Below, in pieces: positions 1-64,000 of a DNA stretch of 64,000 bases (the stretch's first letter is position 1; each line of letters begins with the position of its first letter). Position numbers and translations under genes: made by a program. The stretch comes from an uncultured Archangium sp. (GTDB lineage Bacteria > Myxococcota > Myxococcia > Myxococcales > Myxococcaceae): NCBI GenBank assembly GCA_903905455.1, contig CAIVGN010000029.1, positions 124,001 to 188,000 on the forward strand. Reading direction: 5' to 3'. The notes beneath the pieces are model-generated. The model did no database searches, was not told the DNA's origin, and saw only the letters and a list, made by a program, of their open reading frames with translations.

Positions 1-923
1 AGATCGAGTTCAAGGGCCCGGGCGCGCTCGAAGAGGCCAACCGCCTCATCACCAACGATCTCTCGAAGGCCGTCGACGGCCAGGCGCTCTACGCGGGCCT
101 GCTCAACGAGAAGGGCACCTTCGTGGACGACGTGGTCGCCTACCGCTTTTCTCCCGAGCACATCTTCATCTGCGTCAACGCGTCGAACGCCGACAAGGAC
201 TTCGCGTGGATGCACGAGAACGCGAAGAAGGTGAAGCCGGTCAACCGCAGCAACGACTACGCGCAGATCGCCGTGCAGGGCCCCAGGGGCTTCGCGCTGG
301 TGCAGAAGCTGTGCGGCAAGTCGCTCGAGGGCGTGGGCACCTACCGCTTCACCACCGGTGAAGTGGCCGGCATTCCCTGCATCATCTCGCGCACCGGCTA
401 CACCGGCGAAGACGGCTTCGAGCTGTACTGCCCGCCCGACAAGGCCGAGGCGCTCTGGTACGCGCTGCTCGAGGCCGGCAAGGACGTCGGCGCGGCCCCC
501 GCGGGCCTCGGCGCGCGTGACTCGCTGCGCACCGAGATGAAGTACGCGCTCTACGGCAACGACATCGACGACGCGCACACGCCCCTCGAGGCGGGCCTGG
601 GCTGGATCGTCAAGTTGGACAAGCCGGACTTCATCGGCAAGTCGGTGCTGGTGGCGCAGAAGGCCGCGGGCGTGCCCCGCAAGCTGGTCGGCTTCGAGCT
701 CACCCAGCCGGGCATTCCCCGCTCGCACTACCCGATTCTCAAGGACGGCGAGAAGGTCGGCGAGGTCACCAGCGGCACCATGGGACCGTCGATCAAGAAG
801 GCCGTCGGCATCGGCTATGTGCCCACCGCGCTGTCGGCGGAAGGCAGCACGTTCGACGTCGAGATTCGCGGGCGCCCCGTCGCGGCGCGCGTGGTGAAGA
901 CCCCGTTCTACAAGAAGGCCTGA
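1..923 (+). CDS. gcvT: Aminomethyltransferase, glycine cleavage T-protein (5' partial)
   Basis: The T-protein transfers the methylene group of the aminomethyl-lipoyl H-protein to tetrahydrofolate and releases ammonia. The reading frame is already open at base 3, so the gene is cut by the left edge; about 306 codons remain and roughly 50-60 N-terminal residues are missing compared with the usual length of about 360. Seen in the protein are the folate-fold signature SRTGYTGEDGFELY, the segment GLGARDSLRTEM followed by YGND, and KPDFIGKSVL near the C-terminal barrel. It is followed after 15 bases by gcvH, so the two are surely co-transcribed. The assignment is firm. Confidence 0.97.
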   Translation, partial: IEFKGPGALEEANRLITNDLSKAVDGQALYAGLLNEKGTFVDDVVAYRFSPEHIFICVNASNADKDFAWMHENAKKVKPVNRSNDYAQIAVQGPRGFALVQKLCGKSLEGVGTYRFTTGEVAGIPCIISRTGYTGEDGFELYCPPDKAEALWYALLEAGKDVGAAPAGLGARDSLRTEMKYALYGNDIDDAHTPLEAGLGWIVKLDKPDFIGKSVLVAQKAAGVPRKLVGFELTQPGIPRSHYPILKDGEKVGEVTSGTMGPSIKKAVGIGYVPTALSAEGSTFDVEIRGRPVAARVVKTPFYKKA

Positions 924-938
924 AGAGGAACTCCGCAC

Positions 939-1325
939 ATGAGCAACTACCCGACCGATCTGAAGTACACGAAGGACCACGAGTGGGCGAAGAAGGCCGG
1001 CTCCAACGTGGTGGTGGGCGTGACCTTTCACGCGCAGGACGCGCTGGGCGCGGTGGTCTACGTCGAGTTGCCCAAGGTGGGGACCGTCGTGAAGGCCCAC
1101 GCCTCGTTCGGCGTCATCGAGTCGACCAAGGCCGTCTCGGAACTCTTCGCCCCCATCTCGGGCAAGGTCGTCAAGGTGAACGACTCGGTGACGGCGAACC
1201 CCGGCGCGGTGAACGACGACCCGTACGCGGCGTGGCTGATCGAGGTCGAGCCGTCGGCCGCGGCCGAGTTCGACGCGCTGCTCGATCACCCGACCTACGT
1301 GAAGTCGCTCGAAGCGGCGCACTGA
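939..1325 (+). CDS. gcvH: Glycine cleavage H-protein (lipoyl carrier)
   Basis: This is the small carrier that shuttles the aminomethyl group between P-, T- and L-proteins on a lipoyl arm. The 128-residue length is typical. The lipoylation site is Lys64 in GVIESTKAVSEL, the usual ES-K-A context, and the N-terminal YTKDHEWA segment is characteristic. It lies 15 bases after gcvT and 4 bases before coaD. Lipoate would have to be attached by LipB/LipA or LplA encoded elsewhere. Confidence 0.98.
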   Translation: MSNYPTDLKYTKDHEWAKKAGSNVVVGVTFHAQDALGAVVYVELPKVGTVVKAHASFGVIESTKAVSELFAPISGKVVKVNDSVTANPGAVNDDPYAAWLIEVEPSAAAEFDALLDHPTYVKSLEAAH

Positions 1326-1329
1326 AGGC

Positions 1330-1812
1330 ATGCGCCGCGCCCTCTACGCTGGCTCGTTCGATCCAACGACGAACGGCCACATGTGGGTGGTGGAGCAGGG
1401 GGCCCGGCTCTTCGACGAGCTGATCGTCGTGGTCGGGCAGAACCCGCAGAAGAAGGGCGCGTGGTCGGTCGAGGAGCGGCTGTCGATCCTCGCCGAGTGC
1501 TGCGCGCACCTGCCCAACGTGCAGGTGCGGCACTTCAATGGGCGGTACCTGGTGCGCGTCGCCGCCGAACTGGGCGCGCGCTACCTGCTGCGCGGCCTGC
1601 GCAATGCGACGGACTTCGCGTACGAGCAGACCGTGCGCAACGTGAACGGCGACCTCGAGCCTTCGGTGGAGACGGTGTTCCTCGTCACGCCGCGCGAGTT
1701 GGCCGAGGTCAGCTCGTCGACCGTGCGGGGCATGGTGGGCTTCGAGGGTTGGCAGGAAGTGGTGAAGGGCTACGTGCCCCCGCCGGTGTACGCGCGGATG
1801 CTCAAGGGGTGA
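1330..1812 (+). CDS. coaD: Phosphopantetheine adenylyltransferase
   Basis: CoaD makes dephospho-CoA from 4'-phosphopantetheine and ATP, the penultimate step of coenzyme A synthesis. The 160-residue length is normal. Visible signatures are GSFDPTTNGH at residues 8-17 (nucleotidyltransferase T/HxGH motif, His17), RGLRN in the middle and the C-terminal VSSSTVRG segment. It starts 4 bases after gcvH and precedes gcvP by 155 bases, so it interrupts the glycine cleavage cluster. No functional link to glycine cleavage is needed to explain this, although both pathways serve one-carbon and acyl metabolism. Confidence 0.95.
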   Translation: MRRALYAGSFDPTTNGHMWVVEQGARLFDELIVVVGQNPQKKGAWSVEERLSILAECCAHLPNVQVRHFNGRYLVRVAAELGARYLLRGLRNATDFAYEQTVRNVNGDLEPSVETVFLVTPRELAEVSSSTVRGMVGFEGWQEVVKGYVPPPVYARMLKG

Positions 1813-1967
1813 TCGTCGCGGCCGGGGCCCCGGGGTCACCGGCCCCACCCGGACGTTCGGCGGGCGTACCTGCGTTCTGGACCCAATGAAGGCCGCTCAT
1901 TCGGGTTCGCGCGGGGGGTGCGGACAGCTCTGGCGGGCGCTCGCGCCGGGCCTTAAAAGCGCGCGCC

Positions 1968-4829
1968 ATGCTCGAGTTCATCGACACCTTCCTTCGTCGT
2001 CACGTCGGCCCCTCCTCGAAGGACATCGAGGAGATGCTCAAGGTCATCAACGCCCCGTCGCTCGACGCGCTGATCGACCAGACGGTGCCGAAGCAGATTC
2101 GCGTGAAGAAGCCGCTGCAGCTGCCGGCGGCCAAGGGCGAGAGCGAGCTGCTGGCCGAGCTCAAGTCGATCGCCGACCAGAACCAGGTCTTCAAGAGCTT
2201 CATCGGCGCGGGCTACTACGACACGGCGACGCCGGGCGTGATCCTCCGCAACATCCTCCTCAACCCGGGTTGGTACACCGCGTACACCCCGTACCAGGCG
2301 GAGATCGCCCAGGGCCGCCTCGAGGCGCTGCTCAACTACCAGACGATGATCGGCGACCTCACGGGGCTGCCCATCTCCAACGCCTCGCTGCTCGACGAAG
2401 GCACCGCGGCCGCCGAGGCGATGCACCTGGTGCACTCGCTGTGCAAGGACAGCGATGGCCGCGCGTTCTTCGTCTCGAACCGCTGTCACCCCCAGACCAT
2501 CGAAGTGGTGCGCACCCGCGCGCTGCCGCTGGGGCTCGAGGTGGTGGTCGGCGATCACTCGACCTTCGACTTCAGCAAGAAGTGCTTCGGCGCCCTCGTG
2601 CAGTACCCGGCCACCGACGGCGGCGTGCACGACTACCGCGCGTTCAGCGAGAAGGTGCACGCCAGCGGGGCCTTCGTGGTGATGGCCACCGATCTCCTGG
2701 CGCTGACCATGCTCACCTCGCCCGGCGAGCTCGGCGCTGACGTGGCCGTCGGCTCGGCGCAGCGCTTCGGCGTGCCCATGGGCTTCGGCGGCCCGCACGC
2801 CGGCTTCATGTCCACCAAGGTCGAGTTCGCCCGCTCGATGCCCGGCCGCATCATCGGCGTGAGCGTCGACGCCAACGGCCACTCGGCGTTGCGCATGGCG
2901 CTGCAGACCCGCGAGCAACACATTCGCCGCGAGAAGGCGACGTCGAACATCTGCACCGCGCAGGTGCTGCTGGCCGTGATGGCCTCGATGTACGCCGTCT
3001 ACCACGGGCCCGCCGGCCTCAAGGCCATCGGCGCCCGCGTGAACCTGCTGGCGAAGACCTTCGCCGCGGGCCTCAAGAAGTTGGGCGTGAAGGTGAAGCA
3101 CGACGCGTTCTTCGACACGGTGGCCTTCAGCCAGGCCGACGCGAAGGCCGCCGACGCGCTGATGGCCAACGCCCAGGCCATGCGCCTGAACCTGCGCCGC
3201 CTCGACGAGACCACCATCGGCGTGTCGATGGACGAGACCACGTCGGCCGCGCACGTGGAGCAGTTGCTCTCGCTGTTCAACCAGGGCTCGGCGCAGAAGG
3301 CCGAGGCGCTCGCGGCCACCGTGGCCAACAGCAACCTCCCGGAGGCGCTGCGCCGCACCAGCGCGTACCTCACGCACCCGGTCTTCAACAGCTACCACAC
3401 CGAGCACGAGATGCTCCGCTACGTGCGCTCGCTCGAGGCGAAGGACCTGAGCCTGTGCCACTCGATGATCGCGCTGGGCAGTTGCACCATGAAGCTCAAC
3501 GCCACCAGCGAGATGGAGCCGGTCACCTGGCCCCAGTTCAACGCGCTGCACCCCTTCGCCCCGGCCTCGCAGTGGAAGGGCTACGCGACGATCTTCGCGC
3601 AGCTCGAGGGCTACCTCTCGGAGATCACCGGCTTCGCGGGTTGCTCGCTGATGCCCAACGCCGGCTCGCAGGGTGAGTACGCGGGCCTGCTCGTCATCCG
3701 CTCGTACCAGGAGGCGCGCGGGCAGGGTCACCGCAACGTGTGCCTGATCCCCGCGTCGGCGCACGGCACCAACCCCGCGTCGGCGGTGATGGCCGGCTAC
3801 CAGGTGGTGGTGGTCAAGACGGACGACTCGGGCAACGTCGACGTGGGCGACCTCAAGGAGAAGATCGCCGCCCACAAGGACACCCTCGCGGCGCTGATGG
3901 TGACCTACCCCTCGACGCACGGCGTGTTCGAAGAGGCGATCACCGAGATCTGCGACCTGGTCCACGCGGCCGGCGGGCAGGTCTACATGGATGGCGCCAA
4001 CATGAACGCCCAGGTCGGCCTGTGCCGCCCCGGCGACTTCGGCCCCGACGTGTGCCACCTGAACCTGCACAAGACCTTCTCCATCCCCCACGGCGGTGGC
4101 GGCCCCGGCATGGGCCCCATCTGCGTGGCCGGGCACCTCGTGCCGCACCTCCCGACGCACCCGCTGCAGCAGGTGGGCGGCGCCAAGGGCCCGGGCCCCG
4201 TGTCCGCGGCACCCTACGGCAGCGCGTCGGTGTTGCTCATCTCGTGGATGTACATCCGCATGCTGGGCCCCGACGGCGTGGCCCAGGCGACGCGCATCGC
4301 GATCCTCAACGCGAACTACGTCGCCGAGCGGCTCGAGCAGGCCTTCCCGGTGCTCTACCGCGGTACCCACAAGCGCGTGGCGCACGAGTGCATTCTCGAC
4401 ATGCGCAAGCTCAAGGCCACCAGCGGCATCGAGGTCGAAGACGTGGCCAAGCGCCTGATGGACTACGGCTTCCACGCCCCGACGGTCTCGTTCCCCGTGG
4501 TCTCCACGATGATGGTCGAGCCCACCGAGTCGGAGTCGCGCACTGAGTTGGACCGCTTCGTCGACGCGATGCTCTCGATCAAGGCCGAGATCGACGAGGT
4601 CGAGAAGGGCACGTTGCCCAAGGACAACAACATGCTCAAGCACGCGCCCCACACGGCCGAGGTGGTCACGGCCGACGAGTGGTCGCGCCCGTACTCGCGG
4701 CAGCGCGCGGCGTACCCGCTGGCGTGGGTCAAGAAGCACAAGTTCTGGCCCACCGTGGGGCGCATCAACGGCGTGCTGGGCGACCGCAAGCTGATCTGCA
4801 GCTGCCCGCCGGTCGAAGACTACGTCTGA
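1968..4829 (+). CDS. gcvP: Glycine dehydrogenase (decarboxylating), fused P-protein
   Basis: The PLP enzyme decarboxylates glycine and loads the aminomethyl group onto lipoyl-GcvH. At 953 residues it is the single-chain form rather than the split GcvPA/GcvPB. The PLP lysine is Lys702 in [18 protein letters not shown]. The N-terminus [14 protein letters not shown] with the RHVG motif supports the chosen ATG. The 155-base leader contains a GC-rich inverted repeat (GGCCGG...CCGGCC around 1820-1845); I do not see a glycine riboswitch. gcvT, gcvH and gcvP are thus three of the four subunits; the L-protein is elsewhere. Confidence 0.98.
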
Positions 4830-4933
4830 GGGGGGATTGAACCCGCCGCGGCGCGCTGGAGGTCGAGGCCGGTGCTTCGACCCCAACCAGTGTGCCGCGA
4901 CTGGGGCGAGGTGCTGTATGCTCGGCAGCCCCC

Positions 4934-6157
4934 ATGGCCGCCGCTGAGCCCAAGAAGCCCATTCGTTTCGGCAAATACACGCTGATCGACCGCATTGCGG
5001 TCGGTGGCATGGCCGAGATCTTCCTCGCCCGCCAGGCGGGCCTCGAGGGCTTCGAGAAGACGATCGTCATCAAGCGGATTCGGCCGCACCTGTCGAAGCA
5101 GCCGAACTTCGTGAAGATGTTCCTCAACGAGGCGAAGCTCGCCGCGCAGCTCAATCACCCGAACATCGTCCAGATCTACGATCTCGGGCGCATCGGTGAG
5201 AGCTACTTCATCGCCATGGAGTACATCTTCGGGCGCGACATGCGTCGCATCATCCCGAAGGCTGACGCGCTGGGGATCCCGTTCCCCATGGTGTACGCGC
5301 TGAAGATCGCCTCGTCGGTGTGCGAGGGCCTCTATTACGCGCACGCCCGCACCGACATGTACGGCAACGCGCTGAACATCGTGCACCGCGACGTGACGCC
5401 CGAGAACATCTTCGTGTCCTTCGACGGCACGGTGAAGGTGCTCGACTTCGGCATCGCCAAGGCCGCCAACCAGATCGAGCAGACCCGGGCCGGCGAGATC
5501 AAGGGCAAGCTCTCGTACATGTCGCCCGAGCAGTGCATGGGCAAGCCGCTCGACAACCGCAGCGACATCTTCTCGATGGGCGTGGTGCTCTACGAGTGGT
5601 TGACCGGGTTCAAGCTCTTCACCGGTGACTCCGAGGTCGCCATCCTCAAGTCGATCACCGAGGGGAAGATCTACGCCCCGTCGTACTTCAAGGCCGACAT
5701 CCCCGAGGGGGTCGAGGCGATCTTGATGAAGGCGCTGGAGAAGGACCGGGAGCGCCGGTACCAGACCGCCTGGGAGATGCAGTACGACCTCGACCAGTTC
5801 CTGAGCCAGTACGAGTTCACGCCCTCGAACATCCACCTCTCCAACTTCCTCAAGCAGCTCTTCAACGACGAGCTCGAGGAGGAGAAGGAGCGGCTGCAGA
5901 CCTTCCGCCAGCAGAACATCGTCGGCCCCGACGAGATCATCGCGGAAGAGGCCGAGGAGATCGTCTCGGTGCTGGAGTCGATCTCCGAGTTCACCGAGAT
6001 GGAACCGGCGCCCAAGAAGAACGGCGCGGACCGGGCCCTCAACCTGAACCTCGCGGGGGGCGACATCGATCAGCTGACGACGATCGCCCGGCGGCACGGC
6101 ATCTCGGTCAACTCGCTGGTGCGCGACGTGATCGGCAGCTTCCTCAAGTACCGCTGA
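4934..6157 (+). CDS. Ser/Thr protein kinase (Hanks type, soluble)
   Basis: Residues about 15-285 form a eukaryotic-type kinase domain. Visible elements are the glycine-rich loop [10 protein letters not shown], Lys47 in VIKRI, Glu66, the catalytic loop HRDVTPEN (Asp153, Asn158) and DFG at Asp171, followed by an SPEQC segment. The lysine usual in HRDLKPEN is threonine here, a variation common among myxobacterial kinases. There is no membrane segment. The C-terminal 120 residues hold an acidic helical stretch and a short tail ending in a predicted helix ([14 protein letters not shown]). The ATG at 4934 is preferred over the in-frame GTG at 4892 because homology to the kinase begins just after it. 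Substrates are unknown. Confidence 0.93.
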
Positions 6158-6164
6158 CCGGCCT

Positions 6165-6569
6165 TCAGGCGCGGCCGGGCTTCTGCTTCCAGGTGCGGTG
6201 GGTCGCGCGGGCGACACCGGCCTTGCCGTGCCAGCGCAGATCGTTGACCTGGCCCACGCCGTCGCCGTCTTCACGCACCTGCAGCGCGGGCATGTCGCTC
6301 AGGGGCGCGGTGTCGAGCGTCACCACCCACTCGTCGCCCACCGGCCGCAGCGTCATCACGCTGTGCAGCGCCGGGGTCGAGACGTTGACCGCGCACTCGG
6401 GCATCACCGGCAGCGGGGGCGGCAGGCGCTTGCGCGCGGGGGGAAGGCAGAAGGCCAGCTGCGGGCCCGGCACCTCGAGGGGCGCCTGGTCTTCGCTCAC
6501 GAAAAACAGGAGCGAGGCCACGAGGGTGATTCCGCTGCTGGCGAGGACGAGGAGCACGTCGGGTGGCAT
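6165..6569 (-). CDS. Hypothetical protein with N-terminal membrane anchor
   Basis: A 134-residue protein convergent with the kinase gene (7 bases between stops). The start MPPDVLLVLASSGITLVASL places a single hydrophobic segment at residues 4-25 immediately after the initiator; an upstream in-frame start at 6608 would add only a basic non-hydrophobic leader. The remainder (about residues 30-134) is soluble, proline-rich at first and then mixed beta-like, so it is probably a membrane-anchored periplasmic protein. I do not recognise a family. The strand choice rests on the well-formed membrane segment and on the fact that the opposite frames read as low-complexity Arg/Pro-rich sequence. Confidence 0.55.
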   Translation of the reverse strand: MPPDVLLVLASSGITLVASLLFFVSEDQAPLEVPGPQLAFCLPPARKRLPPPLPVMPECAVNVSTPALHSVMTLRPVGDEWVVTLDTAPLSDMPALQVREDGDGVGQVNDLRWHGKAGVARATHRTWKQKPGRA

Positions 6570-6626
6570 CGAGCGCCTATGACAACGCACCCCGAAGCGC
6601 GGTTCCATGTGGGATAGTCACGTCAG

Positions 6627-7400
6627 ATGGCCCGCGTGAAGTTGGTGCTCGAGTACGACGGTACGAACTACGTCGGCTGGCAGATCCAGCAGAACGGGTC
6701 CTCCGTGCAGGGGCGGGTGCAACTGGCACTGCAGCAACTGCTGGGGGAGCCCGTGCCCATCTTCGCGGCGGGTCGCACCGACTCCGGGGTGCATGCGCGA
6801 GGGCAGGTGGTGGCCTTTGACTCGCCGCGTCAGCTCCCCCTCAAGGCGTACTGGATGGGCCTCAACTCCCTGCTGCCCGACGACATCGCGGTGGTGAAGG
6901 CCGAAGAGGTGCGCCCCGACTTCGACCCCCGGCGCTGGAGCAAGGGGAAGCGGTACCGCTACCTCGTGAGCAACCGGCGCTCGCGCTCGCCCCACCGGCG
7001 GCACACCCACTGGGAGATCTTCCTCCCGCTGGCGCTGGGGCCCATGCAGGAGGCGTCGAAGCACCTGTTGGGGCGCCACGACTTCTCGGCCTTTCGGGCC
7101 GCCGACTGCCAGGCCGCCCACGCCATGCGGGAGATCGGGAAGGTCGACGTCACCGGCACCGCGGGCGACGAGATCGCCGTGGTCGTCGAAGGCACCGCCT
7201 TCCTCAAGCACATGGTGCGCAACATCGTCGGTTCGCTGATGGAGATCGGCCGGGCCCGGCAGCCCCCCACCTGGCTCAAGGACGTGCTCGACGGGCGAGA
7301 TCGCACCAAGGCCGGCTCCACCGCCCCGCCGCACGGCCTGAGCCTCGAGGAGGTCTTCTATGGTGAGGGACCCCGTGACGGAGACGCCCATGACGACTGA
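6627..7400 (+). CDS. truA: tRNA pseudouridine synthase A
   Basis: TruA converts uridines 38-40 of the anticodon stem-loop to pseudouridine. The catalytic Asp52 sits in AAGRTDSGVHARGQV, and the N-terminus LEYDGTNYVGWQ is diagnostic. Length 257 is normal. The canonical fold ends near LSLEEVFY; the last dozen residues (GEGPRDGDAHDD) are encoded where the next gene's start region overlaps, so this tail is likely dispensable. Confidence 0.97.
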   Translation: MARVKLVLEYDGTNYVGWQIQQNGSSVQGRVQLALQQLLGEPVPIFAAGRTDSGVHARGQVVAFDSPRQLPLKAYWMGLNSLLPDDIAVVKAEEVRPDFDPRRWSKGKRYRYLVSNRRSRSPHRRHTHWEIFLPLALGPMQEASKHLLGRHDFSAFRAADCQAAHAMREIGKVDVTGTAGDEIAVVVEGTAFLKHMVRNIVGSLMEIGRARQPPTWLKDVLDGRDRTKAGSTAPPHGLSLEEVFYGEGPRDGDAHDD

Positions 7401-7941
7401 TGCGCCCCAGCGCCCCGCGAGCCTGTTCGCCCGGGCGGAGTCTGGCTCCCGGCAGGTGGTGCTCCAGGTCGGGCTGGGGGTGGTGAGCTTCGTGATCGGC
7501 AGCATCTTCGCGGCGGGCGCGACGACGCGCCTCGGCGAGCGCCTCGGGCCCCTGGAGAGCGAAGCCCTGGCCTGGGCCCTGGGCTGGGTGCTCCAGCGGC
7601 TCTGGCTGTTCGCGATGCTGCCCCTGTTCGGCTACGCCATCGGTCGCTTCACCGAGATTGGCCCGCTGCGCTTCGCCCTGACCGCCGGGCTCGCGGGGGA
7701 GATCTTTTCCCTGCTGCTCATGGCGGGCATCAACGGCTTCGAGTTCCTGGTGGAGGACCCCCGGGCGGTGCTGGCCCGCCTGCTGACCTTCTTCGTGGGG
7801 CTGGCGATCACCCTGAGCGCCGTGCTCTCGGGCCGGGCCGGCGCCGCGAGCGCCCAGGCCGAGGCCAACGCGATCGCCGAGCAGCGCAAGGCCGAGTACG
7901 CGCAGTTCCTGGCCGACGCAGAGGCGAAGAAGGACGGCTGA
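7360..7941 (+). CDS. Four-helix integral membrane protein, unknown function
   Basis: A 193-residue polytopic protein with hydrophobic segments at about 33-54, 68-96, 104-124 and 140-157, then a charged, Ala/Glu/Lys-rich helical tail in the cytoplasm. ATG 7360 has a strong GAGGAGGT Shine-Dalgarno at 7347-7354 and overlaps truA by 41 bases; the in-frame ATG at 7390 (11-base overlap) is an alternative, and both lie in front of the first helix. Translational coupling to truA is likely. I recognise no family and would not guess a role. Confidence 0.75.
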   Translation: MVRDPVTETPMTTDAPQRPASLFARAESGSRQVVLQVGLGVVSFVIGSIFAAGATTRLGERLGPLESEALAWALGWVLQRLWLFAMLPLFGYAIGRFTEIGPLRFALTAGLAGEIFSLLLMAGINGFEFLVEDPRAVLARLLTFFVGLAITLSAVLSGRAGAASAQAEANAIAEQRKAEYAQFLADAEAKKDG

Positions 7942-7944
7942 TCG

Positions 7945-8463
7945 TCAGCAGTCGCAGCTGATCTCGCCGGCCGCGGAGATGATCACGCAGCGCAGCTGGC
8001 AGTCGCCCAGCTCGGTCATCGAGAACGAGCGCGTCGAGCGGCACGGCTCCACGGGCAACCAGATGGGCCCCGCGGGGCAGTCCTTGATCCCGGGCCATTC
8101 CTGGGCGTTCTCGAGACCACCATCCAGCTGCACCCAGGCCGAGAAGGTCCCGACGCAGGCATCCCCCGAGGCGACGTTGGTGCGGCCGTTGCCCGGCGTG
8201 GGGAGGATCTGGCGCTGCACGCTCTCGAGGACGCCGCCGTCCACCATCGGCCCGAACTGCGCCTGCTGGGAGATGGTGAAGACCACGCCGCCGTCCGGGC
8301 GCACGCCGAAGAACTGCACCCCGGCATCACCGGTAAACCGGGCAGGGCGGCACTCGTCGAGGCTGGAGGTCACCTCGACCCGCACCAGCTTGCCCGCGAG
8401 GTTCTCGTCGATCGGGTCCTGGCACGCCGGGAGGAGCAGCAGGAGCGGGAGAAGGTTTCGCAC
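7945..8463 (-). CDS. Secreted lipoprotein, unknown function
   Basis: The GTG start gives a classic lipoprotein signal, VRNLLPLLLLLPAC, with the lipid-accepting Cys14. The mature part (about 158 residues) contains eight further cysteines, several near the C-terminus (CRSTRS, CQLRC, CDC), suggesting disulfides. An apparent longer frame running up to 8595 reads through the tRNA-Leu gene and its terminator and is an artefact, so the GTG at 8463 is chosen. The stop is 3 bases from that of the convergent membrane protein gene. The family is not recognised; fast-evolving cell-envelope lipoproteins of this type are abundant in myxobacteria. Confidence 0.7.
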   Translation of the reverse strand: MRNLLPLLLLLPACQDPIDENLAGKLVRVEVTSSLDECRPARFTGDAGVQFFGVRPDGGVVFTISQQAQFGPMVDGGVLESVQRQILPTPGNGRTNVASGDACVGTFSAWVQLDGGLENAQEWPGIKDCPAGPIWLPVEPCRSTRSFSMTELGDCQLRCVIISAAGEISCDC

Positions 8464-8476
8464 GCTTCGACCCCTG

Positions 8477-8515
8477 AAAAGAAAAATGGGGGAATCGGCT
8501 TTCGCCGATTCCCCC
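8477..8515 (-). terminator. Rho-independent terminator of tRNA-Leu
   Basis: On the minus strand a perfect 12-bp stem (GGGGGAATCGGC / GCCGATTCCCCC; 8504-8515 with 8488-8499) closes a GAAA tetraloop and is followed by ATTTTTCTTTT. It begins 3 bases past the tRNA 3' end. This is a textbook intrinsic terminator and should also separate the tRNA from the lipoprotein gene downstream. Confidence 0.95.
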
Positions 8516-8517
8516 AG

Positions 8518-8601
8518 TGCCCAGGAGAGGACTCGAACCTCCACACTGTTGCCAGTACTAGACCCTGAATCTAGCGCGTCTACCAATTCCGCCACCTGGG
8601 C
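8518..8601 (-). tRNA. tRNA-Leu (CAG anticodon)
   Basis: The minus strand folds as an 84-nt class II tRNA. The acceptor stem is GCCCAGG / CCTGGGC with A discriminator. The D-arm carries GGCGGAATTGGTAGACGC, the anticodon stem is CTAGA / TCTAG with loop TTCAGGG (anticodon CAG, complement of 8565-8567), a variable arm follows, and the T-arm carries GGTTCGAGTCC. The CCA end is not encoded. It decodes CUG, the dominant leucine codon in this GC-rich genome. Confidence 0.97.
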
Positions 8602-8613
8602 GAAGGCCGTGGC

Positions 8614-8642
8614 TCAATACGTTCCGCAGACGCAGGTGTCAA
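8614..8642 (-). promoter_or_regulatory. Sigma-70-type promoter of tRNA-Leu
   Basis: Reading the minus strand, a consensus -35 box TTGACA (8637-8642) is followed by a 17-base spacer and TATTGA (8614-8619) as a weaker -10. The predicted start lies a few bases upstream of the tRNA 5' end at 8601, giving a very short leader. Confidence 0.65.
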
Positions 8643-8657
8643 CAACCAGCTGACATC

Positions 8658-9041
8658 TCATGCGAACTTCTTTGGGGGCCAGGTGCCGAGGGCCTCCAAC
8701 TGCCGGCGGACGTCGGGGTTCTCGTCCATGAAGGCCTTGAGCGACTCCTCGGTGATCCACACGTCGACGTCGGCGCCGTCGACCTTGGACTGGCAGGCCA
8801 GGCGCGACTGGGCCTTGACGTCGTAGGCGAGGTCGAGGCGGTCCATCTCCATGTCGTCCTGCTCGGAGAGGGTCTCGAGGCCCTTCTTCACCCACACGTG
8901 GCAGGTGCTGCAGGCGCAGACCCCGCCGCACGAGTGGCCGACCTGGGCGCCCGCGGCCTCCGCCGCCTCGAGGAGCGTGGTACCCGCGGCGACCTCGACG
9001 CTGAGGTCCTGCAGGGGACTGCGGAAGGTGATCTTCGGCAT
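8658..9041 (-). CDS. fdx: [2Fe-2S] ferredoxin of the isc operon
   Basis: An adrenodoxin-type ferredoxin that supplies electrons during Fe-S cluster assembly. Cluster ligands are Cys38, Cys44 and Cys47 in SCGGVCACSTC and Cys83 in RLACQ, matching C-x5-C-x2-C...C. Cys42 is an additional cysteine inside the loop, as also occurs in bacterial Isc ferredoxins. At 127 residues it has about 15 residues beyond the usual C-terminus. It is the last gene of the isc operon, 3 bases after hscA. Confidence 0.95.
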   Translation of the reverse strand: MPKITFRSPLQDLSVEVAAGTTLLEAAEAAGAQVGHSCGGVCACSTCHVWVKKGLETLSEQDDMEMDRLDLAYDVKAQSRLACQSKVDGADVDVWITEESLKAFMDENPDVRRQLEALGTWPPKKFA

Positions 9042-9044
9042 GGC

Positions 9045-10882
<1,838 letters not shown>

Positions 10883-10886
<4 letters not shown>

Positions 10887-11407
10887 GACGACAGCTCCTC
10901 TTCGAACGCGTCGACCTCTTCGAGGAAGCGCGCGTAGTAGCGGACACGCCCGAGGGCGAGAGAGGCCTTCGCCACGTCGTCCTTCCGCAGCGCGTCCTGG
11001 GCGAGCGACAGGGACTGCGTCAGCGCCGCGTGGATTTCCTTGCCCATGGACTGCGCGGCCTCGAGCTTGCGCCCGGCCTTCGCGGCCTCGAGGGCCTCCC
11101 GGCGTTCCATGATCTCCTCGAGGAACTCCAGGGGCATCTTGAGCTTCGCGGCGGCCTGCTCGGTGTCGAGCTTCACGCCCTTGAGCTCCAGCACGTAGAA
11201 CGCCCGGCGCACGGGGTCCTTGAGCACCTTGATGGCCTCGTTGAGCGAGGCCGACTTCTCGGCGGCCAGCCTTCGGGCGCGCGCGTCGGCGCCGCTGGCG
11301 AGGCGATCGGGGTGCGACTCCAGCGAGAGCTTGCGGTGGAGATCTTCGAGGGCCTTCACGTCGAGGTCGACGGAGGGCGGGAGATTGAACAGGTCGAAGT
11401 GCGTCAC
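10883..11407 (-). CDS. hscB: Fe-S assembly J-domain co-chaperone HscB
   Basis: HscB delivers IscU to HscA and stimulates its ATPase. The 174-residue product starts with [14 protein letters not shown], the typical HscB N-terminus, has the HPD motif at residues 32-34 and a C-terminal three-helix IscU-binding domain. The GTG at 11407 is the only sensible start; longer readings upstream run through iscA in a wrong frame. It overlaps hscA by 4 bases and follows iscA by 4 bases. Confidence 0.94.
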
Positions 11408-11411
11408 GACG

Positions 11412-11804
11412 TCACACGCTGAACGAGTCACCGCAACCGCAGGCTGACTTCTCGTTGGGGTTCTGGAGCTTGAAGCCCGAGGCGAGCAGCCCGTCCTCGA
11501 ACACCAACTCGGTGCCCATGAGGTACAGGTAGCTCTTGGGGTCGATGAACACGCGCACGCCTTCGCGCTCGAAGACCTTGTCGCGCTCGCGGGCCTTCTC
11601 GGCCCATTCCATGTGGTAGGCGAGGCCGCTGCAGCCGCCACCCTTGACCGCGATGCGCAGGCCCGCTTCGGGGGTCTGGCGCTCGGCGAGCAGCCGCTGG
11701 AGCCGGGTCACTGCGCTGTCGGTCAGCCCAATGCCCTTGCCCATCGGCTTGCCGCCGGGGACCGGGGAGGGGGTGGCCATGGGTTGCGTCTGCACGGCGG
11801 TCAT
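11412..11804 (-). CDS. iscA: A-type Fe-S carrier IscA
   Basis: An A-type carrier with the three invariant cysteines: Cys58 in KGGGCSGL and Cys122/Cys124 in the C-terminal SACGCGDSF. The 130 residues include an extra N-terminal 20-residue Pro/Thr-rich leader; an internal Met9 or Met21 is a possible start, closer to the family's usual 107 residues. It lies between iscU (3-base gap) and hscB, as in the E. coli operon. Confidence 0.95.
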   Translation of the reverse strand: MTAVQTQPMATPSPVPGGKPMGKGIGLTDSAVTRLQRLLAERQTPEAGLRIAVKGGGCSGLAYHMEWAEKARERDKVFEREGVRVFIDPKSYLYLMGTELVFEDGLLASGFKLQNPNEKSACGCGDSFSV

Positions 11805-11807
11805 GGG

Positions 11808-12239
11808 TCAGGCCTCCCGGGTCGCCGCCGGGGTCGTCTCGGCCGAACCGCCGTTGCGCGCCGCGCGCTTGGCGCGGAAGTCTTCGATGGCGGCCTTGAT
11901 GGCGTCCTCGGCGAGCACCGAGCAGTGGATCTTCACGGGGGGCAGCGAGAGCTCCAGCGCGATGTCCTTGTTGGTGATCTTCATCGCGTCGTCCATCGAC
12001 TTGCCCTTGACCCACTCGGTGACGAGCGAGCTGCTGGCGATGGCCGAACCGCAGCCGAAGGTCTTGAACTTCGCGTCCTGGATGACGCCGTCGTCGCTGA
12101 TCTTCAGCTGCAGCCGCATCACGTCGCCGCAGGCGGGCGCGCCGACCAGGCCGGTGCCGACGTTGGGATCGTTCTTGTCGAGGGTGCCGACGTTCCTGCT
12201 GTGCTCGAAGTGCTCAATGACTTTGTCGCTGTAGGCCAT
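11808..12239 (-). CDS. iscU: Fe-S scaffold protein IscU
   Basis: IscU is the scaffold on which [2Fe-2S] and [4Fe-4S] clusters are built. Ligands Cys37, Asp39, Cys63 and Cys106 are all present, and LPPVK at residues 99-103 is the recognised HscA-binding peptide. After residue 122 an Ala/Arg/Thr-rich tail extends the protein to 143 residues, about 15 more than E. coli. It follows iscS by 21 bases. Confidence 0.97.
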   Translation of the reverse strand: MAYSDKVIEHFEHSRNVGTLDKNDPNVGTGLVGAPACGDVMRLQLKISDDGVIQDAKFKTFGCGSAIASSSLVTEWVKGKSMDDAMKITNKDIALELSLPPVKIHCSVLAEDAIKAAIEDFRAKRAARNGGSAETTPAATREA

Positions 12240-12260
12240 GGTCGTGTCTCCCTTGAAAAC

Positions 12261-13622
12261 TCAGTGCGCTTTCCAACTGACGCTCTTGAGATCGATGCCC
12301 TCTTTGGCCATCTCATAGAGCGGGCTCATGTCGCGCAGCTTGGTGACCGCGCGGACCATGAGTTCGATGACGTAGTCGACTTCTTCCTCGGTGGTGAAGC
12401 GGCCCAGCCCGAAGCGGATGGAGCTGTGGGCCATCTCCTCTTCCACGCCCAGGGCGCGGAGCACGTACGACGGCTCGAGCGAGGCCGAGGTGCAGGCCGA
12501 TCCCGACGACACGGCGACGTCCTTGATGGCCATCATCAGGCCCTCGCCCTCGGCGAAGGCGAACGAGACGTTCAGGTTGCCGGGCAGGCGCGCGGTCTGC
12601 GAGCCGTTGACGGTGAGGTAATCGAGCTTGGCGGCGACGCCCTTCCACAGGCGATCGCGCAGGGCGCTGACACGGACGGCCTCGGAGGCCATTTCGTGCT
12701 GGGCGAGCTCGGCGGCGGCGCCGAAGCCCACGATGCCCGAGACGTTCAGGGTGCCCGAGCGCATGCCGCGCTCGTGACCGCCGCCGTCGATCTGCTCACG
12801 GATGCGCACCCGCGGCTTGCGGCGCACGTACAGCGCGCCCACGCCCTTGGGGCCGTACATCTTGTGGGCGGAGAGCGACACGAGGTCGGCCTTGGCGGTG
12901 TCGACGTTGAAGGGCACCTTGCCCACGCCCTGCACCGCGTCGGTGTGGAAGAGCACGCCCTTCTCGCGGCAGATGGCGCCGATCTCGTTGACCGGCTGCA
13001 CCACGCCGATCTCGTTGTTGGCGAGCATGACCGACACGAGGATGGTCTTGTCGGTGATCGCCGCCCGGAGCTGGTCGAGGTCGATGAGCCCGTCCTGCTT
13101 GGGCGAGAGGTAGGTGACGCGGGCCCCGACGCGGACCTTGTCGATCCACCGCTTGAGCAGCGCGTCGGTGTCCAGCGAGTGCTTGATCTCCAGGGTCGCG
13201 AGATCCTCGGCGTTGACGTCCTGGCCGGTGAGCTCCATCAACCGCTGGATCTTGAGCTCGTCGATGCGCTCCTCGCGCTGACGCTCGAGGCGCTTGCAGG
13301 TGTCCAGCACGGCCTTGTGCTCGGTGGTCAGGGTGATGAGGTGATCGCCCTTGTCCTTGTAGAACTCGACCACGCCCTTGATCGCGAGGTTGTTCGACTC
13401 GGTGGCGCCGGAGGTGAACACGATCTCCTTGTCGGAGCAGCCCAGTAGCGAGGCGATCTGCTTGCGGGCCTTCTCGACCGCCGCCTCGGCCTTCCAGCCA
13501 AACGCGTGGTTGCGCGAGGCCGCGTTCCCGAAGTCCTCCACGAAGTAGGGCTTCATGGCTTCCAGCACCCGCGGGTCCATCGGCGTGGTCGCGTGGTAGT
13601 CCATGTAGATCGGCAGCTTCAT
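12261..13622 (-). CDS. iscS: Cysteine desulfurase IscS with an internal insertion
   Basis: IscS takes sulfur from cysteine to form a persulfide for IscU and other acceptors. Seen are the N-terminus [15 protein letters not shown], the TSGATESNN segment, the PLP lysine Lys254 in [12 protein letters not shown] and the catalytic Cys377 in [21 protein letters not shown]. The protein has 453 residues rather than about 404: relative to E. coli IscS, about 49 extra charged, helical residues sit between CKRLER and VTYLSP (residues about 114-166). The ATG at 13622 starts exactly at the family N-terminus. It is the first gene of the operon; no iscR precedes it. Confidence 0.96.
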
Positions 13623-13646
13623 CGGGAATTCCTCAAACACGAATGT

Positions 13647-13661
13647 GGACCAATCCGGTCC
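13647..13661. promoter_or_regulatory. Inverted repeat GGAC-N7-GTCC, candidate isc operator A
   Basis: A GGAC-N7-GTCC inverted repeat 25 bases upstream of iscS, matching a second copy at 13692-13706 (centre-to-centre 45 bases). It would lie just downstream of the proposed promoter's -10. The pairing suggests a dimeric repressor such as an Rrf2/IscR-family protein, but the regulator is not in the window. Confidence 0.5.
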
Positions 13662-13673
13662 GGTATGCGCCTC

Positions 13674-13702
13674 GTGTAACGGGGAGAAGGTGGACCAGTC
13701 AA
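13674..13702 (-). promoter_or_regulatory. Candidate promoter of the isc operon
   Basis: On the minus strand TTGACT (13697-13702) is a good -35 box lying inside operator-like repeat B. A 17-base spacer leads to TTACAC (13674-13679), a poor -10. Overlap of the -35 with the inverted repeat fits repression, but the weak -10 keeps this tentative. Confidence 0.4.
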
Positions 13703-13706
13703 GTCC
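13692..13706. promoter_or_regulatory. Inverted repeat GGAC-N7-GTCC, candidate isc operator B
   Basis: A second GGAC-N7-GTCC repeat; here the symmetry extends to GTGGAC...GTCCAC (6 bp each side, 13690-13708 region). It contains the TTGACT -35 element. Both copies share identical arms but unrelated spacers, which argues for a protein-binding palindrome rather than duplication. Confidence 0.5.
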
Positions 13707-13737
13707 ACTTTGAGTAATTCCGGGCGCTTGGGGTATT

Positions 13738-13754
13738 TTGCGAGCCATTCGCAA
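13738..13754. repeat. Short inverted repeat TTGCGA-N5-TCGCAA
   Basis: A perfect 6-bp inverted repeat in the 257-base divergent region between iscS and the SPFH gene. It may be an operator for either gene; no T-tract follows, so it is not an intrinsic terminator. Confidence 0.3.
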
Positions 13755-13879
13755 GATGGCCGATCGTCCCCGTGTCAGTTCGGCGGGTTAGGACGGCGCG
13801 CGCTGATCCACAACGGACCACGCCTCGACGCACTTCCGGGTGGTTGCGGTACGGCACGCGGCTCGCTTTGGGGCGGCGC

Positions 13880-15361
13880 ATGACCAAGCTCGCCTCGATT
13901 CAGATCGCTTCGCAGCAGGGTGACGCGCCTCGGTACGTGGACGGGTGGCGCCGCGGCAAGCCGGAGGAGGACCCGGAGAAGACGAAGCGCTGGGGGTGGA
14001 TCTCCGCGAAGCCGAGCGAGTTCCTCATTCGCATGCGCGGGGGGAGCGTGGTCTCGGCGGGCCAGGGGGCGACGGTCTTCAAGTGGCCGTGGGACTCGAT
14101 CTCCATCGTGCCCACCACGGTGCAGCGGCTGCACTTCGTGGCGGATCAGATCACCCAGGAGAAGGTCGGCGTGAAGGTGACGGGCATCGCGGTGTACCGC
14201 ATCGCCGAGCCGCTGCTCGCCTCGCGCATGCTCAACTTCAGCTTCCCCGAGCGCGCCCAGGAGAAGCTCGCGGAGATGATGGAGGAGATGTGCGTGGGCG
14301 CCTCGCGGCGGCTCATCGCGAACCTCACCGTCGAGCAGTGCCTGACGCGGCGCAAGGACGCCCTGGCCACCGAGCTGGTGCGGGAGATCGCGCCGGTGGT
14401 GGGCGGGCAGGGGCGGGCCCAGGACAGTACGGAGCGCGGCTGGGGCCTGGTGGTGGACACCATCGAGATCCAGGACGTGCGCGTGCTCTCGGCCCAGGTG
14501 TTCTCGAACATGCAGGCCCGGTTCCGTCTCTCCCAGGAGCAGGTGGCCCGCGCCGCCGAGCTCGCCAAGGAGCGCGCCATTCGCACCGACGAGACGGCCA
14601 CCGAGCGCGAGGTGGAGCTCACGCGCGTCTCGGCCCAGACCGAGATCCGCCAGCAGAAGCAGACGGCCGATGAGCAGGCGCGGCTCGACAAGCTCGCCTC
14701 CGACGCCAAGGTCGAAGAGGCCCGCCTCGCCCAGGAGCGCTCGACCCGGGCGGCCCAGATCGCCGCCGAGCGGGAGTTCCAGCTCCAGAAGATCACCGCC
14801 GAGCACGAGGTGCGTCAACGTCGGCAGGCGGCGGAAGAAGCGGCCCTCACCGAGAAGCTCCAGGCCGACCAGCGCCAGGCCCTGCAGAAGTTGAACGCCG
14901 AGGTGCAGCTCCAGCAGGAGCGGCTGCGCTCGCAGCTCGAGGCCGTCCAGCTCGAGGCCCAGGCGGAGCTGGCCCGGCACCAGGCGCGGTTGCAGGAAGA
15001 ACAGCAGGAGGCGGAGTTGCTGCGCACCCAGGCCGACGGCGCCGAGGCCAAGCGCTACCTCACCGAGATCGAGACCCGCACGGCCGAGCTCGAGGTGCAG
15101 AAGCAGACCCTGCTGGGGTCGCCGGAGCTGGAGCGGGCGGCTCGGCTGCGGCAGATCGAGAATACCCTCTCTCCCGAGGTCATTCAGCTCGCCGTGGCCA
15201 ACCGGCTGCCGGAGCTGGCGGCGGCGTTCCAGCAGAAGATGGGTGAGGTGCACGTGACCGCGGTCGACGGTGCGAACCCCTTCGGCTACATCGCAGCGGC
15301 CATGGAGGGGGTGATGGGGCTGGCCCGCAGTGCGGGGCTCGAGCTCAAGAAACCCCAGTAA
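13880..15361 (+). CDS. SPFH/Band 7 domain protein with long coiled coil
   Basis: Residues about 30-215 resemble an SPFH (stomatin/flotillin) domain, with segments such as VGVKVTGIAVYRI and WGLVVDTIEIQDVRVLS typical of the family. Residues about 220-430 are an uninterrupted Glu/Gln/Ala/Arg-rich coiled coil, and the last 60 residues form a small, more hydrophobic domain. Unlike most bacterial stomatins and flotillins there is no N-terminal membrane helix or hairpin evident, so the protein may be peripheral. The ATG at 13880 is used; an upstream in-frame GTG (13772) would add 36 basic residues not typical of the family. It is divergent from the isc operon. Function is inferred only as membrane-domain scaffolding. 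Confidence 0.8.
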   Translation: MTKLASIQIASQQGDAPRYVDGWRRGKPEEDPEKTKRWGWISAKPSEFLIRMRGGSVVSAGQGATVFKWPWDSISIVPTTVQRLHFVADQITQEKVGVKVTGIAVYRIAEPLLASRMLNFSFPERAQEKLAEMMEEMCVGASRRLIANLTVEQCLTRRKDALATELVREIAPVVGGQGRAQDSTERGWGLVVDTIEIQDVRVLSAQVFSNMQARFRLSQEQVARAAELAKERAIRTDETATEREVELTRVSAQTEIRQQKQTADEQARLDKLASDAKVEEARLAQERSTRAAQIAAEREFQLQKITAEHEVRQRRQAAEEAALTEKLQADQRQALQKLNAEVQLQQERLRSQLEAVQLEAQAELARHQARLQEEQQEAELLRTQADGAEAKRYLTEIETRTAELEVQKQTLLGSPELERAARLRQIENTLSPEVIQLAVANRLPELAAAFQQKMGEVHVTAVDGANPFGYIAAAMEGVMGLARSAGLELKKPQ

Positions 15362-15370
15362 CCGAAGAAA

Positions 15371-15389
15371 CCCCGAAACGAATTCGGGG
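15371..15389. repeat. Hairpin-forming inverted repeat after the SPFH gene
   Basis: CCCCGAA and TTCGGGG form a perfect 7-bp stem around ACGAA, 10 bases after the SPFH stop and 21 bases before dsbD. No U-tract follows, so it may be a weak or RNA-stabilising terminator rather than a clear intrinsic one. Confidence 0.4.
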
Positions 15390-15409
15390 CTCCATGCATA
15401 TACGCCCCT

Positions 15410-16828
15410 ATGAAGCGCTCGACCGTCCTCGTGCTCGCGTCCCTCTCGGCGATTGGCCTGGTGTTCGTGCCATCGCTCATTCCCACGGGGCCCGCGTCGT
15501 CGCTCGACGCGTCGGCGCTGCTCAACTCGGGCCAGCTGTTCATCGCCGCCGGGGTGATCTTCCTGGGGGGCTTCCTCACCTCGCTGACCCCGTGCGTGTA
15601 CCCGCTGATCCCGATCACCGTCGGGGTCTTCGGCGCGCGCCAGGCTGACTCCAAGGGCCGGGCGCTGCTGCTCACCACCTCCTACGTGGTGGGCATGGGC
15701 GCGGTGTTCAGCGCGCTGGGCGTCTTCGCGGCGCTCTCGGGCCGGGCCTTCGGGTCGGTCTTGGGGAACACCTGGGTGATCGTCGGCCTGGCGGTGTTCA
15801 TGTTGGTGCTCGCCACCTCGATGTTCGGGGCCTTCGAGCTGGCGCTGCCCTCGAGCCTGGCCACCAGGCTCAACGGCGTGGGCGGCGGCGGGGTCATCGG
15901 CGCCTTCCTCATGGGCAGCGTGGCCGGCTTCCTCGCGGCGCCCTGCACGGGCCCGGTGCTGACCGGGGTGCTCGCGTGGGTGTCCCAGACCCGGGACCCG
16001 GTGCTCGGCGCCGGGCTGCTCTTCATCTACGCCATGGGCATCGGCGTGCCGTTCTTCCTCATCGGCGTGTTCACCGTGCGCCTGCCCAAGAGCGGCGTGT
16101 GGATGGAGTGGGTCAAGAGCGTGTTCGGCGTCGCGCTGCTGGCCATGGCCGTCGGGTACCTGCGCGACGCGTTCCCGGGGTTCCGGGACTTCGTGCTCAC
16201 CGCCGCCTCGCAGCTGGGCCGCACCGGCGCGGTCACTCTCGGCGCGGTGCTGGCCTTCGTCGGCGTGGCCGTCGGTGCGATTCACCTCTCCTTCAAGGAG
16301 GGCAAGCAGTGGGTGCTCAAGGGCGCGGGCGTGGCGGCGCTGCTGGTCGCGTTCCTGGTCCGCATGGCGGCCCCCGCGGCGCAGCTGCCCGTGGAGCCCC
16401 GGCCCGATGGCGCGCCCCACGCGGTGTTCGCCTGGGCGATGACCTTCAAGGCCGAGCAGTCGAAGTCGGCGGACCCGTTCGAGGCGGTGCTCGCCAAGGC
16501 CAAGGCCGACTGCAAGCCGGTGATGATCGACTTCTTCGCGGACTGGTGCGCGGCCTGCAAGGAACTCGACGAGTACACCTACACCGCGCCGATGGTGGTG
16601 GCCGAGGCCGAGCGTTTCGTGAAGGTGAAGGTCGACGGCACCGACGATCACGAGGTGCTCGACGTCCTCTACGAGCGCTTCGGGGTGAAAGGCCTCCCCA
16701 CGGTCGCCTTCATCGACCCCATGGGGCAGGTGCTGAAGGCCCCCAAGGTGACCGGGTTCCTCGCGGCGAAGGACTTCCTGGCCGAGATGAAGAAGGTCGA
16801 GCTCTCGAGCTGCGCGCCGGCGCAGTGA
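15410..16828 (+). CDS. dsbD: Thiol:disulfide interchange protein DsbD, lacking the N-terminal periplasmic domain
   Basis: DsbD moves reducing equivalents from cytoplasmic thioredoxin across the membrane to periplasmic thiol proteins. Visible are a signal-like N-terminus, an eight-helix core with the redox pair Cys62 (TSLTPCVYP) and Cys179 (AAPCTGP), and a C-terminal thioredoxin domain with WCAAC (Cys380/Cys383). The usual N-terminal immunoglobulin-like alpha domain (about 120 residues) is missing, so the protein is 472 residues instead of about 570. Electrons probably go directly from the C-terminal domain to partner proteins. The downstream lipoprotein gene follows after 13 bases. Confidence 0.92.
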   Translation: MKRSTVLVLASLSAIGLVFVPSLIPTGPASSLDASALLNSGQLFIAAGVIFLGGFLTSLTPCVYPLIPITVGVFGARQADSKGRALLLTTSYVVGMGAVFSALGVFAALSGRAFGSVLGNTWVIVGLAVFMLVLATSMFGAFELALPSSLATRLNGVGGGGVIGAFLMGSVAGFLAAPCTGPVLTGVLAWVSQTRDPVLGAGLLFIYAMGIGVPFFLIGVFTVRLPKSGVWMEWVKSVFGVALLAMAVGYLRDAFPGFRDFVLTAASQLGRTGAVTLGAVLAFVGVAVGAIHLSFKEGKQWVLKGAGVAALLVAFLVRMAAPAAQLPVEPRPDGAPHAVFAWAMTFKAEQSKSADPFEAVLAKAKADCKPVMIDFFADWCAACKELDEYTYTAPMVVAEAERFVKVKVDGTDDHEVLDVLYERFGVKGLPTVAFIDPMGQVLKAPKVTGFLAAKDFLAEMKKVELSSCAPAQ

Positions 16829-16841
16829 GTCTCGTGGCACG

Positions 16842-17795
16842 ATGCGCGCCGTGAAGTTCCTCTTCCTTGCCGTGATGCTGTTGGTGGGCTGCACCCCGAG
16901 GCCGTCCGATGTCCTGGTCGCCGACCTCGATGCGTCCACCCCCGACAGTGGCCTCGAGGCCCCCGACGCCGGCCCGACGTGTGGCTGCGAGCTGTGGGGC
17001 AACGCGCGCAACGACGGGACGATCGAGGCTCCGCTGGTCGAGCTGTCGGGCCTGGTGGCGAGCCGCTCGCAGCCGGGCGTCTTCTTCGCGCACAACGACT
17101 CGGGCGACACGGCGCGGTTCTTCGCGATCTCCATCGCCGGCCAGGTGCTGCAGACCTTCGAGTTGGGCAACGCCACGGCGGTCGACTGGGAAGACATTGC
17201 CCTCGGGCCCTGCGGCACCGGCACCTGCCTCTACCTGGGCGACATCGGGGACAACGGCTTCGTCCGCACCGACTACGCGGTGTACCAGGTGACCGAACCG
17301 CACGTGACCTCCGGCACCGCCACCGTGGGCTGGGAGCGCTACCCCTTCGAGTACCCGGCCGGCGCGAAGCACAACGCCGAGTCGATGTTCATGAACGCGC
17401 AGACGGGGCGGCTCTACGTGGTGACCAAGAACCCCTCGGCGGTGAGCGAGGTCTACCGCTTCCCCCTGCCGATGGACTCCACGCGCACCGCGACGCTGGA
17501 GAAGGTGGCGACCCTGACCATCCCCGGAACGACCGACCAGCCGCTGACGGCGGCCGACGTCAACGTGTGCGGCACCGGCGTGCTGATGCGCATGTACAAC
17601 CGGCTGGTCGAGTACCGGTTGCCCCCGGGCGAGACGAACTTCGAACGCATCTTCTCGGTCGACCCGGTGACCGTGCCCTTCGCCAACGAGCCGCAGGGCG
17701 AAGCGGTGGCCTACGGCCCCGACGGACGCACCTACTTCACCTCGAGCGAGAAGCTGGTCGACGCGCCTCCGCTGTACGAGTTCCGCTGCCGATGA
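16842..17795 (+). CDS. Secreted lipoprotein, probable beta-propeller-like
   Basis: The signal MRAVKFLFLAVMLLVGC has a lipobox ending at Cys17. Asp/Ala/Gly-rich segments follow (DLDASTPDSGLEAPDAG), a linker style common in myxobacterial lipoproteins. The mature protein contains repeated aromatic/Gly motifs such as FFAHNDSGDTARFF, DWEDIALGPCG and YLGDIGDN, consistent with blades of a beta-propeller. No catalytic motif is recognised. It sits 13 bases after dsbD, so it may need disulfide handling: several cysteines are present (CGCELW, CGTGTC, NVCGTG, FRCR). Confidence 0.75.
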   Translation: MRAVKFLFLAVMLLVGCTPRPSDVLVADLDASTPDSGLEAPDAGPTCGCELWGNARNDGTIEAPLVELSGLVASRSQPGVFFAHNDSGDTARFFAISIAGQVLQTFELGNATAVDWEDIALGPCGTGTCLYLGDIGDNGFVRTDYAVYQVTEPHVTSGTATVGWERYPFEYPAGAKHNAESMFMNAQTGRLYVVTKNPSAVSEVYRFPLPMDSTRTATLEKVATLTIPGTTDQPLTAADVNVCGTGVLMRMYNRLVEYRLPPGETNFERIFSVDPVTVPFANEPQGEAVAYGPDGRTYFTSSEKLVDAPPLYEFRCR

Positions 17796-17835
17796 GCGGG
17801 TGGCGGTCGGCCTTCGAAGGTGGGCAGGGCGCGAC

Positions 17836-19020
17836 TTAGAAAGAACCGCCGACGCTCAAGAACGCGCCCGTGGGGGTCGGCGTGCTCTCGGTGGGCTCGC
17901 CGGTGCCGGTCTTCGGGGCCACCTTGGGGGGCGGGGGCGGCAGGGTGAGGATGATCCACGTCACGCCGCCGGCCATGGCCGCTGCGCCGGCGCCGACGAA
18001 GATGTTGGCCAGCATGGCGTTGGTCGGGGCTTCCTTGGCCTGGGCGCGGGTGAGCTCGACGGGGCTCTGGTTCGCCTCGAGCTTGGTCTTCACGGCCTGC
18101 GCCGACTGACCCAGGGCGATGCCCGCGCCAATGGCGACCGCGCCGACGAGCGCGACGTAGAGGCCGGGCTTGGTGAACACGTTGCGGCTGGGGCCCTCGA
18201 CGGGCTTCTCGACCACCGCCACCTCGATGGGGATGGCGACCAGCGAGACCTTCACCTCGACGCTCCTGGCCGACTCGACGGTGACGGTCTGCTCGAACGG
18301 CTTGTAGCCCGCGGCGGTGACCTTCACGGTGCGCGTGCCACGCTGGGCGACGATCTCCAGCGACCCGATGCCCCCTTCGGCCGAGTCGACGGTGACGATC
18401 GCCGAGGGGTCGGCGTTGTCGACGATGATCTTCCCGTTGGGGATGGAGAGCGTCTTCTGCACCTGGGTGAGGAACGGGCCCAGCTTCTTGATGAAGTCGC
18501 GGTCCTTCTGCGCCTGGCTCTTGCCGGCGACGCCGAGGAAGGCCTTCTCGGCCTTTTCCCCGCTCTCCTGCGAGACGACGAGCACCTCGTTGAAGCCGGG
18601 GTCCCAGCCGTACATCGTCACCAGCGAGCCCGCGCCCTGCTTCTGCACGGTGAGCCGCACCAGGCGGTGCACCTTGAGCTTCTTGGCCACGGCCTCGAGG
18701 CACGCGTAGTCAATGCACGCCTCTGCCTTCGCGAACTCGGCGCCCAGCTGCTGCTTGACCGCGGAAGGCTCGACCACCGTCTGGAACTGGTCACCCTGCT
18801 GCAGTTGCTTGAGCAGCTCGGCCTCGAACTGGCGGGCGCGCGAGGCGCTCACGTCTTCCTTGTCGGCGGCCTTCACCGAGATCACGCCCAGGGTGGGGCG
18901 GAACTCGGTCGGCACGGCGGCCGGCTTCTCTTCGCTCAGGTCGAGTTCGAAGTCCTGCGCAGCGGCGAAGGACGCGATCAGGACCAACGGCAGCGCGCGG
19001 CGGAAGGTGGACGGAATCAC
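17836..19020 (-). CDS. PEGA-domain secreted/membrane protein
   Basis: A 394-residue protein with a signal peptide (cleavage near AAAQ, residues 20-22). An N-terminal domain with a possible sensor fold follows, then a PEGA-type beta domain at about 195-270 (GTRTVKVTAAGYKPFEQTVTV). Two hydrophobic segments lie at about 298-315 and 340-362 near a Pro-rich C-terminus. PEGA domains are found in surface and S-layer-type proteins. It starts with GTG and overlaps the plsB stop by 4 bases, so it is co-translated. The role is unknown. Confidence 0.8.
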   Translation of the reverse strand: MIPSTFRRALPLVLIASFAAAQDFELDLSEEKPAAVPTEFRPTLGVISVKAADKEDVSASRARQFEAELLKQLQQGDQFQTVVEPSAVKQQLGAEFAKAEACIDYACLEAVAKKLKVHRLVRLTVQKQGAGSLVTMYGWDPGFNEVLVVSQESGEKAEKAFLGVAGKSQAQKDRDFIKKLGPFLTQVQKTLSIPNGKIIVDNADPSAIVTVDSAEGGIGSLEIVAQRGTRTVKVTAAGYKPFEQTVTVESARSVEVKVSLVAIPIEVAVVEKPVEGPSRNVFTKPGLYVALVGAVAIGAGIALGQSAQAVKTKLEANQSPVELTRAQAKEAPTNAMLANIFVGAGAAAMAGGVTWIILTLPPPPPKVAPKTGTGEPTESTPTPTGAFLSVGGSF

Positions 19021-21557
19021 GTGTTCTCCGGGACGAAACGTCGAATCTGCATCACGAGCTCCGAGGCGCTCGCCGTACCAGGCGCGAGCTTCTTGTCCTT
19101 CTCGGTCATGAAGTGCTGCTCAATCAAGAACTGCAGCGCATTTTCCAGCGTGGTCTTCGAGAGGGCCTCGCTGGCGGTGATGGTGCCTGCCAGGAAGTCG
19201 GCGCGGCCGGCCTCGAGGGCCCGCTTCAGGAAGTCCTTCTTGTCCAGGCCTTCGGGCTTGAGCTCCTCGGCGGTGCGGGCGGCCAGGAGGTACGCCTCGA
19301 GCGAGTCGCGCAGCAGGTCGGCCAGGAACTGCACCATGGGCCGGGCGTGGGCCTCGGGGGCGATGGTGAGGCCTTCTTCGGTGCGCGAGACGAGGCCCAG
19401 CTTCGAGAGGTGCTCCACGGTCTCGTCGAAGATGTGCTCGAAGGTCTTGCCCACCGGGTAGAGGAACTCGAGCTTGAAGAGGCGCGAGAGGAACAGCGCG
19501 TCGCGCTTCACGGTGGCCCGGTCGTGCGACGGCTCTGCGGCGAGCACCGCGGCGCACACGATGGTGCGGCCGGCGATGAGGTTGAGCAGGGTGTTCTTGT
19601 AGAACGAGAGCTCGGGGCGCCGGTCGTCTTCGACCTGGAAGATGGGTTCGCCGCGGGCCTCGACGCTGCGCACCATGCCTTCGCTGGCGAACATGCGCAT
19701 GGCGTCGCGCATGGCGCCCATCACGGTAGGCGACGACGGGGAGTCCTTGAGCAGGCGGGACAGCGGCGCGCCGAGATCGGTGACCACGCCGCGGAGGAAG
19801 ACGATGCGATCGGTGAGATCGCGGGCGGCGATGCCGCGGCGGCGGTGGGCCAGCAGGGCGGACGCCAGCAGCGCATGCGGCGTGACGGTGGAGACGCGTC
19901 CGATGCCGTACATCACGCGGTGGCCCAGGGCGCGTACCAGGGCCTTCTTCTGCTCGTCGGTGGCCGTCTCGCGGTCGATGCCACGCTCGGCCATCAGCTT
20001 GGCCAGCGACACCGGCTCGTCGAAGGTGAGGTGAATGCGCCCGTAGTTCTTGGTGAGCACCGCCGGGGCCGAGAGCAGGGCCTTGAGATCTTCGGGCTGC
20101 TTCTCCCCACCCTGCAGCTCCTTCTTGTAGCTCGCGCCCTCGACGACCTTCTCGTAGTCGATGGCGATGGGCACGAAGAGCAGGTCGCTGCGCGCGCCTT
20201 CGATCACCGCGTCCACGAGCCAGGTGAAGAGGCCCAGCTTGGGCTGGAGCAGCTTGCCGGTGCGGGAGCGGCCACCCTCGGGGAAGAACTCGTGGTGGAT
20301 GCCGTCGTGCACCAGCTTCTTGAGGTACGCCTTGAAGACGGCCGTGTAGAGCTTGTCGCCCTTGAAGCTGCGGCGCAGGAAGAAGGCGCCCGCGCGGCGC
20401 AGGAAGATGCCCAGGGGGAAGAACGAGAGGTTCGCCCCGGCGGCCACGAGGGGCGCGGTGTACCCCCGCGTCCACATCACGTAGCTCATGATCAGGTAGT
20501 CGAGGTGGCTCTTGTGGCTGGGCGTCAGGACGATGGGCGCGTCCACGGCGGCCTTCATCGCGCGCTCGAGGCCGGCCTCGTCGACCTCGATGCCGTCGTA
20601 GATGCGGTTGAACACCCAGTCGAGGATCGTCGCCGCGCCACCGACCACCGTGGGGCTGTACTTCGCGGCGATGGCGTTGAAGTTCTTGGTGGCCTCGCGG
20701 GTGAGCGACTCGACCGAGCGCTTCTTCTCGGCGGCCACCTCGTGGAGCGCGATCTGGAAGGTCTTGTCGCGCATGGCCTCGTCGATGAGGCGGCCGACTT
20801 CCTTCTTCGGGGGGCCGAAGACCGCGCGGGTCTCGCGGGCGAGGTGGTTGTGCAGCGTGCTGCGGACCTTGCGGGCGATGACCTCGGTGGGCTTGTCGCC
20901 CTCGGTGGCGAGCACCTCGCGCAGGTCGATGGGCGTCCCGACGCGGAGCTGGGCGCGGCGGTAGTTGCGCAGGAAGGTGGCGGCCGAGTGTGCGAAGCCG
21001 GGCGCCTCGGGCGACCCGAAGACGCGGTCGAAGACGCTGGGGGTGACCTTCTGCTGCCACTTTTCCCAGGCCAGCAGCTCGGGCACGAGGAAGATGGGGC
21101 GGTCACTCTTCCGGGCGAGCTCGACCAGCGCGGGGAAGGGGTCTTCTCGGCTCTCGACGCCGCGGGCGGTGTTGAAGCCGCTCTCGCGCATGAAGATGAG
21201 GCCCGAGCCCTGCTGCTGGCGCGCCCAGTCGAAGCGCTCGGCGTGCTCGCCGGACAGGCGGGCCTGGGTGAAGGGCTTGGTGAACCAGCGGCGCAGGTTG
21301 ACCACCGCGCGAATGGGCGGCAGCTGCCGGCGCAACAGGGCCCAGTCGAGGTAGAGGTAGTTGATCCACGCCGTGCTGCGCATGACGTGAACGACGAAGC
21401 CCTTCTCGGAGAGCGCCCTCAGCTCGTCGGTGCCGGCCTGGCCGAAGCGCACGGACTCGAAGTAGCGCTCGGCGAGGATCCGTCCCACGGGGCCGAACTC
21501 TTCCTTGAGCGCGGGATCTCCCTCGATGGGTCTGGCAAGGAGGGCGTCTTCAGGCAC
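19017..21557 (-). CDS. plsB: Glycerol-3-phosphate O-acyltransferase (PlsB type)
   Basis: PlsB acylates sn-glycerol-3-phosphate at position 1 with acyl-CoA or acyl-ACP in the inner membrane, the first step of phospholipid synthesis. The acyltransferase block HKSHLD (His348, Asp353) is followed by AGANLSFFPLG, FFLRRSFKGDKLY and FFPEGGRSRTGKL, matching E. coli PlsB closely in order and spacing. The length is 846, slightly longer than the E. coli protein. The start is GTG. It is 59 bases downstream of the ChaN-like gene and translationally coupled to the PEGA gene. Confidence 0.94.
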   Translation of the reverse strand: MPEDALLARPIEGDPALKEEFGPVGRILAERYFESVRFGQAGTDELRALSEKGFVVHVMRSTAWINYLYLDWALLRRQLPPIRAVVNLRRWFTKPFTQARLSGEHAERFDWARQQQGSGLIFMRESGFNTARGVESREDPFPALVELARKSDRPIFLVPELLAWEKWQQKVTPSVFDRVFGSPEAPGFAHSAATFLRNYRRAQLRVGTPIDLREVLATEGDKPTEVIARKVRSTLHNHLARETRAVFGPPKKEVGRLIDEAMRDKTFQIALHEVAAEKKRSVESLTREATKNFNAIAAKYSPTVVGGAATILDWVFNRIYDGIEVDEAGLERAMKAAVDAPIVLTPSHKSHLDYLIMSYVMWTRGYTAPLVAAGANLSFFPLGIFLRRAGAFFLRRSFKGDKLYTAVFKAYLKKLVHDGIHHEFFPEGGRSRTGKLLQPKLGLFTWLVDAVIEGARSDLLFVPIAIDYEKVVEGASYKKELQGGEKQPEDLKALLSAPAVLTKNYGRIHLTFDEPVSLAKLMAERGIDRETATDEQKKALVRALGHRVMYGIGRVSTVTPHALLASALLAHRRRGIAARDLTDRIVFLRGVVTDLGAPLSRLLKDSPSSPTVMGAMRDAMRMFASEGMVRSVEARGEPIFQVEDDRRPELSFYKNTLLNLIAGRTIVCAAVLAAEPSHDRATVKRDALFLSRLFKLEFLYPVGKTFEHIFDETVEHLSKLGLVSRTEEGLTIAPEAHARPMVQFLADLLRDSLEAYLLAARTAEELKPEGLDKKDFLKRALEAGRADFLAGTITASEALSKTTLENALQFLIEQHFMTEKDKKLAPGTASASELVMQIRRFVPENT

Positions 21558-21616
21558 GGGTCGGTTTCTCCGCTCGAGGGGCTGCGCGAAGTCTGCGCCA
21601 CCATAAGCGAAACTGC

Positions 21617-23221
21617 TCAGCTCGGCCTACGCTCATTTCGCGCCGGGGCGCGTTGGGACCGACGGCCGAAGGGCTCGAGCTGGCGGGTCAGGGCGGCGAA
21701 GGCCACGGCGGGCTCGGGGAAGGGGTCGCGGAAGAGGGCGCGCACGTCGGCCCGGGAGATGGTGCCCCGGGCGAAGGCCTGGGCCAGGGCGTCACCGAGC
21801 AGGTAGCCCAGGGCGTGGCTGATGCCCTGGAAGAGGTCGTCGCTGCCCTGGGGCACCAGCTTCTGGGCGGCGTTCACGTCGTCGCGCAGGGCCGCGGAGA
21901 GGGCGAGGGTGAAGGCGGCCACGCGCTTGAGCTCGGCGCGCCCGTGCTGGAAATGCCAGGTCCATTCATCCAGGGTGGTGCAGCGGCGCTTGGGGTTGAC
22001 GAGGCGGCTGCCGAAGAAGCCGATCGCCTCCTCGAGGCAGCGGGCCCAGAAGGCGTCCTGGCGGGATCGCTCGCGCTCCATGGCGTCACCCACGCAGACG
22101 TGGCGCACGAAGTGGGCGGCCTCTTCGGCGGCGTGGTTGAGGGACATCGAGGCGAGCCACACGGCCCGGGCCCGGGGGATCCACGCGCTCTCGAGCGACA
22201 GCACGTGGCGCTCGAGGTGCTTGAGCTCGCGGGGCGTGAAGCGCGCGCGGCGGCTGAGCTGCTCGACGACGTTGAAGTCGGCGGGCGAGAGCACCAGCAC
22301 GTCGTCGACGGCGTGGCCGACCTTGAGCCCGGTGAAGCGCCCGATGTCCTTCGCGAGGTGGCGAAAGGTGAGGGCGATGCCCGTCTCGTCGAGGGGCGCG
22401 TCGCCGGCCTCGGCTTCGACGTAGTCGAGGAAGCTGCGCTGGCTGACCACCGGCGAGGTGTTCACCAGGCACAGCTCGCGATCGGAGATCTCCACCGCGC
22501 GGGTGGTCTCGACCTCGCCGCGGCGCGCCAGCGACCAGTAGACCCCTTCGGCGTTCTGGTAGACGACGAGCGAGCTGCGCTCGGTGGTGCCCAGCTGCGC
22601 CTCGACCTGCTTCGGCAGGTGCATGGGAGCGACGTGGAACTGCCCCATCAACACCAGCACCAGCGGGCGGTCGTCGGCCTCCAGGGCCCGGGCGATGGGC
22701 CTGGCGGCGCCCACGTCACGCAGCTCGAGAGAGCGGGGCCCCGGCGCGCGGCGATCGATGCCGATCACCTCGAGCTGCTTCTTGCGCGCCAGCTCGAGGA
22801 TGGGGGCGAAGCCGGGCCAGATGTCGAAGGGCCCGCGGTAGGGGTGGCCCATCTTCGAGAGGAAGCGCTTTTCGCCCAGCTTCCCCGCGAGGAACGCGTC
22901 GAGGGTGGCCTGGTGGCGCGACTCGACGAACTCCAGGGCCAACACGAGGCGGCGGCCGGTCTTCAGCGCGCTCTTCACCAGCGCCAGGTAGGCCTGCTGG
23001 GCCATGCGCAGCGTGTGGTAGTCGCCCACGTACACCACGTCGGCCTTCGCGATGCGCTCGTCGACCTCGGCCAGGGTGAGGGCCTTGCGGTAGCGCTTCG
23101 TGGCCTGCTCGTAGCGGCGCTGGTAGGCGCGAAAGCGGCTCGACGCGGACTGCACCTGCTGCGCGATCTGCTTCGCCTGGTGTTGAAACAGCGACCGCTG
23201 CAGCGACAACGACGAGCGCAT
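21617..23221 (-). CDS. ChaN/Tiki-superfamily protein (haem-binding uptake-like)
   Basis: Residues about 55-290 resemble ChaN (DUF399): VVYVGDYHTLRMAQQAYLAL corresponds to the conserved VxxxGExHxxxxxH region, and LVLALEFVESRHQATLDAFL and LVLMGQFHVAPMHLP to later conserved blocks. The N-terminal 50 residues are a basic coiled coil, without an evident signal peptide. The C-terminal 240 residues are helical and unrecognised. ChaN proteins bind haem, whereas Tiki relatives are metalloproteases; the key second histidine of the first motif is not clear here. The gene is divergent from the TonB-dependent receptor (87 bases between starts), which might suggest haem or iron, but that is speculative. 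Confidence 0.7.
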   Translation of the reverse strand: MRSSLSLQRSLFQHQAKQIAQQVQSASSRFRAYQRRYEQATKRYRKALTLAEVDERIAKADVVYVGDYHTLRMAQQAYLALVKSALKTGRRLVLALEFVESRHQATLDAFLAGKLGEKRFLSKMGHPYRGPFDIWPGFAPILELARKKQLEVIGIDRRAPGPRSLELRDVGAARPIARALEADDRPLVLVLMGQFHVAPMHLPKQVEAQLGTTERSSLVVYQNAEGVYWSLARRGEVETTRAVEISDRELCLVNTSPVVSQRSFLDYVEAEAGDAPLDETGIALTFRHLAKDIGRFTGLKVGHAVDDVLVLSPADFNVVEQLSRRARFTPRELKHLERHVLSLESAWIPRARAVWLASMSLNHAAEEAAHFVRHVCVGDAMERERSRQDAFWARCLEEAIGFFGSRLVNPKRRCTTLDEWTWHFQHGRAELKRVAAFTLALSAALRDDVNAAQKLVPQGSDDLFQGISHALGYLLGDALAQAFARGTISRADVRALFRDPFPEPAVAFAALTRQLEPFGRRSQRAPARNERRPS

Positions 23222-23308
23222 GGGCAGGCCGACCGTCCCACGGAGGTTTCAACCCCGCAAATTTCCACCCTTGCGTTGGAGGGGGGCACCGCACAGCATC
23301 CCCCCCGC

Positions 23309-26014
23309 GTGCGCTCGCTCCTTCTCGTGGTCCTCGCGTCGACAGCCTTCGCCCAGTCGCGCGCCACCTTCGTTCACACCTCCCCCACCGAGGCTCCGTT
23401 GAGCCAGTCGCTGGTGATCGAGGGCTCGCTTGCGGGCGGTACCTTCTCGAAGGTCTACGTGCGCGTGCGCAGCGCGGGCGGCGACTACGAGGACTACCAG
23501 CTCGAGCTCCAGTACGGAGATCTCTACCGGGGCAGCATTCCCGCCGCGCGCATGGTGCCTCCCGGCATCGAGTACTACATCGAGGGCGCGGGCCCGGACC
23601 GGGTGGCGATCTTCGCCTCGTCGTCGCGGCCGGTGCGGGTGACCGTCGTAGGCGACACCTCGCCCGAGCCCTTCACCGTGGACGCGCCGGCGGCCAAGCC
23701 GAAGTGCAAGAAGGGGAAGAAGTGCAAGGACGAGCCGGCCCCCGCTCCCGACCCGAAAGCGAAGGAGAAGCCGGTCGAGTGGGCCGACGCGCCTGAGAAG
23801 ACCGAGGCGCCGCCTCCGCCGCGCAAGGACCCGCCGCCCCCGGTGAAGAAGGAGCCTGCTCCCGCGAAGAAGGCGCAGAGCGTCGAGGCCGACAGCGAGA
23901 AGCCCCCGCTGACGCGCAAGCAGGCCGAGTTGGAAGAGGAGCTGACGCTGTACGGCGCGGAGGCCACCAGCGGGGTCGCCCAGCGCATCGACGAGAGCGC
24001 GCGGGTGGTGCCGCAGATGCCCACGGTGCTCAACGCACTGCAGCTCAAGCAACTGGGCGTGCGCTACGTCTACGAGGCCCTGGACCTGGTGCCCGGCCTG
24101 AGCGTGAGCCGCGACGTGCAGGGTTTCTACCGGGTGGCGATGCGCGGGCTGCGCAGTGAGCCCGAGGTGTTGATCACCCTCAATGGCCAGCGCCTCAACA
24201 ACTTCTACGACGGCAAGTCGCTGGCGAACCTGCCCATCGACAACCTCGAGCGCATCGAGGTCTACCGCGGGCCGGCCTCGGCTGACGTGGGCCTGGGCAA
24301 CGTCACGGGGCTCATCAACCTCGTCACCCGGCGCGACGCGGGCGTGCGCGTGTCGGGCTCGGCGGGCCTGTGGGAGATCTTCGACGGCCACCTCAACGCG
24401 GCCGGCACCTTCGGCGCGGTGACGCTGTTCACCGACGTCGACGTGGCCAGCCAGTACGGGGTGCGCCGGCCGGTGGCCCGCGACGGGCTCGATGGCACGG
24501 TGGTGACGCGCTCGAAGATCACCAACGACAAGCGGTTCCTGGTCAACGCGGGCGCGGGGGCGTCCATCGCCACCGACGCGGCGGGGACCTTCGATGCGCA
24601 GGCCCGCTTCATGTACGAGACGCGCGCAGCGCTGATCGGCCTCTTCGACGTGGTGGGGCCCGACTCGAAGCTCGACTGGACCACGGTGCAGGCCCAGGCC
24701 GGCTGGAGGCTCCCCCTCGCCGACGGTGGGGCGATCGAGGTGCGGGCCTGGTTCGACCAGCAGAACACCAAGCGCCTCTTCCAGCTCGCCCCTGACGGCT
24801 GGCAGATCCGCCCCAACGACCCCACGACGCTGTTCCCCGACGGGGTGCTCGAGCAGTCGGCGATCGGCGTGCGCGGCTTCGGCGTGACGGGCAAGGGCGA
24901 GTTCGTGTTGCCCCTCAAGAACCGGCTCGTGGCGGGCGTGTCGGTCGAGCAGCAGTCCCTGTTCCTCGCCGAGGTGCTCGCCAACTCCACCCCGGTGACC
25001 AACGTGAACGCGGGCGATCTGAAGCGGCCCGATGGCCTGCGGCTGCCGGTGGAAGACGGCAAGGGCGGCCGGGGCCCCGCGGCCGATCGCCTCAGCCTCG
25101 GCGTCTTCCTCTACGACACGTGGACCCCGGTGGACGTGGTGAGCGTGCAGGCCGGGCTGCGCTTCGATCTCACCCAGTTGCCGACGGCCGACGCCACCGG
25201 CGCATGGACGGGCGCGGCGATGACGCCCTCGGTCGGGCCGCGCCTGGGCCTGACGGTCACCCCGGTGCGCTCGCTGGTGCTGCGCGGTCACTACGGCCGG
25301 TCGTTCCGCACGCCGACGCCGCAGGAGTACGCGGAGGTGGTGCCCAACAACGACTTCAACCAGGGCCGCTTCGTGGGCAACCCCCAGCTCCAGGGCGCGT
25401 ACATCGACGCGGTCGAGGCGGGCGCGGAGTACCTGCAGGGCGTAGGTGAAGGGAAGCTGCGGCTCAAGGCCAACGCCTTCTTCGAGCGCATCACCAACGC
25501 CGTGGTGCAGGTCGACACCTCGGGCAACCTCGTGCCCTACGTGAACCGGGTGCTGGGCGTGCAGGCGGTGGGCGTCGAAGGGGAAGCGCGGCTCGAGCTG
25601 ACCTCGCGCCTCGCCGTGTGGGTCAACGCCTCGTGGGTGCGCGCCGAGGATCTCACCGCGCCGACGCAGAGCCGGATCCTCACCGACGTCCCGCAGATCC
25701 GCTTCAACGGCGGGCTCAGCGTGCCCATCGGCCGGTGGCTCAACGTCGATCTCGTGGGGCGCTTTGCTTCGGAGCGGCGCAACAACTCGCGCTCGGTGCT
25801 CGAGCTCATTCGCCGCTACACGCTGCCGGGCAACGCCACGGTGTCCGCGCAGCTGCGCACCGAGCCGCTGTTCGATCACCTCGAGCTGATGCTGCTGGGC
25901 CAGAACGTCTTCAACTACGAGTACGCCGACGACGCGATCAGGCCCGACCGGGTGACCGGTGGCGTGCCCCGCGAGACGTGGATGGCGTTCTTCCAGGCCA
26001 AGGTGGGGTTCTAA
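23309..26014 (+). CDS. TonB-dependent outer-membrane receptor with N-terminal periplasmic extension
   Basis: GTG start and signal peptide VRSLLLVVLASTAFA. Residues 20-115 form a beta-sandwich-like domain (GGDYEDYQLELQYGDLYRG, IPAARMVPPGIEYYIEG), and 128-205 a Lys/Pro-rich linker with two cysteines (KCKKGKKCK). About 230-345 is a plug domain (PGLSVSRDVQGFYRVAMRGL, ITLNGQRLNNFYDG, IERIEVYRGPASADVGLGNV-like order). The remainder is a barrel ending in the usual aromatic residue, ...FQAKVGF. The extension of about 220 residues before the plug is not the STN signalling domain. The substrate is unknown. It is 3 bases upstream of the 5'-nucleotidase C-domain lipoprotein, suggesting a joint uptake role. 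Confidence 0.88.
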   Translation: MRSLLLVVLASTAFAQSRATFVHTSPTEAPLSQSLVIEGSLAGGTFSKVYVRVRSAGGDYEDYQLELQYGDLYRGSIPAARMVPPGIEYYIEGAGPDRVAIFASSSRPVRVTVVGDTSPEPFTVDAPAAKPKCKKGKKCKDEPAPAPDPKAKEKPVEWADAPEKTEAPPPPRKDPPPPVKKEPAPAKKAQSVEADSEKPPLTRKQAELEEELTLYGAEATSGVAQRIDESARVVPQMPTVLNALQLKQLGVRYVYEALDLVPGLSVSRDVQGFYRVAMRGLRSEPEVLITLNGQRLNNFYDGKSLANLPIDNLERIEVYRGPASADVGLGNVTGLINLVTRRDAGVRVSGSAGLWEIFDGHLNAAGTFGAVTLFTDVDVASQYGVRRPVARDGLDGTVVTRSKITNDKRFLVNAGAGASIATDAAGTFDAQARFMYETRAALIGLFDVVGPDSKLDWTTVQAQAGWRLPLADGGAIEVRAWFDQQNTKRLFQLAPDGWQIRPNDPTTLFPDGVLEQSAIGVRGFGVTGKGEFVLPLKNRLVAGVSVEQQSLFLAEVLANSTPVTNVNAGDLKRPDGLRLPVEDGKGGRGPAADRLSLGVFLYDTWTPVDVVSVQAGLRFDLTQLPTADATGAWTGAAMTPSVGPRLGLTVTPVRSLVLRGHYGRSFRTPTPQEYAEVVPNNDFNQGRFVGNPQLQGAYIDAVEAGAEYLQGVGEGKLRLKANAFFERITNAVVQVDTSGNLVPYVNRVLGVQAVGVEGEARLELTSRLAVWVNASWVRAEDLTAPTQSRILTDVPQIRFNGGLSVPIGRWLNVDLVGRFASERRNNSRSVLELIRRYTLPGNATVSAQLRTEPLFDHLELMLLGQNVFNYEYADDAIRPDRVTGGVPRETWMAFFQAKVGF

Positions 26015-26017
26015 AGC

Positions 26018-26848
26018 ATGCGCTCACTCCTGCTCGCGGCCTGCGTGGCCTTCGGCGCCGGCTGCCTCGCCTACAACGATCAGTGCCAGCCGCTGGTCGA
26101 GAACCCCAACGAGCGCGTGGCCTTCATCGCCAAGGGCACCGAGGTGTTCCTGGACCGGCCCAACGCGCGCCACGGCAACAACGCCATCGGCCAGCAGGCC
26201 GCCGACGCCTTCGCCTGGGTCTTCGCCTCGACCGATCGCCCGGTGGACTTCGCGGTGGTCAACGGCGGCTCGATTCGCGCGGAGGGGCTGTGCGTGACCC
26301 GCAACATCCTCAAGGAAGGCCCGCTGTCCAACGGCGTGCTCCACGAGATCATGCTCTTCGAGAACCCGGTGCAGGCGGTGGACCTGTCCGAGAAGGAGGT
26401 CGTGGACCTCTTCGAGCACTCCGTCGAGCGGCTCTACGCCACGCCGGCGGCGATCGCTTCGCCCGCGGGCACCTTCCTGCAGGTCTCGAAGGAGGTCTCG
26501 ATGACGGTAGACTGCTCGCGTCCGGCGCTGGATCGGGTCACCTCGTTGAAGATCAACGGCCAGGCGCTGGCGAAGCCGGGGCGGGCGATCGAGCTCAAGA
26601 AGTACCGCATGGCGAGCTCGAGCTTCATCATCTCCGGTGGCGACGGCTACACGATGCTGGTGGGCAAGGGCACCGACCCCTCGCGCAACCCGTCGAACGC
26701 CCAGCGCGCCGGGGGCATCGACTCGAACATCGCCGCCGCGTACCTCAAGCAGGGCGAGTTCAACGTGACCGTGGAAGCGGGCTTCAAGGTCGAGCCTTCG
26801 CGCGTGGTCTTCGTGAACTGCGCGCAGCCCACGCGCCCCTCGAACTGA
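26018..26848 (+). CDS. Lipoprotein consisting of a lone 5'-nucleotidase C-terminal domain
   Basis: Signal MRSLLLAACVAFGAGC with lipobox Cys16. The mature 260 residues match only the C-terminal substrate-specificity domain of UshA-type 5'-nucleotidases: NNAIGQQAADAF, FAVVNGGSIRAEG, LPF-like LFENPVQAVDL, GTFLQVSKEVSMTVDCS and GGDGYTML. The N-terminal metallophosphatase domain with its di-metal site is absent, so catalysis is not expected; binding of nucleotides or related ligands is more likely. It is coupled to the receptor gene (3-base gap). Confidence 0.8.
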   Translation: MRSLLLAACVAFGAGCLAYNDQCQPLVENPNERVAFIAKGTEVFLDRPNARHGNNAIGQQAADAFAWVFASTDRPVDFAVVNGGSIRAEGLCVTRNILKEGPLSNGVLHEIMLFENPVQAVDLSEKEVVDLFEHSVERLYATPAAIASPAGTFLQVSKEVSMTVDCSRPALDRVTSLKINGQALAKPGRAIELKKYRMASSSFIISGGDGYTMLVGKGTDPSRNPSNAQRAGGIDSNIAAAYLKQGEFNVTVEAGFKVEPSRVVFVNCAQPTRPSN

Positions 26849-26863
26849 GGCGGCGGCCCGCAA

Positions 26864-26902
26864 CGAAAAACCTCCGCGCGCCTCGATGAGGCCCACGGAG
26901 GT
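26864..26902 (-). terminator. Intrinsic terminator of the tandem RHH genes (possibly bidirectional)
   Basis: ACCTCCG and CGGAGGT (7 bp) enclose GCCTC-GAT-GAGGC (5 bp) in a strong extended hairpin at 26870-26902. Read on the minus strand it is followed by TTTTTCGTT, giving an intrinsic terminator 22 bases after the last RHH gene; the same structure could also stop reading from the + strand lipoprotein gene. Confidence 0.85.
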
Positions 26903-26924
26903 CTTCGACCCTCGCTGCTGGGAT

Positions 26925-27119
26925 TCAGCCCTGCGAGAGGGTGTCGTTCAGCACGTCGTTGGGCGAGGGCATGCGCTTGAGATCAGCGCGCGCCACCTTC
27001 CACGCCTGCTGCACGATCCACGACAGCGACCGATCCTGGCGATCTGACTCATGCTCGATTTCCTTGAGCATCTCCTCAGGGAAATAGAGCGACTGCTTGC
27101 GGTGATCGGTCGTCGACAT
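26925..27119 (-). CDS. Small ribbon-helix-helix-like protein (second of tandem pair)
   Basis: A 64-residue protein sharing nearly the same core as its upstream neighbour: KRKQSLYFPEEMLKEI-like, here HRKQSLYFPEEMLKEIEHES, then DRQDRSLSWIVQQAWKVAR. A beta-strand (QSLYF) followed by two helices fits a MetJ/Arc-type RHH fold, a dimeric DNA-binding module. It overlaps the upstream paralog by 1 base (TGATG). It resembles the small myxobacterial putative regulators grouped as TIGR04563, recalled rather than searched. Its target is unknown. Confidence 0.75.
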   Translation of the reverse strand: MSTTDHRKQSLYFPEEMLKEIEHESDRQDRSLSWIVQQAWKVARADLKRMPSPNDVLNDTLSQG

Positions 27120-27322
27120 CAGCGATCGCCCTCACGGGGATCCGGTGCGCCAGCGACGTCGTTGACTGCGGGGAAGGACTTGATGCGCTCGCGGGCGATC
27201 TTCCACGCCTGCTGAACAACCCAGGACAAGGAGCGATCCTGGCGGTTCGCCTCTTCCTGAATCTCCTTGAGCATCTCCTCGGGGAAGTAGAGCGACTGCT
27301 TGCGCTTGTCGGTGCCGGACAT
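27119..27322 (-). CDS. Small ribbon-helix-helix-like protein (first of tandem pair)
   Basis: A 67-residue protein, MSGTDKRKQSLYFPEEMLKE... with the RHH-like core at residues 6-46. The ATG at 27322 is chosen because the upstream in-frame leader (to 27397) would lie over the promoter. The tail (SFPAVNDVAGAPDPREGDR) differs from the sister protein's, while the core is over 70% identical by eye, indicating local duplication. It may form hetero- or homodimers with the second protein. Function is a hypothesis from the fold. Confidence 0.75.
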   Translation of the reverse strand: MSGTDKRKQSLYFPEEMLKEIQEEANRQDRSLSWVVQQAWKIARERIKSFPAVNDVAGAPDPREGDR

Positions 27323-27364
27323 GGGGGACGTCTCCGCTGTGGGAAAGGGAAGGAAACCAGTGGT

Positions 27365-27393
27365 GTTATCCGACACTTGGCCCCTCGAATCAA
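27365..27393 (-). promoter_or_regulatory. Candidate sigma-70 promoter of the RHH pair
   Basis: On the minus strand TTGATT (27388-27393), a 17-base spacer and GATAAC (27365-27370) each match the consensus at 4 of 6 positions. The -10 box is about 43 bases upstream of ATG 27322. The region also holds GGCCCC...GGGGCC arms that could end the upstream membrane-protein transcript. Confidence 0.5.
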
Positions 27394-27439
27394 CCATTTC
27401 GGGGCCGGGCGTCGCTGGAGAGTTACAACCGCGCGAAAC

Positions 27440-29419
27440 TCAGGCCTGCGTGGCGAGCTCGGCGCGGGTGGTCCGGTGCTCCCAGACGGCCGTGGCGACG
27501 AGGAGGACGCAGAGCATCCAGGCCACCGCGTAGCCCTCGGTCAGCGCCCGGTTGAGGTGCTGATAGAGGTACTGGACCATGAAGATCACGTGGAGCCCGA
27601 TGAGCAGGGCGAAGGCCGGGCGCTGGTTGGGGCGCTGCACCCGCAGCACCAGGCCCAGGGCGAGCAGCCCCAGCATGTTCCAGTAGTACATGTTCACCGT
27701 CAGCCAGGTGAACACCAGCAGGGGCCCGAGCACGAAGGCCTCGACGTCGTCGGCCCTTCGGATGAGCACGGCGATGAGCGCGGTGAAGAAGAGCCGCGCG
27801 AGGAGGAAGCCGAAGCCGTAGTCCTTGATGTCCACGGCGTCTTGCCGCTGCTTGAGATCGGTGGGGAAGATGGTCTGCGACCAGTCCTTGAGCGTGCCGG
27901 CGGCGTGCTGCAGGTAGACGGTCTTGAGCGAGTACTGGATGGCGTAGAACTTCTCGGTCTGCGCCACCTGGATGCGCTGGGCGTATTCCTTCCACGCGTC
28001 GACGCCGAACATCGCGGTGCTCACGGCGACGGTGATCGCCCCCACCAGCGCGGCGCTGCGGGCGAAGTGCACGTAGTCGGCGCGGAAGGTCTTCGTCTGG
28101 CGCCACTCGAAGATCGCGCGCAGGCCCAGGGCCACGCCGAAGAACACGGGGAAGAGCTTGGTGGCCAGGGAGAAGCCGAAGAAGCCGCCGGCGAGCCCGT
28201 AGCGCTTCTGCTTGAGGAAGCAGGCGGCGAGGCCGATGGAGAACAGCCAGTCCCAGCGCAGGATGCTGCCGGAGAGGTAGTCGAAGACGATCGGCGGCGC
28301 GGCCCACAGCAGCAACCCGACGCTCGCCGCCCGGTGCCCGAAGCTCTGCCAGATGGCGAGCCACAACCCGAGCATCAGCAGCATGTCCAGCCAGCCCAGG
28401 AGCGCCTGGCCCTTCGCCGAGAGCGGCACCCACCTCGTCAGCGGCGCCGCGAAGATCGCCCAGGCCGGCGAGTTCGAGTTGCCGTGATCGTTCATGATCT
28501 GCGTCCAGTTGATCTGCCACAGCGTGGCCATGGTGGCCCAGTCGGCGCGGAAGTCGGCCCAGCGCTCGTCGGTGAAGCGGCCGCGCACCTGGGCCGCGTC
28601 CTTCAGCGCGTCGTCGAGCTTCACCTGCTCGAAGGTGCCCAGGTCGCGGGTGGTGGGGAGATCCTTGAGGGCGTTGACCGACTCGCGGTCGGCGAGCACG
28701 GTGGCCTTGTAGAGGTTGAACCAGCCGACCTCGCGCTGGTACTTCGCGCCCAGGTAGAAATGGTACTGCTCCCACTGGTGAATGAGGGGGAGCTTGCCGG
28801 CCGCGACGCCACCGCCCACCCAGGCCCCGGAGAGCACGACGGTGAGCACCACCGCGAGCACCTTGACCCGGGGCAGCAGGGCCTTGACGAAGCCGGGCAG
28901 GGTGCGATCACCGGCGGCGATCCGGCGGGCGTACCTGGCGCTGACCACCACGAAGAAGATCGACAGCACCAGCCACACGATGCTGGCCCGCAGGAACCCG
29001 AACGGGTCCGAGGCGAGGGTTCCAGGGAGCCAGCCGAGCATCACCACCAGGGTGACCACGAGGAGCACGCTGAGCCAGGAGGTGCGCCGGCCCACGCGCG
29101 CCGGGTCTTCGGCTGCCCAGGCCTGGAAGGCCGCGAGCCGCTCTTCGCGCTTCGGGTCGAAGGCGAAGCCCACCGCGAAGCCACAGAACAAGATGACGGG
29201 GATGCTGGTGAGCACCATCGGGAGATCGGTGTTCCAGCGCAGTACGCCGTAGTTGCACCACGCGAAGACCATCAGGCCCGCGAGCACGCCGTGGCCCCGG
29301 GCGCGCGCCTTCTCGAAGCGATCCCCGGCGGCGGCGTCGAGGAGCAGCAGGGCGATCGAGCCCTCGAGGAGCACGATCTTCAGAATGCCCGAGATGAAGT
29401 GATTCACCGGTACCCCCAC
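27440..29419 (-). CDS. Large polytopic membrane protein, GT-C/DUF2029-like
   Basis: A 659-residue protein with about 14-16 hydrophobic segments and a periplasmic-sized loop at about 210-310 (KLPLIHQWEQYHFYLGAKYQ...). The segment LAGGFFGFSLATKLFPVFFG resembles the lysine-containing helix of GT87/DUF2029 mannosyltransferase-like proteins. A lipid-linked sugar transferase role is therefore possible but not shown; I do not see the paired acidic motif of the GT-C catalytic loop with certainty. The start is GTG 29419, or GTG at 29407. It is divergent from mrp (77 bases). Confidence 0.7.
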   Translation of the reverse strand: MGVPVNHFISGILKIVLLEGSIALLLLDAAAGDRFEKARARGHGVLAGLMVFAWCNYGVLRWNTDLPMVLTSIPVILFCGFAVGFAFDPKREERLAAFQAWAAEDPARVGRRTSWLSVLLVVTLVVMLGWLPGTLASDPFGFLRASIVWLVLSIFFVVVSARYARRIAAGDRTLPGFVKALLPRVKVLAVVLTVVLSGAWVGGGVAAGKLPLIHQWEQYHFYLGAKYQREVGWFNLYKATVLADRESVNALKDLPTTRDLGTFEQVKLDDALKDAAQVRGRFTDERWADFRADWATMATLWQINWTQIMNDHGNSNSPAWAIFAAPLTRWVPLSAKGQALLGWLDMLLMLGLWLAIWQSFGHRAASVGLLLWAAPPIVFDYLSGSILRWDWLFSIGLAACFLKQKRYGLAGGFFGFSLATKLFPVFFGVALGLRAIFEWRQTKTFRADYVHFARSAALVGAITVAVSTAMFGVDAWKEYAQRIQVAQTEKFYAIQYSLKTVYLQHAAGTLKDWSQTIFPTDLKQRQDAVDIKDYGFGFLLARLFFTALIAVLIRRADDVEAFVLGPLLVFTWLTVNMYYWNMLGLLALGLVLRVQRPNQRPAFALLIGLHVIFMVQYLYQHLNRALTEGYAVAWMLCVLLVATAVWEHRTTRAELATQA

Positions 29420-29496
29420 CGTTCAGACGCTTGCGTCGCGCGGCCGGCGCTCGTAATGGACGGCGGCCTTTACCGGAAAACCGAGAGCGAGCCACC

Positions 29497-30582
29497 ATGA
29501 GCGTGCAGGAACGAGATGTCCTCGCGGCGATGAGCACCGTGATGGACCCCGACTTGAACCAGGACATCGTCAAGGCGGGGATGGTCAAGGACCTGAAGAT
29601 CGAGGGCGGCTTCGTCAAGCTGCGCATCGAGCTGACGACCCCTGCGTGCCCCCTGAAGGAGAAGATCAAGGGCGACGCCGAGAAGGCGCTCAAGGCCGTG
29701 GCCGGCGTGGAGAAGTTCGAGATCGAGATGACCTCGCGCGTACGCGCGCAGCCGTCCGGCGCCTCGAAGGACCAGCTGCTGCCCCACGTGAAGAACGTGG
29801 TGCTCGTCGGCGCGGGCAAGGGCGGCGTCGGCAAGTCGACGGTCGCGCTCAACCTCGCCTGCGCGCTGGCGCGGCACGGGGCCACCGTGGGCCTGCTCGA
29901 CGCCGACTTCTACGGCCCCTCGGTGCCGGTGATGACGGGCATCAAGAAGAAGCCGGTCTCGCGGGACGGCAAGAACCTCGAGCCCCTCGAGGCCCACGGC
30001 ATCAAGGTGATGTCCATTGGCTTCCTCATCGAGGCCGACCAGGCGCTGATCTGGCGCGGGCCGATGCTCCAGGGCGCGCTGATGCAGCTGGTGCGCGACG
30101 TGAACTGGGGCGAGCTCGACTACCTCATCGTCGACCTGCCCCCGGGCACCGGCGACATCCCGCTCACCGTCGCGCAGCAGCTCAAGAGCGCGGGCGCGGT
30201 GCTGGTGACCACGCCCCAGGACGTGGCGCTCGCCGACGTGATCCGCGCCAAGCAGATGTTCGACAAGCTCGCGGTGCCGGTGCTGGGCATCATCGAGAAC
30301 ATGTCGCAGTTCGTCTGCCCGCACTGCGGCAAGGGCACGCACATCTTCGACACCGGCGGCGGTCGCAAGGCCTCGGACATGATGGACATCGCCTTCCTCG
30401 GGGAGATCCCCCTGGAGCTCTCCATCCGCCAGGGTGGCGACAAGGGCCTGCCGGTGGTGGTGGGTCACCCCGATGGCGTCGAAGGCAAGGCGTTCATGGA
30501 GCTCGCCAAGAAGGTCGCCCAGCGCATCAGCACCGAGAACGCGCTGCGGTCGGCACCTTCAGTGACCATCCAGACCGCGTGA
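29497..30582 (+). CDS. mrp: Fe-S cluster carrier Mrp/ApbC (MIP18-P-loop NTPase fusion)
   Basis: Residues 1-85 are a MIP18 (DUF59) domain (MSTVMDPDLNQDIVKAGMV, Cys51). Residues 95-350 are a MinD-like P-loop NTPase with Walker A GKGGVGKST (residues 107-115), VDLPPGTGDIPL and the cluster-binding CPHC. This is the typical 361-residue Mrp architecture; the family binds and delivers [4Fe-4S] clusters, fitting the isc operon in the same window. The ATG at 29497 is chosen; an upstream in-frame ATG would add 22 basic residues. Next comes the 148-residue protein gene after 21 bases. Confidence 0.94.
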   Translation: MSVQERDVLAAMSTVMDPDLNQDIVKAGMVKDLKIEGGFVKLRIELTTPACPLKEKIKGDAEKALKAVAGVEKFEIEMTSRVRAQPSGASKDQLLPHVKNVVLVGAGKGGVGKSTVALNLACALARHGATVGLLDADFYGPSVPVMTGIKKKPVSRDGKNLEPLEAHGIKVMSIGFLIEADQALIWRGPMLQGALMQLVRDVNWGELDYLIVDLPPGTGDIPLTVAQQLKSAGAVLVTTPQDVALADVIRAKQMFDKLAVPVLGIIENMSQFVCPHCGKGTHIFDTGGGRKASDMMDIAFLGEIPLELSIRQGGDKGLPVVVGHPDGVEGKAFMELAKKVAQRISTENALRSAPSVTIQTA

Positions 30583-30603
30583 CGTGAGTAGAGTGGACCT
30601 CCC

Positions 30604-31050
30604 ATGACGACCGAAGAGATCCCGCCCGAAGATCCGTTGGATGAGGACGGCGACGAGAAGAAGGGCTTCGTGCCCGACTTCGTGCGCCGCATGGCCTGGG
30701 CGGGGTTGGGCGCGGTCTTCATGTCGGAGGAGGGCGTGCGCCGGCTCGCCGGCCAGCTCAAGCTGCCCAAGGAGGCCCTCGGGTTTCTCCTGCAGCAGGC
30801 CGAGAAGAGCAAAGACGAAATCGGCCGCGTGGTGAGTGACGAGGTGCGCAAGCTGCTGCAGTCCGAGCGGCTGCGCGACGAGCTGCTCAAGATGATCGCC
30901 GGCATGACCATCGAAGTGCGCGCGGAGATCAAGCTCGTGCCCGATCGCGTGAAGGGCGAGGCCGCGTCGCTGCTCCCGAAGGTCAAGGTGAGCGACCTGA
31001 AGACCTCGTACAAGAAGAAGGACAAGGACGGGGAGCACGGGCAGGAGTGA
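30604..31050 (+). CDS. Conserved hypothetical cytoplasmic protein
   Basis: A 148-residue charged, mainly helical protein, with an acidic N-terminus, a central PDFVRRMAWAGLGAVFMSEEGVR segment that might be amphipathic, and a Lys-rich tail. No known motif is seen. It begins 21 bases after mrp, and its stop overlaps the GTG of the next gene by 4 bases. A role in the membrane periphery is possible because of the amphipathic segment; otherwise it is unknown. Confidence 0.75.
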   Translation: MTTEEIPPEDPLDEDGDEKKGFVPDFVRRMAWAGLGAVFMSEEGVRRLAGQLKLPKEALGFLLQQAEKSKDEIGRVVSDEVRKLLQSERLRDELLKMIAGMTIEVRAEIKLVPDRVKGEAASLLPKVKVSDLKTSYKKKDKDGEHGQE

Positions 31051-31418
31051 AGAAGCGTCTTCCCCTGCTCATCTTCGTCGGCGTGGGCCTGCTGCTGTGG
31101 AAGACCGGCGGCTTCGGCTACTTCCCCAGCGAGCGCACGGTGCTGTGGCGCTTCCCCGTCTCGTACGGCGAGGTGCGCAAGCTCGAGCTGCAGATCTGGG
31201 ACGGCGAGGCGCTCCTCAAGCGCGAGGAGCACGCGTACGCCGCGGGCCTCGTGGGTGAACCCAGCGTGAAGGTGCCCCTGGCCAGCGGTCCGCACCGGGC
31301 GATCGCCACCGTCACGCTCTCGGGGGAAGCCACGCCGCGCGGGTTCCAGGCCGACTTCGACCCGGGCAGCGAAGAGACCGTGGTGGTGGACATGGCCGCC
31401 GCCGTGAAGAAACCGTGA
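31047..31418 (+). CDS. Small membrane-anchored protein, unknown function
   Basis: A GTG start overlapping the previous stop (GTGA). Residues 5-18 (LPLLIFVGVGLLLW) form a single N-terminal membrane segment; about 100 residues of beta-rich sequence follow (LWRFPVSYGEVRKLELQIW, VKVPLASGPHRAIATVTLSG), probably on the periplasmic side. The translational coupling to the upstream protein suggests they act together. I recognise no family. Confidence 0.7.
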   Translation: MKKRLPLLIFVGVGLLLWKTGGFGYFPSERTVLWRFPVSYGEVRKLELQIWDGEALLKREEHAYAAGLVGEPSVKVPLASGPHRAIATVTLSGEATPRGFQADFDPGSEETVVVDMAAAVKKP

Positions 31419-31454
31419 AGCAACGCTGACTGCGGGCTGCGCGACAATCGCCTG

Positions 31455-32177
31455 GTGCGACTGACTCTCGTGGTGCTGCTGGCGGTGGTGGTCTCCGGGT
31501 GTCCGATCGTGGTGACCGACCAGACGCGCGGCTACAACGATCTCTGCGCCCAGCTCATCGCCGCGGGCCGGGTCGACGACGCCGAGACCGCCTGCGATCA
31601 CGCCCTGGAGTACCAACCGAAGTACTGGGACGCGCTCCACAACAAGGGGCTGATCGCCCAGCTGCGGGGCGACAAGGTCACCGCGCGAAAGTTCTTCATC
31701 GAGGCCCTGCGCGCCAACCCGGACATGCGGCAGTCGCACAACTCGCTGGGGGCCTTCGATCTCGAGGCCGGCGACCTGGGCGGCGCGGCCGAACACTTCA
31801 AGGCGGCCCTGGTGATCGATCCGGCCTACCTCGAGGCGCGCCGCAACCTCGGTGCCGTGCACCTGCAGCAGAAGAAGTTCGCAGACGCGGAAAAGGACTT
31901 TCGGCAGCTCCTGCTCATCGACGGGGGCCTCGTCGAGGGGTGGCTGGGGCTGGCGGCGGCCTTCACCGGCCAGAACCAACACGACCGCGCGGCCGAGGCG
32001 CTGGAGCGGGCCACCACGCTCGACGTGAGCGACGAGCGCGCGTGGTTCCGGCGGGGCGTGAACCAGGAGCTCCGCGGGCGGCAAGACGAGGCGCGCGAGT
32101 CGTACGAAAGATGTCTCCTCGCGAGCGAGAAGAACATCGAATGCCGCAAGGCCCTGGCGCGGCTGACTTCTGATTGA
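31455..32177 (+). CDS. TPR-repeat lipoprotein
   Basis: GTG start with signal VRLTLVVLLAVVVSGC (lipobox Cys16). The mature part is about five tetratricopeptide repeats spanning residues 28-235, with typical A/G-x-A-Y positions (DALHNKGLIAQLRGD, RQSHNSLGAFDLEAGD, EARRNLGAVHLQQKKF). The TPR scaffold suggests an adaptor in an envelope complex, similar in kind to the TPR lipoproteins of pilus or gliding systems, but no specific partner gene is adjacent. Confidence 0.85.
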   Translation: MRLTLVVLLAVVVSGCPIVVTDQTRGYNDLCAQLIAAGRVDDAETACDHALEYQPKYWDALHNKGLIAQLRGDKVTARKFFIEALRANPDMRQSHNSLGAFDLEAGDLGGAAEHFKAALVIDPAYLEARRNLGAVHLQQKKFADAEKDFRQLLLIDGGLVEGWLGLAAAFTGQNQHDRAAEALERATTLDVSDERAWFRRGVNQELRGRQDEARESYERCLLASEKNIECRKALARLTSD

Positions 32178-32209
32178 TCGCGCTGGGTGCGGCACCTACA
32201 AGGCCGCGC

Positions 32210-33058
32210 ATGTCCATCAATCACATTCTCGTCGTTGGCGCCGGGCAGATGGGCGCGGGTATCGCGCAGGTCGCGCTCCAGGCTGGGTTCAAGGTCACGC
32301 TCTCCGACATCGCCGAGGCGTCGCTCGCCAAGGGCAAGGCGAGCATCGAGAAGGGCCTCTCCAGGCTGGTCGAGAAGGGCAAGCTGGACGCGGCCGCGAA
32401 GGATGCGGCGCTCAAGAACCTCTTCACCGCGACCTCGATCCTGGACGTGAAGGACGTCGACGCGGGCATCGAGGCGGTCACCGAGAACGAGGAGCTCAAG
32501 AAGCGCATCTTCAAGGATCTCGACCAGGTGGTGCGCCCCGGCGGCCTGCTGGCGAGCAACACCTCGTCGATCCCCATCACCCGCATCGGCGCGTCGACCA
32601 AGCGGCCCGAGGCGGTCATCGGCATGCACTTCATGAACCCGGTGCCGATCATGACGCTGGTGGAGCTGATCCGCGGCGCGGCGACGAGCGACGAGACCTA
32701 CGCGGTCACCAAGGGGATGGCCGAGAAGATGGGCAAGACCACGGTGGTCTCCAAGGACTTCCCGGGCTTCATCATCAACCGCATCCTGATCCCCATGCTC
32801 AACGAGGCGTGCTTCGTGCTGGCCGAGGGCATCGCCACGGTCGAAGACATCGACACCGCCATGAAGCTCGGCACCAACGTGCCCATGGGCCCGCTGACGC
32901 TCGCCGACTTCATCGGCCTCGACACGGTGCTCTCCATCGCCGAGGTGCTCCACAAGGGCCTGGGCGACTCGAAGTACCGCCCCGCGCCGCTGCTGCGCCA
33001 GTACGTCGAGGCGGGCTGGCTGGGCAAGAAGTCCGGCCGCGGCTTCTACAAGTACTGA
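32210..33058 (+). CDS. hbd: 3-hydroxybutyryl-CoA dehydrogenase
   Basis: The enzyme interconverts acetoacetyl-CoA and (S)-3-hydroxybutyryl-CoA with NAD(P). Residues 6-17 hold the Rossmann GxGxxG (VVGAGQMGAG), His140 is the catalytic histidine in GMHFMNPVP, and the C-terminus GRGFYKY is the family signature. Length 282 is exactly typical. The ATG at 32210 is preferred over 32174. crt follows after 9 bases with a good ribosome-binding site (GAGGAG), giving an hbd-crt pair. Confidence 0.95.
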   Translation: MSINHILVVGAGQMGAGIAQVALQAGFKVTLSDIAEASLAKGKASIEKGLSRLVEKGKLDAAAKDAALKNLFTATSILDVKDVDAGIEAVTENEELKKRIFKDLDQVVRPGGLLASNTSSIPITRIGASTKRPEAVIGMHFMNPVPIMTLVELIRGAATSDETYAVTKGMAEKMGKTTVVSKDFPGFIINRILIPMLNEACFVLAEGIATVEDIDTAMKLGTNVPMGPLTLADFIGLDTVLSIAEVLHKGLGDSKYRPAPLLRQYVEAGWLGKKSGRGFYKY

Positions 33059-33067
33059 GGAGCCACC

Positions 33068-33844
33068 ATGGACTTCGTCAAACTCGAACTCGACGGCCCC
33101 ATCGCGGTCATCACCATCGACCGGCCCAAGGCGCTCAACGCGCTCAACCGGCAGGTGCTCACGGAGCTCTCGCAGGCCATCGCCCAGGTCGCCGCCAACA
33201 CGGCGCTGCGGGCGCTGATCGTCACCGGCGGGGGCGAGAAGGCCTTCGTCGCCGGCGCGGACATCGCCGAGATGGCGAACTTCACCCACGCCGAGGCGCT
33301 GACCTTCGGGGAGCTGGGGCACAGCGTGCTCGATTCGCTCGAGGCGCTGACCATCCCGGTCATCGCGGCGGTCAACGGCTTCGCGCTGGGTGGCGGCAGT
33401 GAGCTCGCGCTGGCCTGCGACTTCATCTATGCGTCGGAGAAGGCGAAGTTCGGCCTGCCCGAGGTCACCCTCGCGGTGATCCCCGGGTTCGGCGGCACGC
33501 AGCGCCTGACCCGGCTCGTGGGCCGGGCCCGCGCCAAGGAGATGATCTTCACCGGCGACATGATCGACGCGGTCAAGGCGAAGGACATCGGGCTCGCGCT
33601 CGAGGTGCTGCCCGCGGCCGAGCTGATGGCGCACTGCAAGAAGATCGCGACCACCATCGCCAAGCGCGGCCCGTTGGCCGTGGCCCAGGCCAAGCACGTC
33701 ATCGACGGGGGCGCGGCGCTGCAGCTCAAGGACGGCAACTCCATCGAGCGCGACGCCTTCGCGCGGCTCTTCGGCACCGCCGACCAGAAGGAAGGAATGA
33801 CCGCCTTCCTCGGCAAGCGCGCGGCCGAGTTCAAGAACGCCTGA
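33068..33844 (+). CDS. crt: Enoyl-CoA hydratase/crotonase
   Basis: Crotonase-fold hydratase: the oxyanion-hole region GGGEKAFVAGAD is followed by the two catalytic glutamates, Glu112 in LGGGSELALACD and Glu132 in GLPEVTLAVIPGFGG, 20 residues apart as expected for true hydratases. The length is 258. Together with hbd and the acyl-CoA dehydrogenases nearby it forms the acetoacetyl-CoA to butyryl-CoA (or reverse) set. Its TGA overlaps the next ATG by 1 base. Confidence 0.95.
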   Translation: MDFVKLELDGPIAVITIDRPKALNALNRQVLTELSQAIAQVAANTALRALIVTGGGEKAFVAGADIAEMANFTHAEALTFGELGHSVLDSLEALTIPVIAAVNGFALGGGSELALACDFIYASEKAKFGLPEVTLAVIPGFGGTQRLTRLVGRARAKEMIFTGDMIDAVKAKDIGLALEVLPAAELMAHCKKIATTIAKRGPLAVAQAKHVIDGGAALQLKDGNSIERDAFARLFGTADQKEGMTAFLGKRAAEFKNA

Positions 33845-34428
33845 TGCGCGGGCTCCTCGTCGCGACGGTGGTGGCCGCGACGGCGGCGGGGGCGGCGGAG
33901 CTCGAGCTCACGCTGCCTCCCTCGGCGGACTGGGAGGCGAAGGCCGACCCGAACCCGCTGCCCAACACCACGGCCACCAGCCGCTACTTCGTGAAGACCA
34001 GCGACCCGGAGCTCTCGCTGCGGGTGGTGACCGATTCGACGCTGCGGCTCGACTACTCGCAGGTGGTGGTCGAGGCGCTCGCCAAGCGGCTGGCCTCCGA
34101 TCCGCAGCTCGAGGTCGGCGCGATCAAGACCCTGAGCATCGGAGGGGTGTTGGTCGGCAGCGTCCAGGTCGTCGACGCCGCGCGCACCAGCACGCTCTTC
34201 TACCTGCCGTCCGAGGGAGGAGACCGGGTGCTGGGGCTCACCGCGCCGACGGGCAGGGCGGTCGACCTGAAGGAGATCGTCACCATCGTCGAAGGCGCCA
34301 GGCACCTGCGGCCCCCCGACACCTTCGCCAGCGGCCCGGTGATCATGGGCTCCATCGCGGGGGTCACGTTGACCGCGTTGAGCGTGCTGCTGTTCGTGAT
34401 GCGCAAGCGCCCGTCAGCGGCTGCGTAG
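33844..34428 (+). CDS. Secreted protein with C-terminal membrane anchor, unknown
   Basis: A signal peptide (MRGLLVATVVAATAAGAA), about 130 residues of alpha/beta sequence, then a hydrophobic segment (VIMGSIAGVTLTALSVLLFV) and a basic tail: a single-pass protein with most of its mass in the periplasm. It overlaps crt by 1 base and is convergent with the zinc-finger membrane gene. No family is recognised. The co-translation with crt may be only operon convenience. Confidence 0.7.
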   Translation: MRGLLVATVVAATAAGAAELELTLPPSADWEAKADPNPLPNTTATSRYFVKTSDPELSLRVVTDSTLRLDYSQVVVEALAKRLASDPQLEVGAIKTLSIGGVLVGSVQVVDAARTSTLFYLPSEGGDRVLGLTAPTGRAVDLKEIVTIVEGARHLRPPDTFASGPVIMGSIAGVTLTALSVLLFVMRKRPSAAA

Positions 34429-34461
34429 GCCGGGCGGCGGAGCACGGCCGGCAGTCCTGGC

Positions 34462-34998
34462 TCACCCCGCGCGGCGAATCGCCTCGTGCACTCGTACGCT
34501 GGCGAACAGCCGCCCCAGCCGCGCGGCCCCGTCGAGGGCCAACACCGGGGCGATCGCCAGCAGCCCCACGTCGAGCAGCCGCAGCTCGGCGCCCCCGGAG
34601 AACAGCGAGAGCGCCTGCCAGCCGAGCAACAGCAGGCTGCTCACCGCGCCCACCCACGCAGCGGCGGGGGAGTGGCGGCGCAACACCAGCAGCGCGCAGC
34701 CCATGGGCACCAACCACGCGAGCCACTGGGTCGGCAGCTCCCGGCCGCGTGAGACCCACAGGGCGGTGCTCACCAGCAGGAAGGCCGGGGCGAGGGCCAG
34801 CTTCCAGGCCACGCTGCGGGCGGTGCCGGGGAGATGCGCCCTCATCACCACCAGCGCGCAGGGCTCGCACCACGCCTGCGTCAGGCACGCCTCGCAGCAG
34901 AAGGACCCGCAGCGGGCACAGGTCGAGGCAGCCTCGAGGTGTGGGTGCGTGGCGCACCGGGCGTTGGAATCGAACCAGTCGCTGAAGTCGGCGGCCAT
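34462..34998 (-). CDS. B-box-type zinc-finger membrane protein
   Basis: The N-terminal 50 residues hold a Cys/His array, CATHPHLEAASTCARCGSFC and CEACLTQAWCEPC, resembling a B-box zinc finger as seen in myxobacterial membrane proteins. Four predicted membrane helices follow between residues 60 and 160. The ATG at 34998 has GGAG upstream; the ATG at 35025 is an alternative that adds nine residues. It is divergent from the acyl-CoA dehydrogenase gene by only 56 bases. The function is unknown; a protein-protein role for the zinc finger is likely. Confidence 0.7.
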   Translation of the reverse strand: MAADFSDWFDSNARCATHPHLEAASTCARCGSFCCEACLTQAWCEPCALVVMRAHLPGTARSVAWKLALAPAFLLVSTALWVSRGRELPTQWLAWLVPMGCALLVLRRHSPAAAWVGAVSSLLLLGWQALSLFSGGAELRLLDVGLLAIAPVLALDGAARLGRLFASVRVHEAIRRAG

Positions 34999-35054
34999 CG
35001 CGGCTCCGACACTGCTTCTGTGCATCAGGTTCCAGCGTTGATAAGGCCAACCCC

Positions 35055-36197
<1,143 letters not shown>

Positions 36198-36203
36198 ACG
36201 AAC

Positions 36204-36623
36204 ATGATCTCCGCACTGCTGGTGGTGTTGGTGTTGGCCGCGGATCCCCCGGCGAAGAACGACGCCATGAAGAACCTGATGAAGGACGCGATGGCCGAGG
36301 GCCCGGACGTCAGCAAGCTGCCGTTCACCGCCGACACCATCAAGCAGATCGTCGTCTCGTATCAGCCCAAGATCCAGGGCTGCTACGAGGACCACATCAG
36401 CAACAAGAAGAAGGCCCCCGAGGGCACGCTCAAGACGAGCTTCGTGATCACCCCCGACGGCATCGTCAAGACCGCGAAGGTGGACCGCAAGGCCAGCACC
36501 CTCAAGGACCCCGCGCTGCACGACTGCGTGGTGGCGGTGCTCTCGACGATGAACTTCCCCAAGCCGCCCGACTCGAAGGATCACCCCATCGAGTTCCCGT
36601 TCAACCTCAAGGCGCAGCACTGA
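36204..36623 (+). CDS. AgmX/PglI C-terminal domain protein, secreted
   Basis: The hydrophobic N-terminus ([17 protein letters not shown]) looks like a signal or anchor. The 100-residue core [14 protein letters not shown]...[20 protein letters not shown]...[18 protein letters not shown] matches the TonB-C-like domain found at the ends of myxobacterial AgmX and PglI proteins, including its two cysteines. Alone, the domain has no FHA or GYF partner. Its place between two acyl-CoA dehydrogenase genes, with gaps of 6 and 7 bases, is unusual and unexplained. Confidence 0.8.
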
Positions 36624-36630
36624 GGCTCGA

Positions 36631-37776
36631 GTGGACTTCGAACTGACGCAAACCCAGACCCTCATTCGTGACACCGCGCGGAAGTTCGCCCGCGAGGTCG
36701 TCGCGCCCCTCGCGCGGAAGCTCGACCGCGAGGAGATCTTCCCCGTCGAGACCTTCCGCAAGATGGGAGAGCTCGGACTGCTGGGGGTCAACGTGCCCGC
36801 GGAGTTCGGCGGGGCCGAGGCCGGCGTTGTCTCGTATTCGCTGGCGGTGATGGAGATCGCCGCGGCCTGCGCGTCGACCTCCGTGGCGATGTGCGTCACC
36901 AACATGGTCGCCGAGCTGATCGTCCAGTTCGGGACCGAGGCGCAGAAGAAGCAGCACGTGACGAAGCTGACCTCGGGCGAGGCCATCGCCGGGGCCTTCG
37001 CGCTGTCGGAGCCCCACGCGGGCTCCGACCCGGGCGCGGGGCGCACCACGGCGGTGAAGCAGGGCGATCGCTGGGTGCTCAACGGCACCAAGCAGTGGAT
37101 CACCTCGGGCGCGTACGCCGGGGTGATCATCGTCTGGGCGCGCACCAGCAACGAGGGCAACAAGGGCCTGTCGTGCTTCATCGTGGAAGCGGGCACCCCC
37201 GGCCTCATCGTGGGCAAGCACGAAGACAAGATGGGCCTGCGCGGGTCGAACACCGTGCCGCTGACCTTCGAGAACTGCGAGGTCGGCGAAGATCACCTGC
37301 TGGGCAAGCAGGGCGACGGCTTCAAGCTGGCCATGGTGGCGCTCGACGGCGGGCGCGTGGGCATCGCGTCCCAGGCCTGCGGGGTGGGGCGCGCGGCCAT
37401 CGAGGCGTCGGTGAAGTACGCGAAGGAACGCCAGGCCTTCGGCCAGCCCATCGGTGACTTCCAGGCGCTGCGCTTCATGCTCGCCGACATGCACACCCAG
37501 CAGCAGACGGCCGAGCTGCTCTCGTGGCGGGCCGCGTCGATGAAAGAGAAGAAGCAGCCCTTCACGCGCGAAGCGTCCATGGCCAAGCTCTTCGCCTCCG
37601 AGATGTCGAACCGCGTGTGCGACAAGGCGGTGCAGATTCACGGCGGCTACGGGTACATCGACGAGTTCCCCGTCGAGCGGTACCTGCGCGATGCGCGCGT
37701 GCAGACCATCTACGAAGGCACCAGTGAGATTCAGCGCATCGTGATCGCCCGCGAAGTGATCAAGGCCGCCGGGTAG
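36631..37776 (+). CDS. Acyl-CoA dehydrogenase, second paralog
   Basis: A 381-residue enzyme of the same family as the 35055 gene but clearly diverged: FALSEPHAGSDPGAG and NGTKQWITSGAY signatures, Glu362 in [10 protein letters not shown] and the family C-terminus. The start is GTG. The two enzymes likely differ in chain length or in branched versus straight substrates; the sequence does not tell which. Confidence 0.93.
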   Translation: MDFELTQTQTLIRDTARKFAREVVAPLARKLDREEIFPVETFRKMGELGLLGVNVPAEFGGAEAGVVSYSLAVMEIAAACASTSVAMCVTNMVAELIVQFGTEAQKKQHVTKLTSGEAIAGAFALSEPHAGSDPGAGRTTAVKQGDRWVLNGTKQWITSGAYAGVIIVWARTSNEGNKGLSCFIVEAGTPGLIVGKHEDKMGLRGSNTVPLTFENCEVGEDHLLGKQGDGFKLAMVALDGGRVGIASQACGVGRAAIEASVKYAKERQAFGQPIGDFQALRFMLADMHTQQQTAELLSWRAASMKEKKQPFTREASMAKLFASEMSNRVCDKAVQIHGGYGYIDEFPVERYLRDARVQTIYEGTSEIQRIVIAREVIKAAG

Positions 37777-37800
37777 GTCTGACCCCGAAGGAGTTCCCGC

Positions 37801-39114
37801 ATGTTCCGCCTCGTCGCCGTCGCCACGTTCTCGATCTGCCTGCTCGCCTGCGGTACCCGGCGCCCCGTCTTCGATGCCGGGGTGGAAGAAGACGCGGGCA
37901 TGGAGGTCGATGCTGGCCGGCCGCGCGGTGACGACCCTGCGTCGGGGTGGCAGGTGGCCGTGCCGTTGCCCACGGGCGCCGCGGTGTCGAGCCGGCTGGG
38001 CGTCTCGGTGACGTCGCTGGGCGACCAGTTCGGCCAGCCGATGATCGCCATGCTCTACGAGGACCCCAACGGCGACCTCAACTACGACGACAACCGCGTG
38101 GTCTTCACCCGCTGGGACGGCGTGGCGAAGGCCTTCACGGCGCTGCAGACCATCGAGGTCGTCGGCGGCGCGGTGACGCAGAACCCCGATCGGCAGATCT
38201 CCCTGGCGCGCGACGCGGACACGGGGCGCATCGCCATCGCCTACGTCAAGGCGCAGAACAACACCGTGCGCCTGGCCATCAGCGACGACGAGGGCGCGCA
38301 CTTCTCGCTCTCCACGGTCTCGGACAGCGCGGTGACGCCCTTCATGTCGAACCCCTCGGTGGGGCTCGCGGGCAGCACCACGCACGTGGCGTACGTGCAG
38401 GGCAACGAGCTGCAGTACCGCAAGAGCGTCGCCGGCGCGGCCTTCACCAGCCCCTCGCCGTTGGCGGTGACCCTGGCGCAGCACGCGGCGCTCAGCCTGG
38501 GCGTCGACTCTGCCGGCAACCCCGGCGTCGCCTTCTTCGTCGACGTGGCGGGCACCTCGGCGGATCTCGCGTTCTGGCGGCCGGGCAGCAGCGCGGTCAC
38601 CGTGGCCAGCGCCGACATGCTCGACCTGGCGGTGGAGTCCCGCCGCCCCTCGGTCTCGCTGACCTTCGTGGGCACCACGCCGCACCTCGCGTTCCACCTG
38701 CAGAAGGCCGACGCGGTCGATGCCACGCAACTCTGGTACGCCAAGGCCAGCGACGCGGGCGCCACGTGGAGTGCGCCGATCGCCATTCCGCGCAACAGCA
38801 GCAGCGCCACCGAGTTCCACTCCACGCAGTGGTACCAGGCGATCTCCATCGAGGGCACCGGGCGCGTGTCCATCGCGGCGCCGTGGTCGGCCATCGGCAC
38901 GCAGGTCAACTGCAACGGGCCCAAGCTGGCGCGCGCCCCCGACGGCCTGAGCTTCACCACCTGCTCACCCGCGGGCTCGCCGGTGCAGCGCGGCGGCGAC
39001 TGGGTGTCGATGTGGTCGCACCGCGTGGGCAAGCAGACGATGGTCTTCGTCTACGACGTCAGCCGCAACAACCCGAACCTGAAGCCGGGCGTGGTGATGT
39101 GGCGCGAGCCGTAA
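37801..39114 (+). CDS. Secreted lipoprotein, sialidase/beta-propeller-like
   Basis: Signal MFRLVAVATFSICLLAC (lipobox Cys17), then an Asp/Ala/Gly-rich linker (FDAGVEEDAGMEVDAG). The mature protein has repeated Ser/Thr-x-Asp-x-Gly-type motifs (AISDDEGAHFSLSTVSD, AKASDAGATWSAP), like the Asp-box motifs of sialidase and exo-alpha-sialidase propellers. There is no evidence for the catalytic residues of sialidases, so it may only have the fold. It follows acd2 by 24 bases. Confidence 0.75.
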   Translation: MFRLVAVATFSICLLACGTRRPVFDAGVEEDAGMEVDAGRPRGDDPASGWQVAVPLPTGAAVSSRLGVSVTSLGDQFGQPMIAMLYEDPNGDLNYDDNRVVFTRWDGVAKAFTALQTIEVVGGAVTQNPDRQISLARDADTGRIAIAYVKAQNNTVRLAISDDEGAHFSLSTVSDSAVTPFMSNPSVGLAGSTTHVAYVQGNELQYRKSVAGAAFTSPSPLAVTLAQHAALSLGVDSAGNPGVAFFVDVAGTSADLAFWRPGSSAVTVASADMLDLAVESRRPSVSLTFVGTTPHLAFHLQKADAVDATQLWYAKASDAGATWSAPIAIPRNSSSATEFHSTQWYQAISIEGTGRVSIAAPWSAIGTQVNCNGPKLARAPDGLSFTTCSPAGSPVQRGGDWVSMWSHRVGKQTMVFVYDVSRNNPNLKPGVVMWREP

Positions 39115-39124
39115 CGCCCCGTTC

Positions 39125-39151
39125 AAGACGGAACTCAATGTTCTGTCTTTT
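39125..39151 (+). terminator. Probable intrinsic terminator after the lipoprotein gene
   Basis: AAGACGGAAC pairs with GTTCTGTCTT (10 bp with one G-U pair) around TCAAT and is followed by TTTTG. It lies 11 bases past the 39114 stop. The stem is less GC-rich than others in the window, so strength is uncertain. Confidence 0.6.
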
Positions 39152-39219
39152 GCGATCGGCGCAAGCGTAGTGGTTCGTTAAGCGAGCGCCGTTCCTGACG
39201 CCTCCGAGGGGGTTCCACC

Positions 39220-40224
39220 GTGTTGTATCTGCATGCCCTCGGGCACTTTCATCCGTCCAACGTGATCGACAACGCGTTCCTCGAGTCGCTCGGCATCGAG
39301 ACGAACGAGGCGTGGATCATGGAGCGCGTGGGCATCAAGCGCCGCCACACGGTGCTGCCGCTCGACTACATCCGGCACACGAAGAACAAGGACCCGCGAG
39401 CGGCGATCGAAGCGGCCACCATGACCAACGCCCAGACGGGCGCGATGGCCGGGCGCATGGCGCTGGCCCGGGCCGGTTTGAACACCAGCGACATCGGCAT
39501 GGTGCTCTCGGGTAGCTGTTCCCCCGACGAGTGCATCCCCGCCGAGGCCAACCGCGTCGCCGAGGAGCTGGAGATCGACGCCGTGGCCCTCGACCTCGCG
39601 AGCGCCTGCTCGAGCTTCTGCTCGCAGCTGTACTTCCTCGAGGCCATGCGCCCCGAGAAGCTCCCCGACTTCATCATGGTGGTGAACCCCGAGAACTCGA
39701 CCCGCGTGGTCGACTACTCGGAGCGCTCGGCCTGCGTGCTGTGGGGCGACTGCTCGAGCGCCGCCATCGTCTCGCCGCGCATCCCCGGGCCGTGGAAGAT
39801 CACCGAGACGTACCTCAAGGGTGATCCCAGCGGCGCCGACAAGGTGAAGGTGCCGCGGTTCGGACACTTCAAGCAGCAGGGCGCCGACGTGCAGAAGTTC
39901 GGCATCAAGCGCGCCAGCGAGACTTACGAGGTGCTGCGCGATCTCTGGGTCAAGGGCGGGGAAGGGCGCAGCTCGGAGCAACTGCGCTTCATCGGCCACC
40001 AGGCGAACCTGCGCATGCTCGAGGTGGTGGCGCGGCGCTGCGAGATCGCCGCCGAGCGGCACCTCTTCAACGTCGACGTGCGCGGCAACGTGGGCGCTTC
40101 CGGCGCGCCCTCGGTGCTCAGTGAGCACTGGGGCTCGGAGATGCTCGGCGACGCCATCGCGATGTGCGTCGTCGGCTCCGGGTTGACCTGGGGTGGGGCG
40201 CTGCTCGAGCGCAACGCCCCGTAA
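39220..40224 (+). CDS. 3-oxoacyl-ACP synthase III-family protein (FabH-like)
   Basis: A thiolase-fold condensing enzyme with catalytic Cys130 (DLASACSSF), His260 (FIGHQANLRML) and Asn290 (RGNVGASGAPSVL), the KAS III triad. Length 334 is normal. It starts with GTG after a GAGGGGG ribosome-binding site. The surrounding Asn motif differs from housekeeping FabH, and there is no neighbouring fab cluster, so it is more likely a specialised condensing enzyme (branched-chain starters, alkene or secondary metabolite type) than the essential FabH. It is convergent with the M1 aminopeptidase gene (3-base gap). Confidence 0.85.
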   Translation: MLYLHALGHFHPSNVIDNAFLESLGIETNEAWIMERVGIKRRHTVLPLDYIRHTKNKDPRAAIEAATMTNAQTGAMAGRMALARAGLNTSDIGMVLSGSCSPDECIPAEANRVAEELEIDAVALDLASACSSFCSQLYFLEAMRPEKLPDFIMVVNPENSTRVVDYSERSACVLWGDCSSAAIVSPRIPGPWKITETYLKGDPSGADKVKVPRFGHFKQQGADVQKFGIKRASETYEVLRDLWVKGGEGRSSEQLRFIGHQANLRMLEVVARRCEIAAERHLFNVDVRGNVGASGAPSVLSEHWGSEMLGDAIAMCVVGSGLTWGGALLERNAP

Positions 40225-40227
40225 GGC

Positions 40228-42798
40228 CTACTTCTTCTTCTTGGGGTCCCTGGCCGCGGGAGCGGCCGGTGCTGCCGGGAAGTTCGCGTCGAGGGTGCGC
40301 TGGGCCTGGCCCTTGAGCTGCGCCTGGGTGAGCTTGCCCACCAGCTCCGTGAGCACCACCTTCGCCGACTCGTACTTCACGTCGTCGAGGAACCCGAGCG
40401 CCTCGCTGCGGAACTCCTCGTTGAAGGTCTTCTCGTCGAGCACCATGTCGCGCACCAGGGTGGCGAACTCCTGGGTCTCGCGCAGCTCGTGGTTCTCCCA
40501 CAGGCCATCGGTCACCTCGCGGGCGATCTCGTTGTTGCCCGGGTTCGCCTTGAGAACCTCGCGCATCAAGGGGAGCACCTCGACCGACGTGCCGGCGCTG
40601 AGACCTGCGATCGCGCGCCGGTAGTAGCCCGCGCCGCGGCCCTTCTGCGTCACCAGCGTCGCGCGGAGCTGGCCCAGGGACGCCGCCGTGCTCATGCGCG
40701 CCGCGGCCGCCGCGTAGGCGCCCAGGTAGTTGATGTCGATCTCGCGCTTGCCGAGCTCCTCGAGGAGCCAGCGGTGCCCGTCAGCCGAGTCGACGCGACC
40801 CAGCGCCTCCATGGCCGCGTTGCGCACGCGGATGTACCCGGAGGGATCTTCGTTGAGCCCCTCGGGGCGCTTGGCCAGGACGAACAGCGGCGCGGCGAAC
40901 TCGGAGGGCAGCTTCTTGAAGCGGGTGTTGGCCATGCGCTCGAGCACCGCCTCGCGCACGTAGGCCGAGGGATCCTTGGTGAGCACGTCGAGGATCGCGC
41001 CCATGGCCGCGTCGGTCGGCTTCGTCTCGGCCTTGATCTGCCGGTTGCCGATCTCGCCCATCAGCTGCCAGGTGGCGATGAGGCGCCAGACCGGGTCGGC
41101 GTCGTAGCGGGCCGCGTCGACCCACTGGTCTTCGCTCACCGCCGTGGGGTTCACCCGGGCCAGCGCGCCGAAGTTCTTGTTCCAGTTGATCCACTGCGGG
41201 GCCGCGGGCACGTCGAAGGTGACCTTCACCTCGGGCTTGTCGACGGTGATCACCTGCTCCTGGGTGTAGCTCGGCTCGCTGTTGCGGTGGATCACGATGG
41301 GCAGCTTGAAGACGAACGGGCCCTTCTCGGAGCCGTGGTTGGGCTGCTGGCGGATGGTGATGGTCAGCTTGCCGCCGGAGTACGAGGTGTCGGGGAAGAC
41401 GACCGGGTAGCCCTTCTTGGTGAGCCAGGCCTCCTTGAAGGGCTTGAGCTCCTTCTCCTTCTTGCTGACCTCGAAGGCCGCCTTGAAGAAGTCGTCGCTG
41501 GTGACCGACTTGCCGCCGTTCTTCTCGAGGTACGCCTTCATCACCTTCTTCATCTCCGGCTTGCCCAGCCACAGCTCGAGCATGCGCAGCACGTTGGCGC
41601 CCTTGGTGTACGAGGTGCCGTCGAAGGCCTCCTCGCCGGGGATGCCCTTGACGATCAGCGGGTGCGCGTGCGGGCCGTCTTCCTCGAGGAAGTAGCCGTC
41701 GATGAGGTTCTTCGCGCGGCTGATCTCCGCCTCGTCGTTGTCGTTGTAGTCGTCCCAGGCGAGATCGCCGAGGTAGGTGGCGAAGCCCTCGTTGAGCCAG
41801 ATCTCGTCCCACCCGGCGCAGGTCACCCAGTCGCCGAAGTACTGGTGCGCCATCTCGTGCGAGAGCAGCCCGACGATCTCGGTGCGGGCGAGCTGGTCGT
41901 TCTTGTGATCCACCAGGAGCTTCGAGCTGCGCTCGAAGATCACCGAGGTGTTCTCCATGCCGTTGAAGAAGAAGCGGGGCACGGCCACCACGTCGAGCTT
42001 CGAGAAGGGGTACTTGGTGCCGGTGAACCCCACCTGGAAGTTGTAGAGGCCCTTGAGCACGTCGGCGGCGACGAAGGCGCGGTCCTTCGTGCCCGGCGGC
42101 ACCCACAGCGTCGCGGGGATGTCGTCGGTCACCGGCACCTGGTCGAACTGCCCGATGGCCAGGGCGATGAGATACGGGCTGTGGGCCTGGTCCTGCTTCC
42201 ACTGCACGCGGCGGAGGTTCTTCCCGTCTTCGGTGAAGGCCTCGTCCTTGTCCTTGTGGCCGTTGGAGACGACCTGGTACCGGCCGTCGACCACCGCGAG
42301 GATCTCGCTGGTCGCCTTGTCGGCCGGGGTGTCATTGACCGGCATGAAGCGCTGCGCGAAGCGCGGCTCGAAGTGGGTGAAGTAGCCGGGCAGGGCGTTG
42401 GCCACGTCGGGCTCGGTGGCGGTGAAGAAGCCGTGGTTCGAGGTGCCCGCGGTGACCGAGTAGCTGATCTCGACGAGCGTGTCCTTGCCGGCGGCGATGG
42501 GCTTCTTCGGCTTGATCTTCACCACGCCGGTGCCGGTCTCGACGGAGTTGGTCTCCTTGAACTCGGCGCTCTCGCCGTCGACCTTCACCGCGGTGATCTT
42601 CAGCTCGTACGCGTCGAGTTCGATCTCCGGCAGGGCCTTCGTCGCCTTGAGCGTGGCCGTCAGGGTGTTGGTGAAGGTGCCGCCCTCGCCCTGGCGGACC
42701 TCGAGCTTGTAGTGCTGCGCGTCGTAGGGCCGGGTCATCGGCTTCAGGGCCGCGGGTTGCGCCGCGAGCACGGACAGCATCGTCAGGGTGTGGATCAT
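40228..42798 (-). CDS. Secreted M1-family aminopeptidase with HEAT-like C-terminus
   Basis: A signal peptide (MIHTLTMLSVLAAQPA) precedes an 840-residue gluzincin. The substrate-anchoring GxMEN loop is NGMENTSVIFE, and the zinc site is HEMAH at residues 314-318 with Glu337 in WLNEGFATYLGD (HExxH-x18-E). The C-terminal 300 residues are alpha-helical repeats of the HEAT type, as in M1 enzymes, ending in a basic KKKK tail. Exported M1 enzymes digest peptides outside the cytoplasm, in keeping with a predatory or scavenging lifestyle. Confidence 0.93.
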   Translation of the reverse strand: MIHTLTMLSVLAAQPAALKPMTRPYDAQHYKLEVRQGEGGTFTNTLTATLKATKALPEIELDAYELKITAVKVDGESAEFKETNSVETGTGVVKIKPKKPIAAGKDTLVEISYSVTAGTSNHGFFTATEPDVANALPGYFTHFEPRFAQRFMPVNDTPADKATSEILAVVDGRYQVVSNGHKDKDEAFTEDGKNLRRVQWKQDQAHSPYLIALAIGQFDQVPVTDDIPATLWVPPGTKDRAFVAADVLKGLYNFQVGFTGTKYPFSKLDVVAVPRFFFNGMENTSVIFERSSKLLVDHKNDQLARTEIVGLLSHEMAHQYFGDWVTCAGWDEIWLNEGFATYLGDLAWDDYNDNDEAEISRAKNLIDGYFLEEDGPHAHPLIVKGIPGEEAFDGTSYTKGANVLRMLELWLGKPEMKKVMKAYLEKNGGKSVTSDDFFKAAFEVSKKEKELKPFKEAWLTKKGYPVVFPDTSYSGGKLTITIRQQPNHGSEKGPFVFKLPIVIHRNSEPSYTQEQVITVDKPEVKVTFDVPAAPQWINWNKNFGALARVNPTAVSEDQWVDAARYDADPVWRLIATWQLMGEIGNRQIKAETKPTDAAMGAILDVLTKDPSAYVREAVLERMANTRFKKLPSEFAAPLFVLAKRPEGLNEDPSGYIRVRNAAMEALGRVDSADGHRWLLEELGKREIDINYLGAYAAAAARMSTAASLGQLRATLVTQKGRGAGYYRRAIAGLSAGTSVEVLPLMREVLKANPGNNEIAREVTDGLWENHELRETQEFATLVRDMVLDEKTFNEEFRSEALGFLDDVKYESAKVVLTELVGKLTQAQLKGQAQRTLDANFPAAPAAPAARDPKKKK

Positions 42799-42877
42799 GG
42801 CGGTGGACCGTATGCGAAGCCCCTGGGTGATTCATCGCCAATGCGCGTTCGCCGCGCGGGTGTAAGGTCCAACGGCG

Positions 42878-43255
42878 ATGGCCCTGGCGAATCAACTCCG
42901 AGAGCTGGTCGATGCCTTCAGCGAGCTGGTGGCGCAACACCTGCGCCTGGCACGCATGGAGCTGGCGGCCGACGCACGTTTCGTCGGGCTCCGGGTCGGG
43001 GTGATCGCCGCCCTCGCGCCGTTGATCCTCGTGGGCTACGGATTCCTGTGCGTGGCGCTGGCGTTGACCCTGCGCCGGGTGATGGCCGCGGATCTCGCGT
43101 TCCTGATCGTGGGGGTGCTCAACCTGCTCATCGGCGGCGTGGGCATCGCGGTGGTCGGGCGCCAGCTGGGCGGTCGCAAGGTGATGAGCGCGACGGTCGC
43201 CGAGCTCGACACCTCGACGTCGCTGGTGTTGCCCCACCCGGAGAAGCGGCCGTGA
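42878..43255 (+). CDS. Holin-X-like membrane protein (phage holin superfamily III)
   Basis: A 125-residue protein with an N-terminal amphipathic helix (ELVAQHLRLARMELAADARF) and two membrane segments at about 36-62 and 68-92. This arrangement is typical of the Holin-X/DUF1469 family found in bacterial chromosomes as envelope stress proteins rather than phage lysis genes. It is the first of six adjacent small genes and is coupled by a GTGA overlap to the next. Confidence 0.8.
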   Translation: MALANQLRELVDAFSELVAQHLRLARMELAADARFVGLRVGVIAALAPLILVGYGFLCVALALTLRRVMAADLAFLIVGVLNLLIGGVGIAVVGRQLGGRKVMSATVAELDTSTSLVLPHPEKRP

Positions 43256-43488
43256 GCGCGATCATCAAGGCCCCCCCGCGAGCGCTGGCCCCCGTGGCGA
43301 CCACCGTGGAGGCGCGGGCCCAGTTGGTCGCCGCGCGCGAACGGCTGCTGCAGAAACTCGAGGTCGTCGAGAAGGCCATCGAGCCGCTCGCTGATTGGCG
43401 CGTCGTGGTCAAACGCCACCCGCTGCTCACCATCGGAGGCGCGTTCTTCGTCGGCTACGCGCTCTCCCGGATTTTTTCCCGCAAGTGA
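43252..43488 (+). CDS. Small single-pass membrane protein (78 residues)
   Basis: The GTG start at 43252 overlaps the previous stop by 4 bases. The N-terminal half is a helical charged stretch (ARERLLQKLEVVEKAIEPL), followed by VVKRHPLLTIGGAFFVGYALSRIFSRK, a hydrophobic segment with a basic end. This resembles the C-terminal membrane region of DUF883/YqjD-like and DUF3618-like proteins. It is easily missed because the frame is open upstream for 2.7 kb in antisense to the peptidase gene. Confidence 0.75.
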   Translation: MSAIIKAPPRALAPVATTVEARAQLVAARERLLQKLEVVEKAIEPLADWRVVVKRHPLLTIGGAFFVGYALSRIFSRK

Positions 43489-43506
43489 CGAAAGGACGGC
43501 GACCAC

Positions 43507-43728
43507 ATGAGCGACGCCACGCAGCCCCAGCCTGAAGCCAAGCAGCCCGAGGTCGATCCCATGCACGCCTTCCAGGAGCGGCTCGGGCCGCAGCTCGAGC
43601 AGGCGCAAGCGCAGCTGACCGAGGTCAACGAGCGCGTGAAAGACTTCATCCGAAAGAACCCCGGCTCCACGTTGCTCGGCGCCGCGGCGATCGGGTTCCT
43701 CGTCGGGCGATGGGCCTCGCGCCGATGA
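43507..43728 (+). CDS. DUF883/YqjD-like membrane protein (73 residues)
   Basis: A helical, Gln/Glu-rich N-terminal part precedes KDFIRKNPGSTLLGAAAIGFLVGRWASRR, the tail of ElaB/YqjD/DUF883 proteins with a GxLxGRW-type end. E. coli relatives are inner-membrane proteins that bind ribosomes in stationary phase; here the role is inferred only from similarity. Its TGA overlaps the next ATG by 4 bases. Confidence 0.8.
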   Translation: MSDATQPQPEAKQPEVDPMHAFQERLGPQLEQAQAQLTEVNERVKDFIRKNPGSTLLGAAAIGFLVGRWASRR

Positions 43729-44057
43729 GTGACGAGAAGAAGCAGACCTGGCAGCCGCCGGAGATCAGCGAGACGGTGATCGATCTCGGCAAGAACGCGA
43801 ACTCGGCGCTCAACGGCGTCGCCGACGCGGTGGGCCTCACCGAGAAGGTCGAACAGGCCCCCTACGCCATGGTCGCCGCGGCCCTGGGCATTGGCTACGT
43901 GGTGGGCGGAGGCCTCTTCACCCCCACCACCTCCCGGCTGCTGCGCCTGGGCATGAAGCTCGCAGCGGTGCCCGCGGTGCGGGAGCGGCTGCTCGACGTC
44001 GCCGAAGCGGCGATCGACCAGGTGCTGTCGGGCCCGAAGAAGAACGACTCGAAGTGA
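43725..44057 (+). CDS. Small hydrophobic protein in the membrane stress cluster
   Basis: A 110-residue protein. A glycine-rich hydrophobic patch (YAMVAAALGIGYVVGGGLF, about 47-65) suggests membrane insertion. The rest is charged, ending in a Lys-rich tail. The ATG at 43725 (ATGA overlap with the previous stop) is preferred to the one at 43710. No specific family is recognised; its size and context match the surrounding envelope proteins. Confidence 0.7.
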   Translation: MSDEKKQTWQPPEISETVIDLGKNANSALNGVADAVGLTEKVEQAPYAMVAAALGIGYVVGGGLFTPTTSRLLRLGMKLAAVPAVRERLLDVAEAAIDQVLSGPKKNDSK

Positions 44058-44078
44058 ACCCCTGACCGGAGCAACCCC

Positions 44079-44345
44079 ATGTGGCGAACCCTGCGCAAGA
44101 ACCTGCCGGACCTGGACAAGGAAGAGCTGTTGGACATGGTGGGCCTCGAGTCGCGCCGATCCACGGGCGACAAGCTGGTACCTGCGCTCGCGCTCTTCGG
44201 GGCCGGCGTGCTGGTCGGCGTGGGCCTCGGCCTGATGCTCGCCCCCAAGCCGGGCCGTGAGCTGCGCGACGATCTCAAGTCGCGGCTCCACAAGGGCAAC
44301 GGCGAGACGCCGGCGACGAGCGAAACGGCGACGCGCTCGGTCTGA
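44079..44345 (+). CDS. YtxH-like membrane protein (88 residues)
   Basis: VLVGVGLGLMLAPKPGRELR is the YtxH-type core: a Gly-rich membrane segment ending in LLxAPxxGxxLR. YtxH/GvpP-like proteins are general stress proteins of uncertain role. The C-terminal SETATRSV tail is short. It precedes the 312-residue protein gene by 2 bases. Confidence 0.8.
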   Translation: MWRTLRKNLPDLDKEELLDMVGLESRRSTGDKLVPALALFGAGVLVGVGLGLMLAPKPGRELRDDLKSRLHKGNGETPATSETATRSV

Positions 44346-44347
44346 AG

Positions 44348-45286
44348 ATGGCGAAGAAGAGCCTCCCCCACGACACGCCGGTGGACACGCCGGCCGTGGG
44401 GGCGATGATCGAGGCCGTCGATCTCGGCCCCGACGCCGAGGTGCTGGGCGCGCAGGCGCTGACGCTCGCCCTGGGCGTCGAGACCCTCGAGGCTGCCTGG
44501 GAAGCGTGGGCCGAGCTGAAGCTCGCGCACCAGCGGGCCCGCAAGCGCTGGGTCGAGGAACGAAAGCGCCTCGAGGAGCAGGGGAGCCTGCTGCTCGGCG
44601 CGGTCAGGGCGGCCAGCGGCGCGTCTCCGGGCCAGAGCGAGGCGCTCACCACCCAGGGCTCGCTCGACGCGTTCCTGGTGGACGCCCGGCAGAAGCTCGA
44701 GGCCACGCAGCGCTCGCTCGACGAGAAGTCCCGCGTGGCCGACGAGGCCTTCGGGCTCGAGCTGGCGAAGCTGCGGGACGCGCTGCTGGCGCGGGTGAAG
44801 CGGCAGGCGGCCACCATGCGCCCCACCTTCAAGCTCGCGGTGCGCGTGCTGGGCCCCGAGCAGCGCATTCTCCACGCCCACCGGTTGGGCCACGACGAGA
44901 GCGTGATCGCCCTCTTCGCGCTCACCGGGCGCATCCCCAGCCGCTACGGCTACCTCTTCGACGACTCCACCGAAGACGTGGGGAGCGCGCCGCCCGCGCT
45001 CTACGCCGACGAGGGGGTGACCGAGGTGCGCCCGGGCCCGGCGCGCTTCATCGCGCTGCTCGAAGGCCTGGCCGAGGTGTGGCCGGTGAAGGGCGGGCTG
45101 CCGGTGCGGCTCCCCGATGGGAGCTGGATGCGGTGGGTCGCCCGCGGCCCCGTGCTCGAGGCCGAGGTGCGCGACGGAGAGGGCTTTCGCAACGTCCTGA
45201 CCCGCGAGGAAGCCGAGCGCCTCACGGGGTTGCTGCTCGCCAACAAGCTGGCCGGGAAGCTCGAGCTCGAGCTGGTGCGCGAGTAG
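44348..45286 (+). CDS. Hypothetical protein ending the membrane stress cluster
   Basis: A 312-residue soluble protein. Residues 45-165 are an extended helical, probably coiled-coil region (HQRARKRWVEERKRLEEQ, ARQKLEATQRSLDEKSR). The C-terminal half is alpha/beta with ILHAHRLGHDESVIALFALTG and WMRWVARGPVLEAEVRDGEG. No known family is seen. Because it follows the YtxH gene by 2 bases it probably shares the cluster's role. The stop is 3 bases from the convergent lipoprotein gene's. Confidence 0.7.
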   Translation: MAKKSLPHDTPVDTPAVGAMIEAVDLGPDAEVLGAQALTLALGVETLEAAWEAWAELKLAHQRARKRWVEERKRLEEQGSLLLGAVRAASGASPGQSEALTTQGSLDAFLVDARQKLEATQRSLDEKSRVADEAFGLELAKLRDALLARVKRQAATMRPTFKLAVRVLGPEQRILHAHRLGHDESVIALFALTGRIPSRYGYLFDDSTEDVGSAPPALYADEGVTEVRPGPARFIALLEGLAEVWPVKGGLPVRLPDGSWMRWVARGPVLEAEVRDGEGFRNVLTREEAERLTGLLLANKLAGKLELELVRE

Positions 45287-45289
45287 CCG

Positions 45290-46198
45290 TCACTTCTTCG
45301 TCTTGATGATCGCCACGTCGGCCGTGCCCGCGAGGATCGCCGAGCCGGTGAACAGGTTGTCGGACTTCGGGCCGCCGAGCTTCGCGCTCTGGAAGATGAC
45401 GATGTAGTTCGAGTCCTTCTCGGGGAACGCCGTGCCGGGGATGGTGACCGTGGTCTGCTTCCACTCGGTCGGGGCGATCACCAGCTTGAGGAACTGGATC
45501 ACCGTGGTGGGGACGTTCGAGTACGTCGGCTGGCCCTGCTTGCCCTTGTTGTTGATGGGGATCACGTTCACGAAGCCGAAGTTGCGGTCCTGGCCCTGCG
45601 GCGGGTCGGGGCGCACGAAGGTCAACGACTCGCCGGCGGCCAGCTCCACGAAGCCCGCGGCGGGGTGCAACTGCGCCACGTGCTCCTGGGCCGGCACGCG
45701 CTCGACCTCGGCCACGTAGGACTGCCCGCTGAGCCCGAAGGTGAACTGGTAGGTCGCGTTGTCCTTGTAGGTGAAGCCCGCGTCGGCAGAGAGCGCGTAG
45801 GTGCCGCCGCCCTGGTCATCGAGCGCCCAGGTGGCACCGCCCACCTCGACCAGCTTCGCCACCGCGCCCGCCATGCCGGTGGGGGCCACGTCGAGCGACT
45901 CGCCCTGGCGCTGCCCCAGGAACACGAAGGCGAGGTTCTGCGCCGGCACCGTCACGCCCGCGTCGGCCAGCAGCACCCCGGCGTCGAAGACGATGCCCGC
46001 GTCGAAGTCGGGGATGCTGGCGTCGAAGCCGTTACCGGCGATGGCCTCGGCCTTGATCTCGAAGGCCGGGGTGGTGAGCAGGGTCGAGACGGCCACGGTC
46101 TTGGCGGTCGCCTGGTTGCCGATCTTCTGCAGATCGCAGCCGGTGACGCTCAGAAGGGCCGCGGACAGCAGGAGCATCATTGTGGGTGACGTGTTCAT
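45290..46198 (-). CDS. Secreted lipoprotein, unknown function
   Basis: Signal MNTSPTMMLLLSAALLSVTGC (Cys21). Asp/Ala/Gly stretches (FDASIPDFDAGIVFDAGVLLADAG) follow, then a beta-rich domain of about 200 residues without recognisable catalytic residues. The start lies only 26 bases from the divergent cyclase start, so the two genes must have promoters inside each other's 5' regions. Confidence 0.75.
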   Translation of the reverse strand: MNTSPTMMLLLSAALLSVTGCDLQKIGNQATAKTVAVSTLLTTPAFEIKAEAIAGNGFDASIPDFDAGIVFDAGVLLADAGVTVPAQNLAFVFLGQRQGESLDVAPTGMAGAVAKLVEVGGATWALDDQGGGTYALSADAGFTYKDNATYQFTFGLSGQSYVAEVERVPAQEHVAQLHPAAGFVELAAGESLTFVRPDPPQGQDRNFGFVNVIPINNKGKQGQPTYSNVPTTVIQFLKLVIAPTEWKQTTVTIPGTAFPEKDSNYIVIFQSAKLGGPKSDNLFTGSAILAGTADVAIIKTKK

Positions 46199-46224
46199 GG
46201 AGCCGGCAGCATAGTCTGCCGCGC

Positions 46225-48747
46225 GTGGCGACGAACCCCATCCAGAGCGCCGGGCTCCGCTTCCTGCAGAAGTTCGGCGTGTCCTTCCTTTGGGCGGTGC
46301 TCGTCGGGCTGACCTTTGGCGGCGCGGCGTACTTTCGCGTGGAGCGCCGGGAACTCGAAGGCGAGCCCCGCTGGCACGTGACCCCGCGGCTGTGGCTGGA
46401 GCAGCTCGAGTCGCGCACCGTGGACTGGCGCGCCCGCGAGCTGGGCGGCGCCGACGTTCGCCCCGACGGCGTGGTGCTGGTCAACGTCGACGAAGACACG
46501 CTCACCAACGCCCGCCAGTCCGAGCACCCCGAGTGGGCGATGCGCCCCTGGCCCCGGGAACTCCTGGGCAACGTCGTCGAACAGGCCGTGCGCGAGGGCG
46601 CCGCGATGGTCTTCGTCGACGAGTCCTTCGCGGACGTCTCGGCCCGTCAGTGCGTGCCCTGCAAGGGCGAAGACCCGCGCACCGACGATCAACGCTTCGC
46701 CGAGACCCTCGCGCGGCTCGACGGCAAGGTCGTGCTGGGCTTCGACTGGTCCCCGAACTCGCGCCGCGCCGCCGAGCGCCCGCTGACCCCGGTGCTGCTG
46801 AAGGTCGCCGAGTTCGAGACCGAAGACGCCGCGCTCGGCTCGCTCCGGCGCGTGCTCCTGCAGCGCACCGCGGCCTACCTCCTGTCGGCCGAGGGCAAGT
46901 TCACGGTGTGGGCCGGATCGACCGGCGACGCCCGCACCCGCGAACTGGGCCAGGCGCTCGAGCTCAAGGGGCCGCTGACCACGCGCAGCCTCACCGCGGC
47001 CGACGACGCGGCGGAGGTGACCGCGGAGTTCCTGTTGCAGAAGCTCAGCCACGTGCACGTCGTGGGCTTCGACCCCGATCTCGCCCCGCACGCCGGGGCC
47101 ATCGACCCGCCCGTCGCCGCGCTGCTCATCCCCGGGGTGCCGTTGGCGAGCCTGCGCCTCATCCCCGACCCCGACGGCGTGGTGCGCTCGGTGCCGCTGC
47201 TGATCAACACCTCGCGCATCGCCGATGGCGCGGGGCTCGTACCGGGGCTCCCGCTGGCCATGCGCCCGGGCTCGTTCACCGTCGAAGAGGGCGTGCTGCG
47301 CAGCAGCGATCAGCCCGGGGTGCCCGTCGATCACGAGGGCTTCCTCTCGCTGCGCTGGAGCGCCGACGAGGCCGGCCGGGGCGGGCGCGGCACGATGAAG
47401 CGCGCGGTGCCGGCGTGGCGCCTGCTGGTGAACCGCGAAGACGACGAGGCGAAGCGCGGCGTGCGCCACCACGACAACGATCTCGCCGGCCGCGTGGTGG
47501 TGCTGGTCGACGAGCGCACCTCGCCACGACTGCAGACGCCGGTCGGGCTGCTGACGCGGGGGGCCATCTGGGCGCAGGCGATCACCAACGTGGCGAAGGG
47601 CCAGGGCATCACCCGCGTGGCGCCAGAGCGGGACTTCTGGTTCACCGTCGCCTTCGCCTTCGCGGGCGCGGTGCTCGCGGTCGCCTGGTCGAGCCTGGTG
47701 CGGCGTCCCGGCTGGCTGGCGTGGGTAGCGACGATCGGACTGGTGGTCGTCGTCGACGGCCTGCTCGCGCGGCAGTTCTACGTCACCCAGGCGCGGCAGG
47801 TGGCGATGGTGGCCCCGGTGCTGGCCTGCAGCGTGACCTTCCTCGCGTCGCTGGGCTACGCGCGGACCCTCGAGCAGAGCCTGCGCGACTTCATGCTGCG
47901 CGCGCTCGGCGGCGCGGTGCGGGCCGACGTCTTCCTCCGCGTCGAGCGCGATCTCGCCCTGATGCGCCCCGAGCGGCGCGAGCTCACCGTCTTCTTCTCG
48001 GACATCGAGGGCTTCACCTCGGTCTCGAACCAGAAGGACCCGGCGGTGGTGGTCGACGTGCTGCGCCAGTACCTCTCGGAGATGACCACCCTGGTCCTCG
48101 ACCGCGGCGGCCACGTCGACAAGTACCTGGGCGACGGGCTGATGGCCTTCTGGGGCGCCCCGGTCGCCTTCCCCAACGACGCCGAGTCTGCCTGCGACGC
48201 CGCGCTGCGCATGCAGGCCCGCTTCGACGAGAAGCGCCAGCAGTGGGAAGAGCGGTGCGGCCACAAGCTGGTGCTCCGCGCCGGCCTCGAGACCGGTGAC
48301 GCGGTCGTCGGCGAAATGGGCACCATTCACCGCGTCAACTACACGGTGATGGGCGAGCCGGTGGCTACCGCGTTCCGCCTCGAGGCGCTCGCCAAGCGCT
48401 ACGGCGTGCGCACCCTGGTCGGCGAGACGCTGGTCGAGGAGGCCCAGGAGTCCTTCCTCTTCCGCCCCGTGGACACCGTGCGCATGGGCCGAGAAGGCCA
48501 GCCCATCCGCATCTACGAGCTGCTCGCGCCGATCGCCGAGTCACCGACCTTCGAGTGGACGGTGGCCTACGGCGCCGCCCACGCGCTGTGGCTCGAGGGC
48601 AAGTTCGCGGTGGCGTTGCCCGCCTTCGAGGCCCTGGCGAAGACGCGGCCCGAAGACGAGGTCATCGCGCGCTACGTGCTGCGCTGCGCCGCCTTCGCCA
48701 GGAGCCCGCCGCCCGAGTCGTGGGACGGCATCTACGAAGGCGACTGA
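46225..48747 (+). CDS. CHASE2-domain adenylate/guanylate cyclase
   Basis: An N-terminal membrane segment is followed by an extracytoplasmic CHASE2 sensor domain (about residues 45-450; VRPDGVVLVNVDEDTLTNAR and VVVLVDERTSPRLQTPVG motifs), then three membrane helices at about 473-555. A class III cyclase domain follows, with metal-binding Asp593 (VFFSDIEGFTS) and Asp637 (YLGDGLMAFWGAP). The GTG at 46225 is preferred to an upstream ATG (46180) that lies inside the divergent gene. The C-terminal 100 residues after the cyclase look like a TPR-like tail (VAYGAAHALWLEGKFAVALP). Its signal is unknown. Confidence 0.9.
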   Translation: MATNPIQSAGLRFLQKFGVSFLWAVLVGLTFGGAAYFRVERRELEGEPRWHVTPRLWLEQLESRTVDWRARELGGADVRPDGVVLVNVDEDTLTNARQSEHPEWAMRPWPRELLGNVVEQAVREGAAMVFVDESFADVSARQCVPCKGEDPRTDDQRFAETLARLDGKVVLGFDWSPNSRRAAERPLTPVLLKVAEFETEDAALGSLRRVLLQRTAAYLLSAEGKFTVWAGSTGDARTRELGQALELKGPLTTRSLTAADDAAEVTAEFLLQKLSHVHVVGFDPDLAPHAGAIDPPVAALLIPGVPLASLRLIPDPDGVVRSVPLLINTSRIADGAGLVPGLPLAMRPGSFTVEEGVLRSSDQPGVPVDHEGFLSLRWSADEAGRGGRGTMKRAVPAWRLLVNREDDEAKRGVRHHDNDLAGRVVVLVDERTSPRLQTPVGLLTRGAIWAQAITNVAKGQGITRVAPERDFWFTVAFAFAGAVLAVAWSSLVRRPGWLAWVATIGLVVVVDGLLARQFYVTQARQVAMVAPVLACSVTFLASLGYARTLEQSLRDFMLRALGGAVRADVFLRVERDLALMRPERRELTVFFSDIEGFTSVSNQKDPAVVVDVLRQYLSEMTTLVLDRGGHVDKYLGDGLMAFWGAPVAFPNDAESACDAALRMQARFDEKRQQWEERCGHKLVLRAGLETGDAVVGEMGTIHRVNYTVMGEPVATAFRLEALAKRYGVRTLVGETLVEEAQESFLFRPVDTVRMGREGQPIRIYELLAPIAESPTFEWTVAYGAAHALWLEGKFAVALPAFEALAKTRPEDEVIARYVLRCAAFARSPPPESWDGIYEGD

Positions 48748-48748
48748 C

Positions 48749-48792
48749 TCCCTCTCCCTGCGTGAGCGGGGAGAGGGCGGGGGTGAGGGGCC
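48749..48792. repeat. REP-like inverted repeat between convergent genes
   Basis: CCCTCTCCC (48750-48758) and GGGAGAGGG (48769-48777) form a 9-bp stem with a 9-base loop, followed by GGGGGTGAGGGG. This sequence style recurs as dispersed repeats in many GC-rich proteobacterial genomes and often sits at the ends of convergent genes, where it can act as a terminator. Only one copy is seen in this window. Confidence 0.6.
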
Positions 48793-48807
48793 GAACTGGC
48801 CACCCTC

Positions 48808-49938
48808 TCACTCAGCGACAGCAGACGTCCGGACAGCCCGCCCGTGCCGCGAAGACCGCGCCGGCTCGCCCTTCTTCGCCGGGGCCACCTCGACCTCGAT
48901 GCGCGGTGCCGGCGACGCCACCACCGGCTGATCGTGCTTCGCGTAGAAGGCGACCAACTGCGGCCACAGCGTCTTCGCCGCGTGCTTCGAGACCACCGCG
49001 CCGACATGCCCGCCGGGCAGGTGCAGGTGCTGCTTGTCCACCGCGCCACAGGCGTCGATCAACGCCGCCGCGCTGGGGCCCGGCACGATGTTGTCGTGCT
49101 CGAAGCTGACCGCGAGGGTGGGGCACACGAGGTTCTTCAACTCGACCTTCCGACCCTTGAGCCGGAACCCGCCGGTGAGCAGCAGGTCCTGCTGGTACAG
49201 GTCCTTGATGAAGGTCCGGTAGAACTCGCCGGGGATCGACACGTTGTCGTTGCCCCAGGCCTCGAGCGCCAGGAAACCGTCGAGGAACTCGTCGTTCCAC
49301 GCGCGATCGAGCAGGTTCATCGCCTTCATCAGCGGCAGGGTCGGGCGCAGCAACTGGAACGCCGACTGGAGCAACTGCCAGGGCACGTTGCCGGTGGCCT
49401 CGACGAGGGTGTCGAGATCGAAGCCCTTCAGGTTGGTCCACCGCGAAAGCAGGCTGCCGTCGTTGAACTTCACGGGGGCGGCCAGCGCGATGAACGACTG
49501 GATGTACTCGGGGTGCACCGCGCCATGAATGGCGGTGAGGGTGCCGCCCATGCAGTAGCCGAGCACGTGCGTCTTCTCGTGGGGCACGGTCTTCGCGACC
49601 TGGCGAATGGCCCGGCCCAGCGCGCCATCGACGATGTCGTCGAAGGTGACGTAGCGGTCTTCATCACCGGGGGTGCCCCAGTCGATGCAGAACACGTCGA
49701 AGCCCTGGGCGACCATGTACTCCGCGAAGCTCTTCCCGGGCATCAGGTCGAGCACGTAGTGCCGGTTGATGAGCGAGGGCACCAGCAGCAGCGGAGTGGG
49801 GTGGCAGATGCCTTCCGGGCGGGCCCGGTAGCGCAGCAGGCGCCACTTGTTCTCGGAGAAGAAGACGTCGGCCGGCGTGATGCCGACCTGGGGCTTGGGG
49901 CGCGTCGCGAGCGACAGCAGGTTGGTGAAGCGCTTCAT
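48808..49938 (-). CDS. phaC: Poly(3-hydroxyalkanoate) synthase, class III-like PhaC
   Basis: PhaC polymerises hydroxyacyl-CoA into polyester granules. The lipase-like box is GYCMGG with nucleophile Cys129; Asp282 ([10 protein letters not shown]) and His311 ([10 protein letters not shown]) complete the triad, and DWGTPGDED is the conserved region after the first core strands. At 376 residues it has the length of class III/IV synthases, which need a PhaE or PhaR-type partner, rather than the roughly 590-residue class I. The C-terminus has an Arg/Pro/Lys-rich tail. It overlaps the acyl-CoA synthetase stop by 4 bases and is the last gene of the long minus-strand run. Confidence 0.93.
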
Positions 49939-51671
49939 TCGTACAGCGCCTCCACGCGCGCCCCGAAGTGCTTGGTGACTTCCTTGCGACGGACCTTGAG
50001 GGTGTTGGTGAGCAGGCCGCTCTCCACCGTCAGCGGGGTGTCGATGATCACGAACTTCTTGATGGTCTCGTAGGAGGCCAGCTGCGCGTTGACCTGGTCG
50101 ATGCGGGTCTGCACCAGGGCCTTGCGCGCCTCGTCGAGGGCCGCGGGGGCCACGTTCGAGGTCGCGAGGTGCGCGTTGACCGCCTGCTCGTGCAGCCAGA
50201 CGGCGCCCACGAGGTAGCGCTTGGCGTCACCGAAGACGACCACGGTGTTGATGAAGGGGTCGTCGCGGAAGCGGATCTCGATGTTCGCCGGGGGCACGTT
50301 CTTGCCGCCCGCGGTGACGAGGATGTCCTTCTTGCGGTCGATGATCTGCAGGAAGCCGTCGTCGGTGAAGCGGCCCACGTCGCCGGTCTTGAGCCAGCCG
50401 TCCTCGGTGAAGGCCTCGGCCGTGGCCGCGGGGTCCTTGTGGTACCCGCCGAACACCGTGGGGCCCTTGGCCATGATCTCGCCGTCTTCGGCGAGCTTGA
50501 GCTGCACCGAGGGCAGCACCTTGCCCACCGTGTCGAAGCGGAAGGCGTCGGGGCGGTTCAGGGTCAGCGTGGGGCTCGTCTCCGTCAGTCCGTAGCCTTC
50601 GATGATCAGCAGGCCCGCGGCGTGGAAGAACTCCTTCACCTCGCGCTTGAGGCCGGCGCCACCGGACAGGCAGAAGCGGAAGTTGCCGCCGGTGACCGCG
50701 TTGAGGGCCGCGGTGCGCTTGACCGGGTCCTTCTCGGGCATGGCCGCCATGGCCAGCTTTTCCCAGACCGCGGGCACGCTCATGAAGACGCTGGGCCGCA
50801 CCTCGGGGAGCAGCGCCATCGCCTTGTGCGGCTCACACAGGTAGGTGAGCCAGCCCAGCGCGTTCCCCAGGCAGGCCTCGCCAAAGCCGAAGATGTGGCT
50901 CATCGGCAGCCAGAGGAGATCGACGTCGTTCTTCTCGAGCAGGGGCGCGTTGCAGCGCAGCCAGTCCTGCCCGTTGACGCCCACGTTGCGGTGGGTGAGG
51001 GGCACGCCCTTGGGGTTGCCCGAGGTGCCGCTCGTGTAGAGCATCTGCGCGACCTGGTCCATCGACACGCTGTTGAGCAGGCGCTCGAACTCGGTGGGGG
51101 CCTCGGCGTCGCGCGCGGCGCCCAGGGCCTGCACGCGGCTCCACGAGATCAGCTTGCGCTCGACGTCGGCGACGGGCGGCACGGCCACGCCCTTGGCGCG
51201 CATGGCCTCGAGGATCGGCCCCGGCTCGAGGGGCTGGGTGCTCAGGGTCACGATGCGGGTGACCTGCGAGTAGTCGGCCCACGACTCGAAGATGCGCTGC
51301 AGCAGCGCGGGGGTGTCGACGAAGATCACCTTGGTGTCCGAGTGCTGCACCACGTAGGCCGCCTGGGGGGCGGTGTTCGCGGGGTACACCGGGACCATCA
51401 CGCCGCCGACGCTCTCGATGGCCATCGCCGCGCTGATCCACTCCACGGAGTTGGGCGCGAAGATCGCCGCGCGGTCGCCCGGCTGCAGGCCCGACGAGGC
51501 GAGGAAGAGCGCCGCGTTGCGGATGCCCTTGGCGTACGCGCCCCAGGTCACCGTGCGCCAGTCACCATCGGGGGTGGACAGCATGAACCGGGGTCGCGAC
51601 TTCCACGCGGGCAGCGCGTCAAAGAGGACCTTGGGGGCGGGCTTCAGTTCGAGAAAGGGCGTGATGTCCAT
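49935..51671 (-). CDS. Long-chain acyl-CoA synthetase (AMP-binding, FadD15-like)
   Basis: Activates a carboxylic acid to its CoA thioester with ATP. The P-loop [12 protein letters not shown], the GYGLTETSP motif and [21 protein letters not shown] in the C-terminal subdomain are all seen in 578 residues. This is the FadD15/ACSBG-like group that takes medium or long fatty acids. Its coupling to PhaC (ATGA) and to the PhaE-like gene (13 bases) suggests that it supplies CoA esters for polyester synthesis; the substrate could be a hydroxy acid or fatty acid. Confidence 0.9.
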
Positions 51672-51684
51672 GGGGTTCGGTTCC

Positions 51685-51972
51685 TCAGTTCTTCTTCAAC
51701 TCGGCGAGGCGCTCTTCGAGATCGATCAGGCGGCTCTGGATCTGGTTGAGCGCGTGCAGGGTCTTCTCCTGCTCACGCTTGGTCGGCAGGCCCAACGCCC
51801 CCCACCACTGCGCGGCGGCCTTCTCGGTCGCGGACTTCACCTTCATGGTGCTGGTGAGGAGTCCCGTCATGGGCTGCAGCACGGTGGGCGACTTGAGCAC
51901 CGACTCCAACATGTCGGCCGTCTTCTGCTCCCAGGTATCAAAGCCCTTCTTCCACTGGTCCCAGATCATCAT
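51685..51972 (-). CDS. Very short PhaE-like/phasin-like protein
   Basis: A 95-residue helical protein: an N-terminal Trp-rich helix ([20 protein letters not shown]), a central hydrophobic stretch, then [20 protein letters not shown] and a final leucine-heptad-like helix, [17 protein letters not shown]. The LGLPT/S-R-x motif followed by coiled coil is the hallmark of the PhaE C-terminal part (class III synthase subunit), normally in a protein of about 350 residues. Its position directly before the acyl-CoA synthetase and phaC makes it the probable synthase partner, a minimal PhaE. A phasin role is an alternative. Confidence 0.72.
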
Positions 51973-51984
51973 CGTGTGGCTCCC

Positions 51985-52815
51985 TCAGAGGCCGAGGCGT
52001 CGAAGCTCGGCGGTGGTGGTGAAATCGTCATTCGTCTCGCCATCGGCGGCCGTCGCGCGGGCGACTTCGCCGTAGCACTCGAACATCCAGCCGACCTGGC
52101 GGCGCACGATCGAACCGCCCACGGCAGACGCGATGGTGGTGGTGGTGCGCACCCGCAGCGACTGGCTGAAGGTGACGTCGGGCAGCTCGAGCTGGCCCGC
52201 CGCGTCGACGCTCACCACGTAGGTGTCACGCCCCGCGTAGGGCAGGCCGCGCACCGTGGCGTTCACCACGTTGCCGATGCTCGTCCACTGCTTTCCGGCC
52301 TCGAGGGGGAAGCGGAAGATCGCCACCGGCGCCTGGTAGACGACGAGCGTCTTGCCGGTGCTGGGGGCCTCTTCGCTCGACGCATAGCCGAGCAGCAGCA
52401 GGTTGCTGCCGTCGTTGTTGTACACGCCGAGGATCGTGCCGCCGAGGTCGAGCGCAGTGACGAACTGGCCCGCGGGGAAGCTGGCGGCGAACCAGTGACC
52501 GGAGACGGCGCTGGCCTCGAGGGTCGCCACGCGATCGTCCGCGTAGTCGGTGGCCAGGTTCCACACCCGCTGGCCCTGGGCGTTGGTCGCGCCAGGAATG
52601 CTCACCTGCCGCTGCACCCCGGGGGGCGACGCGAGGTAGTGCACGGGAATGCCGATCGCCGCCTTCAACTCGGTGACGTCGATGCGGCCGTCGAGGTTGG
52701 GCACGCACTCCAGCGGCGCGAGCGTCGGCGCGACGTAGGCTTCCTTGGTGGGGATGGTGCGGTTCTCACCGCAGGCGGCGAGCAGCAGGGCAACGGTGAT
52801 GAGCGAGCGCTTCAT
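51985..52815 (-). CDS. Secreted lipoprotein of the PHA operon (paralog of the 55288 gene)
   Basis: Signal MKRSLITVALLLAAC (Cys15). The mature part has CVPNLDGRIDVTELKAAIG, then FPLEAGKQWTSIGNVVNATVRG, and VGWMFECYGEVAR with FTTTAELRRLGL at the end. The 55288-56286 protein has the same order of motifs (CLPNLDGRIDRSE, FPLQAGASW, FTWNTECFGTVAS, FTDVAEVRRL), so they are paralogs. It starts 2 bases after the barrel gene's stop. A role at the surface with the barrel is inferred. Confidence 0.8.
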   Translation of the reverse strand: MKRSLITVALLLAACGENRTIPTKEAYVAPTLAPLECVPNLDGRIDVTELKAAIGIPVHYLASPPGVQRQVSIPGATNAQGQRVWNLATDYADDRVATLEASAVSGHWFAASFPAGQFVTALDLGGTILGVYNNDGSNLLLLGYASSEEAPSTGKTLVVYQAPVAIFRFPLEAGKQWTSIGNVVNATVRGLPYAGRDTYVVSVDAAGQLELPDVTFSQSLRVRTTTTIASAVGGSIVRRQVGWMFECYGEVARATAADGETNDDFTTTAELRRLGL

Positions 52816-52817
52816 GA

Positions 52818-54392
52818 TCAGAACCTCCACGCGAGGCGAACACGGGCCAGTTGCGCGGGTTGAGCGGTGAGCCCCTGTGCGGGGTTGTCGAAGCCGGCGA
52901 AGGGGAAGAGCACGGCGTACTCTGCGAGCACGTCGAAGCCGTCCTTGCTGGCCCAGGTGAGCGCGGCGTGAAGCTCCATGCCCAACGCGGCGTTGTTGCC
53001 CGGCGTCGAGCTGGCGAAGAAGGCCCGGCTGAACGTGCCATCGACGTTCAGGTTCAGGTTGTAGCTGCGGAACTCGAGCAGCCGGGCGCGCGCCCAGGGC
53101 CGCACGTACCAGGCGTCGGTGACGGTGCCGATGATCTCCGCGAAGAGGATGCGATCGACCCGGGAGTCCGGGTGGAAGCGGAAGTTATCCAGCCGCGTGT
53201 CCCTGGGGATGTTGACCTGCGGGCCGTCGAGCTCGCCAGCCTGCGGGGTGGTGCTCGAGGGCGGGTAGGCGCCGAAGCCGGGCGCCGGGTCACCGCTCGC
53301 CGCGCCGACGTTGAGGCCGCCGATGATCACCGAGTCGGGCACGCCGATGGTGGTCTCGATGGCGCCGCCGACCTGCAGCGAGGTGACGCGATCGCGCAGC
53401 AGCACGCCGGGGAAGAGCGAGGCCTGGTCCATGGTGGCACCGAGCACCGCGACCTCGGCCTCGAGCTTGAACATCGGGGCCTGGAAGCGCAGCCACCCGT
53501 TGACCACGCCCGCCTTGTAGCCGCGGTGCATCACGGAGCTGGGGGTGAGCACTGAGGGCTGCGTGGTGGGCAGGTACGACGTGGGCACGTCGTTGTTCTG
53601 CCAGCGGTACGACGCGAGGAGCCCGTACTCGAGCGTCCACTTGCCCGCGCGCAGGCGGCGCCGGCGGGTGGTGTCGTCCTTCAGGTTCATCATCGCGAAC
53701 GAGACCGACTGCACGTCGGTGCTCGGGTCGAGGATCAGCTGGCGGCTGCCGTCCTTGCGGTAGTCGGTGGGGCCGACCGCGCTGAAGTCGTAGGCCACCG
53801 CCCACAGGTGCTGCGCGAGCGAGGTGACGAAGGCCACGCGATCGGCCTGGTCGCCCAGGTTGCAGTCGATGCAGTCGCCGCCGTTGGACATCATGCCCAG
53901 GCCCCACATGTTGCCCATGCGGCCGGCCGCGAAGTAGCCGACGGGCGTGAGCACCTCGCCGTAGGCGCGCTTGAGGCGGAAGATCGAGTTGGGCAGCTGG
54001 CCGGGTGACGCGGCGGGCGTGGGCGCGTTGCCCGTGCCCGGCGAGAGCACCGGGGTCGAGCCGAGCACCAGGTTGTCGATCAGGTCGATGCGGACCTTCA
54101 CGGCGGCGGTCGCGAACGGCGCGTAGATCGCCAGATCGGTGCGCATGCGCATGTCGCTGGTGAAGAGCGACTGGCCGGTGGGGTCGCCCAGCGGCACGGC
54201 GAAGAGCGGCCGGCCCGAGGGCGTGGTGCCGCGATCGAGATCGAGGTTGTTCAGCCAGTCGCCGCGCAGGCGGAAGTAGCCGTGCAGCGAGAACTCGACC
54301 TTCTCGCGTTCGATGAGGTCTTCGCCGTGATCGGCGAGGCCAGAAGCGCCAGCCGTGGTCGCCAGCAACGCAACGAAAATGGAGGCCTTCAC
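52818..54392 (-). CDS. Outer-membrane beta-barrel protein (TIGR04551-like)
   Basis: GTG start, signal peptide (MKASIFVALLATTAGASG), 524 residues. Alternating beta-strand patterns, aromatic girdles and the C-terminal RVRLAWRF (terminal Phe, the usual BAM signal) indicate an outer-membrane barrel. The N-terminal FSLHGYFRLRGDWLNNLDLD and the internal GRMGNMWGLGMMSNGGDC resemble a myxobacterial outer-membrane family I recall as TIGR04551. Position between the hydrolase and a lipoprotein (4-base GTGA overlap and 2-base gap) suggests a channel for the pathway's substrate, but neither substrate nor gating can be read from the sequence. Confidence 0.8.
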   Translation of the reverse strand: MKASIFVALLATTAGASGLADHGEDLIEREKVEFSLHGYFRLRGDWLNNLDLDRGTTPSGRPLFAVPLGDPTGQSLFTSDMRMRTDLAIYAPFATAAVKVRIDLIDNLVLGSTPVLSPGTGNAPTPAASPGQLPNSIFRLKRAYGEVLTPVGYFAAGRMGNMWGLGMMSNGGDCIDCNLGDQADRVAFVTSLAQHLWAVAYDFSAVGPTDYRKDGSRQLILDPSTDVQSVSFAMMNLKDDTTRRRRLRAGKWTLEYGLLASYRWQNNDVPTSYLPTTQPSVLTPSSVMHRGYKAGVVNGWLRFQAPMFKLEAEVAVLGATMDQASLFPGVLLRDRVTSLQVGGAIETTIGVPDSVIIGGLNVGAASGDPAPGFGAYPPSSTTPQAGELDGPQVNIPRDTRLDNFRFHPDSRVDRILFAEIIGTVTDAWYVRPWARARLLEFRSYNLNLNVDGTFSRAFFASSTPGNNAALGMELHAALTWASKDGFDVLAEYAVLFPFAGFDNPAQGLTAQPAQLARVRLAWRF

Positions 54393-55291
54393 GGCGTCAC
54401 CCCACCGAGAAAGCGAACGAGGTCGCGGTTCGAATCACCCACCGCCTCGAGCATCGGAAAGTGGCCGCAGCGCGGGTACACGTTCAGCTTCGAGTTGGGG
54501 AGTTGTCGCAAGAGCCGCTCGCCAATGGACACAGGGGAGACGAGGTCTTCGCGCCCCCACATCAGCAGGGTAGGCGCGGTGATGGTGCGGTACTTCGACT
54601 CCATGGAGTCGAAGGTCATGCCGCGCACGGTCTCGAGGGCGGCAAAGCGGGTGCCGGGGCGCTCGAAGGCGCGCTCGACGTCTTCCACCAACTGCTCGGT
54701 GATGATCTCCGGGTTGTAGAACCCCAGGGCGAGGCGCTCGTCGTAACGCTCCGTGTAGAAGAGGGCGTAGAGCATCTCGCCGAAGCCCTTGGCGCGGGCC
54801 ATGTGGAACATCGAGGGCAGCTGCGACTCGTAGACCCAGGCGTCGTAGAGCACGAGGCGATCGACCTGGTCGGGGTAGGCGAGCGCGTAGGCCAGCGCCA
54901 CCGACGAGCCCCACGAGTGGGCGACGATCGAGGCCTTCTCGACCTTGCGCTCGTCGAGCACCGCGCGCAGCAGCTTCGCCTGGCCTTCCGGCGAGTAGTC
55001 GGCGACCGGGCGATCCGTCCACCCGAAGCCGCGCAGGTCGATGGCGATGACCCGGTGATCCTTCACCAGCCGGGGCATCACCGTGACCCAGTTCTCGATG
55101 CTCGAGGCGAAGCCGTGCAGCAGCACCACCGGGGGGCCTTCACCGACGTCGACGTAGCGAACGCGCGTGCCCTCGACGGTGAGGTAGGTCGCGTCCTTCG
55201 GCTCGCCCGGCATGGGGCCGTTGTGAAAGTGCAGACACCCGCTGAGCCCCAGGAAGAGCAGGGGCAGCAGGGGCGAGGCGACGCGAGTCAA
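54389..55291 (-). CDS. Lipid-anchored alpha/beta hydrolase (esterase/lipase-like)
   Basis: The TTG start gives a lipoprotein signal (MTRVASPLLPLLFLGLSGC; Cys19). The catalytic triad is Ser126 in AHSWGSS, Asp249 in WGREDLVS and His277 in RCGHFPMLE, with the oxyanion region LLHGFASS at 57-64. This is an epoxide-hydrolase-like or esterase fold anchored in an envelope membrane. Later in-frame Met starts would remove the signal, so TTG is kept; it overlaps the upstream lipoprotein stop by 4 bases. In a PHA operon a role in releasing acids from external esters or lipids is a reasonable inference. Confidence 0.85.
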   Translation of the reverse strand: MTRVASPLLPLLFLGLSGCLHFHNGPMPGEPKDATYLTVEGTRVRYVDVGEGPPVVLLHGFASSIENWVTVMPRLVKDHRVIAIDLRGFGWTDRPVADYSPEGQAKLLRAVLDERKVEKASIVAHSWGSSVALAYALAYPDQVDRLVLYDAWVYESQLPSMFHMARAKGFGEMLYALFYTERYDERLALGFYNPEIITEQLVEDVERAFERPGTRFAALETVRGMTFDSMESKYRTITAPTLLMWGREDLVSPVSIGERLLRQLPNSKLNVYPRCGHFPMLEAVGDSNRDLVRFLGGVTP

Positions 55292-56286
55292 GGCGACAAC
55301 CTCCGCACTTCGGCCACGTCGGTGAACTCAGCGGTGGTCCCGTTGTCCTTGCCGGTGACCGAGGCCACGGTGCCAAAGCACTCGGTGTTCCAGGTGAAGC
55401 TGCGCAGGGTGAGGGTGGGGATGAAGTTGATGGTGCGGCTCATCACCGAGCGCACGCGCAGGGCGGGGAAGCTGGCGAAGGGCGTCTTCGCCTCGCCCAC
55501 CGCGTCCACGTTCATCTGGTAGCTCTCGGTCTGCGCGACGCCGAAGGTGCCGCCGATGGTGAGTTGGCCGGTGCTGGACGTGTAGTACTTGCCGCTCACC
55601 GTGGTGGCGGTGGACCACGACGCGCCCGCCTGGAGCGGGAACTGGAGCACCTTCACCCATGGGGTGTACGCCAGCTTCGTCGAGGTCGTCGTGCCGGCAA
55701 CGGGCGACACCACACCCTGCAGGTAGAGGCCGTCGTTGGTCGCCGCGAAGACACCGAGGAGGTCGCTGCTCTGGCTGAGTTGCGTGACGTAGCCCGCGTC
55801 GGGGAAGTCGGTCAGGTACTCGCTGGGCACCGGCTTGGTCTCCACCAACCGCGTGTTGTCGGTGGCCAGGGCCGCAGTGAAGTCCCACACGCGCCCGCCA
55901 TCGGTCGCCGCGGTGCCCGCCGTGTCGAAGGTCGCCGCGCCGCTGATCTTGAAGGTCGCGCGCAGGCCCGACTGGAAGAACACCTCGGAGCGATCGATGC
56001 GCCCGTCGAGGTTGGGAAGGCAGCCCACGGGCGTGCCGGCATCGACGCCACCATCTTCCGTCGTCGTGCCACCATCGGGCAGGACCTGGCCTCCGTCGGC
56101 CGCGATCATCCCGCCGTCCTCGAGCACCGTGCTCCCAGCGTCGGTGACGGTCGCCGGCCCGCAGGTTCCATCACCGAGGCACACCCCGCTGGCACAGTCC
56201 GCGCCGACGCGGCAATCAACGACGGTGGTGCCGGAACAAGCGGCGAAAGCAGAGACGACAGCGGCGAGTGAAATGGAACGAAGCAC
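55288..56286 (-). CDS. Secreted lipoprotein of the PHA operon (paralog of the 51985 gene)
   Basis: The GTG at 56286 has GGAGGA seven bases upstream; the signal LRSISLAAVVSAFAAC has Cys17. An EGF-like cysteine-rich segment follows (CRVGADCASGVCLGDGTC), then Asp/Gly-rich repeats (DGGMIAADGGQVLPDGG). The C-terminal 230 residues are paralogous to the 51985 lipoprotein, with CLPNLDGRIDRSE and FTWNTECFGTVAS. An apparent extension up to 56601 in this frame is antisense-like and is not used. It is 25 bases after the MFS gene. Confidence 0.8.
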   Translation of the reverse strand: MLRSISLAAVVSAFAACSGTTVVDCRVGADCASGVCLGDGTCGPATVTDAGSTVLEDGGMIAADGGQVLPDGGTTTEDGGVDAGTPVGCLPNLDGRIDRSEVFFQSGLRATFKISGAATFDTAGTAATDGGRVWDFTAALATDNTRLVETKPVPSEYLTDFPDAGYVTQLSQSSDLLGVFAATNDGLYLQGVVSPVAGTTTSTKLAYTPWVKVLQFPLQAGASWSTATTVSGKYYTSSTGQLTIGGTFGVAQTESYQMNVDAVGEAKTPFASFPALRVRSVMSRTINFIPTLTLRSFTWNTECFGTVASVTGKDNGTTAEFTDVAEVRRLSP

Positions 56287-56311
56287 GAGTAGTTCCTCCG
56301 AGCCGGCGGCC

Positions 56312-57454
56312 TTACGCCGGGGCTCCACTGAAATCCACCCGGGCTGGGTGCACGCGCGCTCTCGGGCCGGTTTCGGCCAGACGAAGCGCAGGGAATAGGA
56401 CCAAGAAGTGAGCGACGGCGAGGGCCCCGAAGAACGCCGGAGCACCCGCTTGCTGCAACGCCACGGCGCCCAACAGCGGGAGCAACACGCCGCCCAGCTG
56501 GCCCCCCAGCAACACCACGCCCAGCGCCATGCCCAGGCGCGGGGAGCCGAGGTAGGGCAGCTCGAGGGGCAGGGCGAGCAGGAGGGGCGCGACCAACCCA
56601 CCTCCGAACCCGAACGCGATCAGCGCCCACCAGCCCGCGCCGAGCGCGAGAGCGAAGCCGGCGACGCCCGCGAGCGCAGCCCCGGCCAACACGAAGGGGC
56701 GGCGCAGGCCGACCCGCTCGGACCCGCGATCCGCCAGGAGGTTGCCCACCACCGCGGCCGTCAGCCACGTGGGCACCGCGCCCGCCCCGAGCACCGAGGT
56801 CAGCTGCGGCAGCACCGCCAGGTAGCTCCCGAAGAGCAGGAACTGCATCGTCGCCACGCGGCGCACGCCGAGGTTCGCGAGGAGCACCTTCACCTCGGCG
56901 AGCGCGGGCACGAGGCGGCGCTCCTGCACGTCTTCGATCACCACGAACCACACCAGGGCCAGGGCGACCATGCCCGCGGCGATCACCAGCATCGCCTCGC
57001 GCCACTGCGCGCCCACGAGCAGGAACGAGAGCACCGTGCCCACGCCGTAGGCGGGCAGCAGGCCCCGGTTCACCCGGCTCAGGCTCGCGGCCGGCACGCT
57101 CGCGGCCAGGGCGCGGCTGAGGGCCGGCGCCACGAAGCCGATCTGCGCCCCGAAGAGCGCCATGCATGCTGCAAGTGCAAAGACCTCGCTCGCACCTGCG
57201 CGCAGCCCACAGGCCAGGGCCCCCACCAACAACCCCACCGCGCCGACCCGCCGCGCGCCGAAGCGGTCGACCACCTGGCCCCCGGTCACCGACGCCAGCA
57301 CGATGCCCAGCGACCCCGCCGCCCAGAGCACGGCCCGCTCGACGGGACCCAGGGGAAGCTCGCTCAGCGCCGCCGCCATGGACGACCACCCCAGCCCGCC
57401 CGCCACGCCCTGGACCAGGGCGCTCACGGCGACGGTGGAACGGGGGTAGGGCAC
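56312..57454 (-). CDS. Major facilitator superfamily transporter
   Basis: A 380-residue protein with about 12 hydrophobic segments. The MFS loop motif GGQVVDRFGARRVG is present after helix 2 (about residues 58-71). The GTG at 57454 has AAGGGAG just upstream and puts the first helix (VAVSALVQGVAGGLGW) at the N-terminus; an ATG at 57508 is an alternative. It is the first gene of the minus-strand run and divergent from phaR. The substrate is unknown; sugar, acid or drug export cannot be told apart. Confidence 0.85.
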   Translation of the reverse strand: MPYPRSTVAVSALVQGVAGGLGWSSMAAALSELPLGPVERAVLWAAGSLGIVLASVTGGQVVDRFGARRVGAVGLLVGALACGLRAGASEVFALAACMALFGAQIGFVAPALSRALAASVPAASLSRVNRGLLPAYGVGTVLSFLLVGAQWREAMLVIAAGMVALALVWFVVIEDVQERRLVPALAEVKVLLANLGVRRVATMQFLLFGSYLAVLPQLTSVLGAGAVPTWLTAAVVGNLLADRGSERVGLRRPFVLAGAALAGVAGFALALGAGWWALIAFGFGGGLVAPLLLALPLELPYLGSPRLGMALGVVLLGGQLGGVLLPLLGAVALQQAGAPAFFGALAVAHFLVLFPALRLAETGPRARVHPARVDFSGAPA

Positions 57455-57466
57455 GGCGCTCCCTTC

Positions 57467-57482
57467 ATTGTGCAGGTGCGAA
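57467..57482. promoter_or_regulatory. Candidate PhaR site 1 (TTGTGCAGGTGCGAA)
   Basis: The motif TTGTGCAG is shared with the strong palindrome at 58094. It lies immediately before the MFS start in the 114-base divergent region. One arm is imperfect, so this is the weakest of the three sites. Confidence 0.35.
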
Positions 57483-57530
57483 GCGGTGACCCTCTTCGCC
57501 GGTTCCACGGCCCGCTGTCAAGGGGACCCA

Positions 57531-57544
57531 TGTTGCATTGCACA
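57531..57544. promoter_or_regulatory. Candidate PhaR site 2 (TTGCATTGCACA)
   Basis: TGCA-T-TGCACA, 25 bases before the phaR ATG, shares TGCACA with the 58094 palindrome. PhaR proteins in other bacteria bind TGC-rich sequences and repress their own gene, so this fits autoregulation. Confidence 0.45.
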
Positions 57545-57568
57545 CCACGCGCCCCTACGGTCGCCGCC

Positions 57569-58087
57569 ATGCTCATCAAGAAATACGGCAACCGGCGCCT
57601 CTACGACACCGAGTCGAGCCGCTACATCACGCTCGACGATCTCACCGAGGCGGTGCGCGGCGGGGCCGACGCCCGGGTGATCGACGCCAAGACCGGCGCC
57701 GATCTCACCCAGGTGACGCTGACGCAGATCATCATGGAAGGAAGAGGGGGCGAGAAGATCCTCCCCGCGCCGCTCCTCCACCAGCTCATTCGCCTCGGAG
57801 ACGACGCCCTCGCCGACTTCCTCGGGCGCTACGTGCAGGCCGCCCTCGAGCTGTACCTCACGGCCCGCAAGACCACCCAGAGCTTCATGCCTTTCAACCC
57901 CCTGGTGGCCCTCACCCAGTTCGCCAACAACACCCCCTTCGGCGGCTGGGCCCAGCCCGCGCAGCCCCCGGTGCCCGTGCCCTCCACCGTCGCGCCCACG
58001 CCGCCGCCGCCCCCCAACACCGACGTCGACGAGCTCCGCCGCGAGGTCGACGAGCTCAAGGGAATGCTGCGCAAGCGCAAGAAATGA
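57569..58087 (+). CDS. phaR: PHA accumulation regulator PhaR
   Basis: Residues 1-60 are the PHB/PHA accumulation regulator DNA-binding domain (MLIKKYGNRRLYDTESSRYI, then TQVTLTQIIMEGRG), and a second conserved block (LLHQLIRLGDDALADFLGRY) follows, in 172 residues. The tail is Pro-rich with a final coiled coil (VDELRREVDELKGMLRKRKK). Known PhaR proteins repress phasin genes and sense PHA by binding to the polymer, and they repress themselves. Genes for a phasin, a reductase, PhaC and a short PhaE-like protein flank it here, so its regulon is largely local. Confidence 0.92.
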   Translation: MLIKKYGNRRLYDTESSRYITLDDLTEAVRGGADARVIDAKTGADLTQVTLTQIIMEGRGGEKILPAPLLHQLIRLGDDALADFLGRYVQAALELYLTARKTTQSFMPFNPLVALTQFANNTPFGGWAQPAQPPVPVPSTVAPTPPPPPNTDVDELRREVDELKGMLRKRKK

Positions 58088-58093
58088 CGCCAG

Positions 58094-58112
58094 TTTTGTG
58101 CAGTGCACAAAA
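58094..58112. promoter_or_regulatory. Perfect palindrome TTTTGTGCA-G-TGCACAAAA, candidate PhaR operator
   Basis: A 9-1-9 perfect palindrome in the 135 bases between phaR and the phasin gene. A TTGACG box (58119-58124) lies 6 bases downstream, so a bound protein would cover the phasin promoter. The corresponding -10 is not clear. Two related TGCA motifs occur in the phaR/MFS divergent region. Confidence 0.6.
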
Positions 58113-58222
58113 TATTGCTTGACGCAGTCGGTCATTTAACGCATTTACTCCCCGTGCCGGTCGCGACAGCGGCAGGCCTTTACCGAGCAGGAAGTCGTTC
58201 CCACCCCACGAGGAGAAACACC

Positions 58223-58495
58223 ATGGCCGAGACCAAGACCGTCGCTTCGCAGGTGCAGCAGTTCGCTGGCGAGAACATGAAGAAGATGTTCGAGGAGCAG
58301 ACGACCCGCATGACCCAGATGTTTGACGAGATGGGCAAGGCGCACACGAAGTGGATCGAGTACGGCAACACGCAGCTCGACGAGATGAACGAGCTGATGA
58401 AGACCCAGTTCAACTACGCGAACGAGCTCGCGGCCGGCTGGCGCAAGATGAGCCTCGAGACGGCGAAGAAGTCGGTCGAGTCGTTCAAGGCCTGA
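58223..58495 (+). CDS. Phasin (PHA granule-associated protein)
   Basis: A 90-residue, almost wholly helical amphipathic protein (SQVQQFAGENMKKMFEEQTT, MDEMGKAHTKWIEYGNTQLD-type heptads, ELAAGWRKMSLETAKKSVES), matching small phasin-family proteins that coat PHA granules. A strong GAGGAG ribosome-binding site precedes the ATG at 58223. It is followed by a good terminator, so it can be made at high level alone. Confidence 0.85.
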   Translation: MAETKTVASQVQQFAGENMKKMFEEQTTRMTQMFDEMGKAHTKWIEYGNTQLDEMNELMKTQFNYANELAAGWRKMSLETAKKSVESFKA

Positions 58496-58523
58496 GCCGT
58501 ACCGTTCGAACCTGTCGCACCTT

Positions 58524-58567
58524 GCGCCGTGACGCCCCACAACCGGGTGTCACGGCGCCTGTCTTTT
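58524..58567 (+). terminator. Intrinsic terminator of the phasin gene
   Basis: GCGCCGTGAC (58524-58533) pairs perfectly with GTCACGGCGC (58549-58558), followed by TGTCTTTT (58560-58567). It is 28 bases after the phasin stop and 27 before the reductase start. Confidence 0.85.
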
Positions 58568-58594
58568 GGGCCCCGGGCGGCTAAACGGGCGCTC

Positions 58595-59341
58595 ATGAAC
58601 CTCAACGACCTGAAGATCATCGTCACCGGCGGCGCCCAGGGCATGGGCCTGCACTTCGCCAACCGGCTCCACGAGGCGGGCGCGAAGGTGGCGGTCGGCG
58701 ACGTGAACGAAGCCGCCCTGGCCACGCTGGCGCCGGGCATCAAGCGCAAGAAGCTCGACGTGAGCAACGAGGCCGACGTGGTGAGCTTCGTGGCCTGGGC
58801 GCACGCCGAGCTGGGCGGCCTCAACGGCCTGGTCAACAACGCGGGCATCCTCCGCGACGGGCTGCTGGTGAAGAAGGACAAGACCACCGGCGCGGTCACC
58901 AAGATGAGCACCGAGCAGTTCAACGCGGTGATCAACGTCAACCTCACCGGCGCCACGATGATGGTCCGCGAGGTGGTGGCGAAGATGGTCACCGAGGGAC
59001 ACCGCCCCGGGGTGATCGTCAACATGTCGTCCATTGCCCGGCACGGGAACCGCGGGCAGTCGAACTACGTCTCGGCCAAGGCGGCCCTGGCGGCCAACAC
59101 CGTGACCTGGTCGAAGGAGTTCGCCGGCTTCGGCATCCGCGTGGGCGCCGTCGCCCCGGGCATGGTCGAGACCCCCATGACCTCGGGCATGAACCAGAAG
59201 GCCCTCGAAGCCTTCGTCGAGAAGATCCCCGTCGGCCGCATCGGCCAGCCCGAAGATCTCTGGCTGGCGGTGAAGTTCGTCCTCGAGTGCGACTACTTCA
59301 ACGGACGAACCATCGATGTCGATGGTGGCATGGGCTTCTGA
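58595..59341 (+). CDS. SDR-family 3-oxoacyl reductase, PhaB/FabG-like
   Basis: A classical short-chain dehydrogenase: TGGAQGMG (residues 11-18), NNAG (81-84), Ser145 and Tyr158-x3-Lys162 (SNYVSAKAA), and VAPGMVETPM. The length is 248. PhaB reduces acetoacetyl-CoA to (R)-3-hydroxybutyryl-CoA, the PHB monomer; location next to phaR and the phasin supports this, but FabG-like or alcohol dehydrogenase roles cannot be excluded. The ATG at 58595 is used. Confidence 0.85.
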   Translation: MNLNDLKIIVTGGAQGMGLHFANRLHEAGAKVAVGDVNEAALATLAPGIKRKKLDVSNEADVVSFVAWAHAELGGLNGLVNNAGILRDGLLVKKDKTTGAVTKMSTEQFNAVINVNLTGATMMVREVVAKMVTEGHRPGVIVNMSSIARHGNRGQSNYVSAKAALAANTVTWSKEFAGFGIRVGAVAPGMVETPMTSGMNQKALEAFVEKIPVGRIGQPEDLWLAVKFVLECDYFNGRTIDVDGGMGF

Positions 59342-59364
59342 GAACCGTTACACCCAGCCCCGGT

Positions 59365-60173
<809 letters not shown>

Positions 60174-60174
<1 letters not shown>

Positions 60175-61577
60175 TGACCTCCCTGGATCAGCGCTGCCTG
60201 GGCATCGTGGGGCTCACGGAGATCGAGTCGCTCCAGGAGCGGATCCTCTCCGAGCTGGCCGCCATCTGCGCCGCCCAGAGCGGGGCCCTGTGGGTCTCCG
60301 GCGAGCGGGTGGGCATGCGCCTGCGCGCCTGGCGGGGAATGATCGATCGCCAGTCGCTGCCCGATCTCGTGGACCCGAGCCTGGTGCAGAGCCACGCGTG
60401 GAAGGCGGGGGCCTCGCTGCTGGTGCCGGTCATGGCCCCCAACGGAGAGTTGGCGGCGCTGGTGCAGCTCAGCGACCCGATCTCCGGCGCCTTCGCCGAC
60501 GAGCTGCTCGACCAGTGCGAGACCTTCGGCCCCTTCGCGGCGACCGCGCTCAAGACCGCGACCCGCTTCGCGCAGCTGCAGCGCCAGGGCCTGCGCGACC
60601 GCGAGACGGGCGCCTACACGCTCTCGTACTTCACCGACTACGCGACCAAGGAGATCTACAAGGCCCGCCGCTACGGCCGCGCCTTCTCGCTGCTGACCTT
60701 CTCCCTCGACAACCTCGCCGGTGTGCGCCAGCGAGCAGGTCATGGTGCGGTGCGACAGGCGCAGCAGATCGTGCTGCGGGTCATCTCGCAGATCATCCGC
60801 GACTCCGACGTCGTGGCCCGGGCCACCGAGCAGGAGTTCCACGTGCTGCTCCCGGAGACCGACTACTTCGGCGGCCTGATGTTCCTGCGCCGGGCGCTGT
60901 CGTCGGTGCTCGAAGAACCCGACGCCCGGGCCCTCGAGGCGCGCGTGCCCATGGGCATCACCGGGGGCGTCTCCACCTTCCCCCGGGACGGCGAAGACTT
61001 CGACGATCTCCTGCTGTGCTGCCGCCGCCGCATGGACGAGCGCCGCGGCTCGCTGCACCACCACCTGCGCCTCGAGCCGCTCCCGTTCTGGGACGAGGTC
61101 GAGCTGCTGCTGGGCAACTCGCGCTCGCCGAAGCTGCCCGACGCCCCGGGCGAACCCTCGCGCCGCGGCAAGGTGGCCGACGTGCTCTTCGAGGAGCTCC
61201 AGGCGGAGATCGGCCGCGAGTTCCTGCGCGAGCCCATGGCCCGCGGGCTGCTCTACGTGGGCGGCCCCACGGTGCGCGGCGACCTGCCGATCATCCGGTC
61301 GCTCGACGCGGCCCCGGCCGACTTCGCCCCCCGGGTGTACGTGCTGGGGCGCCACGCCGACCTCCAGGAGCACCACGCGATGACCCCGGTGTTCCTCGAG
61401 GGTGACGAGCACCTGGCCCGGCACGAGTTCCTGCTGTGGATGGGCGACGGCTCGGCCTACGCGCTGCTCCAGCGCCGGGGCCGCGGCGCCACCTGGGGCT
61501 TCCACACCTCCGATCCCACCCTGGTCGAGGGCCTCGTCTCGAAGCTGCAGACGGCCTACGACCTCCAGCCCTACTGA
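60174..61577 (+). CDS. GAF-like and degenerate GGDEF domain protein
   Basis: A 467-residue soluble protein. Residues 10-130 resemble a GAF domain (LQERILSELAAICAAQSGAL). Residues 135-290 follow a GGDEF fold, starting with RDRETGAYTLSYF, but the signature is ARATEQEFHVL (215-225) instead of GGDEF/GGEEF, so cyclase activity is lost and it may bind a ligand or partner. The C-terminal 170 residues are unrecognised (VADVLFEELQAEIG...). It overlaps dapF by 1 base, and the receiver-PATAN gene follows 13 bases later. Confidence 0.8.
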
Positions 61578-61590
61578 CCCCGAAAAGACC

Positions 61591-63105
61591 ATGGCCCCCG
61601 CGCGCAAAGTGCTCCTCGCAGACCCCGATGTCGGTGCCGTTCGGGCGCTGACCAAGGCCCTGCGCGCGCGCGGCTACCAGGTGCAGTACGCGCCGGACGG
61701 CTCGAAGGCGCTCGAGGTCTCGGTGCTCCGGCACCCCGACGTGATCCTCTTCGACGAGACCTGCACCCTCATCGAGGCGCGCTCGTTCATCGGCATCCTC
61801 GGGTCGAACCCGCGCACCGAAGACATCCCCGTGGTGGTCACCACCAGCTCGCGCGATCTCGATCGGTTCCGCCAGCTGCGCGAAGGGGTGCTGCAGAAGC
61901 CGTTCAACATCGACGAGGTGATCGCCCGCATCGATCACCTCTGCCGGCGCGGCGAGGCGGCGCAGAAGCTCCGCGGTGACGCGCGGGAGATCGAAGGTGG
62001 CCTCGCGCAGCTGCCGCTGGCCGACCTGATGCAAATCATGTCGATGAACCGCCGCACCGGGCGGCTCACGCTGCAGCACGGGCAGATCCGCGGCGAGATC
62101 CAGATCGACCAGGGGCGCCCGGTCAACGCGCGGGTCAACGACATCGAGGGGGAGAAGGCGCTCTTCCGCCTCATCGGGTGGAAGGAGGGCACCTTCGCCT
62201 TCGTGCCCGGCGCATCCCCGGGCCGCGCGAAGATCGACCGGGTGATGGAAGACGCGCTGCTCGAGGGCATGCGCCAGACGGACGAGCGCGAGCGGCTGCT
62301 GGGCGTGCTCCCGGCGCTGAACCAGATGGTGGCCCTGGTGCCCGACGCCGGCGAGGTCATCGACCCGCACCCCGTCACCCGCGAGCTGCTCCGCGTGCTC
62401 GCCCAGCCGCGGAAGATCTCCGAGCTGCTGGACCTCGCGGACGCCCCCGATCTCGACATTCTCGGCGCGCTGACCACGCTCATCGAGAAGGGCATCGTCC
62501 AGCGCTTCGAGGCGGTGGGCGTGCAAGACGCGCCGCTGCTGGGGGCCGCCGAGATCCACGCCCTGCGCGGCCGGCTGCTGCGCGGTCGGCCGCACCGCAA
62601 CGTGCTGGTGGCGAAGATCGTAGTGTGCGGCACGGGACCCAAGGCGGGGCGCTGGTTCCTCCGCTCGTTGCCCGGCCTGCGGCCCATCTCCTCCGACCCC
62701 GCGTGCCTGCGCAGCAGCTTCGGCACCCTGGGCACGCTGGAGATCAGCGACGTGCTGAAGATCGACTTCGTCTTTGCCCCCACCGCCGAGGCCGCGCGCC
62801 CGCTGTGGCGGCCCTTCCTCTCCGCCGCCCTGGGCGCGTTGATCCTCGAAGAGAGCGAGTCGGTGCTCCGCCTCGGTCGTTACTGCGCCTTCGAGCTGCG
62901 CATGCCCATCGTGCTCGCCTCCGGGCCGGCGTCGGGAGGGATGAACACCGCCACCGCGCTCCCCACCGCGCTGCGCGGGGCCCCCGCCGGAGCCATGATC
63001 GTGAGCACCGACATCGCCGGGGCCGTTCGGACCCTGCTGCTCACCGCGATGCAGACGGCGACGGGCGAGCTCGGTGAATCCACCGCCGAAATGGGTGAAG
63101 CCTGA
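61591..63105 (+). CDS. Receiver-PATAN (DUF4388) protein with possible degenerate GTPase C-terminus
   Basis: Residues 1-120 are a response-regulator receiver with phospho-acceptor Asp55 (DVILFDETC) and Lys103 (LQKPFN). Residues 133-235 are a DUF4388/PATAN domain (ADLMQIMSMNRRTGRLTLQH, RLIGWKEGTFAFVPG). Residues about 345-480 (VLVAKIVVCGTGPKAGRWFL...) look like a small Ras/MglA-like GTPase fold whose P-loop GxxxxGKS has become GTGPKAGRW, so nucleotide binding is doubtful. The tail is Thr/Gly-rich. It probably works with the degenerate GGDEF protein as a two-protein signalling unit. Confidence 0.82.
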   Translation: MAPARKVLLADPDVGAVRALTKALRARGYQVQYAPDGSKALEVSVLRHPDVILFDETCTLIEARSFIGILGSNPRTEDIPVVVTTSSRDLDRFRQLREGVLQKPFNIDEVIARIDHLCRRGEAAQKLRGDAREIEGGLAQLPLADLMQIMSMNRRTGRLTLQHGQIRGEIQIDQGRPVNARVNDIEGEKALFRLIGWKEGTFAFVPGASPGRAKIDRVMEDALLEGMRQTDERERLLGVLPALNQMVALVPDAGEVIDPHPVTRELLRVLAQPRKISELLDLADAPDLDILGALTTLIEKGIVQRFEAVGVQDAPLLGAAEIHALRGRLLRGRPHRNVLVAKIVVCGTGPKAGRWFLRSLPGLRPISSDPACLRSSFGTLGTLEISDVLKIDFVFAPTAEAARPLWRPFLSAALGALILEESESVLRLGRYCAFELRMPIVLASGPASGGMNTATALPTALRGAPAGAMIVSTDIAGAVRTLLLTAMQTATGELGESTAEMGEA

Positions 63106-63189
63106 CCCCAAAGTGACGGGCCGACCCCGCGCCAGAGCTCTGACTCCGAGGGGAGCCGGTTGGCGCGAGGGCTGCACAGGTGAGCCCCC

Positions 63190-63345
63190 ATGCAGACCAA
63201 CACGCAGCTTCCCTCGATCGTCCTGATGGCCGCCAACGACCTGCCGGAAGCCCCGAGCGCCGTGCACGCCCGCCTGCGCACCCGCGAGCGCCGCCTGCGG
63301 GGGCCGAACTGGTCGCAGCCGTCGCCCGACAACCAGGTGGCCTGA
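63190..63345 (+). CDS. Possible small protein (51 residues)
   Basis: The frame starts MQTNTQLPSIVLMAANDLP and ends PSPDNQVA at 63345, preceded by AGGTGAG as ribosome-binding site. A basic Arg-rich centre (RLRTRERRLRGPNW) lies between a hydrophobic start and a polar end. An overlapping frame from 63180 reads as a low-complexity Pro/Ala/Arg-rich shadow and is not used. Because it is short and has no recognised family, it may not be a gene. Confidence 0.4.
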   Translation: MQTNTQLPSIVLMAANDLPEAPSAVHARLRTRERRLRGPNWSQPSPDNQVA

Positions 63346-63348
63346 CCG

Positions 63349-63672
63349 TCAGAACGCTTCCCGCATGCCGGGGAGCAGCTGTAGGAGCTCGAACTCCGCC
63401 TCGTCGAGGGTGGTCAGCCGCTTCGACTTGAGGTGCTCGAGGGCGATCTCAATCTTCACTTCCCCCCCTTCCACGCTCGATTTCGTCAGCCGGGGTGCGC
63501 CTCCGGCCTGCCGGCAGCGGCTGATGTCGAGCTGCAGGGCCTTGAGCCGCTTCGAGAGCCGCATCGCGCGCCGGCCCTCGACCGAATCGAAGGTATGAAA
63601 GTGGCGATTGCGCGAGAGCGGGGCGCCCTCATCGAAGAGCCGCACCACGAGCTTGCGAACGAAGGGATCCAT
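63349..63672 (-). CDS. Hypothetical basic protein, likely cytoplasmic
   Basis: A 107-residue charged protein: FVRKLVVRLFDEGAPLSRNR, RRAMRLSKRLKALQLDISRC and a mixed C-terminus (IEIALEHLKSKRLTTLDEAE). It contains one cysteine and no membrane segment. No family is recognised; its start is 36 bases from the divergent TPR lipoprotein gene. Confidence 0.65.
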   Translation of the reverse strand: MDPFVRKLVVRLFDEGAPLSRNRHFHTFDSVEGRRAMRLSKRLKALQLDISRCRQAGGAPRLTKSSVEGGEVKIEIALEHLKSKRLTTLDEAEFELLQLLPGMREAF

Positions 63673-63708
63673 CGACCGCGGATCGTAACATCGGTACTTT
63701 GCCGCCCG

Positions 63709-64000
63709 ATGCGACGACTGATGGTGGTGCTCCTCGCCGGCCTCCTTTTCTCCTGCGAGGAGCCCCAGAAGGCGGATGCCCGCCTGAAGGTGGAGGCCAC
63801 GACGGACTTCGTGGCCCAGGGCAAGTCGGAGCTGGCCGCCGGGCGCGCCGCGGCGGCGGCCAACGAGTTCAAGAAGGCCATCTCCGCGACCCCCGAGGAC
63901 GTGAACCTCTACCTGCTGCTGGCCGACGCCTACCGCATGGCCGGCAACGAAGCGGGCGCGACGTTGACCCTCAAGCAGGCCGAGTCGGTGGCCGGCGTGC
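63709..64000 (+). CDS. TPR-type lipoprotein (3' partial)
   Basis: The start MRRLMVVLLAGLLFSC gives a lipobox (Cys16). The next 80 residues contain a first tetratricopeptide-like repeat (AANEFKKAISATPEDVNLYL and LADAYRMAGNEAGATLTLKQ). The frame remains open at base 64000, so the gene is cut by the right edge. It resembles the 31455 TPR lipoprotein in architecture, not in close sequence. Confidence 0.75.
   Translation, partial: MRRLMVVLLAGLLFSCEEPQKADARLKVEATTDFVAQGKSELAAGRAAAAANEFKKAISATPEDVNLYLLLADAYRMAGNEAGATLTLKQAESVAGV

Follow-up and report, generated by a model that had tools for sequence, protein, structure and literature searches.

In reviews and genome papers, two classes of PHA synthase are commonly separated by their helper subunit, PhaE in class III and PhaR in class IV. 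Class III PhaE proteins span ~20-40 kDa, whereas a PhaE-like protein encoded in the 64,000-nucleotide stretch of DNA analysed here (the window) measures 10.9 kDa, outside that range and only half as large as the smallest PhaE on record (PMC6403647). A short PhaE can work, as polymer synthesis in Haloferax mediterranei strictly requires its ~20 kDa PhaE (PMC2939530), and some functional haloarchaeal PhaE proteins lack the PhaE box. The locus raises the question of what so small a protein, hereafter mini-PhaE, might be: a synthase subunit, a phasin, the remnant of a longer gene or a component of lipid metabolism.

The mini-PhaE gene and its conservation

The original prediction of a 95-residue gene at 51685-51972 holds in both coordinates and size; the ORF comprises 95 codons on the minus strand and is preceded by a purine-rich GAGGGAG 5' of its ATG. 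It is the fifth of seven tightly packed minus-strand genes, lying 12 bp from the upstream ORF and 13 bp from an acyl-CoA synthetase gene, which in turn overlaps phaC by 4 bp (spacings from the hydrolase gene to PhaC1: -4, -13, +12, +13, -4 bp). Plus-strand genes for a PHA repressor, a phasin-like protein and a reductase are found ~6-7 kb away. The features are as follows:

48808..49938, minus strand: PhaC1, PHA synthase-like catalytic subunit, 376 aa (profile searches)
49935..51671, minus strand: acyl-CoA synthetase (AMP-binding), 578 aa (profile searches)
51685..51972, minus strand: mini-PhaE, 95 aa, 10.9 kDa; start at 51972, stop codon at 51687-51685
51985..52830, minus strand: lipoprotein-like ORF of the mini-PhaE operon, lipobox LAAC; no Pfam match at E <= 1
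52818..54392, minus strand: TIGR04551 family protein; its structure model is an outer-membrane beta-barrel
54389..55291, minus strand: alpha/beta-hydrolase with lipoprotein signal LSGC
55288..56286, minus strand: another lipoprotein-like gene, probably starting with GTG at 56286
57569..58087, plus strand: PHA synthesis regulator of the PhaR-repressor type (PF07879, 94 bits; TIGR01848, 102.7 of 109 bits), which is not the class IV PhaR subunit
58223..58495, plus strand: phasin-like protein, 90 aa; no family match above cut-off
58529..59341, plus strand: short-chain reductase of the FabG/PhaB type, encoded after the phasin-like gene

A scan of species genomes confirmed 99 loci encoding relatives of mini-PhaE, the best 80 of which were retained. 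All 80 encode a protein of ~90-134 aa (by the chosen start codons) with 50-81% identity to that of the window, and their carriers bear myxobacterial or deltaproteobacterial titles, apart from a few given simply as ‘Proteobacteria’ or ‘bacterium’. Mean column identity across 71 family members is 60%, with W14/E15, GLPT and R66/Q68/E69 wholly or almost invariant, and comparison with four relatives gives a dN/dS of ~0.14-0.38 (dN 0.12-0.20, dS 0.45-0.91). Mini-PhaE is under purifying selection, and represents a phylum-wide conserved family rather than a one-off truncation. That it might be a decaying remnant of full-length PhaE, as could be supposed because ~230 positions at the start of the PhaE profile are missing, is scarcely credible, being ruled out by the uniform size, the conservation and the dN/dS of the family.

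One further relative, a 94-aa protein (L150:6745-7029, genome G167; 39.6 bits), is encoded on a 14 kb stretch within which no PhaC was detected; its neighbour resembles, by eye, an HtpX-type protease.

Relationship to PhaE, PhaR and phasins

The sequence feature first noted in this gene, an LGLPT-R-x motif with a coiled coil, is present in mini-PhaE as GLPT-x-R followed by a heptad-like tail. Mini-PhaE matches the Pfam PhaE family PF09712 with 29.1 bits (gathering cut-off 25.7 bits, E = 7.6e-7; 26 bits in a genome-wide search), aligning with positions 230-308 of 311; only the last ~85 positions of the model are matched, in agreement with the initial view that most of the usual PhaE is absent. 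The NCBIfam PhaE model TIGR01834 gives 29.2 bits (E = 6.5e-7), far under its subfamily cut-off of 154.95 because mini-PhaE covers only the C-terminal 90 of 324 model positions. When each homologue was scanned singly, TIGR01834 matched 65 of 71 and Pfam PhaE matched 63. No full-length PhaE was detected elsewhere in the window's genome, where all other matches are weak, partial and below cut-off, and a tblastn search of 72,556 plasmids with mini-PhaE returned five weak matches, all annotated as PhaE.

Similarity extends to the class IV subunit. The PhaR model TIGR02132 matches 14 of the 71 relatives at E <= 0.01 (best 2.5e-6), the window protein itself giving no match at E up to 1 (model cut-off 148.4 bits). 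A profile built from 80 mini-PhaE proteins (the mini profile) is collinear over positions 4-92 with residues 10-98 of Priestia PhaR (23 bits), and aligns with residues 99-167 of Rhizobium PhaE (25 bits) and 95-174 of Haladaptatus PhaE (24 bits), all three in one register. For each of these proteins, none of 1000 composition shuffles reached the score, although shuffling controls poorly for helical proteins, which can inflate scores as modest as these. The proteins from L152, L154 and L156 did not score distinctly from their shuffles, and are not counted as homologous to the mini profile on that test. In these alignments, the same ~85 residues form the C-terminus of PhaE, the N-terminus of PhaR and the whole of mini-PhaE. 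Cross-matching of PhaE and PhaR has been remarked for Rubrobacter (PMC8146576), and the mini form supports the view that the two constitute one family.

Mini-PhaE thus resembles class III PhaE in its homology over the last ~85 residues, its GLPT motif ahead of a coiled-coil-like helix, and its location upstream of phaC, but differs in its length (95 vs. ~180-380 aa, without the N-terminal two thirds), in the acyl-CoA synthetase gene that precedes phaC, and in a partner PhaC without the class III motif. The collinear class IV PhaR of Priestia/Bacillus, in contrast, carries ~100 more C-terminal residues and, in Priestia, is encoded in the order phaR-phaB-phaC. Haloarchaeal PhaE is likewise reduced yet indispensable (Haloferax mediterranei, PMC2939530), but at 182 aa has twice the length of mini-PhaE and is paired with a PhaC possessing a long C-terminus. 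The Novosphingobium aromaticivorans protein WP_011906797.1 (121 aa, annotated as PhaE) is also short and encoded beside a PhaC gene; however, it matches the PhaR model best (40.9 bits, under the cut-off), its similarity to the mini family is weak (11 bits), and it accompanies another PhaC lineage with no synthetase gene between.

Mini-PhaE could be a phasin-like granule coat protein with a PhaE helix pattern by chance, covering or linking granules without touching the synthase: it is small, basic (pI 9.0) and helical, as phasins are, the PHA granule protein model TIGR01837 matches 2 of the 71 family members weakly, and both the 94-aa L150 protein and the 121-aa Novosphingobium protein score near the cut-off of the phasin family PF05597. 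We consider this unlikely, since those two TIGR01837 matches stand against PhaE matches in 63-65 of the same 71 proteins, a separate phasin-like gene is already present at 58223-58495, and mini-PhaE travels with synthase genes. Among PF05597, TIGR01837 and PF09602, the window protein matches only PF09602 (PhaP_Bmeg), with E = 0.51; the last helices of PhaF/PhaI-type phasins (PF05597/TIGR01837) are distantly similar in a few family members, but in none of the tests made did the window protein match these phasins best. The profile comparison that had been proposed as a check thus favours PhaE by far, and an ordinary phasin identity is rejected.

Other PhaE-like proteins were encountered outside the mini family. 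Four loci (L148, L149, L154, L155) encode 148-aa PhaE-like proteins (184 aa by the first start in L148) beside a different, Myxococcaceae clade of PhaC; these are weakly similar to the mini profile, and no protein of this type was found beside PhaC2 in mini-bearing loci, where it was looked for. A single 622-aa frame (L153:6341-8209, G074:C56) encodes a PhaE-like core fused to a PhaC-like domain, in which the lipase box reads GVEHGG and the catalytic Cys is lacking.

The neighbouring synthase and its co-occurrence with mini-PhaE

The expected position of mini-PhaE before an acyl-CoA synthetase and a 376-aa PhaC is confirmed and recurs widely: the synthetase gene adjoins mini-PhaE in 74, and a PhaC1 ortholog lies downstream in 63, of the best 80 of 99 loci, several of the remainder stopping at contig ends. 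In three loci (L076, L097, L121), mini-PhaE directly precedes PhaC1, with no synthetase gene between. Within a set of 60 related genomes, 15 encode both mini-PhaE and PhaC1, two encode mini-PhaE without PhaC1, and none encodes PhaC1 without mini-PhaE (Fisher p = 2.6e-12, a value that is too small owing to the relatedness of the genomes); the two exceptions are incomplete (78% and 69%), and the mini-PhaE gene is near a contig end in both.

PhaC1 has the length of a class III synthase, as foreseen, but is not strictly class III by motif, profile or phylogeny. All 61 of the rows aligned retain its triad (Cys129, Asp282, His311), set in a G-x-C-x-G-G box, but PhaC1 scores 277 bits on TIGR01836, below the 365-bit class III cut-off. 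The class III motif RMExWIxDxxD (PMC7137286), found in exact form in L151, L152 and Haladaptatus, is absent from PhaC1, where a different 11-residue stretch is read and the initial R is replaced by A in all 61 rows. In a phylogenetic tree, PhaC1 groups in one clade (support 100/98) with PhaC2, a synthase ~40-46% identical to the window's PhaC1 and encoded beyond the PHA repressor and phasin-like genes in many relatives; this clade is separate from those class III, class IV and Myxococcaceae-type synthases that the tree contained. For PhaC1, N-terminal length was measured as the codons separating the upstream stop codon from the YRxxP anchor; these number 28-52 in 60 of 63 loci, vs. 52-67 residues ahead of the anchor in the class III and class IV synthases used for comparison, so that the N-terminus is ~20 residues shorter in most loci. 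In haloarchaea, the N-terminal region of PhaC is a proposed site of interaction with PhaE (PMC12863089), and both this shortening and the missing class III motif count against a subunit role for mini-PhaE.

PhaC1, with the acyl-CoA synthetase, might instead act in lipid metabolism as an acyltransferase or hydrolase, and mini-PhaE would then be its partner. Such a role would fit the prevalence of the adjoining synthetase gene, the sub-threshold TIGR01836 score of PhaC1, the outer-membrane barrel and lipoproteins of the operon, and a match of PhaC1 to the N-terminal part of the 994-aa acyl-CoA synthetase model NF005898 (E = 3.6e-18), which suggests that proteins with a PhaC-like domain fused to a synthetase exist. 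It is nevertheless decidedly improbable, given the intact cysteine triad in every aligned PhaC1, the loci in which mini-PhaE precedes PhaC1 without a synthetase, the nearby PHA repressor, phasin-like and reductase genes, and the absence of any other PhaC in the window's genome at E <= 1e-10.

The pairing of mini-PhaE with PhaC1 is not strict, as three genomes, including Minicystis rosea (L078, L101, L108), encode mini-PhaE and the synthetase with no PhaC1 and only a PhaC2-like synthase. This persistence would be in keeping with a subunit shared between the two synthases, and mini-PhaE may serve both. In relatives, the phasin-like gene is followed by PhaC2; in the window (58223-59341), it is followed by the reductase gene, with no copy of PhaC2.

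A candidate minimal synthase subunit

Taken with its homology and synteny, mini-PhaE is probably a minimal, non-catalytic subunit of the PhaE/PhaR type, belonging to a Myxococcota PHA synthase. The compact synthase partner envisaged in the original prediction is thus the best-supported reading with regard to its PhaE-like character, but has to be amended in that the protein belongs to a phylum-wide family, is related to PhaR as well, and accompanies a PhaC1 that is not strictly class III. As a helper subunit of a synthase, mini-PhaE is ordinary in kind; it is unusual in its size, as a bare PhaE/PhaR core. In the literature searched, mainly that in openly accessible journals, no paper describing a PhaE-like subunit from myxobacteria was found.

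An AlphaFold2 model of the monomer predicts three helices (residues 2-27, 29-59 and 65-94); the GLPT loop connects the second helix to the third. Mean pLDDT is 84 and pTM is low (0.36); the low pTM, like the lack of a PDB match for the model, counts against a subunit role. A model of this kind might be expected for a helical protein whose folding takes place on a partner. No relative of mini-PhaE was found in the PDB by sequence or fold, matches to 1ya9 and 8uzp being rejected as helical background, and sequence searches found solved structures neither for the mini family nor for any PhaR.

We infer from these features a mechanism comprising physical binding, activation and polymer formation. 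The 95-residue protein would represent just the helical core common to PhaE and PhaR, docking on PhaC1, and perhaps PhaC2 too, through the GLPT loop and the long helices; once docked, it would stabilise the active oligomer at the start of a granule, enabling polymerisation of hydroxyacyl-CoA by the Cys-Asp-His triad. A scavenge-activate-store role can be imagined for the operon as a whole, in which the surface lipoproteins, barrel, hydrolase and synthetase would convert scavenged acyl groups into CoA esters for storage. More tentatively, and with appreciable doubt, these synthases may form a distinct Myxococcota class in which one ~95-residue PhaE/PhaR core serves both PhaC1 (with the acyl-CoA synthetase) and PhaC2 (with the phasin). 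PhaE and PhaR would then belong to a single family, and activation would require no more than the core.

A natural protein consisting only of the core common to PhaE and PhaR would point to which ~85 residues matter, and, if the proposed role is true, would show how little of the helper subunit is required. Mini-PhaE also offers a small construct for structural work on synthase activation and a short candidate activator for engineered PHA producers, and adds a Myxococcota subtype for which current models score below cut-off.

Two further observations concern the upstream genes of the operon. The TIGR04551 protein (52818-54392) is conserved beside mini-PhaE over Myxococcota, and its structure model contains ~18 strands (pLDDT 73), the best PDB matches being AlgE, MOMP and OpdK-type porins (TM ~0.5). 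Orthologs of the lipoprotein-like gene at 55288-56286 are ~30% identical to the 51985-52830 protein, which suggests that these two genes, flanking those for the hydrolase and the barrel, arose by duplication.
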